Source of the DNA: Lachnospiraceae bacterium
GTDB lineage: Bacteria; Bacillota; Clostridia; Lachnospirales; Lachnospiraceae
DNA: 44,653 bases
Assembly (NCBI GenBank): GCA_022510605.1
Contig: JAFLTB010000013.1
Span: forward strand, 1-44,653
Direction of reading: 5' to 3'
The notes beneath the pieces are model-generated. The model was not told the DNA's origin. It did no database searches and was given only the letters and a program-made list of their open reading frames with translations. Below are positions 1 through 44,653 of this stretch, piece by piece. Each line of letters starts with the position of its first letter. The first letter of the stretch is position 1. The position numbers and the translations under genes were made by a program.

Positions 1-438
1 TTTACGAACCTTGTTTGCCTTCTCGGCGATACCGATGGCACCCTCTGCTGCTGCAAAGGACTCATGTCCGGCAAGGAAGCAGAAACACTCAGTCTCTTCC
101 TCTAAGAGCATTTTTCCAAGGTTTCCATGGCCTAAGCCTACCTTACGGGTATCGGCAACGGAGCCAGGAATACAGAAGGCCTGTAAGCCCTCGCCGATGG
201 CTGCTGCTGCGTCGGCTGCTCTTTTACATCCCTTTTTAATTGCAATCGCCGCACCTACCGTATAAGCCCAGCACGCATTTTCAAAACAAATTGGCTGGAT
301 GCCTTTAATCTGATCGTATACGTTCAGACCTGCATCCTTCGTAATCTTCTCTGCCTCTTCAATAGAGGAGATTCCATATTCGGCTAATACGCCATTAATT
401 TTATCTATTCTTCTCTCATAGGATTCAAATAATGCCAT
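1..438 (-). CDS. GGGtGRT family protein, N-terminal part (gene runs off the window)
   Basis: The minus-strand frame opens at the ATG ending at base 438, with GAGGAGG six or so bases upstream, and reads 146 codons to the window edge without a stop. The protein starts MALFESYERRIDKINGVLAE and continues with an alanine-rich, cysteine-containing segment. This resembles the N-terminus of the GGGtGRT family, whose members are about 330 residues and have no established biochemical role. The call is supported by the gene 18 bp upstream, a NifU-like scaffold protein that typically accompanies this family in anaerobic Clostridia. A role in iron-sulfur cluster handling is inference from that pairing. 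The C-terminal half, including the motif that names the family, lies outside the window. Confidence 0.75.
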   Translation of the reverse strand, partial: MALFESYERRIDKINGVLAEYGISSIEEAEKITKDAGLNVYDQIKGIQPICFENACWAYTVGAAIAIKKGCKRAADAAAAIGEGLQAFCIPGSVADTRKVGLGHGNLGKMLLEEETECFCFLAGHESFAAAEGAIGIAEKANKVRK

Positions 439-456
439 TCTCTCTTTCCTCCTCTA

Positions 457-1161
457 TTATTTAATCACTTCATCGGTTCTCGGGTCGATAATCTTCACAG
501 CATCGTCCACACGGCCATACTGTCCGCAGGATTTCTCATAGGCTGTATTCGGGTCATCTCCCTTTTTGATGAAGTCGGTCATTTTACCAAGACTAACAAA
601 TTTGTAACCAATAATCAGGTCATTTTCATCCAGGGCAATTCCTGTTACATAACCTTCTGCCATCTCCAGATAGCGAGGGCCTTTTTTCAATGTACCATAC
701 ATGGTACCAACCTGGGAACGAAGACCTTTTCCCAAATCCTCGAGACCAGCGCCAACGGCAAGACCGTCCTCGGAGAAGGCACTCTGGGAACGTCCATAAA
801 CAATCTGTAAGAACAACTCTCTCATGGCGGTGTTAATGGCATCGCACACAAGGTCTGTATTCAACGCTTCCATTACCGTACGTCCTGGAAGAATCTCTGC
901 TGCCATAGCAGCGGAATGTGTCATACCGGAGCATCCGATGGTCTCCACCAGTGCTTCCTGAATGATACCCTCTTTTACATTGAGCGTCAGCTTGCAGGCG
1001 CCCTGCTGAGGTGCACACCAGCCTACACCATGTGTAAAGCCAGAAATATCTTTCACTTCTTTTGCTTTTACCCATTTTGCTTCTTCTGGTATCGGTGCGC
1101 AACCGTGGTTTACGCCCTGAGCAACCGGGCACATGTTTTCTACTTCCTGTGAATAAATCAT
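457..1161 (-). CDS. NifU/IscU-like iron-sulfur cluster assembly scaffold protein
   Basis: The predicted protein has 234 residues and begins MIYSQEVENMCPVAQG. The start ending at 1161 is preferred over an ATG 23 codons upstream because AAAGGAG lies seven bases before it. Cysteines that could bind a cluster lie near the N-terminus (MCPVA, HGCAP), in GVGWCAPQQGACKL, in the typical scaffold segment ETIGCSGMTHSAAMAAE, and near the C-terminus (KSCGQYG). The CSGMTHSAAMA segment matches the cysteine loop of NifU N-terminal-like scaffolds, but the protein is longer than IscU (about 130 residues). The gene is 18 bp upstream of the GGGtGRT gene and is probably cotranscribed with it from the promoter just upstream. 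Its function as an Fe-S scaffold is inferred from the family; the specific client is unknown. Confidence 0.8.
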   Translation of the reverse strand: MIYSQEVENMCPVAQGVNHGCAPIPEEAKWVKAKEVKDISGFTHGVGWCAPQQGACKLTLNVKEGIIQEALVETIGCSGMTHSAAMAAEILPGRTVMEALNTDLVCDAINTAMRELFLQIVYGRSQSAFSEDGLAVGAGLEDLGKGLRSQVGTMYGTLKKGPRYLEMAEGYVTGIALDENDLIIGYKFVSLGKMTDFIKKGDDPNTAYEKSCGQYGRVDDAVKIIDPRTDEVIK

Positions 1162-1201
1162 GTCGTAACTCCTTTCAGAAATTTGTTCATATTCTTTGAA
1201 A

Positions 1202-1230
1202 ATAATACAATATTTTGGGTGGATTGTCAA
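1202..1230 (-). promoter_or_regulatory. Sigma-A type promoter of the NifU-like/GGGtGRT operon
   Basis: Read on the minus strand, a perfect TTGACA (1225-1230) is followed by a 17-bp spacer and TATTAT (1202-1207). The -35 box overlaps the stop codon region of the preceding gene. Transcription would begin near 1195, about 35 bases before the NifU-like start codon. It is one of the best promoter matches in the window and suggests strong expression. Confidence 0.75.
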
Positions 1231-1901
1231 TGTTTGTCACGCTTTTCCGCCACTTCTCCCTGCTTTTTGTAAATACTGCGGGCCGGAACATACCCACGCA
1301 CCATGGACAGGGGATAAATATTGGTGTCCGGGCCGATGACGGAACCCGGATTCAGGATGGAGCCGCAGCCCACTTCCACATTGTCCCCCAGAATCGCACC
1401 CATTTTTTTCAGATTGGTCTTTACTCTCTGGCCCTCCACATTGATTTCCACCAGCGTCTTGTCTGATTTTACATTGGAGGTAATGGAACCGGCTCCCATA
1501 TGGGATTTATAGCCCAGAATAGAATCCCCCACATAGTTGTAATGGGGTACCTGCACATTGTCAAAGAGAATCACATTTTTGAGTTCCGTAGAATTGCCCA
1601 CCACGGCATTTTTTCCCACAATGGCATTGCCCCGGATAAAGGCACAGTGGCGAATCTCTGCCCCTTCATCGATGATAACCGGGCCGTTTATGTTGGCAGT
1701 AGGGGCTACTGTAGCGGATTTGGCAATCCAGATGTCTTCCCCTCTCTGCTCGAAGATTTCTTCGGAAAGACTGCTGCCCAGTTCCCGGATAAAACTGCCG
1801 ATTTTCGGTAATACCTCATAGGGATATGTAATGCCTGAAAAAATATCGGCGGCAACGGTATTGGTTACGTCAAATAATGCGTCAATTGTAATTTGCTGCA
1901 T
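1227..1901 (-). CDS. Left-handed beta-helix (hexapeptide repeat) protein, nucleotidyl/acyltransferase-like
   Basis: A 224-residue protein starting MQQITIDALFDV. This start is chosen because GGAGGG sits seven bases upstream; the frame is open for 17 more codons. After about 60 residues of helix, hexapeptide repeats run from about residue 65 to 205 (for example IAKSATVAPTANINGPVII and IGPDTNIYPLSMVRG), giving the left-handed parallel beta-helix seen in GlmU C-terminal domains and sugar acyltransferases. The segment YVGDSILGYKSHMGAGSITS resembles the GlmU acetyltransferase region. No uridylyltransferase domain is present, so it is at most the acyltransferase half or a binding protein. The substrate cannot be told from the sequence. 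It lies upstream of the NifU-like gene with 65 bp between them, but that gene has its own promoter. Confidence 0.75.
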   Translation of the reverse strand: MQQITIDALFDVTNTVAADIFSGITYPYEVLPKIGSFIRELGSSLSEEIFEQRGEDIWIAKSATVAPTANINGPVIIDEGAEIRHCAFIRGNAIVGKNAVVGNSTELKNVILFDNVQVPHYNYVGDSILGYKSHMGAGSITSNVKSDKTLVEINVEGQRVKTNLKKMGAILGDNVEVGCGSILNPGSVIGPDTNIYPLSMVRGYVPARSIYKKQGEVAEKRDKH

Positions 1902-1979
1902 GATTTCCCTCCTGCGGTTTGTTTTCTCTTCCAATTCTACACTGTATTGCAAAAGGGCGCAAGATAGAATAGAATTTTA

Positions 1980-2048
1980 CTAAAAAAATGATGCCATGAG
2001 CGGCAGGGTAACAACCGAAAGCAGGGTGGAATAAGCCAGTTCCTCATA
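1980..2048 (-). pseudogene. C-terminal remnant of an AEC (auxin efflux carrier) type permease
   Basis: Just downstream of the DegV-fused kinase, in a frame shifted by one base from its stop, the minus strand reads EELAYSTLLSVVTLPLMASF and then a TAG stop at 1980-1982. This hydrophobic tail resembles the last transmembrane helix of AEC-family permeases, which commonly end in a TLLS-hydrophobic-TLPL motif. No start codon, ribosome site or remaining permease sequence precedes it; the frame runs into the kinase gene. It looks like the leftover of a permease gene replaced or deleted when the signalling operon came to lie here. The stretch is short, so the identification is tentative. Confidence 0.45.
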
Positions 2049-4746
2049 TTTTATTATAGACCTTACCATCCACCTTGGTCAGATAGGACAGTCCCATGGA
2101 GCCAAGCCCGCCGTTGCAGGAACAGGATACAGAAGCTCTTTCCACAATCACATTTTCAAATGGAATATATTTTAGTATTTCATTTACAAATTCTTCCTGT
2201 TGTTTTATAGTACAGCCCGCATGGCTGATAAATACTACCCTTGTATCAATCCGGCTCTTTCTGCGCAGCAGTTTGTGGATGAATCGTTTCTTTGCTCTGT
2301 CCAGATTTCCTGTGTGGAATCCTGCTATTTTAAGACTGTTCTGGCGCATCCGCAAAACGGGATGCAGATTCAGTATGTCGAAAACGGATGCCAGCCTTTT
2401 GCCCACGTAGCCGCTGGCAGCAAAACTCTGCATATCAGGCATGAGAAATGCGGTCGTAATTTGCTGCTTTAATATTTCAAGTTCCTGACAAAGTTCCTCC
2501 ACCTGATTACAGCCGTTGCGGAGCAGACGACTGGCCGCTAATACCAGCAGGCCTTCTCCACAGGAAATATGCCCTCCGTCAATGACATGCACATGGTCAA
2601 ACCCTTCCGCTGCACGGGCCGCTCTCTCGAAACTATCGCCGGTCCCCGAAGCCATGGAAATATGGATTACCTCTTCTGCCTCCGTAAGTGCTTCCGAATA
2701 AAAAGCCTCATAGTCTTCTACCGGTGCACTGACAGCCACTGCCCTGCTTCCCTGGTGGGACAGGTGGCGCGACAAATTGTCTGCATCGATTTCCAGCGTA
2801 TCACGGAAAAGACCTCTTTCTGTTTCGATATATAAATAGAGCACCTTTAAATCATAGTATCCTATATATTTCCTGGATAAGTCGCTGACGCAGTCTGTAG
2901 AAATCTGTATCTTTTTGTGCTTTCTTCGGAGTGGCATCTGTGAGATTGCTGCCGCTGTGCTGTATTCCTCTGCATTCATCTGATATTCAATCAGTTCCTC
3001 TGGCAGGAATTTAAGCACTTCTGCTTCCAGCAGACTGCTATCCACCGGTTTGGCCAGATACCCATCAAATCCATTTTCAAGATACATCTGCTTATCCTCT
3101 GCCGAGGAGTTGGCAGTTACTATAATTACCGGCGTCTGGAAGCCCAGCCCGCTTTCCTGCCGGCGAAGTTCTTTCAAGACTTCCTCTCCGTCCATGCCTG
3201 GCATCCTACTGTCAAGAAGAATCACATTGTATACCTTTTTCTTTACCATCTCCAGACACTCTCCACCATTTCTGGCCGTATCAACTTGAACCTTGGTGGC
3301 ACGCAGCAGTTTGCTGATGACCATCAGGTTGCTTTCATTATCATCCACAACAAGAACCTTTGCCATTGGTGCCTCAAAGCTCTGTTTATAATGCCCACGC
3401 TGGCTGCTCTGCAACCTTCGCAGGTGATTTACATGACCAATCGGCCTGTTATCCACCACAAACTGCTCTAAAGTCACAGTAAATACAGAACCCTGCCTGT
3501 AAATACTGTCAACAGTAATTGTACCTCCCATCAGACTGACTAACTGCTTCGTAATGGCAAGTCCCAGTCCGCTTCCCTCTATTTTACGGTTCTTTTCCTT
3601 GTCTATTCTTTTAAAATAATCGTATAGGGATTCCAAATCTTCTTTTTTGATGCCAATCCCCGTATCGCTGACAGAAATTGTCAGTCGCTCCATACCATCA
3701 GAGGTCTGCTCACCCCGTACAGAAAAAATCACAGAACCTTTCTGCGTGTATTTTGCTGCATTGGTCAACAGGTTAATCAGAATCTGCTTAATGCGCACTT
3801 CATCTCCCCGCAGTACGGCAGGCAGGTCACTGTCAATATTGATTATAAAATCCAGATCCTTCTCACTCATACGAACCTGCATTAATCCCACCACATCTTC
3901 AAACAACTCCCGTGTCTGATACGATACCGGAACAATGGACATGCGGTCGCTGGCAATCTGTGAAAAGTCCAGAATATCATTTATCAAAGTCAACAGAATT
4001 TTACTTGCATTTTTCACCTTCAGGGCATCTTCTGCCACTTCATCGGAAATATCTTCCCGTAATATCATCTCATTTAATCCGATAATGGTATTAATCGGAG
4101 TTCGAATCTCATGACTCATATTGGCAAAAAAAGCATCCTTGGATTTACCGATTTTTTCAATTTCGTCTTTCTGCATTAATGTGCGGCTCTTCTCCCACTC
4201 GTAGGAACGAATCTGGAACCGCATAATAAGCCCTACCGCAACTCCTACGACTATAACAGCAAATACGGAATCATAATAAATAGCTGCCTTTGAGCCAAGG
4301 GGTACAATTAAATCTGAATGAAAATATGCATACACATAGGTAGCAATATCTGTCAGAACTGCCAAAAGAAGAAAAATGAGAAGTTTGATTCCCCGGTACA
4401 TAATAAAAATATAGAGAATACCAAGAACAAACCATGTAGTCGCGCCGCCATTAATTCCACCGCTGGAAAAGAACACCAGTGGAAATATACCGCAGATAAC
4501 CGTTACGGCAAATAATACGGATGCAAAACCCACCTTATGATACTTGAATGTGGCTACCATGGAAATTAATATAATGACAAGCACTCCAAAAATAGGAATG
4601 GAATTGCTTAAGGGATCGTTCAACGCAAACCCTGCCACAATCCCGGCACAAGACACTGTCAGAGCCACTATTAAACTCAACCGGAACAGTCTCTCTCTTA
4701 TATCTGCCGCCCCTTTATAAATTACCTCTTTTATTTTTTTCAGCAT
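2044..4746 (-). CDS. Membrane hybrid histidine kinase with receiver and C-terminal DegV (fatty-acid-binding) domain
   Basis: A 900-residue protein. Residues 22-177 hold about six transmembrane helices. HisKA follows with SHEIRTP, putting the phosphoryl-accepting histidine at H212. The HATPase region (about 315-430) has the N box around N325-N329, DTGIGI (361-366) and GSGLGL (391-396). A receiver (462-582) has acidic pair D468/D469, phospho-acceptor D512, T544 and K566. Residues 612-900 match the DegV/EDD fold: an opening STD, SAP at 673-675 where the family has TSxPS, SGT at 700-702, VIDGG, GYVGKR, HPVL and a closing GGLGSMG. DegV proteins such as FakB bind fatty acids. The TSxPS threonine is valine here, and the usual late histidine is replaced by a CxC (C875, C877). 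The start has GAGGATAAG before it. It is last of four genes, 7 bp from its neighbour. A lipid-sensing role is inference. Confidence 0.88.
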   Translation of the reverse strand: MLKKIKEVIYKGAADIRERLFRLSLIVALTVSCAGIVAGFALNDPLSNSIPIFGVLVIILISMVATFKYHKVGFASVLFAVTVICGIFPLVFFSSGGINGGATTWFVLGILYIFIMYRGIKLLIFLLLAVLTDIATYVYAYFHSDLIVPLGSKAAIYYDSVFAVIVVGVAVGLIMRFQIRSYEWEKSRTLMQKDEIEKIGKSKDAFFANMSHEIRTPINTIIGLNEMILREDISDEVAEDALKVKNASKILLTLINDILDFSQIASDRMSIVPVSYQTRELFEDVVGLMQVRMSEKDLDFIINIDSDLPAVLRGDEVRIKQILINLLTNAAKYTQKGSVIFSVRGEQTSDGMERLTISVSDTGIGIKKEDLESLYDYFKRIDKEKNRKIEGSGLGLAITKQLVSLMGGTITVDSIYRQGSVFTVTLEQFVVDNRPIGHVNHLRRLQSSQRGHYKQSFEAPMAKVLVVDDNESNLMVISKLLRATKVQVDTARNGGECLEMVKKKVYNVILLDSRMPGMDGEEVLKELRRQESGLGFQTPVIIVTANSSAEDKQMYLENGFDGYLAKPVDSSLLEAEVLKFLPEELIEYQMNAEEYSTAAAISQMPLRRKHKKIQISTDCVSDLSRKYIGYYDLKVLYLYIETERGLFRDTLEIDADNLSRHLSHQGSRAVAVSAPVEDYEAFYSEALTEAEEVIHISMASGTGDSFERAARAAEGFDHVHVIDGGHISCGEGLLVLAASRLLRNGCNQVEELCQELEILKQQITTAFLMPDMQSFAASGYVGKRLASVFDILNLHPVLRMRQNSLKIAGFHTGNLDRAKKRFIHKLLRRKSRIDTRVVFISHAGCTIKQQEEFVNEILKYIPFENVIVERASVSCSCNGGLGSMGLSYLTKVDGKVYNKI

Positions 4747-4753
4747 CTTATCC

Positions 4754-7516
4754 TCACCTTCTGTCCTTTAATCTTGATACGACTTCGGATGCAGATAAAT
4801 AATCCGACATCTCAATTTTATAAATAACAGTCTCCATCATCTCACTCAGGGAATGGCCACGGAAACTGCATTTTGATAAACGCTCTGCGATAGCGGTCAT
4901 CTGGTCATGGTCAAAGGCAAAGGCCGCATCCTCAAATTCCAGTGCAATTCTGTCCAGTTCTTCCTCCTCCAGCACTTCCAGTTCATTCTGAGATGCCTGC
5001 TCCTCCTGAGGCAGAAGAGTTCTGCTTTTCTTCATCATATCCAAAATCTGCGCATATTCCTCCATCATGGCGTCATGGTGCTCCAGAATATATTTTTCAT
5101 CATTACGCTTACCCGCAAGCTCCAGTTCCTTTGCCATACCGGACAGTTTTTCCACACCAACGCTCATCATTGTACTCTTCAGGGCATGTACAAGAGTTGT
5201 ATAATTCTTCCAATCCTTTGTCTCATAGAGTTGTCCTATTTTGTTCCGATCCTCTGGCCCTGCCATGCTTATCAGCCGTAAAACCTCAATATAATTTTCC
5301 AGACCGCCACAATATTGCAATCCCAGCTGTTCATTAAAGCTTTCCTCCGGTAAATCCGTATTACGCTTGTCAGCCTCCTGTCCCTTCTTAGGCTCCTCGG
5401 CCTTCCTCTCCTCTTTTTCTGTCGCCACAGTGTTTGCACTCTCTTCGACAGGTTGAAGTTTTTCCTGCGGAAGATTCCTCTTTAATACCCTCTCCAATAC
5501 GGATACTTCAATTGGTTTTGCTATAAAATCCTGAAATCCTTCGTTCAAAAACATCTCGCGCATACCGCCCACCGCATTGGCTGTTACAGCAATAATCGGA
5601 ATTTTTTTGAAGTAATTGCCCTGCTTCTGGCGAATCCGCTTTAATGTTTCAACCCCGTCCATCTCTGGCATCATATGATCCATAAGAACCGCATCATAAT
5701 TCATGCTTTCAATTTTGTCCAGTGCTTCTGCCCCACTGGTGGCTATGGCTGTCTGTATTTTATAGGGGCGAAGCAGGCCCTCCAGCACGCGGATATTCAT
5801 CAGGTTATCATCCACCACCAGTACAGTTATATCCGGTGCAATAAACTTACCCCGATGATAGTAACTTATATCCATTTCCTGTATCTTGTCTTCATCATTC
5901 AATGCCATAACAATTGGCAACACAAAGAACGGCTTATACAGGCGCCGGATTTTCGGATTGGATACCTCTTCATCATTGTGGCGTTCCAGAATTATCACGA
6001 CCTTTGTGGTCTCTGACATAGTATCAAAATATTCCCTGTCTTCTTCGTACTCCTCTATGCTGATAAAAACATGGGTAAATATCTCACGATCTGCCCTTCG
6101 CCTCAATTCCGCCAGGTTATGGCAGAAATGACACTTCACCTTCAACTGCACAATCATGTGGTATATTACCTTGCTATATGCTTCCCTGACCTCAGGATGG
6201 TCATATTTTTCCATATCAATGTAAATCGCTGCGTTTATACTCTCCCGATTCCGTACAACTGCAATCGGCGCAGGGTCCACCACCTTCTGTGGAATGACAA
6301 ATTGAATCTCACTCCCCCTGCCAAACTCACTGGAAACAGTAATAAAGCCACCCAGCATTTCCACCAGAGCCTGCGAAATCGCAAGGCCTAATCCCATACC
6401 CTCCTTCTGGCGATTCCGTTTCGTATCGACCTGCGTAAAACTGGTAAACAGTTTTTCCAGACTTTCCTTCTTCATACCGATACCAGTATCCTTGATACAT
6501 ACAATCAGATTAACACCATACGCTGCTTTTCTGGAACTGATATGAATGCTGACACAGCCCTCCACTGTAAATTTCAGGGCGTTATTCACCAGATTCATAA
6601 TAATTCTTCGGATTTTCTGCTCATCTCCCTTCAGACTGCTTGGAAGATTGACATCGCAGTCCACCAACAAATCAATGGGCTTCCCGCTTTTTCGTGCCAT
6701 GGACATATTGATAACATCATTTATGGTAGAGGTAATGTTATAGGTTTCCTCCACCAGTGTCATTTTCCCAGACTGCATTTCCGTAAAATCTAATACATCC
6801 GTAACAATGGACTGCAGACTGCGGCCAGCCGTCTGAATGCCAAATACATCCGCGCGCACCTGAGTCGTCAGTTCCTCACGGAGTATAATTTCACTCATGC
6901 CACAGATTGTATTGATTGGCGTACGAATTTCATGGCTGACATTTGCCAGAAAATCATCTTTGCTGCGCTCTGCTTCCTTCAGAGAATCAATAATCTGCGT
7001 CTGTTTTTCCATGCTCTCCAGACGCTTTTTATTAAGAACATATACAACGTATTCAATAAAAAAAACGGAAACAATTTCTAAAACTGTTTGAAGAATTTTT
7101 TCTCCAGATGAAAAATCTATGGTCTGCCTAATGAAAAGATGATAGACATCCAAAAAAATAGATACGATAACCGTTATATAAATAATTTCCGGTATACCGT
7201 AAAATACAAACATTACGGCAAAAACTAAAAGAATGGGTGCCGTCATAGACAAACTTGCCGTGCCTACGGACCAAAGTATAACACCCATCTGCATCAGACT
7301 TGCTGTGGCATACGCACGGAAGGAAAATGTCTGCATTCTGGTATAATACATGATAAAGCCAAACAGCCAGCCCGCATCTGTAAGCAGTGCCAGCCAATTC
7401 GACCATTCGCTTCTTATGGCAATAATCGTCATTGCCACGCTACATACAAAATAGAACAACAGCATGATTTTTTCTATTCTCAATTGTTCCTTTATTTGAG
7501 CGTTCTCTTCCGGCAT
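4754..7516 (-). CDS. Membrane hybrid histidine kinase with pseudo-receiver, receiver and HPt domains
   Basis: A 920-residue protein. About six transmembrane helices lie between residues 15 and 162, followed by a short coiled coil. The HisKA domain has SHEIRTP with H195. The HATPase domain spans about 295-410 (NxxNNALKF near 308, DTGIGM, GMGLGL). Residues 424-540 look like a receiver in outline and end in a K-P (K528), but lack the acidic pocket and phospho-acceptor, so this is probably a pseudo-receiver. A canonical receiver (563-682) has D569/D570, D613, T645 and K667. After a charged linker, an HPt helical bundle (about 725-830) carries LVHALKS with H777. The set H195, D613, H777 supports an intramolecular relay that could pass phosphate to the single-receiver proteins encoded upstream. 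GGAGG precedes the start. Ten bp separate it from the upstream gene. Confidence 0.9.
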   Translation of the reverse strand: MPEENAQIKEQLRIEKIMLLFYFVCSVAMTIIAIRSEWSNWLALLTDAGWLFGFIMYYTRMQTFSFRAYATASLMQMGVILWSVGTASLSMTAPILLVFAVMFVFYGIPEIIYITVIVSIFLDVYHLFIRQTIDFSSGEKILQTVLEIVSVFFIEYVVYVLNKKRLESMEKQTQIIDSLKEAERSKDDFLANVSHEIRTPINTICGMSEIILREELTTQVRADVFGIQTAGRSLQSIVTDVLDFTEMQSGKMTLVEETYNITSTINDVINMSMARKSGKPIDLLVDCDVNLPSSLKGDEQKIRRIIMNLVNNALKFTVEGCVSIHISSRKAAYGVNLIVCIKDTGIGMKKESLEKLFTSFTQVDTKRNRQKEGMGLGLAISQALVEMLGGFITVSSEFGRGSEIQFVIPQKVVDPAPIAVVRNRESINAAIYIDMEKYDHPEVREAYSKVIYHMIVQLKVKCHFCHNLAELRRRADREIFTHVFISIEEYEEDREYFDTMSETTKVVIILERHNDEEVSNPKIRRLYKPFFVLPIVMALNDEDKIQEMDISYYHRGKFIAPDITVLVVDDNLMNIRVLEGLLRPYKIQTAIATSGAEALDKIESMNYDAVLMDHMMPEMDGVETLKRIRQKQGNYFKKIPIIAVTANAVGGMREMFLNEGFQDFIAKPIEVSVLERVLKRNLPQEKLQPVEESANTVATEKEERKAEEPKKGQEADKRNTDLPEESFNEQLGLQYCGGLENYIEVLRLISMAGPEDRNKIGQLYETKDWKNYTTLVHALKSTMMSVGVEKLSGMAKELELAGKRNDEKYILEHHDAMMEEYAQILDMMKKSRTLLPQEEQASQNELEVLEEEELDRIALEFEDAAFAFDHDQMTAIAERLSKCSFRGHSLSEMMETVIYKIEMSDYLSASEVVSRLKDRR

Positions 7517-7526
7517 CCTTTTCCTC

Positions 7527-7946
7527 CTATCCCATTTCTGACAATCTTTTCATTGCCTCGGCTAATTTTAAGCGCACACTAACGCGCGCCTTGACTACCT
7601 CGGGGATAAACGGCTTCGTCACATAATCCTCACCACCCATTTCAAATGCTCTGGCGATATCCTCGGAGTTCTCAAAGGCAGAAATGAAAATAACCGGTAC
7701 ATTTCTCGTGTCCGAGTTCCCCTTTAATCTTCTGCAGACTTCAAACCCATCCATCTCCGGCATGGAGACATCCAGAAGAACCAGTTCAGGATTACATCGG
7801 GAAAAAACCTTTAGTGCCTGTGCACCACTTTCTGCCAATACTGGCTGGTATCCCATTTCCATGATGATGTTTCTAAGTATAAAACGGTGACTTTCCGCAT
7901 CATCTACAATCAGAATCCGTGATTTTTGCGAACTCGTTCCTTCCAT
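7527..7946 (-). CDS. Single-domain response regulator (receiver with helical C-terminal stub)
   Basis: A 139-residue protein starting MEGTSSQKSRILIVDD. Two adjacent ATGs (ending at 7949 and 7946) follow GGGAGG; the second has the better five-base spacing. The receiver has the acidic DD pair, phospho-acceptor D in LLDVSMPEMDG, a serine in place of the usual threonine in FISAFE, and the lysine in VTKPF. The ending GGEDYVTKPFIPEVVKARV with a short charged helix is typical of receivers that precede an output domain, but here the protein stops after about 15 residues. It therefore probably acts as a phosphate carrier or through protein contact. It lies 25 bp after the first receiver gene and 10 bp before the HPt-containing kinase. 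Confidence 0.88.
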   Translation of the reverse strand: MEGTSSQKSRILIVDDAESHRFILRNIIMEMGYQPVLAESGAQALKVFSRCNPELVLLDVSMPEMDGFEVCRRLKGNSDTRNVPVIFISAFENSEDIARAFEMGGEDYVTKPFIPEVVKARVSVRLKLAEAMKRLSEMG

Positions 7947-7971
7947 CATAACCTCCCTATGATGCAGATTG

Positions 7972-8334
7972 CTATTGGGCCAGTACCCTCTCCACCGTCT
8001 CAAGCAGACGACTCTGCTGTACCGGCTTCAACAGATACCCCTGTGGCCGGTGTATCAGTACCTCTTCCACTTTCTTCCGTCCATCTACTCCTGTGAGGAA
8101 AACAACCGGAATATTCTTCGTCTCATCCTGCTCCTGTAGCTGCCGAAAGGTTTCCTTTCCGCTCATAATTGGCATGTCATAATCCAGCAGAATCAAATCT
8201 GGCAGCTCTCTTTTCGCAATGGCCAGACCTTCCATGCCGGAGGTGGCCATTATCGTTTCGTACTTATTCTGCAGCAGCCCCTGTAAAATTCTAAGCTGAA
8301 TCATGCTGTCATCAATCAATAAAATAGATTTCAT
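7972..8334 (-). CDS. CheY-like single-domain response regulator
   Basis: A 120-residue protein that is only a receiver domain: LLIDDS at the start, phospho-acceptor D in LILLDYDMPIMSG, threonine in VFLTGVDG and lysine in LLKPVQ. No DNA-binding or enzymatic domain follows, so output must be through protein interaction or phosphotransfer. It is the first gene of the four-gene signalling operon. An AGGATGG sequence lies about six bases before the ATG. Sequence similarity with the second receiver protein is low outside the fold, so they are probably not recent duplicates. Confidence 0.88.
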   Translation of the reverse strand: MKSILLIDDSMIQLRILQGLLQNKYETIMATSGMEGLAIAKRELPDLILLDYDMPIMSGKETFRQLQEQDETKNIPVVFLTGVDGRKKVEEVLIHRPQGYLLKPVQQSRLLETVERVLAQ

Positions 8335-8383
8335 TTCAAACCATCCTTTTTATGTAATATAGTAAAATCATTATTTTAACATA

Positions 8384-8389
8384 AGTATA
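8384..8389 (-). promoter_or_regulatory. Possible extended -10 promoter of the signalling operon
   Basis: On the minus strand TGTTATACT gives an extended -10 box (TATACT at 8384-8389) about 50 bases before the first receiver gene. No good -35 sequence is seen at the right distance, which is usual for extended -10 promoters. It lies in the only sizeable gap (115 bp) upstream of the operon. An AAGAATTCTT palindrome lies further upstream. Confidence 0.35.
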
Positions 8390-8449
8390 ACACAAAGCGC
8401 TCTGTAAGAAAAGCAAGAATTCTTCCTTCAAAAAAAATTTCTATCAGCC

Positions 8450-9736
8450 TCACACCCGCCATATACCATCCCGTTCCTGACATATATCACTTTCATAGAA
8501 GGCTTTTATGGCCTGTTTCATATACTGCACGTCTTCACATCCCGCCGTTTCCACTGCGCTGTGCATCGCTAACTGAGGCAGACCTATATCCAGCATCGGC
8601 AGGCTCACTTGATGGCTCAAAAGATTGCCTAAGGTACTGCCGCCCGGCGCATCCGCCCGGTTGGCAAATCTCTGAACCAGGATTTCCTCTCTCTGGCAGA
8701 GTTCGGCAAATACCGCCGCCGTCATTCCGGTGGTGGTATATTTCTGGCTGGCATTATATTTAATAACAATTCCCTTATTGAGTACAACCGGAAATTCCGG
8801 GTCACTTTTAGAAGCCAGATTGGGATGAATGGCATGAGCGTTATCCGCACTGATTAACAGACTCCGGCTCCGCACCCGGGCACTCTCCTCTGCCGACATC
8901 TGGCAGGCTTCTTCCAGACGAGCTAACACCTCGGACAGAAAATTACCCAGAGCCCCCTGCCTGGTGCCGCTCCCCACCTCTTCATTGTCAAACAGGCACC
9001 AGAAATCTGCCACGCCGCTTTTTTCCTCTGCCGCCAAAAATCCCTCCAATGTTGTATAGGCACAGGCCAGATCATCAATCCTGGGTGCCATGTAAAATTC
9101 ATCGTTGATTCCTGCTTTCACTGCCTTTTCCCGGACTGCCAATAGCAAATCAGCATCCAGAACATCCTCTGCCCGCTCCACCGCCGCCTCACAGGCTATC
9201 AGACTTTGTAAATCCGCCGCCCCACCGCCGTATATCGGCTGTAAATCAATCTGAGGATTATAGGTATACCCCTTATTGGCCTCCCGGTTAAAGTGAATGG
9301 ACAGATTGGGAATGACAAAGAGATTCTTATCCGCCGCAATCAAGCGCGTTCTGACTCCCTCCGGCGTGCGCACTACCACACGGCCGGCAAAGGTCAGCGG
9401 CCGGTCAAACCAGCTGGACATAATCATGCCGCCATAGCCCTCCACTTCCGCTTTGGCATAATACGTCCCCTCTGCCTTATTTTTCTTAATGCGAAACGCA
9501 GGAGAATCGCTGTGGCTGGCAGTCATATGATAACAGCGGGGCCGCCCCTCCGGTGTGGTAAAGGCGATCAGGCTGGATTCATTCCGGGTCACATAATACC
9601 GTCCGGGGAAAGACAGATTCCACTCACCGCTCTCCTCCAGACGCACAAATCCCTTTTCCTCCAGCCGTTTCCCGGCCTCCCGCACCGCATGATACGGGCT
9701 CACACTCTTATCTAAGAAATCAAACAATCCCTGCAT
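8450..9736 (-). CDS. apeB: M18 family aspartyl aminopeptidase
   Basis: A 428-residue cytosolic dizinc aminopeptidase that removes N-terminal acidic residues from peptides. The metal-binding pattern of family M18 is complete: H75 in ASHSDSP, D222 in RIDDLACAY, E252/E253 in FDNEEVGSGT, D298 in SADNAHA and H392 in AMHSAVETAG. Length is normal for the family. A GGAGG sequence inside the last codons of thiC is correctly spaced before the ATG, and only three bases separate the stop of thiC from this start, so the gene is translationally coupled to thiC. No functional link between the two is obvious. Confidence 0.92.
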   Translation of the reverse strand: MQGLFDFLDKSVSPYHAVREAGKRLEEKGFVRLEESGEWNLSFPGRYYVTRNESSLIAFTTPEGRPRCYHMTASHSDSPAFRIKKNKAEGTYYAKAEVEGYGGMIMSSWFDRPLTFAGRVVVRTPEGVRTRLIAADKNLFVIPNLSIHFNREANKGYTYNPQIDLQPIYGGGAADLQSLIACEAAVERAEDVLDADLLLAVREKAVKAGINDEFYMAPRIDDLACAYTTLEGFLAAEEKSGVADFWCLFDNEEVGSGTRQGALGNFLSEVLARLEEACQMSAEESARVRSRSLLISADNAHAIHPNLASKSDPEFPVVLNKGIVIKYNASQKYTTTGMTAAVFAELCQREEILVQRFANRADAPGGSTLGNLLSHQVSLPMLDIGLPQLAMHSAVETAGCEDVQYMKQAIKAFYESDICQERDGIWRV

Positions 9737-9739
9737 GGA

Positions 9740-11047
9740 TTAATCCTCCATAATATCCACATTCTCTCCCCTGAGAATTTTATTGATATTCCGCACTGCA
9801 CACATCTTTCCACACATGGTACAGGTATCCTCCTTTTCCGGCTTGCTCTCCGCACGGTAACGGCGGGCCTTCTCCGGATCAATCGCCAGTTCAAACTGCT
9901 TCTCCCAGTCCAGGTTGCGGCGGGCTTCACTCATGGCAAAATCCCAGTCCTTGGCTCCTGGCAGCCCCTTGGCCACATCGGCGGCATGAGCGGCAATTTT
10001 CGAGGCAACAATCCCCTCCTTTACGTCCTCCAGGGTCGGCAGGCGCAAATGTTCTGCCGGTGTTACATAACAAAGGAAAGAAGCACCATAGGTGGCGGCA
10101 ATGGCTCCGCCAATGGCACTGGTAATGTGGTCATATCCCGGCGCCACATCCGTTACCAGCGGCCCCAATACATAAAACGGTGCGCCCTTGCAGACCGTCT
10201 GCTCAATTTCCATGTTGGCACGAATCTGGTTTAACGGCATATGGCCCGGTCCCTCAATCATGACCTGGACATTATGCCTCCAGGCCCGCTGGGTCAATTC
10301 TCCCAAAGCCACCAACTCCGATATCTGGGAAATATCTCCGGCATCTTCAATACTTCCCGGCCGGCAGGCATCTCCCAGACTGATGGTGACATCATACTTT
10401 TCACATATATCCAGCAGTTCATCGTATCGCTCATAAAACGGGTTTTCATTCCCTGTCAGCTCCATCCATGCAAAAATTATGGAGCCGCCCCGGGATACAA
10501 TATTGGTGTGCCGGAGATTCTGTTTAAAACGGTCTGCCGTGGCCCGGTTAATCCCACAGTGAATCGTCATGAAATCCACGCCGTCCTCTGCGTGCATTTT
10601 CACCACCTCCATCCACTCGTCGGAGGTAATGTCCTTCAGGACTTTATTATAATAGACCACTGCATCATAAATCGGCACGGTCCCAATGACAGCCGTACAC
10701 TCGCTGGTAAGTTTCCTCCGGAACTTCTGCGTATCCCCATAGGAACTCAAATCCATAATAGCCTCGGCTCCCATATTCACAGCCGCCTGTACCTTCTGCA
10801 TTTCTACATCCAAATCCAGACAATCCCTGCTGGTTCCCAGATTCACGTTAATTTTCGTCTTTAACTCCCTGCCAATGCCAAAGGGTTTCAGACACGTATG
10901 ATTTTTGTTGGCGGGAATCACCACCTGGCCCTTGGCAACCAGTTGGCGCAGTTTTTCCGTCTCTATGTTTTCATATGCACTGACGGTTTCCATCTCCGGT
11001 GTCACGATGCCTTTTCTGGCGGCATCCATCTGTGTTGTATACTCCAT
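9740..11047 (-). CDS. thiC: Phosphomethylpyrimidine synthase (HMP-P synthase)
   Basis: ThiC converts aminoimidazole ribotide to hydroxymethylpyrimidine phosphate, the pyrimidine branch of thiamin synthesis, by radical SAM chemistry with a 4Fe-4S cluster. The predicted protein has 435 residues from [20 protein letters not shown] lies eight bases before that ATG. The frame remains open upstream, but that part overlaps a terminator. Family landmarks are visible: [31 protein letters not shown] and the C-terminal cluster motif CTMCGKMC (C-x2-C-x3-C). It belongs to the shorter ThiC form lacking the long N-terminal domain. It is the only thiamin gene in the window. Its leader carries a terminator and a structured element. 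Confidence 0.95.
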
Positions 11048-11130
11048 TTTATATGTTCCTTTCCTCATTCCGTGTAACAACGCCGCTTTTATGTAAAGAA
11101 GAAGTTCCTCCCTTCGCGGGTCGCCCACAT

Positions 11131-11160
11131 TTAATAAAAACCACATATAAAATGTGGTTT
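11131..11160 (-). terminator. Leader terminator upstream of thiC
   Basis: Read on the minus strand, AACCACAT and ATGTGGTT form an 8-bp stem around a short AT-rich loop and are followed by a run of T (TTTTTATT). It lies between the structured leader element and the thiC start, about 85 bases before the ATG. That placement suggests conditional termination under control of the upstream element rather than the end of a gene. Confidence 0.7.
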
Positions 11161-11171
11161 CGGTCTCTTAT

Positions 11172-11227
11172 ATCCCTGCGTTGGCATTACTCCCATCAGG
11201 TGTACTGCCTGTCTGGGAACCGCCAAC
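11172..11227 (-). promoter_or_regulatory. Structured thiC leader element resembling the 3' half of a TPP riboswitch
   Basis: On the minus strand this stretch contains ACCTGAT, then TAATGCCA, then CGCAGGGA. That is the order and nearly the sequence of the pyrophosphate-sensor arm (P4/P5) of TPP riboswitches. The pyrimidine-sensor half, with its CTGAGA motif, is not recognisable, and the candidate promoter leaves no room for it. The segment instead folds on paper into one long hairpin: GTTGGC pairs with GCCAAC at the base, TCCCA with TGGGA in the middle and AGG with CCT at the tip, with internal loops between. A terminator follows. It may be a reduced TPP element, or another thiamin-precursor riboswitch such as the HMP-PP class, whose consensus could not be checked here. 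Confidence 0.6.
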
Positions 11228-11237
11228 TTCCATGAAT

Positions 11238-11266
11238 ATTATACCTTACCTCCCTCTTTTTGTAAA
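11238..11266 (-). promoter_or_regulatory. Promoter of the thiC leader
   Basis: On the minus strand TTTACA (11261-11266) and TATAAT (11238-11243) are separated by exactly 17 bp. Transcription would start near 11231, only a few bases before the leader hairpin. The promoter overlaps the last codons of the upstream membrane-protein gene. Confidence 0.72.
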
Positions 11267-11694
11267 CAATTTTCTTCCAGAAGATGAAAGAGGGCAATCT
11301 TATAAATCAGGACAATTCTCACATCTCTGTCGCAGTATCGGTTTCTCATAAATTCCACCCATTTATAGCCGTAACATACGCTCACTGCCGCCACAGCAGG
11401 ATACAGGATAACACTGGCCGTTCCCAAAAGAAACAGCACCACCAGGGCCATAAGGTAACCGATGGTAATATAGAGAAAATTCCGGCTGATACGGATGGAA
11501 ACCTGCACCGAATCCAACAGATTTTTCAGCGCCAGATTCAAATGCGCCGGTGATTTACTGCAAAGTTTTTCATATATATCACAAAAAATATCCATGCTTT
11601 CCTTCTGCTCTAACTTCTCTGCATAGATTTCATAGCATTCCCTGCCAAATTCCTGCTGAATCAGTTTTCCCAATACACTTTTCACTGCTTTCAT
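11239..11694 (-). CDS. Small membrane protein of unknown function
   Basis: A 151-residue protein with no recognised family. An N-terminal, probably cytosolic helical region of about 70 residues is followed by two adjacent hydrophobic segments (roughly residues 73-92 and 94-112) and a charged tail ending EENCLQKEGGKV. The first ATG has AAGGA directly abutting it, too close for good initiation. A GTG at codon 4 would be better spaced, so the exact start is uncertain. The gene lies upstream of thiC, but thiC has its own promoter inside the end of this gene, so a shared role is not implied. Confidence 0.6.
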   Translation of the reverse strand: MKAVKSVLGKLIQQEFGRECYEIYAEKLEQKESMDIFCDIYEKLCSKSPAHLNLALKNLLDSVQVSIRISRNFLYITIGYLMALVVLFLLGTASVILYPAVAAVSVCYGYKWVEFMRNRYCDRDVRIVLIYKIALFHLLEENCLQKEGGKV

Positions 11695-11824
11695 TCCTTT
11701 TCTGTCGTTTTCAAAACTCTTATTATCCTATATATTCAACCATATCTTGTTTCGTTATTCCCATGAAATCAAAAAAGTCTCCCTTTCCGGGAAATCATTC
11801 ATAAATTGTTTACATTTTAGAAAA

Positions 11825-11854
11825 ACTATACTCATATTTGAAGGTTATACTCAA
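11825..11854 (-). promoter_or_regulatory. Possible promoter of the small membrane protein gene
   Basis: On the minus strand TTGAGT (11849-11854) and TATAGT (11825-11830) are 18 bp apart, about 130 bases before the gene. The match is moderate and the region is AT-rich, so chance matches are possible. Confidence 0.35.
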
Positions 11855-11960
11855 AAGTGCTAGGTTTATGGTTACAAAATAGTTTAACTACCCGGTTACA
11901 AGATTCTTTTTTTCATAAATTGTTTTGGTAGATTACCAAACTTTCTCCTCTTTTTAATAA

Positions 11961-12007
11961 CGCAAAGGAAGATGGTTCCCCGCCATCTTCCTTTGCGCCT
12001 TTTTTTA
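11961..12007 (+). terminator. Strong intrinsic terminator with plus-strand T-run
   Basis: CGCAAAGGAAGATGG (11961-11975) pairs perfectly with CCATCTTCCTTTGCG (11983-11997) around a seven-base loop, followed by CC and seven Ts. The stem is bidirectional, but the minus-strand side has only a weak TTATT after it. It may terminate galM transcription on the minus strand, or an unrecognised plus-strand RNA. Confidence 0.75.
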
Positions 12008-12038
12008 CGTAGAGACGCCTGGCGAAGCGGCTCTTTTT

Positions 12039-13076
12039 TCAGATAAACTTATATACCGTCGTGGAACGGAAGGTCTCGCCTGCCTTCAGGACACAGGACG
12101 TAAAGGACGGCACATTGACAGAGTTCGGGAAAAACTGTGTTTCAAGGCAGAGCCCGGTACGTTTTGTGTACTGGACGCCTCCCTTACCGTCTTCCTTTTC
12201 AATAAAGTTGCCGGAATACAGCTGCATGCCCGGCAGGTCGGTATACACCTCCATCCTGCGGCCACTGGTGTCCTCAGAGACCTCTGCCACCTTTTCCATT
12301 TTTCCCTCTGGCTTATCCAGCACATAATTATGGTCATAGCCCCCTGCCAGAATCAGTGGCTGGTAATCTGCCTCAATGTCCTGGCTGATAGCTTTTTCTG
12401 TGCGGAAATCCATAGGTGTGCCTGTCACATCCACAATGCTTCCATCCGGAATTAAATCATCGCTGGTGCCAGTAAAGCCATTGGCCTTAATCCACACCTT
12501 ATGGTCGGTAATGCTGCCGCCATCATGCCCCTTCAGGTTGAAGTAACTGTGGTTTGTCAGGTTACACAGCGTATCCTTGTCGGACTTGGTCTCATACTCA
12601 ATCTTCAGTTCATTCTCATCGGTCAGCGTGTAGGTCATGGCAATCTCCAGATTGCCGGGATACCCCTGCTCCATATCCGGGCTGAGCCGGGAAAATGTCA
12701 CACTGTTATCCGTCGTCGACGCCTGATACATCACCTGATGATACCCCGGGGTTCCGCCGTGCAGGTTGTTCTCACCGTCATTTTTCTCCAACTGATAGGT
12801 GACTCCATTCAGGGTAAATCTGGCCTGGCCGATGCGGTTTCCATGGCGGCCAATGAAGGCGCCAAAGAAACAGCCGTTTACCTCATACCCTGCCACATCG
12901 TCAAATCCCAGCACAATGTCGGACAATTTGCCATTTTTATCCGGCGTCATAAGACTGACAATGACCGCCCCGTAATCCAGCGCACTGACACTGACGCCCT
13001 GCTTGTTGGTAATGGTGTACTGTGTCACCTCGGCTCCATCCTTTGTGGTTCCAAATCTGCTTGTTGTAATACTCAT
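12039..13076 (-). CDS. galM: Aldose 1-epimerase (mutarotase)
   Basis: A 345-residue cytosolic enzyme that interconverts alpha and beta anomers of hexoses or pentoses, feeding the sugar kinases. Family residues are in place: GRHGNRIGQA near the N-terminus, the histidines in NLHGG (H106) and TNHSYFNL (H176), D248 in GGYDHNYVL, and the catalytic glutamate E312 in CLETQFFPNSVN. AAGGAGG precedes the ATG. It lies 37 bp downstream of the xylanase gene and is probably cotranscribed with it, so xylose or xylo-oligosaccharide metabolism is a reasonable context. No sugar kinase or transporter is nearby. Confidence 0.93.
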   Translation of the reverse strand: MSITTSRFGTTKDGAEVTQYTITNKQGVSVSALDYGAVIVSLMTPDKNGKLSDIVLGFDDVAGYEVNGCFFGAFIGRHGNRIGQARFTLNGVTYQLEKNDGENNLHGGTPGYHQVMYQASTTDNSVTFSRLSPDMEQGYPGNLEIAMTYTLTDENELKIEYETKSDKDTLCNLTNHSYFNLKGHDGGSITDHKVWIKANGFTGTSDDLIPDGSIVDVTGTPMDFRTEKAISQDIEADYQPLILAGGYDHNYVLDKPEGKMEKVAEVSEDTSGRRMEVYTDLPGMQLYSGNFIEKEDGKGGVQYTKRTGLCLETQFFPNSVNVPSFTSCVLKAGETFRSTTVYKFI

Positions 13077-13113
13077 AGCATCCTCCTTTATTTGAATATA
13101 TATAAGTTCTGAT

Positions 13114-15372
13114 TTATTGCCTCAGCGCTTCCATAAAAGCATAATAAGAGGCTTTGGTATCATAAAGCCCGCTGTCAAACAACAACGGATGGCAGTTTCC
13201 ACGGGACTGCTGCCCGCCCAGCCAGGAAACGCCGTCATATAACCCCCACATTGTAAAGCCGGTAATAGCCCCGGTATTTTTCTGAAACTCCACTAACCGC
13301 TTCATCAGTCTTGTTACAAAAATCGACTGGTGCGACTCTGTCTGGGCCTTATCCCGATAACTGCCTCCACTGCTGTTAATGGTGGCATCCCATTCGGTAA
13401 TCTGTATCTCCAGTCCCGCCTGGGCAAATTTTTCCAGCGCTCCCATATAAAGTTCCACAGAGGAATCCACATCCAGATGGCTCTGCATACCGATGCCCCG
13501 GCAGATTGGTTCCGGTTCTCCCTCATTGATGTATGCAATCAGCGACAGAATCTGCTCTGGCGTGTTTCCCGTATATGTGTTGAAATCATTATAAAAAAGC
13601 GAAACGGAATCTGTTAGTGATACGGCTTCCAGCATATCGTAGGCAATTTGATAGGCCCTTTTTATATAGGCCGGATGAGTCTCCAGATTCCCGGAGCGGT
13701 TGCCATATACCGCCGACCAGTTGGCATCCGAATCGTTGTGGAGATATTCATTGGCCACATCCCAGGCATATACCACCTGACAGTATGCGCCACCCTCCAC
13801 CGTATATACATGGTGCATGACACTCCGTATATACATCTCCATCCGGGCATCCATAACATCCTCTGACACATAACTGCCGGAGGCGAGATACTCCTCTTTG
13901 AAAAACCATTCCGGCGTCTGGCTGTGCCACACCAGGGTATGTGCCCTCATTTTCAGTCCGTTTTCCCTGGCAATGGCCAACACCGCATCCACTGTGTCAA
14001 AATCCAGAACCGGCACCGTTTCTTCGGTATAACCAGCCGGAATCACATAATTTTCGGTATTTGCCCGGGCTGTCTCCGTATCAATGACCGAAGTCTTTAG
14101 AACGGACTCCGGCTTCATTTCATTTTCCAGCGTAAAACTGGAATAATGCTTCTTTACATAGGCAAGGGTAGGTTTGTCCTGTAACTGCTTCAGTTTCAGA
14201 CAGCTCCCCATTTTCCCAAAGACCGGGTCTCCCGCTTCCTTTATGCTGGGAAGGTTCTCCCCCTCAAGGGCGGTAATTACCACATCCTCCAAATAAAAGG
14301 AGGCAGTGGCATCCTCGGGCATTTCAAAATAAATATAAAACTGTGTAAAAGAATCCGGCACCGTAAAACTTCCCCGGAGCTTTGTCCATCTGTTGGAGGC
14401 TGTCACCGACTGCACCGGCACATAACTGCCTGCCCTGTCCTGATAAGTACATTGCAGCGTACCAGTCCCACTGTCCAGCTTGACATAGGCCTCAATCCGA
14501 TAGGTATCTCCGGGTATTAGCACCCCGCCAGCCTCATAGCCGGCACCGTGCCACGTTTCACTTCGTTCCGATACATACAGACAGTTTCCACTGCGTCCAC
14601 CGGAGACCGAGGCGACGGAGGCCTCACCCCGTGGCGTAAATCCATCGGTTCCACTGTCAAATCCGGCCTGTTTTACAATCACCGGCCCCGGCGATGGCTC
14701 CGGAGACGGTGAGGTCACATTTCCGGGATTGTCCGAACCGGAAGGATTGTCCGAGCCGGGAGAAGTCCCCGGATTATTCACCGAACTGCCAGAGGAGCCC
14801 GGCGTACCGGTATCACCCCCAGGCGTCGCAGGCTGTCCCGTTTGTTCCGTCCTTTTTTTCTTTTTTACGGTGACAACACAGACCAGCTTCTTCTTTCCGA
14901 TTTTGGCAGTAATCCGGGCCTTGCCCTTCTTTCTTGCCTTCACCCTGCCCTTGGCGGAGACGGAGGCCACCTTTTTCTTACTGCTCTTCCAGCGGACCTT
15001 CTTCTTTGTCCCTTTTACCTTCAGGCGAAAGGCCGTTCCCACCTGCAGGGTTATTTTCTTTTTATTTAACCGTACGTTTGTCTGTTTTTTTGCTTCGGAC
15101 TGCATCGGCAGAAAAATCAAAAAACACACCAAAAGGATATGCATTATCAGAACGGCCGGCATGCCAATGACGAATTTCCGGTGCTTTGTCTTGTGCCGGA
15201 ATGCGTACATTCCTGCCAAAGCTCCCACACTGCCTCCGATAATGGCCAAAAGAAACAGCGTCTTTTCCGATATGCGCCAGGCGCCCTTTCTTGCCTTGGC
15301 TTTATCAATTCCCATGGCGGCAAAGGCCAGAAGGTTCACGGCTGCCAGATAAACAATAAGCAGTTTCTCCAT
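13114..15372 (-). CDS. Membrane-anchored GH10 endo-1,4-beta-xylanase with DUF1294, Big_2-like and carbohydrate-binding domains
   Basis: A 752-residue multidomain protein. Residues 1-90 match DUF1294: two or three transmembrane helices with GIDKAKARKGAWRISEKTL and GGSVGALAGMYAFRHKT. Residues 98-172 form a lysine-rich Big_2-like immunoglobulin fold. A Gly/Pro/Ser/Asn linker covers 178-232. A CBM4/9-like beta-sandwich spans about 235-370. The GH10 barrel covers about 375-752, with RAHTLVWHSQTPEW, acid/base E542 in WDVANE and nucleophile E660 in QITEWD; this should cleave the xylan backbone outside the cell. There is no ordinary signal peptide, so the DUF1294 helices presumably act as membrane anchor, which is unusual. 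GGAGG precedes the start. The gene sits 51 bp after aspS and 37 bp before galM. Confidence 0.88.
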   Translation of the reverse strand: MEKLLIVYLAAVNLLAFAAMGIDKAKARKGAWRISEKTLFLLAIIGGSVGALAGMYAFRHKTKHRKFVIGMPAVLIMHILLVCFLIFLPMQSEAKKQTNVRLNKKKITLQVGTAFRLKVKGTKKKVRWKSSKKKVASVSAKGRVKARKKGKARITAKIGKKKLVCVVTVKKKKRTEQTGQPATPGGDTGTPGSSGSSVNNPGTSPGSDNPSGSDNPGNVTSPSPEPSPGPVIVKQAGFDSGTDGFTPRGEASVASVSGGRSGNCLYVSERSETWHGAGYEAGGVLIPGDTYRIEAYVKLDSGTGTLQCTYQDRAGSYVPVQSVTASNRWTKLRGSFTVPDSFTQFYIYFEMPEDATASFYLEDVVITALEGENLPSIKEAGDPVFGKMGSCLKLKQLQDKPTLAYVKKHYSSFTLENEMKPESVLKTSVIDTETARANTENYVIPAGYTEETVPVLDFDTVDAVLAIARENGLKMRAHTLVWHSQTPEWFFKEEYLASGSYVSEDVMDARMEMYIRSVMHHVYTVEGGAYCQVVYAWDVANEYLHNDSDANWSAVYGNRSGNLETHPAYIKRAYQIAYDMLEAVSLTDSVSLFYNDFNTYTGNTPEQILSLIAYINEGEPEPICRGIGMQSHLDVDSSVELYMGALEKFAQAGLEIQITEWDATINSSGGSYRDKAQTESHQSIFVTRLMKRLVEFQKNTGAITGFTMWGLYDGVSWLGGQQSRGNCHPLLFDSGLYDTKASYYAFMEALRQ

Positions 15373-15423
15373 GTCTGCCTCCTTTCCGAAGCGTCACAAT
15401 GTATTTAGCAGGACAGAGCCAAT

Positions 15424-17220
15424 CTATTCTTCCGTTCCCGTCTGGGCGCTCACTTCGATTCCCAGTTCCTCCAACTGGGTTTCGTCCACCGGCCCCGGCG
15501 CCTCTGTCATCAGACAGGAGGCATCTTTTACCTTCGGGAAAGCAATGACATCCCGGATGCTGTCCTCTTTTGCCATAAGCATAATCATCCGGTCCAGACC
15601 ATAGGCCAGTCCGGCATGAGGCGGTACACCGTACTGAAAGGCCTGTAAAAGAAAGCCAAACTGCTCATAGGCCGCCTCTTTGGAAAAGCCCAGGGCTTCA
15701 AACATTTTTTCCTGCACGTCATTCTGATGAATACGAATGGAGCCTCCTCCCAGTTCCGTGCCGTTTAACACAATGTCATAGGCCTGGGCCCGCACTTTCT
15801 CCGGTTCGGATGCCAGATAAGGCAGGTCCTCCTCCATCGGCATGGTAAAAGGATGATGCATGGCCTGATAACGTCCCAGTTCCTCGTTGTACTCCAATAA
15901 CGGAAACTCCGTCACCCACAAAAATTCATAGGTGTTCTTATCCAGAAGTTCCAACTGTCTTGCCAGCTCCAGACGCAGATTGCCCAACACATCCCAGACT
16001 ACTTTATTTTTATCCGCGGCAAAGAGAAGCAGGTCTCCCGGCTTACCATTCATGGCCGATACCAGCGCCGCCAGTTCCTCCTCTGTCATAAACTTGGCAA
16101 AGGAGGACTTATATGTGCCATCCTCATTGACACAGAGGTATGCCAGTCCCTTTGCGCCAAAATCTTTGGCAAAGTCCACCAGCCTGTCAATCTTCTTCCG
16201 CGGCATGGCTCCCTGTCCCTCTGCATTGATACCCCGCACGGAGCCTCCGTTTTCAATGGCGCCGGTAAAGACGCCGAAGCCACAGTCCTTCACAACCTCG
16301 CTCACATCCACCAGTTCCATGCCAAACCGGGTGTCCGGCTTGTCAGAGCCAAACCGGTCCATGGCCTCCTGCCAGGTCATCCGCGGCAGAGGCAGGGCAA
16401 GCTCTACTCCCACCTTTTTGAATATCCTCTGCAATAATCTCTCGTTTACGTCAATAACGTCGTCCATGTCCACAAAGGACAACTCCATATCTAACTGGGT
16501 AAACTCCGGCTGGCGGTCTGCCCGCAAATCCTCGTCCCGGAAGCACCGGGCAATCTGAAAATAGCGGTCATAGCCGGAACACATAAGCAGCTGCTTGAAT
16601 AACTGTGGGCTCTGTGGCAGAGCGTAAAAGCTGCCGGGATGCACACGGCTTGGCACCAGATAATCCCTGGCCCCCTCCGGCGTGCTTTTGTTCAGCATCG
16701 GCGTTTCAATTTCCAGAAATCCCTCTTCTGTGAGAAACTGTCTCATTTCTGCCGCCACCTCACTGCGCAGAATCAGATTTCTCTGTAAATCCGGGCGGCG
16801 TAAATCCAAATAACGGTATTTCAAGCGCACCTCATCTCTGGTTTTGGAATTTTCTTCGATTGGGAAAGGCGGCGTCTCAGACTCCGATAAGATGCGGATG
16901 TCTCTGGCCACGATTTCAATTTCTCCTGTGGACAGATTTTCATTGACAGCGCCGGAGCGTTTTGTTACCTCCCCTGTCACTGCCGCCACAAATTCACTGC
17001 GAAGCCTGGTGGCTTTTTCAAACCCTTCCGTCCCTGCCGTACTCTCCTCAAAAATCAACTGGATAATACCGGAGCGGTCCCGCAAATCCACAAAGACGAT
17101 ACCGCCCTTGTTTCTGCTTTTTTGAACCCATCCCATGACAGTCACGGTCTGTCCGATATGTTCCGCTGTCAGTTCGGCACAGCGGCAGGTACGTTTTAAT
17201 CCTCTCATTGATTCAGCCAT
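15424..17220 (-). CDS. aspS: Aspartate--tRNA ligase
   Basis: A 598-residue bacterial-type class II synthetase that charges tRNA-Asp. The N-terminal OB fold (MGWVQKSRNKGGIVFVDLRD) binds the anticodon. Motif 2 is FRDEDLRADRQPEFTQLD, a GAD insertion domain occupies the middle, and motif 3 is GLAYGLDRMIML. Length matches bacterial AspRS with the GAD domain. It follows hisS by 18 bp in the relA/MBL/hemZ/hisS/aspS string, an order frequent in Clostridia. No T-box leader is seen before it; expression is presumably from the upstream operon. Whether it also charges tRNA-Asn cannot be decided from the sequence. Confidence 0.96.
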   Translation of the reverse strand: MAESMRGLKRTCRCAELTAEHIGQTVTVMGWVQKSRNKGGIVFVDLRDRSGIIQLIFEESTAGTEGFEKATRLRSEFVAAVTGEVTKRSGAVNENLSTGEIEIVARDIRILSESETPPFPIEENSKTRDEVRLKYRYLDLRRPDLQRNLILRSEVAAEMRQFLTEEGFLEIETPMLNKSTPEGARDYLVPSRVHPGSFYALPQSPQLFKQLLMCSGYDRYFQIARCFRDEDLRADRQPEFTQLDMELSFVDMDDVIDVNERLLQRIFKKVGVELALPLPRMTWQEAMDRFGSDKPDTRFGMELVDVSEVVKDCGFGVFTGAIENGGSVRGINAEGQGAMPRKKIDRLVDFAKDFGAKGLAYLCVNEDGTYKSSFAKFMTEEELAALVSAMNGKPGDLLLFAADKNKVVWDVLGNLRLELARQLELLDKNTYEFLWVTEFPLLEYNEELGRYQAMHHPFTMPMEEDLPYLASEPEKVRAQAYDIVLNGTELGGGSIRIHQNDVQEKMFEALGFSKEAAYEQFGFLLQAFQYGVPPHAGLAYGLDRMIMLMAKEDSIRDVIAFPKVKDASCLMTEAPGPVDETQLEELGIEVSAQTGTEE

Positions 17221-17238
17221 TGTTTTCTCTCCTTCATT

Positions 17239-18486
17239 CTATGCAAAATATTCCTCGATTTCCTGGTAGCCCTCTGCCATCAGCTGCTCTTTCTGGAATT
17301 TTTTGTTTTTCTTCATAATACTGATGTTGACCTGTACTCCCTTTTCCCGCTCTTCTTTCGCCTTTTCAATTACCTCCATCATCCGTTCCGGGGAAGCTTT
17401 TTTCTCAATAAGGTAAGCCTTTTTCACTGCTGCCGACGGCACCTGATATCCCCGCTCCAACAACAGCATGACAATGCGCTCAAAGCCAATGGAAAAACCA
17501 CAGGCACAGGTATCATTGCCGGTAAATTTCCCTATCATTTCATCGTAGCGCCCGCCGCCTCCTACGGAACCGCCAAATTCATCCATGGCAATCTCAAAAA
17601 TCGGGCCGGTGTAATAGGACATGCCCCGCACTAAGGTCGGGTCAAAGACAATCTGAAAGTCCGCTGTTTTTACCCGTTCCACAGCAGAAATGATAGTCTC
17701 CAGGTCTTCCGCTGCCCCTTCCTCCAGGCAGTCTCCCAGGGTTTCCTTCATATAGCGGACGCCGGCAATATCGCCCGTCACTGTCTCAAACAGGGTTTTG
17801 CACCGGGACACAGCATCCTCTCCATACCCGGCTTCCAACAGTTCCGCTTCCACGCCCTCCATTCCGATTTTATCCATTTTATCCAGAACGATGAATACCT
17901 CATCGTACCCCCCCTCCGGGAAGCCGCAGTATTTTGCCATTCCCTTCAGGATTTTCCGATTGTTAATACGGATGGTAAACTGCTTGAAATCCAATTTGCC
18001 GAGCAGGGTGGTGGTAGCCAGAATCAGCTCAATTTCCGCCAGATAAGAAGGCTCCCCTAATATATCGATGTCACACTGCATAAACTGGCGAAACCGTCCC
18101 CGCTGGGGTCTGTCGGCCCGCCATACATTTCCCATCTGCAAGGCCTTAAAGGGAACGGACAGTTCTCCGGCATTGTTGGCGTAGTACCGGGACAGGGGCA
18201 CGGTCAAATCGTAGCGCAGACCTCCGTCCACCAAATCCCCTTCCGTCTCGGCGGTCTCTAAATTCAGTTTCTGCCCCCGCTTCAAAATCTTAAATATCAG
18301 TTTTTCATTTTCGCCGCCCTGCTTGCTGCTCAGATTCTCAATGTGCTCTACACAGGGGGTTTCAATGGACTGAAATCCAAAGGTACGGTATGTCTCCTTA
18401 ATCTGCTGAATGACATAATCCCGTATCTCCATTTCCTTTGGTAAAATATCCTTCATTCCCGTAGTCGGTTTTTTCTTCATGGCCAT
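17239..18486 (-). CDS. hisS: Histidine--tRNA ligase
   Basis: A 415-residue class II synthetase that charges tRNA-His. Visible landmarks are GMKDILPKE at the N-terminus, motif 2 with WRADRPQRGRFRQF, the histidine-binding segment LVRGMSYYTGPIFEI, and motif 3 near GGGGRYDEMI and GFSIGFERI. A C-terminal anticodon-binding domain follows, and length is typical. It is 6 bp after hemZ and 18 bp before aspS, consistent with translation from a shared transcript. No separate promoter or T-box leader is visible in the short gap. Confidence 0.96.
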   Translation of the reverse strand: MAMKKKPTTGMKDILPKEMEIRDYVIQQIKETYRTFGFQSIETPCVEHIENLSSKQGGENEKLIFKILKRGQKLNLETAETEGDLVDGGLRYDLTVPLSRYYANNAGELSVPFKALQMGNVWRADRPQRGRFRQFMQCDIDILGEPSYLAEIELILATTTLLGKLDFKQFTIRINNRKILKGMAKYCGFPEGGYDEVFIVLDKMDKIGMEGVEAELLEAGYGEDAVSRCKTLFETVTGDIAGVRYMKETLGDCLEEGAAEDLETIISAVERVKTADFQIVFDPTLVRGMSYYTGPIFEIAMDEFGGSVGGGGRYDEMIGKFTGNDTCACGFSIGFERIVMLLLERGYQVPSAAVKKAYLIEKKASPERMMEVIEKAKEEREKGVQVNISIMKKNKKFQKEQLMAEGYQEIEEYFA

Positions 18487-18492
18487 AGGTTT

Positions 18493-19932
18493 TCATCCTC
18501 CAATTCCTGCTGCTCTTTTTCTCTCTATCATCTCGTCAATTCTGGCAATATAGTCCTCGACGCTTTTTACATTTTCTATTCGCTCCATCCGGTCCTCTCC
18601 ATGAAAGACTTGCTTGGTGGCGCCGCCGCTTCCCAGAGCCACAATGGTTTCCAGTTCCTCCATAATGAAAATATTATAGAGGCATTCCTTTCCCGGTCTG
18701 GCGTATGCCACATTTTCCTGATTGGTATTTCTCGTGGTGCCCGCCTTGTTCTTCTGCCGGTACATATAGTACGGCTCGTAGCCCTTCTCCTGCAGGTACT
18801 CTCCACTGATTCTTTGCAGTACCGGAATCAGGGTGTCCTCCGGCTGTATGCCGCCGCCCTGCTCCAGCTGCTTCCTCCGCAGTCTGCCCGCCCGCTTAAT
18901 CACCAGGGTATGAACGGTAATGCTGTCCGGCTCCAGTTCACAGACCCGGTTCAGGGTGTTAAAGAAATCTACTTCATCCTCCTCCGGCAGTCCCACAATC
19001 AAATCCATGTTGATGTTGTCAAAGCCAGCTTCCCTTGCCATATGAAAGGCCTCTGCCACCTGCTCCACCCGGTGTCTGCGCCCCAGTAAATCCAGCGTAT
19101 GCTGTTTCATGGTCTGGGGATTAATGGAAACCCTTGTGACTCCGGCCTCTTTCAGGATGCGGAGTTTTTCCCGGGTGATGCTGTCCGGCCGTCCGGCCTC
19201 CACTGTAAATTCCAGCGCCTGCTCCACCGGCAGATGGGCATGAATCATCTCCATCAGCCGTCCCAGCTGCTTCTCTGTCAGGGAGGTAGGCGTACCTCCT
19301 CCCACATAAATGGTATGTAATTCCCGGCTGTTATCCCTTCCGGCCCCGCGCATTTCCTTTTCCAGCGCCGCCAGATAGTCCTCTACCCGGTTTTCGTAAC
19401 GAACATAATCGTAGGAGGAAAAGGAACAGTACTGGCAGATGGAAGGACAGAAGGGAATTCCAATATAAACGTTATAGCCCCTCTCATGGGAAAAGGAGCG
19501 GGTCAGTTCATATTCCCGTTCTGCCACCGCCAATGCCAGGGAAATTTTGCTCTCCCCCACCAGATATTCCTCCCGCAGACAGTCCCGGATTTCCTCCTTT
19601 GACTTTCCTGCCATTTTCATCCGAAGGGGAATTTTTACCGGCCGGATACCTGTAAGAATCCCCCAGGGAAGTCGGCGTCCGCTGATGTCTGCAAAGGCAC
19701 GGTACAGCGAAACCTTCACCTGGTTTTTTGTATAGCCCTCCGGCAAATCTTCCTCCCAGACCACCTGGCCGTCCATCTGACAGCGGGCAGGATACCCTGT
19801 TTTATCTCTCCAGTCTTCACGCTCAGCCACCTGACACTCCTGTTCTGGAAAGAAACTCAGGGCCAGCGCCTTTAAGTCGTAGGAAAATTCTCCGGGATGG
19901 GCCGTGTTTTTCTTTATCTCAAATTGTATCAT
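18493..19932 (-). CDS. hemZ: HemZ-type radical SAM protein (coproporphyrinogen III oxidase-like)
   Basis: A 479-residue protein of the HemN/HemZ radical SAM group. The cluster motif CPSICQYC (C162, C166, C169) is intact, followed by the SAM-binding region TIYVGGGTPTSL and NMDLIVGLPEED. The extra N-terminal domain of about 150 residues is characteristic of HemZ in Clostridia and Bacilli. The family is annotated as oxygen-independent coproporphyrinogen dehydrogenase, but related proteins act as haem chaperones, and no other haem gene is near. It lies 11 bp after the MBL gene and 6 bp before hisS. Confidence 0.9.
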   Translation of the reverse strand: MIQFEIKKNTAHPGEFSYDLKALALSFFPEQECQVAEREDWRDKTGYPARCQMDGQVVWEEDLPEGYTKNQVKVSLYRAFADISGRRLPWGILTGIRPVKIPLRMKMAGKSKEEIRDCLREEYLVGESKISLALAVAEREYELTRSFSHERGYNVYIGIPFCPSICQYCSFSSYDYVRYENRVEDYLAALEKEMRGAGRDNSRELHTIYVGGGTPTSLTEKQLGRLMEMIHAHLPVEQALEFTVEAGRPDSITREKLRILKEAGVTRVSINPQTMKQHTLDLLGRRHRVEQVAEAFHMAREAGFDNINMDLIVGLPEEDEVDFFNTLNRVCELEPDSITVHTLVIKRAGRLRRKQLEQGGGIQPEDTLIPVLQRISGEYLQEKGYEPYYMYRQKNKAGTTRNTNQENVAYARPGKECLYNIFIMEELETIVALGSGGATKQVFHGEDRMERIENVKSVEDYIARIDEMIERKRAAGIGG

Positions 19933-19943
19933 AATTATCCGCC

Positions 19944-20570
19944 TTACGCATAGGGATTGTTCTGCTTCTCATAAGCCACACTGGTTTCCGGACCATGTCC
20001 CGGATAAATCTGCACCTCCGGCGGCAGTATCAGCACACGGCTGCGTATGGATTCCAGCAGCTGCCGCCCGTTTCCCGTAGGAAAATCCGTTCGTCCCACG
20101 GATTCCATGAAAATGGTGTCGCCGCTGAACAGGATTTTTTCCTGTTCCAGATAATAGCAGCAACTTCCTGTGGTATGTCCCGGCGTGTGAATTACCGTAA
20201 AGTCCATACCGGCAATTTCCAGTGTCTGCCCGTCCCGAAGTAAGACCTCCGCCTCTAAAGCCGTCTCTTCGTTTACCATGTAGGAAACATTCAGCCCCGG
20301 GTCCGCTAACAGCTCTTTTTCGCCCTCATAGGCATAGAGAGTTCCCCCTGCCAGTGACTGCAGTTTGGAAACGCCCATAATGTGGTCAAAATGCCCGTGG
20401 GTCAAAAGGATTCCCTGATTGCTCAGTCCCTTTTTTTCCAGATGGGAGGCTATTTTTTCCGCCTCATCACCGGGGTCGATGACAATACAGTCTGTACTTC
20501 CCTTCCGGTTTACAATATAACAGTTGGTCTGAATGGCTCCCACCATCAGCATGGTAATTTCGATATCCAT
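19944..20570 (-). CDS. MBL-fold hydrolase (glyoxalase II-like)
   Basis: A 208-residue single-domain metallo-beta-lactamase-fold protein. The metal-binding motif THGHFDH is intact, with later ligands in HTPGHTTGS, FSGDTIF and PGHGPET. The start MDIEITMLMVGA is preferred because AAAGGAG lies six bases upstream, giving a 25-bp gap from relA. Such proteins sit between relA and hemZ in many Clostridia and are often annotated as hydroxyacylglutathione hydrolases. The true substrate is unknown, and no C-terminal glyoxalase II domain is present. Confidence 0.88.
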   Translation of the reverse strand: MDIEITMLMVGAIQTNCYIVNRKGSTDCIVIDPGDEAEKIASHLEKKGLSNQGILLTHGHFDHIMGVSKLQSLAGGTLYAYEGEKELLADPGLNVSYMVNEETALEAEVLLRDGQTLEIAGMDFTVIHTPGHTTGSCCYYLEQEKILFSGDTIFMESVGRTDFPTGNGRQLLESIRSRVLILPPEVQIYPGHGPETSVAYEKQNNPYA

Positions 20571-20595
20571 CCCCGTCTCCTTTTTTCTGAATTTA

Positions 20596-22917
20596 TCAGC
20601 CATTGGTGCTCCGCTCAATGCTGATTACGCTTTCTATATTTTTTAACTTGGCAATCAACCGGTTCAACTGGTTCACGCCCTTTGTCTCAAAGCCAATGTC
20701 AAGGGTGGCCTTTTCCTGTTTGGTGGTGCGCACATTCATGGATTTTACGTCAATGCCATTTTCCGTAAATACCCGGGATACGTCCAACAGAACTCCACTT
20801 CGGTTGTAACAGTAGATGACAATTTCCACTGGATAAACCTCGTCGTTTTCCTTGGCCTCCGGACTCCACTCCGCTTCAATCAGACGATTGCGCTCAGATT
20901 CCGGCAGATGTATCATATTCACACAGTCGGTACGGTGGATGGAAACCCCCCGTCCTCTGGTGACAAAGCCCACAATTTCATCTCCCGGCACCGGGCTGCA
21001 GCATTTGGAAAACCGCACGGCCAAATCGTCCAGACCTTCCACAATGATGCCGCCTTTGCTCTTTAGCTTCTCCCTCGGATTCCTTCCAGCAGATTCCTTG
21101 GCCTCTCTGGCGCTTTCGATTACTTCATGCACCTGGGCGTCGGAGATGATTCGTCTGTTTTTCTTATCGTATTCATCCTGAAGCTTATTGACAACCTGGC
21201 CTTCCTTCAAGCCGCCGTGTCCAATGGCGGCACACACGGATTCCCAGTCCCGGAACCCGTATTTGCGGATACAGGCCTCGGTATATTCCTGTCGTAAAAG
21301 GGGCGCCAGATCAATTCCCTTGGTTTTACAATAGGTGTGCAAAAGTTCCTTGCCCCGTACAATATTGTCTTCTTTAAATTCATTGCGGAACCACTGGCTA
21401 ATCTTGTTTCTGGCCTGAGTGCTTTTGACAAGGTTTAACCAGTCTCTGCTTGGCCCCCTGCTGTTCTGGCTGGTGATAATTTCAATGCGGTCGCCGTTTT
21501 GAATCTCGTAGTCCATCTTAACGATGTTGCCGTTGACTCTGGCTCCCACCATCCGATTGCCCACCGCACTGTGGACGGCGTAAGCAAAGTCAATGGGATT
21601 AGAGCCGGCCGGCAGAGTTTTTACATCGCCGTTTGGCGTAAAGCAGTAAATACGGTCGGAAAACAAATCCAAATCACTTTTGATGGCACTTAAAAACTCT
21701 TTGTTGTCGTCCATGTTGTGCTGCCATTCCAAAATCCGACGCAGCCATGCCATTTTTTCTTCTTCGCTCTGAACGGCGGAGTCACTGCCGCCGCTTTCCT
21801 TATACTTCCAATGGGCGGCAATACCATATTCCGCTGTACGGTGCATCTCGTAGGTCCGAATCTGGATTTCAAAGGGCTGTCCATCCGGGCCAATCAGCGT
21901 GGTATGCAGCGACTGGTAATGGTTTGGCTTTGGCATGGCGATATAATCCTTAAACCGCCCGGGAATTGGCTTATACATCTCGTGAATAATACCCAGCGCC
22001 GTATAGCACTCCTGGTCGCTGTCCACAATGATGCGGATGGCAAACAAATCATAAATCTGGTCCAGCGTTTTATTCTGGTTTACCATTTTCCGATAAATGC
22101 TGAACAGATGCTTCACACGGCCGTCTATGGTGGCCTGAATACCGTTTTCCTCTAACCGTTTTCCCACTTCCCCCATAATATCCTTTACAAAGGTTTCTTT
22201 CGAGCCCTTGATGTCCTCAAAACGCTTTCCCAAATCTTGATAGGATTCCGGCTCCAGGTACTGCAGGGACAAATCGTCCAGTTCTACCTTTACCTTGGAA
22301 ATACCCAGCCGGTCGGCAATAGGCGCATAGATGTCCATGGTCTCTCTGGACTTTTCCTTCTGCTTCTCCGGCTTCATAAACTGCAGGGTACGCATGTTGT
22401 GCAGACGGTCTGCCAGCTTAATAATAATAACCCGGATATCCTTTGCCATGGCAAGGAACATCTTCCGCAGGTTCTCCGCCTGCAGTTCCACCTTGTCGGC
22501 CCGGTAATTTAATTTCGTCAGTTTCGTAACGCCGTCTACCAGTACCGCTATTTCGGCACTGAACATCTCTGTTATATCCTCTGTCGTGTACTGGGTATCC
22601 TCCACCACATCGTGGAGCAGTCCCCCTACAATGGTTTCCTTATCCATTTCCAGCTGGGCCAGAATAATGGCCACACAGACCGGATGAATCAGATAGGGTT
22701 CTCCCGATTTTCGCTTCTGGTCTTTATGTGCATCCTTAGCCAGTTCATAGGCTTTGGTTATAATTTCCAAGTCGCTGGAGGGATGGTAGTTGCTGACTGT
22801 TTTTACCAGCACCCGAAACAGCACATCCGGGTCGGTAAAGTTGGGTGGGATTATCTCTGTGGATAATTCACCGGTATCAAAGGTCTCAATCAGACCGGGG
22901 CTTTTTTCTTCTCCCAT
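20596..22917 (-). CDS. relA: Bifunctional (p)ppGpp synthetase/hydrolase, RelA/SpoT (Rel)
   Basis: A 773-residue long-form Rel protein that makes and degrades the alarmone (p)ppGpp. Domains in order are: an HD hydrolase with GGLLHDVVEDT, a synthetase with RFKDYIAMPKPNHYQSLHT, a TGS domain (YCFTPNGDVKTLPAGS), a zinc-finger-like region (SKCCSPVPGDEIVGFVTRG) and a C-terminal ACT domain. The intact HDxxED motif suggests hydrolase activity is kept. The start MGEEKSPGL follows AAAGGAGG at good spacing; an ATG eight codons upstream is less likely. It heads the operon with the MBL gene, hemZ, hisS and aspS. The dtd gene often found after relA is absent here. Confidence 0.95.
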   Translation of the reverse strand: MGEEKSPGLIETFDTGELSTEIIPPNFTDPDVLFRVLVKTVSNYHPSSDLEIITKAYELAKDAHKDQKRKSGEPYLIHPVCVAIILAQLEMDKETIVGGLLHDVVEDTQYTTEDITEMFSAEIAVLVDGVTKLTKLNYRADKVELQAENLRKMFLAMAKDIRVIIIKLADRLHNMRTLQFMKPEKQKEKSRETMDIYAPIADRLGISKVKVELDDLSLQYLEPESYQDLGKRFEDIKGSKETFVKDIMGEVGKRLEENGIQATIDGRVKHLFSIYRKMVNQNKTLDQIYDLFAIRIIVDSDQECYTALGIIHEMYKPIPGRFKDYIAMPKPNHYQSLHTTLIGPDGQPFEIQIRTYEMHRTAEYGIAAHWKYKESGGSDSAVQSEEEKMAWLRRILEWQHNMDDNKEFLSAIKSDLDLFSDRIYCFTPNGDVKTLPAGSNPIDFAYAVHSAVGNRMVGARVNGNIVKMDYEIQNGDRIEIITSQNSRGPSRDWLNLVKSTQARNKISQWFRNEFKEDNIVRGKELLHTYCKTKGIDLAPLLRQEYTEACIRKYGFRDWESVCAAIGHGGLKEGQVVNKLQDEYDKKNRRIISDAQVHEVIESAREAKESAGRNPREKLKSKGGIIVEGLDDLAVRFSKCCSPVPGDEIVGFVTRGRGVSIHRTDCVNMIHLPESERNRLIEAEWSPEAKENDEVYPVEIVIYCYNRSGVLLDVSRVFTENGIDVKSMNVRTTKQEKATLDIGFETKGVNQLNRLIAKLKNIESVISIERSTNG

Positions 22918-22964
22918 CGTCTCCTCCTTTCCTCTGGACATATCTTCTCTGTAAACTGTTTCTT

Positions 22965-22994
22965 ATTATAAAGGTCTTTGGTGGAAAATGCAAA
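22965..22994 (-). promoter_or_regulatory. relA promoter with its -35 inside a tandem repeat
   Basis: On the minus strand TATAAT (22965-22970) is preceded by an 18-bp spacer and TTTGCA (22989-22994). The TTTGCA belongs to the first 24-bp tandem repeat unit, and each complete unit carries another copy. The transcript would have a leader of about 40 bases before relA. Confidence 0.6.
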
Positions 22995-23070
22995 CATTAT
23001 CCACCGGGAAAATGCAAACATTATCCGCTGGGAAAATGCAAACATTATCCGCCGGGAAATGTAGACACTA
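22982..23070. repeat. 24-bp direct tandem repeat, three copies plus a decayed fourth
   Basis: Three consecutive 24-bp units (22982-23005, 23006-23029, 23030-23053) share the core AAAATGCAAACATTATCC and differ only at their ends. A diverged partial copy (GGGAAATGTAGACACTA) runs from 23054 to about 23070 and reaches the stop codon of the ComEC-like gene. The array fills the gap between that gene and relA. Confidence 0.9.
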
Positions 23071-23964
23071 TTGCTCTGTGGAAAGCGTGACCTGCTCCCC
23101 GTCGGATACCGCCTGAATCGTACCCATGGTGTCCGTGCGGTAAATCTGGACGTCCTCCTCTTCTAACCGGGCCAGAACCTCAGCGTGGGGGTGTCCATAG
23201 GAATTGTCCCTGCCGCAGCTGATGATGGCATATACCGGGTCCGCCTTCTGCAAAAATGTCTGGCTGGTGGCGGTATGACTGCCATGATGCCCCAGCTTCA
23301 GCACATCGCACTCTAAGTCATACTGCTTCTCCACCAGTTTCTTCTCCGCTTCTTCCTCTGCATCCCCCATAAAGAGAAACCGGGTCTTACCATAGGCCGC
23401 CTGTACCACAAGGGAATTATTATTGGCATCGGAATAGGTTTCGTCCGGGGAGAGAAACCGGAGAACCAGATTTTTCTCATAGGTGTACTCTTTGCCAATC
23501 TCCGGCATCTGAGCCGTCAGTTTTTTTGCCTTCATGGCCTTTTCCACATCCTGGTAGGTTTTTGTCTCCTTTGTGGCCTTCGGCAGATAAAGAGTCTCCA
23601 CTGGAATATTTTCAATCACCGTATCCAGCCCCCCGATATGGTCGCTGTCCGGATGGGTGCCCACCAGCACATCCAGTTTCTTCACGCCCGCTTGTTTCAG
23701 GCATTCTACTACTGTCTCCCCCTTGTTGTTATTCCCGGCATCAATCAGCATGTGGAATCCGCCCTTTTGAATCAGGGTGGCATCCCCCTGCCCCACATCC
23801 AGATAGGAAACCGTCAGCTGGTTTTCATCTGCCGGCGGGGCCTGCCAGGTCTCTCCCCCATGGAAAAGTCCGCTTACCGGCCGGTATAAAAGTGCTCCAA
23901 TAATAATCAATATCGGCAGTAACAACTGTTTGAACACTGCCTGTTTTTGTCGTTTGGTTGCCAT
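23068..23964 (-). CDS. ComEC/Rec2-like MBL-fold protein with N-terminal membrane anchor
   Basis: A 298-residue protein. A lysine-rich start and one hydrophobic segment (about residues 13-33) make a signal anchor. The rest matches the C-terminal metallo-beta-lactamase domain of ComEC: LTVSYLDVGQGDATLI, THPDSDHIGGL with the HxDxDH metal motif, FMGDAEEEAE and KLGHHGSHTAT. In DNA uptake systems the related domain is thought to degrade the non-transported strand, but the stand-alone form may be a nuclease or phosphodiesterase of unknown target. No channel domain is present. GGGGAGG precedes the ATG. Its stop lies next to the tandem repeats before relA. Confidence 0.85.
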   Translation of the reverse strand: MATKRQKQAVFKQLLLPILIIIGALLYRPVSGLFHGGETWQAPPADENQLTVSYLDVGQGDATLIQKGGFHMLIDAGNNNKGETVVECLKQAGVKKLDVLVGTHPDSDHIGGLDTVIENIPVETLYLPKATKETKTYQDVEKAMKAKKLTAQMPEIGKEYTYEKNLVLRFLSPDETYSDANNNSLVVQAAYGKTRFLFMGDAEEEAEKKLVEKQYDLECDVLKLGHHGSHTATSQTFLQKADPVYAIISCGRDNSYGHPHAEVLARLEEEDVQIYRTDTMGTIQAVSDGEQVTLSTEQ

Positions 23965-24125
23965 GGTTCCTCCCCTTCTTACGTACTTTCGTCATCCATT
24001 TCCATATGAGATTAACTGTAGCATATCTGGCAGGGGATTGCAAGAGAGGGCTTTTTCCGGGGAATAATTCTCAAAGGAATTTTCCTTTTATAAGAAAGGG
24101 ACTAGGCGAATAGGGAAAAATGTGG

Positions 24126-24131
24126 TATACT
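24126..24131 (+). promoter_or_regulatory. Extended -10 promoter of the phosphoribosyltransferase-like gene
   Basis: TGGTATACT forms an extended -10 box (TATACT at 24126-24131), 45 bases before the ATG at 24176. No convincing -35 box lies 17 bp upstream. A GAAAGGGG ribosome site follows at about 24161-24168. Confidence 0.5.
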
Positions 24132-24175
24132 ACATATGTAACCCATACATTTTGCAGTAAGAAAGGGGTATATTT

Positions 24176-24820
24176 ATGTTATTGGACAGGGAATACGAGG
24201 TTCCATCAAACGACAACAGAAAAATCAATCTGAGGGTCGTACCAGGACATTTTGCTACGACCCAGTCTCACATTAATTTTTATATGGATATGACAGTTCT
24301 GAAGGTACGCCATAAGGAGGCCGCCGAGGTGGCGAAAACCATGGCCAAGGAATATCAGTACAGTAAGCCCATTGACACCATTGTCTGCATGGACGGCTGT
24401 GAAATCATCGGAGCCTGTCTGGCAGATGAATTAGTGAAAAACGGTATTATGTCCCTGAATCGCCACAACAGCCTGTATGTGATTACGCCGGAGTTTGACA
24501 GCAACGGCCAGATGATTTTCCGGGATAATCTTCAGCCCATGGTAAGAAACAAAAACATCCTGCTTCTGTTAGCTTCTGCCACCACCGGACGTACCATTGC
24601 CAGAAGTCTGGAGTGTATCCGCTATTACGGCGGTATCATTCAGGGAATTTCTGCGATTTTCAGTGCGGCTAAGGAAATTTACGGAGAGCCGATACACAGC
24701 ATTTTCTCCACTGAGGATTTGCCGGAATACCAGACCTTCAGCCCGGAGGAGTGTCCGCATTGTAAGAATAAGGAAAAAATTGACGCTATTGTAAATGGAT
24801 TTGGTTATTCTGAGTTGTAG
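24176..24820 (+). CDS. Orotate phosphoribosyltransferase-like protein with altered PRPP motif
   Basis: A 214-residue protein with the layout of type I phosphoribosyltransferases (Rossmann-like core). The segment NILLLLASATTGRTIARS corresponds to the PRPP-binding loop, but the two acidic residues normally found there (as in VDDVITTG) are replaced by Ala-Ser. Catalysis in the usual way is therefore doubtful. The C-terminus adds CPHCKNKEK, a CxxC that could hold a metal or form a disulfide. The gene stands alone behind its own promoter and is followed by a terminator. Similar proteins are often annotated as orotate phosphoribosyltransferase in Lachnospiraceae. A regulatory or PRPP-sensing role is possible but is inference. 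Confidence 0.7.
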   Translation: MLLDREYEVPSNDNRKINLRVVPGHFATTQSHINFYMDMTVLKVRHKEAAEVAKTMAKEYQYSKPIDTIVCMDGCEIIGACLADELVKNGIMSLNRHNSLYVITPEFDSNGQMIFRDNLQPMVRNKNILLLLASATTGRTIARSLECIRYYGGIIQGISAIFSAAKEIYGEPIHSIFSTEDLPEYQTFSPEECPHCKNKEKIDAIVNGFGYSEL

Positions 24821-24889
24821 CTTTTAAGAATTAAGAAAATCTATGAATCGCCTGGAGCCGGTGATGCTTCGCATCAAATGCTCTCGCAA

Positions 24890-24940
24890 ACCGACCTCCA
24901 AAAGTTGGAGTAAAATCTAACGATTGGAGGTCGGTTTTTT
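24890..24940 (+). terminator. Intrinsic terminator with competing inner hairpin
   Basis: ACCGACCTCCAA (24890-24901) pairs with TTGGAGGTCGGT (24924-24935), followed by TTTTT. The loop also contains TTGGAG (24905-24910), which can pair with CTCCAA (24896-24901), so two mutually exclusive hairpins can form. It lies 70 bases after the phosphoribosyltransferase-like gene. A small GATGC-TTC-GCATC hairpin at 24863-24875 precedes it. Confidence 0.75.
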
Positions 24941-25008
24941 GTGGATTTATCTTTTCCGATGCCAATAGTGATGAAAGAAGTAACTGGCGTTTCCTAACAA
25001 AAGCGCTG

Positions 25009-25833
25009 CTAATACTGCCAGCTCCCGTTTTCCTCCAGCCATCTGGCCACGCCATCCTCCTCGTTTCTTAGCACTACACCTGTAGAAACCTCTTTCAGCT
25101 CCGGCACGGCATTGGCAACAGCATAGCACTCATCGGCTATCTGAAACAGGGGAATATCATTCTTTGCATCCCCGAAGGCTACTATCCTGTCACAGCCAAG
25201 CATCTCCTTCAGCTGTAATACGGCATTTGCCTTTGTGGCTTCCTTCGGTATGATTTCCAGCCATTTAGCCCCACTGTAAATATCTGTCTGATAGAGACAG
25301 ATATATTTTCCTTTTAGTCTCTGGTATGCCAGCCACAATTTTTCCTCCTCACCAATACAGGTAAAGTAAAAAATATCGCCCTGCTTCAGCTCATCAGGCT
25401 CCCGCACCGGATTATCCCGGACATCGCCCTTCTTGGTATCAATAAAGGCCCTGGTCTCCTCATTGCATAGATCACGGCAATAGGTGAATTTTTCCACTCC
25501 CTCCGTATAGGAATAGACAATGGGGTGGATGTTTGCCTCCTGCAGTACCTGGAAAATCTCCTCCCGTTCATGAGAGGCAAAATAATGGGACAGCAGGATT
25601 TTACCGGTCTGCTTATCAATAATAAAGGCCCCATTATATACCACGGCGGGAATCTCAACCGTAATCCCGGCGGTAATGGGGCCTGCCGTCACGAGAGACC
25701 GGGCCGTGGCAAAGGAGAAGCACATCCCCTTTGCTACCAGCCGGTTAATTGTATCTACCGTATAAGAGGATATGGTCTGGTCCTGTCGCATCAGGGTACC
25801 ATCCAAATCCGATATATAGAGAGTTTTTGACAT
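25009..25833 (-). CDS. HAD-superfamily phosphatase, Cof/YidA type
   Basis: A 274-residue Cof-type HAD hydrolase. Motif I is DLDGTLM (D9, D11). Motif II serine or threonine lies in FATARS, a C2-type cap fills the middle, and motif IV is AFGDAKNDIPLF. Members dephosphorylate small phosphorylated sugars or cofactors; the substrate cannot be assigned. The start MSKTLYISD follows AGGGTGA and lies 4 bp after the stop of the ABC transporter gene, so it is coupled to the exporter operon. Longer starts upstream would overlap the transporter. Confidence 0.88.
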   Translation of the reverse strand: MSKTLYISDLDGTLMRQDQTISSYTVDTINRLVAKGMCFSFATARSLVTAGPITAGITVEIPAVVYNGAFIIDKQTGKILLSHYFASHEREEIFQVLQEANIHPIVYSYTEGVEKFTYCRDLCNEETRAFIDTKKGDVRDNPVREPDELKQGDIFYFTCIGEEEKLWLAYQRLKGKYICLYQTDIYSGAKWLEIIPKEATKANAVLQLKEMLGCDRIVAFGDAKNDIPLFQIADECYAVANAVPELKEVSTGVVLRNEEDGVARWLEENGSWQY

Positions 25834-25837
25834 ATTA

Positions 25838-27616
25838 TCACCCTGCATTGTCTGCAAACTGGCTGTTGTAAAGTTTTGCATAGAGACCATTTTTCTGCAT
25901 CAGCGTCTCATGATTTCCTACCTCAAGGATATCGCCGTCCTGCATATAGAGAATGTTGTCTGCGTCCTTAATAGTGGAAAGTCTGTGCGCAATGACAAAG
26001 GAAGTCCGGCCCTTTGTCATCTCTGCCATTGCAGTCTGAATCATCGCCTCTGTACGGGTATCAACCGAAGACGTAGCCTCGTCCAGAATCATAATCGGTG
26101 GATTCCTCAGCATGGCCCGGGCGATTGTCAAAAGCTGGCGCTGGCCCTGTGCAATGTTTTCAGCACCCTCATGGAGTACAAAATCATAACCGCCAGGCAA
26201 AGTCCGGATAAAGGCATCGGCACGGGCTCTTTTTGCTGCCTCCTCTACTTCCTCATCGGTGGCATCCAGTTTGCCATACCGGATATTTTCACGAATCGTA
26301 CCGCTATACAGCCAGGTATCCTGCAGTACCATACCAAAAATTTCGTTGAGTCTTCTCCGCTCCATATTCCGCAGGTCCACTCCGTCAATACGGATGGCAC
26401 CGCCCTTCACGTCATAAAAACGCATAATCAGGTTTACCAGTGTGGTCTTTCCCGCTCCGGTAGGGCCTACAATCGCTGTTTTATGTCCCGCTTTAATGGA
26501 AATATCCAGGTCATGAATCAATGTCTGGTGTGGAAGATAGCCAAACCGTACATGTTCAAACTCTACCTGTCCCTCCAGTTTTGCCGGGAATTGTGTTTCC
26601 TCCACATCCTTCACTTCTTCTGTTTCATCCAGAAACTCAAACAGACGTCCTGCCGCCGAGCCGGTAGACTGGATAATATTGGTAATCTGCATTACCTGGG
26701 TCAGAGGCTGGGCAAACTGACGAAGATACTGGGTAAAACTCTGAATCATACCGATGGACAAACCGCCCATAATAGCAATGATAGCACCTGCGATACAAAC
26801 AAGGGTATATCCCAGATTGGTCATGCTCTGCATAATCGGCGTCAGCATTCCCGCAAGGAACTGTCCATCCCTGGAATCCTTATAAAGCGCTTCATTGGTA
26901 GTCTCAAAACTCTCAATGACCTCTTCCTCTTTGCCAAAGAGAGCCACTACATTGTGACCGCTGTAGTATTCTTCCACATATCCGTTCAACTCTCCGGTTT
27001 TTTTCTGCTGGTCGTTGAATTTCACCTGGGATTTGGCAGCTATTTTTGAGGAAATAAACAGCGCCACCGGAACCGCAATCAACCCAATCAGGGTAAGTAC
27101 ACCGCTGATTTTAATCATCACGGCAAAGACAATCACAATGGTAAACAGTGCATTTAACACCTGATAGATGCTCTGCTGGAGAGAGTTTGAAATGGTGTCC
27201 ACATCGTTGGTAATCCGGCTGAGTATATCCCCATAGGAAGTCGTATCATAGTAGTTAAGGGGCAGTCTAGACAATTTGGCATCCACTGCTTTACGCAGGT
27301 CATATACTGTATTTTCCGTTACACCTACAATCAGACAGGTGGCAACGTAAGAGAAAACAGCGTTCGCTGCATAGGCACCGCCCATCAACAGCAGACATTT
27401 AATAAATGTGCCGTTTGCTGCCTCAATGCCGTTGAGGAATACATCCGACAATGCATTGGTTGCCATTCCCATAAAGAACGGTGCCAGAGAATAGCCCACG
27501 GTTGCAATAAGCAGGAACAAAATCGCAAATATAAGTCCCGCACGATAGGGTTTCATATAACCAAACAGACGCCTGTAGACGCTGTTGCGGGAAGAAACTT
27601 TTTTTTGTTTACGCAT
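25838..27616 (-). CDS. ABC exporter half-transporter (consensus Walker B subunit)
   Basis: A 592-residue fused membrane and ATPase subunit. Six transmembrane helices occupy about residues 20-310. The nucleotide-binding domain has Walker A GPTGAGKTT, a Q-loop, a signature changed to AQGQRQ, Walker B ILDEATSSVD with the catalytic glutamate, and the switch histidine in IAHRLSTI. It overlaps the preceding transporter gene by 8 bp and is preceded by GGAGG. With that partner it forms a heterodimeric exporter of the BmrCD/LmrCD type, probably exporting drugs, lipids or peptides. The degenerate signature would complete the partner's degenerate ATP site. Confidence 0.92.
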   Translation of the reverse strand: MRKQKKVSSRNSVYRRLFGYMKPYRAGLIFAILFLLIATVGYSLAPFFMGMATNALSDVFLNGIEAANGTFIKCLLLMGGAYAANAVFSYVATCLIVGVTENTVYDLRKAVDAKLSRLPLNYYDTTSYGDILSRITNDVDTISNSLQQSIYQVLNALFTIVIVFAVMIKISGVLTLIGLIAVPVALFISSKIAAKSQVKFNDQQKKTGELNGYVEEYYSGHNVVALFGKEEEVIESFETTNEALYKDSRDGQFLAGMLTPIMQSMTNLGYTLVCIAGAIIAIMGGLSIGMIQSFTQYLRQFAQPLTQVMQITNIIQSTGSAAGRLFEFLDETEEVKDVEETQFPAKLEGQVEFEHVRFGYLPHQTLIHDLDISIKAGHKTAIVGPTGAGKTTLVNLIMRFYDVKGGAIRIDGVDLRNMERRRLNEIFGMVLQDTWLYSGTIRENIRYGKLDATDEEVEEAAKRARADAFIRTLPGGYDFVLHEGAENIAQGQRQLLTIARAMLRNPPIMILDEATSSVDTRTEAMIQTAMAEMTKGRTSFVIAHRLSTIKDADNILYMQDGDILEVGNHETLMQKNGLYAKLYNSQFADNAG

Positions 27617-29348
27617 TTTTCAAATCCTCCTCGCTCATTTGTGATAGTGCAATTTCACGATAAATGTCACAGTCTTTCAGCAGCTGGCTGTGTGTACCCA
27701 TTCCTGCGACTTTACCCTTTTCAATTACAATAATCCGGTCGGCATCCATAATGGTACTAATCCGCTGTGCCACAATGACAACCGTGGCCTCTTCCGTTTC
27801 TTTGGAAAGCGCCGAGCGGAGTGCTTTATCGGTCTTAAAATCAAGGGCAGAAAAGCTGTCGTCGAAAACATATATTTCCGGCTTTCGTACAATGGCACGG
27901 GCAATCGCCAGACGCTGACGCTGTCCGCCGGAGAAATTGGAGCCGCCCTGGGAAACCGGTGATTCAAAGCCCTGTTCTTTCTTGCTAACAAAATCATAGG
28001 ACTGGGCAATCTTTACTGCCTCCTCAATCCTGTATTCGTCCGCTTCCTCCGAACCAAAAGCAATATTGGAATCTATGGTTCCGGAAAACAGAACCGCCTT
28101 CTGCGGCACATAGCCAATCTTTGCACGCAGCACTTCCGTATCATAATCCCGGACATCAATTCCATCCACTAACACCTGTCCCTCTGTCACGTCATAGAGA
28201 CGGGGAATCAGCGAAATGGCAGTGGTTTTACCCATTCCGGTACCGCCAATCAGCGCTGTCACCTCGCCAGGCTTTGCCTCAAAGGAAAGTCCCTGGATGG
28301 CCGGCTCATCCGCACCCGGATAGGTAAAGGAAACATCCTTGAACGTCAGATAACCCTTTTGTTCTGTGTTATTCCGGGTCTCCGGCTTATTCTGGATAAC
28401 CGGCTCGGTCTCTAACAGTTCCCGGGCTCTGGATGCTGCTGTAGCCGCCCGGGGCAGCATAACGAAAACAATGGTCAGCATAATGACAGCCAGCATAATC
28501 TGCATAATATACTGAATAATGGCCATAACCTCACCGATGGTATAATCCACGCCTTTATTCACATACTGGTTGGCGGCCATCAGCATAACCATAGCTGCTG
28601 TAGCGGAAAGAATCAGTGTCATCAACGGCATCAGGGAGTTGGTTGTACGCTGCAGCTTTTTGTTGTTCCTACTGTAGTCACGGTTAATCTCATCAAACCG
28701 CCTGCTCTCAAAATCAATGGTTCCAAAGGCACGAATGACCCGCACACCCGTCAGTTTTTCACGCAGAACGAGATTTACACGGTCAATCTTTTTTTGGATT
28801 TTCGTGGAAAGCGGCACGGCAATTCTGGCAACAATCGTCAGCGCAATAATCATCAGTGGAACGGATATTACCAGTACCATTGAGAGACTTGGACTGTTGG
28901 AAATCGCAAGTAAAATACCGCATATACACATAATCGGGGCCTGTATTGCAATCCGCAGACATTGATTGAGAAATACCTGAATCTGAGAAATATCGTTGTT
29001 TGTCCGGGTAATCAGCGAGGATGCCGAAAACCGGTCAATCTCTGTCTGGGAAAAATACTGAACCTTCCGAAATACCTGGCTTCGCAGGCTTCTTCCCACA
29101 CTCATGGATACAACCGCCGATATACGGCTTGTGATGATTCCACAGATTATGCCTACCACAACCAGAAGAATCATAATTCCGCCTATTTCCAAAACATGAA
29201 CATAATTTTTGTCCGGAATGGCGTGGTCAATCAGTCTTGCGAGAAAAAATGGCAAACCCAGCGTACATAACGTGGTTCCCACTACGGTTAACACAATAAC
29301 CAGAAGTTCTTTTTTTAACCGCAAGAGCTCTTTCATAACATACTTCAT
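27609..29348 (-). CDS. ABC exporter half-transporter (degenerate-site subunit)
   Basis: A 579-residue fused membrane and ATPase subunit starting MKYVMKELL; GGAGG lies seven bases upstream of this ATG. Six transmembrane helices precede a nucleotide-binding domain with Walker A GGTGMGKTT and a perfect signature FSGGQRQ. Walker B FDDSFSALD has Asp in place of the catalytic Glu, and the switch position is Gln (VAQRISTI) instead of His. These are the hallmarks of the non-hydrolysing site of heterodimeric exporters. The signature here completes the active site with Walker motifs of the partner encoded next. A good promoter precedes it. Confidence 0.92.
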   Translation of the reverse strand: MKYVMKELLRLKKELLVIVLTVVGTTLCTLGLPFFLARLIDHAIPDKNYVHVLEIGGIMILLVVVGIICGIITSRISAVVSMSVGRSLRSQVFRKVQYFSQTEIDRFSASSLITRTNNDISQIQVFLNQCLRIAIQAPIMCICGILLAISNSPSLSMVLVISVPLMIIALTIVARIAVPLSTKIQKKIDRVNLVLREKLTGVRVIRAFGTIDFESRRFDEINRDYSRNNKKLQRTTNSLMPLMTLILSATAAMVMLMAANQYVNKGVDYTIGEVMAIIQYIMQIMLAVIMLTIVFVMLPRAATAASRARELLETEPVIQNKPETRNNTEQKGYLTFKDVSFTYPGADEPAIQGLSFEAKPGEVTALIGGTGMGKTTAISLIPRLYDVTEGQVLVDGIDVRDYDTEVLRAKIGYVPQKAVLFSGTIDSNIAFGSEEADEYRIEEAVKIAQSYDFVSKKEQGFESPVSQGGSNFSGGQRQRLAIARAIVRKPEIYVFDDSFSALDFKTDKALRSALSKETEEATVVIVAQRISTIMDADRIIVIEKGKVAGMGTHSQLLKDCDIYREIALSQMSEEDLKNA

Positions 29349-29409
29349 AGTGCGTCCTCCAAAACGTTCCAGCCCTTTGGCTGGTTTCATATTTATATGT
29401 ACTTTCGAC

Positions 29410-29439
29410 ACTATAACACAGCATTCCCCTTCACGTCAA
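29410..29439 (-). promoter_or_regulatory. Promoter of the ABC exporter/HAD operon
   Basis: On the minus strand TTGACG (29434-29439) and TATAGT (29410-29415) are 18 bp apart. The start would be near 29403, giving a leader of about 55 bases before the first transporter gene. Confidence 0.65.
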
Positions 29440-29490
29440 GATTTACGGGTAATTTCAGAATACTGCTTTTTACACATATAGTTAAAATAT

Positions 29491-29585
29491 GGAAACTCAC
29501 GCATAAATAATTGTAATTTGCCGGAAAACGTGGTACACTTTTTGATAGTTTGAATTGGAAATGGGGAAACTCACGCCGGAAAACG
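29491..29585 (+). repeat. Paired short direct repeats in the tyrA promoter region
   Basis: GGAAACTCACGC occurs at 29491-29502 and 29565-29576. GCCGGAAAACG occurs at 29520-29530 and 29575-29585. The two motifs are separate upstream of the promoter and directly joined downstream of it, so a -10 box lies between the repeat copies. Confidence 0.7.
29511..29539 (+). promoter_or_regulatory. tyrA promoter
   Basis: TTGTAA (29511-29516), a 17-bp spacer and TACACT (29534-29539), with TGG just before the -10 box as an extended element. The transcript would start near 29546, about 55 bases before tyrA. Confidence 0.6.
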
Positions 29586-29600
29586 GGAGGTCATTGACGT

Positions 29601-30704
29601 ATGAAACATTTAGAACTGGGATTTATCGGTTTTGGACTGATTGGAGGCTCCATTGCCAGAGCCTTGAAAAAACAGGGAGTGGACGTATCCATCCGGGTCT
29701 ACACCAGACGGAAAAACCCGGATTTGGAGCAGGGAATGCAGGAGGGAATCATTGATGAACTGCTCTATGAAATCGACGGGCAGTTTGGTTCCTGTGACGT
29801 CATTTTTCTCTGTGCCCCGGTATTGAAAAATATTGAGTACCTTCCGGTATTGAAAACGTTAATCAAGCCCTCCTGTATCGTGACCGATGTAGGAAGCGTA
29901 AAAGGCAACATCTGCCAGGCGGCCAGCGACTGCGGCCTGGGGCAGCGCTTTATCGGAGGACATCCCATGGCTGGCTCGGAAAAGACCGGCTATGCCAACG
30001 CCACGGATATTTTACTGGAAAATGCCTACTATCTCCTCACGCCCACAGAGCAGAACAGGAAAGAGGATATTGATACCCTTGAATATCTGGTAAAAAACAC
30101 TGGCGCTAACTGCGTCATTCTTCCGCCCCAGGAGCACGACAGCATTACAGCGGCCATCAGCCATGTGCCCCACATCATTGCCGCTTCTCTTGTGAACATG
30201 GTGCAGATGAATGACAATGAGGAAGAAAATATGAAGGCCTTTGCCGCCGGAGGTTTTAAGGACATCACCCGGATTGCCTCCTCCTCACCGGAGATGTGGC
30301 AGGATATCTGCATTGCCAACAAAAAAAGCATCGGGCATTTTCTCTCCTGCTTTGAACAGCTGCTGGCGCAGTTTCGGGAGCAGATGGAGGGAGACGATAT
30401 CCCCGCCATCGGAGAGACCTTCCGCAGTGCCGGGGAGTACCGCAACTCCATTCCCGCCAAAAAAAGCAGCCTGATTGCCCGTTTTTACGAGATTTATGTC
30501 AATATTGACGACCGGGCCGGCGCCATTGCCACCATTGCCACCATTTTGTCCATCAATGGCATCAGTATAAAAAACATCGGCATCATTCACAACCGTGAAT
30601 TTGCCGATGGTGTGTTAAAAATTGAATTATACAGCGAGGAGGATGCCCGGGTTTCCCGCGGGCTTCTGGAGCAGAACCGCTATGACGTGGTAGAGAGAAA
30701 CTGA
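29601..30704 (+). CDS. tyrA: Prephenate dehydrogenase with C-terminal ACT domain
   Basis: A 367-residue NAD-dependent enzyme that converts prephenate to 4-hydroxyphenylpyruvate in tyrosine synthesis. The Rossmann motif GFIGFGLIGGSIA is at the N-terminus, VTDVGSVK and GGHPMAGSEKTGY mark the catalytic region, and DSITAAISHVPHIIAASL carries conserved histidines. The last 70 residues form an ACT domain, probably for tyrosine feedback. GGAGG precedes the ATG by ten bases. It is a single-gene unit on the plus strand, set between divergent ABC genes and a convergent lipid-kinase gene. No other aromatic amino acid gene is in the window. Confidence 0.93.
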   Translation: MKHLELGFIGFGLIGGSIARALKKQGVDVSIRVYTRRKNPDLEQGMQEGIIDELLYEIDGQFGSCDVIFLCAPVLKNIEYLPVLKTLIKPSCIVTDVGSVKGNICQAASDCGLGQRFIGGHPMAGSEKTGYANATDILLENAYYLLTPTEQNRKEDIDTLEYLVKNTGANCVILPPQEHDSITAAISHVPHIIAASLVNMVQMNDNEEENMKAFAAGGFKDITRIASSSPEMWQDICIANKKSIGHFLSCFEQLLAQFREQMEGDDIPAIGETFRSAGEYRNSIPAKKSSLIARFYEIYVNIDDRAGAIATIATILSINGISIKNIGIIHNREFADGVLKIELYSEEDARVSRGLLEQNRYDVVERN

Positions 30705-30741
30705 CCTGCCCCGGAGTGGATTCCCCGCCAGACAAAATATA

Positions 30742-31638
30742 CTACAAACCATGAAAGTACGTGATTGCCTGTTTGTGATTGGTAATCACGGCTTTTTTGT
30801 GTACACCGCCATTTTCCCCGTCCAGGGTATAGGCCACCTCTTCTTCCGTTTCAATTTGAACCTGAGTGCTGTGGAGCAGATGAATCTGCTGGTTTGGCTG
30901 TCCGGACAGCAGATAATTCATAACCATGTTTAACTCCAGAGGGTTTTTGGGCGTGCGGACAAAAATACCGTCAAAATAACCATCATCCAGTTTGACATTC
31001 TTCTTTTTGAACAGCTTCAAACCACCTACGGACTGGGCATTGGTAATCATCCCCAGTATGCAGTCCTCCTCCCAGGTCTCGTCCTCTGTGGTGACGCTGA
31101 CTCGGACGCTTTTGATAGAACTCAACTGCGACACGCCCTCCAGCAAATAGGCGGTTTTTCCAAACATGTTTTTCGTGGCCTGGGACGTCTCGTAGGAAAC
31201 AGCGGTAAAGGCGCCAAAGGCCGCCACATAGGTAAAATACTGGCCGTTCATCTCTCCCACATCATAGGCATGGCTGGCCTGGCCCGCCGCAATTTCAGCC
31301 GCTTTCAGAATCCGCTTGGGCAGCTTAATCCCCGTGGCAAAATCATTCACCGTTCCCGTGGGAATGTAACCGCATCTTGGCCTCTGCTGTTCTGGCAGCT
31401 CCATCAGTCCATAGGTCACCTCATGCAGGGTACCGTCCCCGCCGGAGCAGATAATGCGCTGGTAATCCGCTCCCGTTTCCCGGACAATCTCCGTGGCCTC
31501 CTGCTGTTTCATGGTGGCGTACACCGTCACCTCAAAATCCGCCCTCATGAAAATTTCCATCACATCGGACAGTTTATTTTTCATTGTCCCCTTCCCCGCA
31601 TGGGGATTGTAGATAAAAAGAACCTTTTCCCGTTCCAT
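30742..31638 (-). CDS. YegS/DgkB-type lipid kinase (diacylglycerol kinase family)
   Basis: A 298-residue protein of the diacylglycerol/lipid kinase family. The N-terminal nucleotide-binding domain shows YNPHAGKG, the catalytic loop ICSGGDGTLHE and PTGTVNDFA. The C-terminal beta-rich domain ends with LDGENGGV and AITYFHGL. It probably phosphorylates diacylglycerol or a related lipid at the membrane, which would recycle diacylglycerol into phosphatidic acid. GGGAG precedes the ATG. It is 16 bp after queA and likely cotranscribed with it. Its 3' end overlaps the predicted tyrA terminator on the other strand. Confidence 0.88.
   Translation of the reverse strand: MEREKVLFIYNPHAGKGTMKNKLSDVMEIFMRADFEVTVYATMKQQEATEIVRETGADYQRIICSGGDGTLHEVTYGLMELPEQQRPRCGYIPTGTVNDFATGIKLPKRILKAAEIAAGQASHAYDVGEMNGQYFTYVAAFGAFTAVSYETSQATKNMFGKTAYLLEGVSQLSSIKSVRVSVTTEDETWEEDCILGMITNAQSVGGLKLFKKKNVKLDDGYFDGIFVRTPKNPLELNMVMNYLLSGQPNQQIHLLHSTQVQIETEEEVAYTLDGENGGVHKKAVITNHKQAITYFHGL
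30760..30798 (+). terminator. tyrA terminator embedded in the convergent lipid-kinase gene
   Basis: CGTGATT (30760-30766) pairs with AATCACG (30784-30790), followed by GC and six Ts. It lies 55 bases after the tyrA stop and inside the last codons of the minus-strand lipid-kinase gene. Confidence 0.55.
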
Positions 31639-31654
31639 GGTTTTCTCCCTCTCT

Positions 31655-32686
31655 CTAATCCTCTAAAATCAGCATGGCATCCCCGAAGGAGAAAAAACGG
31701 TAGCGCTCCCGCACCGCCTCCTCATAGACTGCCATAATCTGTTCCTTTCCAGCCAGCGCCGACACTAACATCAACAGCGTGGACTCCGGCAGATGAAAAT
31801 TCGTAATCAGTCCGTCCAGGATGCGGAAGGAATACCCAGGGTAGATAAAAATATCTGTATCTGCCTCTCCGGGCTGCAAAATCCCCTTTTCATCCACCGC
31901 TGACTCCAGGGTTCGGCAGCTGGTGGTTCCCACACAGATAATCCGCCCTCCCGCCGCTTTGGCCCGATTAATTTTTTCTGCCTCCTCCGGCTCAATCCGG
32001 AAGTATTCCGAGTGCATATGATGCTCTGTCACGTCCTCCACCTTCACCGGCCGGAAGGTGCCAAGCCCCACATGCAGGGTGACATTTGCCACCAGCACAC
32101 CTTTTTCCTTCAACTGCGTAAACAATTCCTCTGTAAAGTGCAATCCCGCCGTAGGCGCTGCTGCCGAACCCTCATACCTGGCATACACCGTCTGATAGCG
32201 GTTTTTATCCTGCAGCGCATGGGTAATATAAGGGGGCAGGGGCATCTGGCCCAATTCATCCAGAAGTTCCTCAAAAATTCCCTCATAGTGGAACTGAATC
32301 CGGCGGTTGCCATCTTCCTCCACCGAGAGAATCTCTCCCTGGAGCCTGCCGTCTCCAAACTCCAGTCTGGCTCCGGCCCGGGCCTTTTTCCCTGGTTTTA
32401 CTAAGGTTTCCCACACGTCACCTTCCATGCGTTTTAAAAGCAGAAGTTCCACCACCGCCCCGGTATCCGTGCGCCGGCCAAAAAGTCTGGCAGGAATTAC
32501 CCTGGTGTTATTGCGTACCAGACAATCTCCAGGCTTTAAATACTCCACAATATCGCGAAAGCCTCTATGTTCGATTCGTCCCGAACTCCGATGCAGTACC
32601 AGCAGACGGGAATCGCTTCGATCCGCCAGCGGGTCCTGGGCAATCAGTTCCTTTGGCAGTTCATAATAAAAATCACTGGTTTTCAA
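31655..32686 (-). CDS. queA: tRNA preQ1-34 S-adenosylmethionine ribosyltransferase-isomerase
   Basis: A 343-residue enzyme that builds epoxyqueuosine on tRNA by transferring and isomerising the ribosyl part of SAM. The sequence is typical: [56 protein letters not shown] and [15 protein letters not shown]. The likely start is a TTG (bases 32684-32686), giving [11 protein letters not shown] as in other family members. GAGAGG lies nine bases before it, whereas the ATG three codons upstream directly abuts that site. It lies 22 bp after the DUF6273 gene and 16 bp before the lipid-kinase gene. No other queuosine gene is near. Confidence 0.93.
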
Positions 32687-32708
32687 AAGAGTCATCCTCT
32701 CTTCGTTT

Positions 32709-33953
32709 CTATTTCTTTATCTGGAGTTTTTTTACACTACTCCATATTCCATATACCTTTTTCTTTCCGTCCAGTTTATATGCACGAACACGGAAATACC
32801 ATGTTTTCTTTTTCGCTAGTTTCTTTATGACAGCCTTTGTCTTCTTTATTTGTTTTCCGTGTTTCTTCTTAAACGTTCTGTCCGTCCCATACTGAAGCTG
32901 ATATCCCTTAGCCCCTTTGGATTTTTTCCATGTTACCGTGACGGTCTTTTTCTTATTATTTTTTACCGTAAGCTTCTGAACCCTGGCAGGAGCAGTAACC
33001 TTTTTCTCCGGATAAGTATTTCCATCACTGATGGTTCCTGCTTCTCTCCACACAGAAGAGGATAAGTCCAGATGCAAAACCGGTCGCAACGGCATGCCCG
33101 CACCACTACTTTCGCCGTATGAACGGCCCCGAATCCCAGGATAAATAACAGGCGCCGGATTCGGATCACGAGACTCATCATAACCATCCCAAGGCTGAAT
33201 GTTCCCCTTGTCCGATATACCTATTATCATTCCCGAGATATTTAGCCCGCCCATATTGTCCACCATGGTAATCAACTTAGACTTGGGGTCCACTGCTCTG
33301 ACTGCCCATTGGGCAGAATATTTCCTTGCATCTAAATTATCTAAATAAAAAACACCACGACTTCTGGCATATGCGGTTGCCGTAGCGATACGTTCCCATG
33401 GCGCCTCAAAAATCTCTACGGGTGTAAATCCATAAGCACGGGTTACTACATCTTCCGCAGTGGGAATATCCACCTTTCCTTTTATGGCTTTCTGTTCCTC
33501 CTCGGTAAAAGCTGTTTTGCAAAATTCATCATTCAGCCACGCCCAAACGTCGCTGGTCTCCCACGTAGCATTCTTCGGTGTTTCCGGCTGGCAGTCCAAT
33601 ACCTGATCCGCCAGCAAAAAAGCATCTTCATCATTTACCGAAAGCACTCTCCACTTAATTGGCTCCTTTTGGGTACTGCTGTTTTGGTAATAGTTTCCAA
33701 AATACACACAATCCCATGTCGTCCACCAATTTGTACGATATACCTTTTTGCCATTATAATAAGCCGTTTCATAACAATTTTCTGCACCAATAAAGCTGCG
33801 CATAACCTGATACTGTGATGATACAACTCTTGGATTTTTCACTCCATAGTCAGCCGCTTTTACCACTGTTTCACCCCACAGTGCTGTAGGAAGTGCTCCC
33901 AGGATAAGAGCAACGCTCAAAATTAAAGATATTATTGTTTTTCTACTTTTCAT
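32709..33953 (-). CDS. Secreted DUF6273-like protein with C-terminal fibronectin III-like domain
   Basis: A 414-residue protein starting [19 protein letters not shown], a clear signal peptide with a likely cleavage after the following alanine-containing segment (KAA). GGAGG is five bases before the ATG. Residues about 70-305 resemble DUF6273: [40 protein letters not shown] and [11 protein letters not shown]. The last 90 residues form a lysine-rich fibronectin III-like domain ([19 protein letters not shown]). Lysine-rich repeats of this kind are common in Lachnospiraceae surface proteins and may bind the anionic wall. The function is unknown. It is upstream of queA with only 22 bp between, which is an odd pairing. 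Confidence 0.8.
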
Positions 33954-34026
33954 ACTAACCTCCACTTTCCATAAGAAAATTCCATTGATTTTTTACTCAA
34001 TGATGTGCATTACCTGTTCTGTCTGT

Positions 34027-34054
34027 ATTATATCATATCCCTCTTATCTGACAA
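34027..34054 (-). promoter_or_regulatory. Promoter of the DUF6273/queA/lipid kinase unit
   Basis: On the minus strand TTGTCA (34049-34054), a 16-bp spacer and TATAAT (34027-34032). The leader would be about 65 bases. Confidence 0.65.
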
Positions 34055-34147
34055 GAATCCTTTTTCTTTTTTACCATATTCTTACCAAAAACCACTAGTT
34101 TTTTTTACATATTCATTGTAAAATATAAATAATAGGAGGTGTGCAGC

Positions 34148-35686
34148 ATGGCAATATCCACTTATGCAGCCATTGATATCGGTTCTGGCGAATTATCCAT
34201 GAAGCTTTACGAGGTTTCCAAACAGCGTGGCATCTGTGAACTCACCCATGTCCGCCACAAGTTCTCTCTGGGAGCGGAAATCTATGCAAAGGGTTTTATT
34301 TCTTACCAGACCATAGGCGAAATCTGTAATACCCTGAATGATTTCAAACGGATTATAAACGAATACCAGACTGCTTCCTGGCAGATTTATGCTACCAGTA
34401 TTCTGCGGGAAGCCCGCAACCTTCTTGTCATCATTGACCAGATAAAAGTTCAGACAGGGTTTAATGTTCGCGTCCTAAGCAACAGTGAGTCCCGTTTTCT
34501 CTACTACAAGGCGCTGGCCTTGAAAAAGGGGAACTTTGAATCCCTGATTGAAGACGGCACCCTGATTGTGGATATTGATGCCGGCAGCGTCCAGCTTTCC
34601 ATTTTTGACCAGGGAAAATTATGTGTGACTCAGAATCTCCTTTTGGGCTCCACCCGCATCCGGGAGCTTTTACAGGCCATGCAGGATGAAGCCTATGACT
34701 TTCATGCCCTGATTGATGAATATATTGAGAAAGACCTTTTGACATTCAAAAAATTATATTTAGATTCAACAAAAATAAGACACGTGATTGCCATTGGTGA
34801 GATGATTCCCGATATTTACTATTACATGAAGAGCAATCGCCAGAAAAATGGCAAGGGGGATTTTGACGGAATCCTGACCCGAAAGGCTATGTCCAAAAAC
34901 AAGCTTCTCAAAGTGTTTGCCGGCGCCAGCACCCGGCTGGCGATTCCTACCATACTCATCTGCCGGAAAATCTCCCAGTTGACAGACTGTGATGAAATTC
35001 TTCTTTCCGCCGTCGACCTCTGCGACGGTATGGCAGTCGAATATGCGGAAAAGAAAGTAAAACTCAGACTGGCACACAACTTTACCGAGGACATTTTATC
35101 CACCTCGGAAAATATAGCCCGTAAATATATGGTAGATATGAAGCATGTGGAAAACGTCCAGACACTGGCCCTGCAGATTTTTGACCGGATTCGGAAGCTC
35201 CATGGCCTGGGCAAGCGGGAGCGCCTGCTTTTGCAGATTGCCGTGATTCTCCACAGCTGCGGTGCTTACATCAACGAGATACAGTCCAGGGAATGCTCCT
35301 ATCGTATCATCATGTCCACGGAAATCATTGGCATTTCCCATAAGGAACGTACCATCGTGGCTAACATGGTGCGTTACAACAGTTCCTCCTTTCCCTCGTA
35401 TGAAGAGCTGGATGAGGATTTTACCAAAGAAGAATATATTACTATCGTAAAATTAAATGCAATTTTGAAAACAGCCAACGTACTGGATAAGAGCAACCGG
35501 CAGAAAATTAAAAATGTGGGCGTAACTTTGGAAGACGGAATCCTTACTATCACCGCCGACACCATGGCGGATATTACATTGGAAAAAGGGCTATTTCACC
35601 AGAAAGCCGACGTATTCCAGGAGGTCTTTGGTATCCGCCCTACGCTGAAACAAAGACGAAGCGGCGGCTCTTCGGGAAGGAGGTAA
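34148..35686 (+). CDS. Ppx/GppA-family exopolyphosphatase-like protein
   Basis: A 512-residue protein of the Ppx/GppA family, related to the actin/HSP70 fold. The first phosphate loop is AAIDIGSGELSMKLYEV. The second loop reads IVDIDAGSVQLSIF, where the family usually has a glycine-rich DIGGGS, so it is altered. The C-terminal half (about 310-510) is an HD-like helical domain (LLLQIAVILHSCGAYI, ISHKERTIVANMVRYN). The start ATG at 34148 is eight bases after GGAGG. It lies 2 bp before ppk1. It probably degrades polyphosphate or pppGpp, or regulates Ppk1; the changed loop leaves activity uncertain. Confidence 0.85.
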   Translation: MAISTYAAIDIGSGELSMKLYEVSKQRGICELTHVRHKFSLGAEIYAKGFISYQTIGEICNTLNDFKRIINEYQTASWQIYATSILREARNLLVIIDQIKVQTGFNVRVLSNSESRFLYYKALALKKGNFESLIEDGTLIVDIDAGSVQLSIFDQGKLCVTQNLLLGSTRIRELLQAMQDEAYDFHALIDEYIEKDLLTFKKLYLDSTKIRHVIAIGEMIPDIYYYMKSNRQKNGKGDFDGILTRKAMSKNKLLKVFAGASTRLAIPTILICRKISQLTDCDEILLSAVDLCDGMAVEYAEKKVKLRLAHNFTEDILSTSENIARKYMVDMKHVENVQTLALQIFDRIRKLHGLGKRERLLLQIAVILHSCGAYINEIQSRECSYRIIMSTEIIGISHKERTIVANMVRYNSSSFPSYEELDEDFTKEEYITIVKLNAILKTANVLDKSNRQKIKNVGVTLEDGILTITADTMADITLEKGLFHQKADVFQEVFGIRPTLKQRRSGGSSGRR

Positions 35687-35688
35687 AC

Positions 35689-37749
35689 ATGAATAAATCA
35701 GAAAAATTTAAAAACCGGGAATTGAGCTGGCTGGACTTTAACTACCGGGTTCTGTCCGAGGCCAAGGACAAACAGATACCCCTGATGGAGAGACTGAAAT
35801 TTTTGAGTATTACCGCCTCCAATCTGGATGAATTTTTTATGGTCCGGGTCGCCTCCCTGAAGGATCAGGTCAATGTCGGCTACACCAAAAAAGACATGGC
35901 CGGCATGACACCAGCGGAGCAGATTGACGAAATTATGAAGATGACCCATTCTTTTGTGGCTGCCCAGTATTCCACTTACAACCGCTCTTTTCTTCCCTCT
36001 CTGAAAAAGGCAGGGCTGAAAATAGTGACGGAATACGAAAAACTGACACCGGAGCAGGCCGACTATGTGGACACCTATTTTCAACAGGAGGTGTTCCCGG
36101 TACTGACTCCCATGGCGGTGGATTCCTCCAGACCCTTTCCACTGATTCGCAATAAGTCCCTGAACATCGGGGCTCTGTTGATGGATAAGAAAAAGAAGGA
36201 CACGCTGGATTTTGCCACCGTTCAGGTGCCTTCCGTCCTGCCCCGGGTCGTACCTATTCCCGCCGACGAGGACAACTGCACCACCATTCTTTTGCTGGAG
36301 CAGATAATAGAAAAAAATCTGCAGAAATTGTTTATGAACTATAAGGTACTGTGCGCCACCCCGTTTCGGGTCATGCGCAATGCGGATTTAACCATTGATG
36401 AGGATGAGGCCGCCGACCTCCTCATTGAAATTGAAAAACAGCTGAAAAAGCGCCAATGGGGCGAAGCCATCCGTTTGGAGGTGGAAGAGGGCATCGACAA
36501 GCGGCTTTTGAAAATCCTGCGCCGGGAGCTGAGCATCGGGGAGGCGGCTATTTTCAAAACCAACGGCCCTCTGGACCTCACTTTCCTAATGAAGGTATAT
36601 AGCATAGAAGGCTTTGAGAAGTTGAAGGAAGCGCCATTTACTCCACAACCGCCCAAATATCTGGATCCTGACCGGGGATTATTTGAGCAGATACGGGAGC
36701 ATGACATCCTGCTTCACCACCCGTATGAATCCTTTGACCCGGTGGTGAACTTTGTACGGCTGGCTGCTAAAGACCCGGATGTACTGGCCATCAAGCAGAC
36801 TCTGTACCGGGTCAGCCGCCACTCCCCAATCATCGCCTCCCTGGCAGAAGCCGCAGAAAACGGCAAACAGGTGTCGGTGCTGGTGGAATTAAAGGCCCGG
36901 TTTGACGAAGAAAACAATATCGTCTGGGCCCGCATGCTGGAAAAAGCCGGCTGTCATGTTATTTATGGGCTGGTGGGCTTAAAGACCCACAGCAAAATCA
37001 CTCTGGTGGTGCGCCGGGAAGAGGACGGTATCCGCCGTTATGTCCATCTGGGCACCGGCAACTATAACGACTCCACCGCCAGACTTTACACGGACATGGG
37101 CATTTTCACCTGCCGGCAGCCCTATGGCGAGGACGCCACGGCCGTCTTTAATATGCTGTCCGGCTATTCGGAGCCACTGGTCTGGAACAAACTTTCTCTG
37201 GCTCCTGCCTGGCTGCGGGATAAATTCCTCTTTCTCATTGCCAGGGAGCAGGAAAACGCTGCCAGAGGCCGGCCGGCCAAAATCATAGCCAAGATGAACT
37301 CTCTCTGCGACCCCGGCATCATTGAATCCCTTTATGCGGCCTCTGAAGCCGGCGTGGAAATCCAGTTAATTGTCCGGGGCATCTGCTGCCTGCGGGCCGG
37401 AGTGCCGGGACTCAGCGAAAATATCCATGTGCGCTCCATTGTAGGCACCTTTCTGGAGCACTCCCGCATTTACTATTTTGAAAACAGCGGGGAACCGGAA
37501 ATCTATATGGGAAGCGCCGACTGGATGCCCCGCAATCTGGATAAGCGGGTGGAAATCCTGTTCCCAGTGGAAGCACCAGAGCTGCAGGAGGAAATCAAAA
37601 AGGTTCTGGCGATTCAACTGGCAGATACAAAAAAAGCCCACCTTCTCACGCCGGAGGGCACCTATGAGAAGGTAGACCAGAGAGGAAAAACACCGCTGAA
37701 TTCCCAGATGTATTTCTGTAAGCATGCAAAAGAATCGGCGGATAAATAA
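35689..37749 (+). CDS. ppk1: Polyphosphate kinase 1
   Basis: A 686-residue enzyme that makes inorganic polyphosphate from ATP. Landmarks are NRELSWLDFNYRVL at the start, FLSITASNLDEFFMVRVA, ALKQTLYRVS-like IKQTLYRVS, the histidine in YVHLGTGNYND, and the second histidine in FLEHSRIYYFEN. These are the histidines of the type needed for phosphoenzyme formation in E. coli PPK. Length is normal. GGAGG overlaps the end of the ppx-like gene and the start codon is 2 bp after its stop, so the two are coupled. A weak hairpin containing its stop codon follows. Confidence 0.95.
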   Translation: MNKSEKFKNRELSWLDFNYRVLSEAKDKQIPLMERLKFLSITASNLDEFFMVRVASLKDQVNVGYTKKDMAGMTPAEQIDEIMKMTHSFVAAQYSTYNRSFLPSLKKAGLKIVTEYEKLTPEQADYVDTYFQQEVFPVLTPMAVDSSRPFPLIRNKSLNIGALLMDKKKKDTLDFATVQVPSVLPRVVPIPADEDNCTTILLLEQIIEKNLQKLFMNYKVLCATPFRVMRNADLTIDEDEAADLLIEIEKQLKKRQWGEAIRLEVEEGIDKRLLKILRRELSIGEAAIFKTNGPLDLTFLMKVYSIEGFEKLKEAPFTPQPPKYLDPDRGLFEQIREHDILLHHPYESFDPVVNFVRLAAKDPDVLAIKQTLYRVSRHSPIIASLAEAAENGKQVSVLVELKARFDEENNIVWARMLEKAGCHVIYGLVGLKTHSKITLVVRREEDGIRRYVHLGTGNYNDSTARLYTDMGIFTCRQPYGEDATAVFNMLSGYSEPLVWNKLSLAPAWLRDKFLFLIAREQENAARGRPAKIIAKMNSLCDPGIIESLYAASEAGVEIQLIVRGICCLRAGVPGLSENIHVRSIVGTFLEHSRIYYFENSGEPEIYMGSADWMPRNLDKRVEILFPVEAPELQEEIKKVLAIQLADTKKAHLLTPEGTYEKVDQRGKTPLNSQMYFCKHAKESADK

Positions 37750-37764
37750 CCTTTTTCGGTTATT
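37745..37764. terminator. Short bidirectional hairpin between ppk1 and the RNase H gene
   Basis: AATAACC (37745-37751) and GGTTATT (37758-37764) form a 7-bp stem around TTTTTC. It contains the stop codons of both convergent genes. No long T-run follows on either strand, so termination strength is doubtful. Confidence 0.4.
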
Positions 37765-38368
37765 CTTCAGCCGGTTCACCGAATACTGCCTGCTTTGCCA
37801 GAGCATCTGCCAAATCGTTGCCAGCGTCACCGGAGTGGCCCTGCACCTTTTGAAACTGAATATCCAATGTATTCTGGAGGGAATCATAATAGGCCTTATA
37901 GTCTCTGGTTCCCTCTTTATTTGTCTTCCACTCTCCCAGACACCAGGCGGCAATCCCCTGATAGTCATACCATATGGTCAGTTTCTTCGCTCCCCGCTTC
38001 ACCGCCTCCTCCATGGCAAGCCGGGCGCCCAGAATTTCCCCTGCTACATTGCGCATGGAGGCCAGCCCGGTGTCGGTTCCCTTCCGGCTGATGTGAGTCT
38101 CCTCTCCCTGATAGTAAAATACTATCCCACAGCCATACTCACCGGTTTCCACATTATAGCTTCCGTCCACATAGGCCACTGCCGTCTCCCCTGCTTTTGC
38201 GGCATCATCCGTCTCCCCCATCAGAAAGGCCTCTGCCTGTTCCTTTGTGGGAAACCCCTGAAACGCTGCACCAGAAAATCCCTCTACCTGCTCCCTGCAT
38301 TCCTCCCAGGTCAGAAATATTCCGGTTTTTCGTCCCGCTTTCACGGCATAAAATTTTTTCTTTGCCAT
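37760..38368 (-). CDS. rnhA: RNase H with N-terminal viroplasmin-like domain
   Basis: A 202-residue protein. Residues 3-50 form the caulimovirus viroplasmin/RNase H1 hybrid-binding domain (KFYAVKAGRKTGIFLTWEEC, FPTKEQAEAFL). Residues 62-195 are an RNase H fold with the catalytic set D68 (AYVDGS), E111 (NVAGEI), D135 (IWYDYQG), H178 (VQGHSG) and D185 (GNDLAD). It should cleave RNA in RNA-DNA hybrids. It lies 12 bp after the pseudouridine synthase gene and converges with ppk1. Confidence 0.92.
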   Translation of the reverse strand: MAKKKFYAVKAGRKTGIFLTWEECREQVEGFSGAAFQGFPTKEQAEAFLMGETDDAAKAGETAVAYVDGSYNVETGEYGCGIVFYYQGEETHISRKGTDTGLASMRNVAGEILGARLAMEEAVKRGAKKLTIWYDYQGIAAWCLGEWKTNKEGTRDYKAYYDSLQNTLDIQFQKVQGHSGDAGNDLADALAKQAVFGEPAEE

Positions 38369-38380
38369 GTTGTCCCTCCT

Positions 38381-39097
38381 TCAGCACCCCCTGGCTGCTT
38401 CTCTTAATCCCTCTATTTCCTCTTCCGTCAGCCGGCGGTATTCGCCAGCCGAAAGTGTCTCATCCAGCATAAGCCCCGCCATGGCAATGCGCCGCAGATA
38501 TGTCACATGTCCCCCCGCTTTTGCCACCATCCGCTTCACCTGATGGTACTTTCCCTCCGCCAGACTAATCCGGGCCTGTCCTTCTCCCTGCCGCACCAGT
38601 CTGGCCGGTTTCGTCCGGTGCTTCTCCCCAATATCCATTCCTTCCGTAAAAAGTTCCTCTGCTTCCGGGATGAGTTCTCCTATGTAGTTCACCTCATAGG
38701 TCTTTTCCACATGGTATTTGGGGGACAAGAGACGATGGGCCAGTTCCCCGTCATCGGTAACAAGCAAAAGCCCCTCTGCATCCTTGTCCAGCCGCCCTAC
38801 AGGAAACAGCGCTCTGCGGGAAGGAGGCAGCAAATCCAGTACCGTGCACTCTCTCGCATCCTTTGTGGCTGACACCACGCCCGCCGGTTTATTCAGCATA
38901 TAATATATATATTGCTCTGCCTGTAATACCACTCCGTCCAGACAGACCTCCGCCTGCTCTCCCGCTTTCACTTCCTCACGGAATACGGGCTCTCCCTCCA
39001 TGGTCACCCGCCCCTGTCGGATGGCTGTCCTTGCTTCCTTCCGGCTCAGCCCGGCACAGGAAGCCACATATTTATCCAGACGCATTGCATGCACCAT
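38381..39097 (-). CDS. RsuA/RluB-family 16S-type pseudouridine synthase
   Basis: A 238-residue protein. An S4 RNA-binding domain (RLDKYVASCAGLSRKEARTA) is followed by the catalytic domain with GRLDKDAEGLLLVTDDG, containing the catalytic aspartate, and YHQVKRMVAKAGGHV. It probably modifies one uridine in 16S rRNA. The ATG at 39097 follows AAAGG eight bases upstream; an alternative ATG four codons later (MRLDKYV) is also possible. It is followed after 12 bp by the RNase H gene and is divergent from the amidase gene. Confidence 0.92.
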   Translation of the reverse strand: MVHAMRLDKYVASCAGLSRKEARTAIRQGRVTMEGEPVFREEVKAGEQAEVCLDGVVLQAEQYIYYMLNKPAGVVSATKDARECTVLDLLPPSRRALFPVGRLDKDAEGLLLVTDDGELAHRLLSPKYHVEKTYEVNYIGELIPEAEELFTEGMDIGEKHRTKPARLVRQGEGQARISLAEGKYHQVKRMVAKAGGHVTYLRRIAMAGLMLDETLSAGEYRRLTEEEIEGLREAARGC

Positions 39098-39117
39098 TTT
39101 TCCCGCCTTTCATATGA

Positions 39118-39123
39118 TATACT
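39118..39123 (+). promoter_or_regulatory. Extended -10 promoter of the amidase gene
   Basis: TGATATACT gives an extended -10 box (TATACT at 39118-39123), about 25 bases before the amidase ATG. It sits in the 51-bp gap to the divergent pseudouridine synthase gene, so the two promoters must overlap or face each other closely. Confidence 0.45.
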
Positions 39124-39148
39124 AAATCCCAAAGGAAAAGAGAATTCT

Positions 39149-39721
39149 ATGCCAATCCGCATCTTTATTGACCAGGGGCACAATCCTTACGGCTACAACG
39201 CCGGAGCAGAGGGCTTCGGGCTCCGGGAACAGGATATCACCTATATGGTGGGGGCGTATCTCTCCGACATTCTTAATGCCGACCCACGCTTTGACGCCAC
39301 CACCTCACGGAAAAATCCTGAGGAAATTCTCGGTTACGACAATTCTTCCAGTCTCCGGGAACGGGTGGATATGGCCAATGTCTGGGGAGCCGATTATTTC
39401 CTCAGCATCCACGTCAACGCCAATGAAAACCCAGCTGTTAATGGTACCGAGGCCTATGTATACCGGGCCGATTCTCCTGCCTACTATCTGGGCGGTGATA
39501 TTGTGGAAGAAATCGTCCGCCGCCTGGGGACAAAAAACAACGGCGTCATTGTGCGCCCGTCCCTCTATGTATTACGGCGGACCCGTATGCCCGCCGTTCT
39601 CATTGAACTGGCTTATATCTCCAACTACGAGGATTCCCTCCTCTTAGCCAACGACCAGTACCAGTTCGCCTATGCTATTTATGTAGGTCTTTTGAACTAT
39701 CTGGGTTATCCACAACTTTAG
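39149..39721 (+). CDS. N-acetylmuramoyl-L-alanine amidase (Amidase_3), no signal peptide
   Basis: A 190-residue single Amidase_3 domain, a zinc enzyme that cuts the bond between N-acetylmuramic acid and L-alanine in peptidoglycan. The zinc ligands are visible: H11 in IDQGHNPYG, E27 in GLREQD, the histidine in LSIHVNAN, and the catalytic glutamate in VLIELAYISN. The ATG at 39149 follows AAAGGA at a somewhat long spacing. No signal peptide, membrane helix or wall-binding domain is present, so export by the usual route is not evident. Possible roles are spore or mother-cell lysis or recycling; this is inference. Confidence 0.88.
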   Translation: MPIRIFIDQGHNPYGYNAGAEGFGLREQDITYMVGAYLSDILNADPRFDATTSRKNPEEILGYDNSSSLRERVDMANVWGADYFLSIHVNANENPAVNGTEAYVYRADSPAYYLGGDIVEEIVRRLGTKNNGVIVRPSLYVLRRTRMPAVLIELAYISNYEDSLLLANDQYQFAYAIYVGLLNYLGYPQL

Positions 39722-39736
39722 CATATCAATGCCAAC

Positions 39737-40585
39737 CTATACCACGGCGGCGCCGGATATGAAAAAGTACAAAAGCACCACCACGCCAAGGGCAATCCGG
39801 TAATATCCAAAAACCTTAAAATCGTGTTTGCGGATATAGGACATCAGAAACTTAATGACAAACAGGGAAACGATAAAGGCCACCAACATTCCCGTTATCA
39901 GGGCCACATACCCCATGGCACCAAAGTTCAGTCCATTTTTCACAATTTTCAAAAGACTGGCGCCAAACATAACCGGAATTGCCAGATAAAAGGTATATTC
40001 TGCTGCTGCGCCCCTTGCAACACCAATGAGCAGCGCACCAATGATGGTTGCACCGGAACGGGATGTTCCCGGAACAATCGCCGCCAAAAGTTGAAAAATA
40101 CCAATGATAATCGCTGTATTATAGCCAATCTCTGCCACGTTTGTAATCACCGGTCTTCTGCCCTTGTTCCAGTTTTCTATGACAATAAACAAAATTCCGT
40201 ATATAATCAGAGCTCCTGCCACTACAATCGCGTTATAAAACATCTCCTCAATAATGGAATCAAACAAAACCCCTACAATAGCTGCCGGCAGACAGGATAC
40301 CAGAATTTTAAACCACAGCTGCATAATCTCCATATTCACAAATGGTTTTCCATTCCGTTTATATTTGAAATTAAAAGGCCATATTTTTTTCCAGAACAAC
40401 AGTACCACCGCCAGAATCGCTCCCAGCTGCACTACCACAAGAAACATCTCCTGAAAATCAGCGTCGGAAAACGCCAGAAACTGGTTTATCAGAATCATAT
40501 GACCGGTACTGCTGATGGGAAGCCACTCGGTAATTCCCTCAACAATTCCTAACAGCGCTGCAATCAAAACATCAAACGGTTCCAT
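39737..40585 (-). CDS. uppP: Undecaprenyl-diphosphatase (BacA/UppP)
   Basis: A 282-residue integral membrane protein that dephosphorylates undecaprenyl diphosphate to recycle the cell-wall lipid carrier. Family motifs are intact: EGITEWLPISSTGHM near the N-terminus and PGTSRSGATI in the second half, with about eight hydrophobic helices. The start MEPFDVLIAAL follows AAGGA; a TTG six codons upstream overlaps the ribosome site. It also confers bacitracin tolerance in other bacteria. It converges with the amidase gene (15 bp between stops) and is divergent from the phospholipid operon. Confidence 0.94.
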   Translation of the reverse strand: MEPFDVLIAALLGIVEGITEWLPISSTGHMILINQFLAFSDADFQEMFLVVVQLGAILAVVLLFWKKIWPFNFKYKRNGKPFVNMEIMQLWFKILVSCLPAAIVGVLFDSIIEEMFYNAIVVAGALIIYGILFIVIENWNKGRRPVITNVAEIGYNTAIIIGIFQLLAAIVPGTSRSGATIIGALLIGVARGAAAEYTFYLAIPVMFGASLLKIVKNGLNFGAMGYVALITGMLVAFIVSLFVIKFLMSYIRKHDFKVFGYYRIALGVVVLLYFFISGAAVV

Positions 40586-40669
40586 TTTATCCTTACCCTC
40601 CAAATTCTAAATCTCTCGCTTTCAACCATAGCCATTTTATCATAAAGACTATATCAAAACAATCATAAG

Positions 40670-40698
40670 TTGCAAATTCGTCAAAAATATTGTAAACT
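40670..40698 (+). promoter_or_regulatory. Candidate promoter of the phospholipid operon
   Basis: TTGCAA (40670-40675), a 17-bp spacer and TAAACT (40693-40698). The start would be near 40705, which places the 10-bp inverted repeat directly at the 5' end of the RNA. Confidence 0.55.
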
Positions 40699-40706
40699 AT
40701 TATCGT

Positions 40707-40757
40707 ATGCCTGTCATCCATTCTGTCGGTATTGCCAGACAGCCCGCTGACAGGCAT
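40707..40757 (+). promoter_or_regulatory. Two-tier hairpin in the phospholipid operon leader
   Basis: ATGCCTGTCA (40707-40716) pairs perfectly with TGACAGGCAT (40748-40757). Inside it CTGTCGG (40723-40729) pairs with CC-A-GACAG (40735-40742). The hairpin ends 34 bases before the first start codon. No T-run follows, so it is not a plain terminator. It could be a protein-binding operator, a stabilising 5' hairpin or part of a regulatory RNA. Confidence 0.6.
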
Positions 40758-40791
40758 TCAGACAGGTATAAAGCACAAAAGGATGGACACT

Positions 40792-41511
40792 ATGTATAAC
40801 TGGTTAAAAAAATACATTGACCCGGTTGTTCCACTTTACAGCATCCTTCCCCTGACCGCCTGCTTTGCCCTGAACATGATTGTATACAGCGGCACTATGA
40901 TTTTATGCGCGGACTGGAAACACTATGATTTGACAACCTCCCTTGACCGTATGGTCCCTCTGGCTCCCCAGTGGATGTATGTCTATTTTGGATGCTACCT
41001 TTTCTGGATTGCCAACTACATTCTGGTAGGCCGCATCCATCGGGACAACAGGGAGAAATTTTACCGCTTTGTTGCCACGGATATGATGTCAAGACTGGTA
41101 TGTGCCATATTTTTCATTAGCATGCCCACCACCAATATCCGCCCGGCTGTGACGGGGGAAGGTTTTAGTAATATGATGCTGGCCTTTTTATACAATATTG
41201 ACCAGCCCACGAATCTGTTTCCTTCCATTCACTGCCTGGTAAGCTGGCTGTGTTATGTGGGAATCCGGGGAGAAAAAAAAGTCTCCCCATGGTACAGGGC
41301 CTTTTCCTGTATTTTTGCCCTGGCCGTAGCTGCCTCCACGCAGTTTACCAAACAGCATTATATTGCAGACGCTATTGCCGGTATTTTTCTGGCAGAATTC
41401 CTATTCTGGCTGAATAAAAAAATTTGCGCCTATACTTTATTACAACGCGCTTTTACCTGGCTGAACGATAAACTATACTTATGGCTAAAAGGAGAATCCT
41501 GTGAACAGTAA
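40792..41511 (+). CDS. PAP2-superfamily membrane phosphatase
   Basis: A 239-residue membrane protein with about six hydrophobic segments. The PAP2 motifs are recognisable: a C1-like region ending NIRPAV, C2 as FPSIHCLVSW (PSxH), and C3 as FTKQHYIADAIAG with histidine and aspartate in place. It likely removes phosphate from phosphatidic acid, phosphatidylglycerol phosphate or a polyprenyl phosphate at the membrane. AAAGGA is eight bases before the ATG at 40792; an earlier ATG at 40783 abuts that site. It is the first gene of the operon and overlaps the next by 11 bp. Confidence 0.85.
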   Translation: MYNWLKKYIDPVVPLYSILPLTACFALNMIVYSGTMILCADWKHYDLTTSLDRMVPLAPQWMYVYFGCYLFWIANYILVGRIHRDNREKFYRFVATDMMSRLVCAIFFISMPTTNIRPAVTGEGFSNMMLAFLYNIDQPTNLFPSIHCLVSWLCYVGIRGEKKVSPWYRAFSCIFALAVAASTQFTKQHYIADAIAGIFLAEFLFWLNKKICAYTLLQRAFTWLNDKLYLWLKGESCEQ

Positions 41512-42562
41512 AGTTAGAAAAAATATTCTCAACGCCCTGTTCCTTATAGCCCTGCTTGGAATTACCATCTGGGTAATTTTCAAAGATCAGGATTTGGGAG
41601 TTATTTGGAAAACCCTGACCGGAATTGCACCAGTTTTTCTCTTATCCGGCCTGGTTCTGGTTGTACTGTACGTATGCAGCGAATCCGTGATTATTAAGTA
41701 TCTGCTCCACACCGTACAGATTAAGGCACCTTTATTCAACTGCATCCGCTATTCCTTTGTAGGATTTTTCTACAGTTGTATCACGCCCTCCGCCACTGGC
41801 GGACAGCCGATGCAGATATATTACATGAAAAAACAGAACATTGATATTCCCACCGCCACTATCATATTGATGTTAGTGACCATTGAATACAAATTTGTTC
41901 TGGTTTTTGTCGGTCTGGCTTTGGTTTTATTTGGGCAGGGACTGGTTCAGACACTGACCGCAGAAGTGCAGTTTTTCCTCTATCTGGGTATTGCACTGAA
42001 TGTTTTCTGCGTCGCTTTCATGAGTCTTCTGGTCTTTTTGCCAGGTACGGCCAAGTTCCTGATTCTGAAGGGATTTGACCTGTTAAAAAAGATTCATCTT
42101 ATGAAAGAAAAAAACCACCGTACAGAACGGCTGGAAAATTCCATGGACATATACAGGAAGGCCTCTGTGTTTCTTAAGAATAACAAGCTGGCAATTTTTA
42201 ACACTACGCTGATTTCTTTTGTTCAGCGGTTTTTCCTGTTTTTTATTACCTATGTCGTGTACCGCAGTTTTGGACTTCATGCGGAGAGTGCCGTTACCAT
42301 CACCATTCTCCAGGCCGTAATCTCCATCTCTGTGGATATGCTTCCGCTTCCGGGCGGCATGGGCATCAGCGAGGGCTTGTATCTGCGGATTTTTGCTCCT
42401 ATCTTTGGGGGAATGACCGCTGCCACCGCCTCTCTGCTGGTAAGCCGTGGATTTAGTTACTATGTACTCATTATCATCAGTGGCATTATTGCCTTTATTA
42501 CACATCTCACTGTAAAAGATGATGAGACAAATCAGAAAGAAAAAGAAAGAGGTAAATCATGA
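41501..42562 (+). CDS. Flippase-like domain protein (MprF/UPF0104 type membrane protein)
   Basis: A 353-residue integral membrane protein matching the lysylphosphatidylglycerol synthase transmembrane/flippase-like family: about eight helices, CITPSATGGQPMQIYYM, and MLPLPGGMGISEGLYLR. The aminoacyltransferase domain of MprF is absent, so it is the translocase-like part only. The start is GTG at 41501, preceded by AAGGAG, and overlaps the PAP2 gene. It overlaps pssA by 4 bp at ATGA. A role in moving a phospholipid or lipid-linked sugar across the membrane is inferred from the family and neighbours. Confidence 0.85.
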   Translation: MNSKVRKNILNALFLIALLGITIWVIFKDQDLGVIWKTLTGIAPVFLLSGLVLVVLYVCSESVIIKYLLHTVQIKAPLFNCIRYSFVGFFYSCITPSATGGQPMQIYYMKKQNIDIPTATIILMLVTIEYKFVLVFVGLALVLFGQGLVQTLTAEVQFFLYLGIALNVFCVAFMSLLVFLPGTAKFLILKGFDLLKKIHLMKEKNHRTERLENSMDIYRKASVFLKNNKLAIFNTTLISFVQRFFLFFITYVVYRSFGLHAESAVTITILQAVISISVDMLPLPGGMGISEGLYLRIFAPIFGGMTAATASLLVSRGFSYYVLIIISGIIAFITHLTVKDDETNQKEKERGKS

Positions 42563-43182
42563 TAGGATTTTATAATTATTCTGTAATCGTAACATACCTG
42601 GGGGTTGCCCTGTCTGTAATTGGCATGGCGCTGGCATGCACCGGGCATTTTGAATATTCCATTCTCTGTCTGGCACTGGCCGGAGCCTGTGATACCTTTG
42701 ACGGAAAAATTGCCCGGGCCATGAAAAACCGCACCCGGGAAATGGAAATTTTCGGCGTACAGATTGACTCTCTCTGCGACATGGTCTGCTTTGGCGTAAC
42801 GCCGGCCGTCATAGCCTATCATATGGGATTACAGCGGGCCTGGGGCATAGCCATTGAGATTATCTTTGTTCTCTGTGGTGTTATTCGCCTGGCTTATTTC
42901 AATATGCTGGAGGAATTGAAACACATGGAACCGCCCAAGGATGAGAAGAAATACTACCGGGGACTTCCCATTACTACCATTACCATTGTTTTCCCTATTA
43001 TATATCTCTTTCACCCATGGGTACCACAGGAGACCTTTACCATTATTCTTGCGCTGATGCTTCTGATTGTAGCCTTTTTATACATACTGGATTTTCGGAT
43101 TAAAAAGCCAAGCAATGGCGCCATTATTGTAATGATGGTTTTTGTGGCCATCGTGATGCTGCGGGTGCTGAATATTTTCTAG
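42559..43182 (+). CDS. pssA: CDP-diacylglycerol--serine O-phosphatidyltransferase
   Basis: A 207-residue membrane enzyme of the CDP-alcohol phosphatidyltransferase family. The diagnostic motif D-x2-DG-x2-AR-...-G-x3-D-x3-D is present in CDTFDGKIARAM and FGVQIDSLCDMVCFG. The VCFGVTPA continuation and the following psd gene favour the serine enzyme over others in the family. It joins serine to CDP-diacylglycerol to give phosphatidylserine. The ATG overlaps the stop of the flippase-like gene, and psd follows after 15 bp. Confidence 0.9.
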   Translation: MIGFYNYSVIVTYLGVALSVIGMALACTGHFEYSILCLALAGACDTFDGKIARAMKNRTREMEIFGVQIDSLCDMVCFGVTPAVIAYHMGLQRAWGIAIEIIFVLCGVIRLAYFNMLEELKHMEPPKDEKKYYRGLPITTITIVFPIIYLFHPWVPQETFTIILALMLLIVAFLYILDFRIKKPSNGAIIVMMVFVAIVMLRVLNIF

Positions 43183-43197
43183 AAAGGTCAGGAATTC

Positions 43198-44070
43198 ATG
43201 GATTACATTGATTTACAAGGAAAAACAATTGAAAATACCACCAGCCAGGACCGGCTTCTGGAGTTTCTTTACACCAATCCCCTGGGGCGGATGCTGTTAA
43301 AACCACTGGTGCAGCCAGGATTTTCCCGACTGACCGGTGTTCTTTTATCCACAAGACTTTCTGCCCGGCTGATTAACCCCTTTGCCCGGAACAGTAACAT
43401 AGATATGACCGAATACCAGGAACAGAAATATACGTCCTTTAACGATTTTTTTACCCGGAAAATAAAACCGGACCGCCGTCCTCTGGCTGGGGATGCCAGC
43501 GTACTCATCAGTCCCTGCGACTGTAAAGCACTGGTCTATCCCGTCCGGGACAACAGCATCTTTTCTGTCAAGCACACGGAATACACTCTCCGTTCACTGC
43601 TTCGCAGTCCTGGTCTCGCCAAACGGTTTCAGGGAGGATACATCTATATTTTAAGACTGACAGTGGACGATTATCACCGCTATGTCTATGCCGCCTCCGG
43701 CCGGCAGTCAAAAAACTATCACATTGATGGCACCTTCCATACCGTAAATCCGGTGGCTAACGATTATCTGCCAATATACAAAGAAAACACAAGAGAATAT
43801 ACCCTTCTTCACACTGCCGAATTTGGCGATGTCCTCCAGATGGAGGTGGGGGCTCTGATGGTGGGGAAAATTTCCAACCACAAAGAAAGTGCCCCGGTAA
43901 AAAGAGGGGAAGAAAAGGGGTACTTTGAATATGGCGGTTCCACCATTATTGTACTGACCCAGAAGGGTGCCGCCGCTCCCCGTCCGGATTTACTGAAAAA
44001 TACCGAAAATGGTTACGAGACAAAACTGCTGCAGGGGCAGGAGCTGGGGCGGGCCAGTTCAGGCCTTTAA
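43198..44070 (+). CDS. psd: Phosphatidylserine decarboxylase
   Basis: A 290-residue enzyme that converts phosphatidylserine to phosphatidylethanolamine. The proenzyme cleaves itself at a serine to form a pyruvoyl group; here the site is YGGST with S248, in place of the more usual LGST. The rest of the triad is visible as D108 (SPCDCK) and H160 (DDYHRY). KISNHKE and the FNDFFTRK N-terminal motif fit the family. GAAAGG precedes the ATG. It is the last gene of the operon and is followed by a terminator. Confidence 0.93.
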   Translation: MDYIDLQGKTIENTTSQDRLLEFLYTNPLGRMLLKPLVQPGFSRLTGVLLSTRLSARLINPFARNSNIDMTEYQEQKYTSFNDFFTRKIKPDRRPLAGDASVLISPCDCKALVYPVRDNSIFSVKHTEYTLRSLLRSPGLAKRFQGGYIYILRLTVDDYHRYVYAASGRQSKNYHIDGTFHTVNPVANDYLPIYKENTREYTLLHTAEFGDVLQMEVGALMVGKISNHKESAPVKRGEEKGYFEYGGSTIIVLTQKGAAAPRPDLLKNTENGYETKLLQGQELGRASSGL

Positions 44071-44102
44071 TTAAATGAGAATAAACCACAAGGCAGAAGA
44101 AG

Positions 44103-44137
44103 AACTCCCATCCAATCGATTGGACGGGAGTTTTTGT
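44103..44137 (+). terminator. Terminator of the phospholipid operon
   Basis: ACTCCC-A-TCCAAT and ATTGGA-C-GGGAGT form a long stem with one mismatch, followed by TTTTGTTTTT. It lies 33 bases after the psd stop. Confidence 0.85.
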
Positions 44138-44204
44138 TTTTACAGGCTTGCAACAGCCCTTCATATTTTGAGTATTGATAGAGTAACCAAAATTTAGTTT
44201 CCCA

Positions 44205-44462
44205 TTACCTGGCCGTATCATCTGTCATATCATCCACGGCGTCATCCACGTCGTCTACCGCATCGTTGATGCCATCTGCCGCATCATCGACTCCCTTCTT
44301 GACATCATCGGAAAGGTCATTGTTATCCGTCCCCGGAGCATCCGTTGACACCGCCGGGTCTGTGGTGGCTGCCGGCTCGGTGGCGCTGTTATTTTTATCT
44401 CCACAGCCCGTCAACATCATCGCCATGCACACACCTATCATAGCCACTACCAGTTTCTTCAT
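44205..44462 (-). CDS. Small acidic lipoprotein
   Basis: An 85-residue protein with a lipoprotein signal peptide: MKKLVVAMIGVCMAMMLTGC ends in a good lipobox (LTGC). GAGG is eight bases before the ATG. The mature part is a Thr/Ser/Ala/Pro-rich linker followed by an acidic stretch of repeated aspartate pairs at a spacing of about seven residues (DDVKKGVDDAADGINDAVDD), which suggests an amphipathic helix or cation binding. It is exported and lipid-anchored; its function is unknown. It converges with the phospholipid operon and stands alone. Confidence 0.72.
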   Translation of the reverse strand: MKKLVVAMIGVCMAMMLTGCGDKNNSATEPAATTDPAVSTDAPGTDNNDLSDDVKKGVDDAADGINDAVDDVDDAVDDMTDDTAR

Positions 44463-44514
44463 TGTATTTTCCTCACTTTCCACCGCTTCTACGGTTTTCC
44501 TCCGGTTTTTGAGT

Positions 44515-44570
44515 CCCACATTCTGCTGTATATCCTATATTTTAATGCAAAAAGCATATTAGGATGTGGG
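44515..44570. repeat. Nested inverted repeat upstream of the lipoprotein gene
   Basis: CCCACAT (44515-44521) pairs with ATGTGGG (44564-44570). Inside it TCCTA (44533-44537) pairs with TAGGA (44560-44564), and ATGC (44545-44548) with GCAT (44554-44557). The two outer pairings share base 44564 and so compete slightly. It lies about 50 bases before the lipoprotein start codon. Confidence 0.55.
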
Positions 44571-44592
44571 TGGAAAAAAGGTGCTGCGCACC

Positions 44593-44652
44593 AACCGTAC
44601 ACAATATGTGGTGTTGCAAACAAGTTTGCAAACACACATATTTGTGTCGGTT
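44593..44652. repeat. Near-perfect 60-bp palindrome at the window edge
   Basis: The left arm AACCGTACACAATATGTGG (with TGTTGCAAAC) and the right arm GTTTGCAAACACACATATTT (with GTGTCGGTT) are reverse complements over about 29 bases with a few one-base indels, around a two-base AA centre. A separate GGTGC-TGC-GCACC hairpin abuts it on the left. It has no T-run. Confidence 0.8.
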
Positions 44653-44653
44653 A

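Follow-up and report, generated by a model that had tools for sequence, protein, structure and literature searches.

What does a DegV domain, the fold of the FakB-type fatty-acid carriers, do at the end of a sensor kinase? The question is raised by an unbroken frame of 900 codons (positions 2044-4746, minus strand) in a 44,653-nucleotide stretch of contig JAFLTB010000013.1 from a Lachnospiraceae bacterium, hereafter the window. The initial annotation, made from the letters alone, had located this gene correctly and left its strand unstated. The 900-aa product consists of six transmembrane helices followed by HisKA, HATPase, receiver (REC) and DegV domains, all encoded on the minus strand. The membrane region (residues ~16-180; 4207-4701) shows six hydrophobic peaks and six N-terminal helices in the structural model, and a Pfam scan returned no match to it. 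HisKA (residues 203-265; 3952-4140; 56.2 bits) carries the phospho-acceptor H212 at 4111-4113 and is followed by HATPase_c (residues 314-427; 3466-3807; 93.1 bits) and by the receiver (Response_reg, residues 464-576; 3019-3357; 94.6 bits) with D512 at 3211-3213. All four Pfam matches of the protein, DegV included, exceed their cut-offs, and neither H212 nor D512 varies in an alignment of 35 full-length sequences that includes the window's. Pfam, model and alignment thus agree with the domain order, and with both phosphorylation residues, first proposed for this gene. The protein is a hybrid histidine kinase, with a HisKA bearing its histidine, an HATPase and a receiver bearing its aspartate; it departs from the tripartite HK-REC-Hpt layout in that its own chain holds no Hpt, which is found instead in an upstream partner. 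Residues 592-609, linking receiver and DegV (2920-2973, minus strand), are flexible in the full-length model (pLDDT <50), whose pTM of 0.47 means that the domain arrangement and the DegV-kinase contacts cannot be read from it. A motif with the consensus FFxSGGxxGGAPxWFVxG is conserved in the six-helix region of the window protein (4207-4701, minus strand) and its homologues, and four kinases devoid of DegV (L121, L122, L125 and L168) share the same membrane profile or type.

The C-terminal domain (residues 612-890; 2077-2913, minus strand) is assigned to DegV by Pfam, NCBIfam and fold alike. It scores 112.6 bits against Pfam DegV (PF02645; cut-off 27), covering positions 1-279 of the 280 in the profile, and 124.4 against NCBIfam TIGR00762 (cut-off 99.7). 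When the domain alone was modelled with AF2 (pLDDT 96, pTM 0.92) and searched against the PDB, ranks 1-45 were occupied by DegV/FakB-type chains, led by 2dt8, 1pzx and 4x9x; the query TM-scores of 2dt8, 4x9x and 5uto, all among the top folds, were 0.82-0.83. The domain therefore shares both the profile and the whole fold of the FakB/DegV fatty-acid-binding proteins, but is here fused to a kinase. A profile search and a fold comparison with FakB had been proposed as checks on the DegV assignment, and both came out in its favour. The ligands that appear in the titles of these DegV/FakB chains are all lipids or fatty acids. Between the window and the related locus L058, dN/dS is ~0.09 for DegV and ~0.11 for the receiver; synonymous sites are near saturation, so the suggestion that purifying selection constrains DegV to about the same degree as the receiver is a mild point only.

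A fusion of this kind might have been produced by an assembly or gene-calling error joining two genes, the genome being a draft of 123 contigs in which no sign supporting such an error was seen. The same genome holds a second, contig-cut copy of the fused gene (C98), and the survey of domain order suggested in the initial annotation found the fusion, by hand count, in 36 of 200 genomes of the family; one of these 36, G103, has just the variant in which HisKA and REC were not detected, and the genes of G163 and G174 are cut by contig ends. A survey of 391 genomes of the class detected frames of at least 600 aa in nine genomes among the matches listed, six belonging to the same family and three to one other family, the latter confirmed as fusions (L093-L095). 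At the phylum level (249 genomes, E-values up to 1e-60), at least three genomes contained such frames, all from the same family. Survey matches were selected by rank or E-value, and weak cases may be missed. Named contigs contributed 17 further fused loci, 11 of them titled Lachnospiraceae and the other six Clostridiales, Oscillospiraceae, Ruminiclostridium, Erysipelotrichaceae or simply bacterium, with several titles citing rumen or gut samples; their DegV domains share at most 79% identity with the best match in the earlier set. In a tree of 70 DegV domains, from which L084 was omitted because its DegV piece is shorter than 200 residues, the 54 fused domains, the window and its paralogue among them, form one clade (100/94) apart from 14 stand-alone proteins including FakB2. 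The second copy, the recurrence and the single clade led us to reject an assembly join, for which we see virtually no chance.

While the initial annotation had treated the DegV kinase alone, gene pairs across the loci reveal that it belongs to a unit of two kinases that have only one Hpt between them. The partner, a hybrid kinase of 920 aa with the Pfam order HisKA-HATPase-REC-Hpt (4754-7516, minus strand), lies 7 nt upstream of the DegV kinase and provides the sole Hpt of the pair (partner residues 747-821; 5054-5278, minus strand; Pfam). A single-domain response regulator is encoded 10 nt upstream of the partner (7527-8003; Pfam), together with a second one (7972-8334; Pfam and NCBIfam), both on the minus strand. 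The upstream gene could be assessed in 61 of the 71 fused loci, and there it encodes a second hybrid kinase. The genes of these pairs overlap or lie at most 25 nt apart in 57 cases; overlaps account for 39, by 4 nt in 27. Exactly one Hpt per kinase pair was found in 60 of the 61 pairs, carried by the partner in 48 and located at the C-terminus of the DegV protein itself, with a partner lacking it, in 12. The exception is L119, where neither gene includes an Hpt; an Hpt stretch (119.5 bits) lies in the same frame past the stop codon that ends the DegV gene at residue 939. This stretch may reflect a split gene or be a separate gene, and the locus was counted as an exception. Ten of the 71 loci were omitted from the count, eight owing to a cut, short or broken gene, either their own or the upstream one (L043, L045, L049, L064, L069, L070, L076 and L081), and two for having no adjacent kinase (L054 and L057). 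L114 was included although its upstream gene is a 239-aa piece with part of the kinase and the receiver. The one-Hpt rule refers to the two pair genes only, and extra Hpt genes occur within three genes at L048, L051, L055, L067, L077 and L079. On the DegV tree the own-Hpt state needs two changes. Relocation of the Hpt may represent one or two evolutionary events, as read from this tree, so the 12 own-Hpt loci are not 12 independent observations. In the two loci devoid of an adjacent kinase (L054:7290-9878 and L057:7251-9863), DegV is joined to an HATPase, and neither HisKA nor REC was detected (Pfam on L054, phmmer on both). Both have a GGDEF gene two genes downstream of the DegV gene, and the next gene of L054 also encodes a GGDEF protein.

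Two stand-alone DegV genes, L072 and L073, branch between the stand-alone relatives and the fused clade. Each overlaps an upstream HK-REC-Hpt gene, by 13 and 4 nt respectively, and over their whole length these kinases match the partner kinases better than the DegV kinases. At the N-terminus neither kinase matches the membrane profile of the partners, nor does either fit that of the DegV kinases well, the L073 kinase giving it a weak, high-bias match of ~15 bits. Since they overlap a partner-type gene and branch just outside the clade, DegV seems tied to the partner kinase even where the second kinase is missing. The simplest reading is that DegV worked beside the partner kinase first, its fusion to a TM-HK-REC kinase coming later; independent splitting would be a less simple explanation.

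How much of the FakB function could this domain have kept? We compared FakB2 positions 61, 93, 170, 202 and 266, numbered after Broussard 2016, which we take to be the like-titled paper on 4x9x; in our alignment the residues at these positions are T, S, R, R and H. An excerpt of PMC8892158 attributes to the FakB1 residues Thr62, Ser95, Arg173, Arg205 and His270 the ligand network, the catalytic arginine and the contact with FakA and the membrane. None of the five is retained in the window protein. The T61 equivalent is A671 in a gapless alignment (2734-2736), alignment pairs S93 with G703 (2638-2640), R170 with Y780 (2407-2409) and H266 with N878 (2113-2115), and R202 corresponds by motif to T812 (2311-2313), all on the minus strand. 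The R202 register is set by the conserved glycine that follows and is less certain than that of the other four sites. Two of these losses had been read from the letters, not always at the right residue. The threonine of the TSxPS motif had been described as replaced by valine; its hydroxyl is indeed lost, to A671 in the gapless alignment, and V672 takes its place by eye only if one gap is allowed, with the same loss. The late histidine had been reported to give way to a CxC; the histidine is gone, and what replaces it is N878 just after the CxC, this asparagine being the conserved feature. The GYVGKR cited as a DegV match is present (779-784) and occupies the place of the FakB GGRI, Y780 standing at that of Arg170, whereas the SGT at 700-702 is out of register with the ligand-serine motif of FakB, as the S93 equivalent is G703.

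Across the group these sites diverge unevenly. The T61 site is S or T in 41 of the 54 fused domains and Thr in all 14 stand-alone relatives, which all likewise have Ser at the S93 site, against 28 of the 54. At the R170 site (FakB1 Arg173, catalysis), Arg is retained in 23 fused domains and in 14/14 stand-alone ones, and is not kept in 31 of the 54, window included. The H266 site is Asn in 49 fused domains and His in one, but His in all 14 stand-alone proteins, FakB2 included. The second arginine, at the R202 site (FakB1 Arg205, contact with FakA and the membrane), is kept in only two of the 54 (L059 and L096) and in 12 of the 14, the two stand-alone sequences without an aligned arginine (FakB2 itself and L001) being shifted in that alignment. 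L072 and L073 already have Asn at the H266 site and no Arg at the second one. Serine or threonine at T61 and serine at S93 in part of the group fit a polar site kept in many members. The window protein lacks both hydroxyls, as do most of the sequences closest to it, so a FakB-like holding of a carboxylate cannot be assumed there. With these functional residues partly or mostly substituted, the fused group has retained the fold and often the polar head-group site, but has largely left FakA chemistry, and the relatives of the window are among those furthest from it. The FakB1 tunnel residues Ala121 and Ala158, considered by eye as a gauge of the pocket, were dropped because FakB2 differs there too.

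DegV follows the receiver, where output domains are also found, which counts against its being a receptor. Were it an output, receiver phosphorylation would control a lipid carrier in the way of a response-regulator effector and the kinase would tune fatty-acid delivery to lipid synthesis, for which a FakA encoded elsewhere in the genome is available. That reading appears unlikely to us, given that what FakB uses to bind FakA, to catalyse and to hold its ligand, as set out in PMC8892158, is lost in the window protein and variably in the group, and that no FakA-like gene was seen near the loci: none was found within four genes in 56 neighbourhoods (54 fused loci plus L072 and L073, some ending at contig edges). 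A role linked to FakA was rejected on this count. The initial annotation had proposed that cytoplasmic fatty-acid or acyl-phosphate status controls the phosphorelay. Its premise, a DegV fold fused to a hybrid kinase, is upheld by profile, fold, second copy and survey; sensing of acyl-phosphate through FakA has become less likely in view of the substituted FakA-related residues and the lack of a FakA-like gene near the 56 loci.

The substitution of all five residues in the window protein, and of several in many relatives, would also suit a DegV domain that no longer binds a ligand and acts purely as a scaffold, or as a dimer contact, to hold both kinases together, and a stand-alone DegV beside a partner-type kinase would fit a docking protein. 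Yet the model predicts a complete fold, hydroxyls persist at T61 and S93 in many members and Asn occupies the head-group site in nearly all, polar features that a mere scaffold would not need; we give it perhaps a one-in-four standing among the readings. Exchange of His for Asn and loss of basic residues alter the head-group chemistry and could instead have adapted the pocket to a small, soluble non-lipid molecule, a quite improbable outcome considering that lipids and fatty acids are the ligands named in the chain titles of the fold search. That DegV is a ligand receptor modulating the shared two-kinase phosphorelay is the reading we prefer, and we rate it about as probable as all others together.

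Genes nearby suggest where such a relay could lead. A GGDEF, EAL or HD-GYP gene lies on the same strand within four genes in 27 of the 56 loci, and a lone short receiver is present in seven (at L045 it may be only a gene fragment). CheA, CheW and MCP genes occur in this order directly upstream of the pair in eight (L034, L036, L059, L060, L061, L062, L063 and L082), so a chemosensory array may share the relay. Neither c-di-GMP nor chemosensory genes are nearby in 22 loci, the window among them, some being contig-cut. Elsewhere in the window, far from the kinase pair, genes of BacA, PAP2, LPG-synthase type, CDP-alcohol transferase and phosphatidylserine decarboxylase extend over 39737-44070, and Ppx/GppA adjoins a polyphosphate kinase at 34139-37749. 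A 752-aa frame (13114-15372, minus strand) unusually joins an N-terminal DUF1294 to Big_2, CBM_4_9 and a GH10 glycoside hydrolase, and could encode a membrane-anchored xylanase-type enzyme.

The pair resembles known systems in part only. Hybrid kinases of the BarA/ArcB/TorS type share the HisKA-HATPase-REC core, and the partner has their HK-REC-Hpt layout; matches to their NCBIfam models fall far below the cut-offs, making this a likeness of layout only. In the DegV kinase, DegV takes the place of the Hpt, which resides on the neighbour or, in some members, after DegV. RetS is a partner kinase of GacS in Pseudomonas. Sensor kinases acting on each other are described there for GacS and its partners in an excerpt of PMC5992135. 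Here the two kinases are encoded side by side, with a single Hpt in the pair, and their interaction is putative. RpfC and SaeS are fatty-acid-responsive kinases and, to our knowledge, contain no DegV domain. Fatty acid kinase has been linked to SaeRS activity (PMC5539427, in excerpt). The likeness lies in signal transduction tied to fatty acids. The initial annotation knew of no characterised sensor of this arrangement, and we likewise found no description of a DegV-hybrid kinase fusion among the open-access papers listed, as judged from their titles and the openings of their abstracts; the architecture may well be present in domain databases without remark.

We therefore propose the following model, in which ligand binding, an input rather than output role and the phosphate route of the DegV kinase are inferred. 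The frame at 2044-4746 would be the DegV-bearing half of a two-kinase phosphorelay, its receptor deriving from FakB/DegV fatty-acid carriers and having left the FakA pathway. DegV would bind a hydrophobic, probably fatty-acid-like putative ligand, either in the cytoplasm or at the membrane's inner leaflet, and binding would change the activity of the attached kinase and receiver; fatty-acid sensing by this putative receptor is plausible. Both kinases would share one Hpt, in the window that of the partner (4754-7516), and phosphate would travel on to a receiver outside the pair. The two single-domain regulators at 7527-8334 are the most likely recipients in the window; in relatives the recipient would often be a receiver-bearing c-di-GMP enzyme. 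More tentatively, and with somewhat less confidence than in the receptor itself, a lineage of Clostridia, several members of which come from animal guts, could have recruited a FakB-type carrier as a receptor for lipids inside the cell. The receptor would at first have been a free-standing protein working with a hybrid kinase, a state that L072 and L073 would have kept, and would later have been joined to a second membrane kinase; the resulting two-kinase, one-Hpt relay would let lipid status steer c-di-GMP and chemosensory output.

The recurrence of the paired arrangement in many relatives suggests an undescribed way to sense a lipid-like molecule inside the cell. If true, bacterial phosphorelays would possess an intracellular lipid-type sensor, and one use would be shown for DegV proteins without the FakA-related residues. 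With the one-Hpt rule, nature supplies a clear example in which the sharing of one relay by two kinases can be studied, and the stand-alone relatives encoded next to kinases of the partner type may preserve the state that preceded the fusion.
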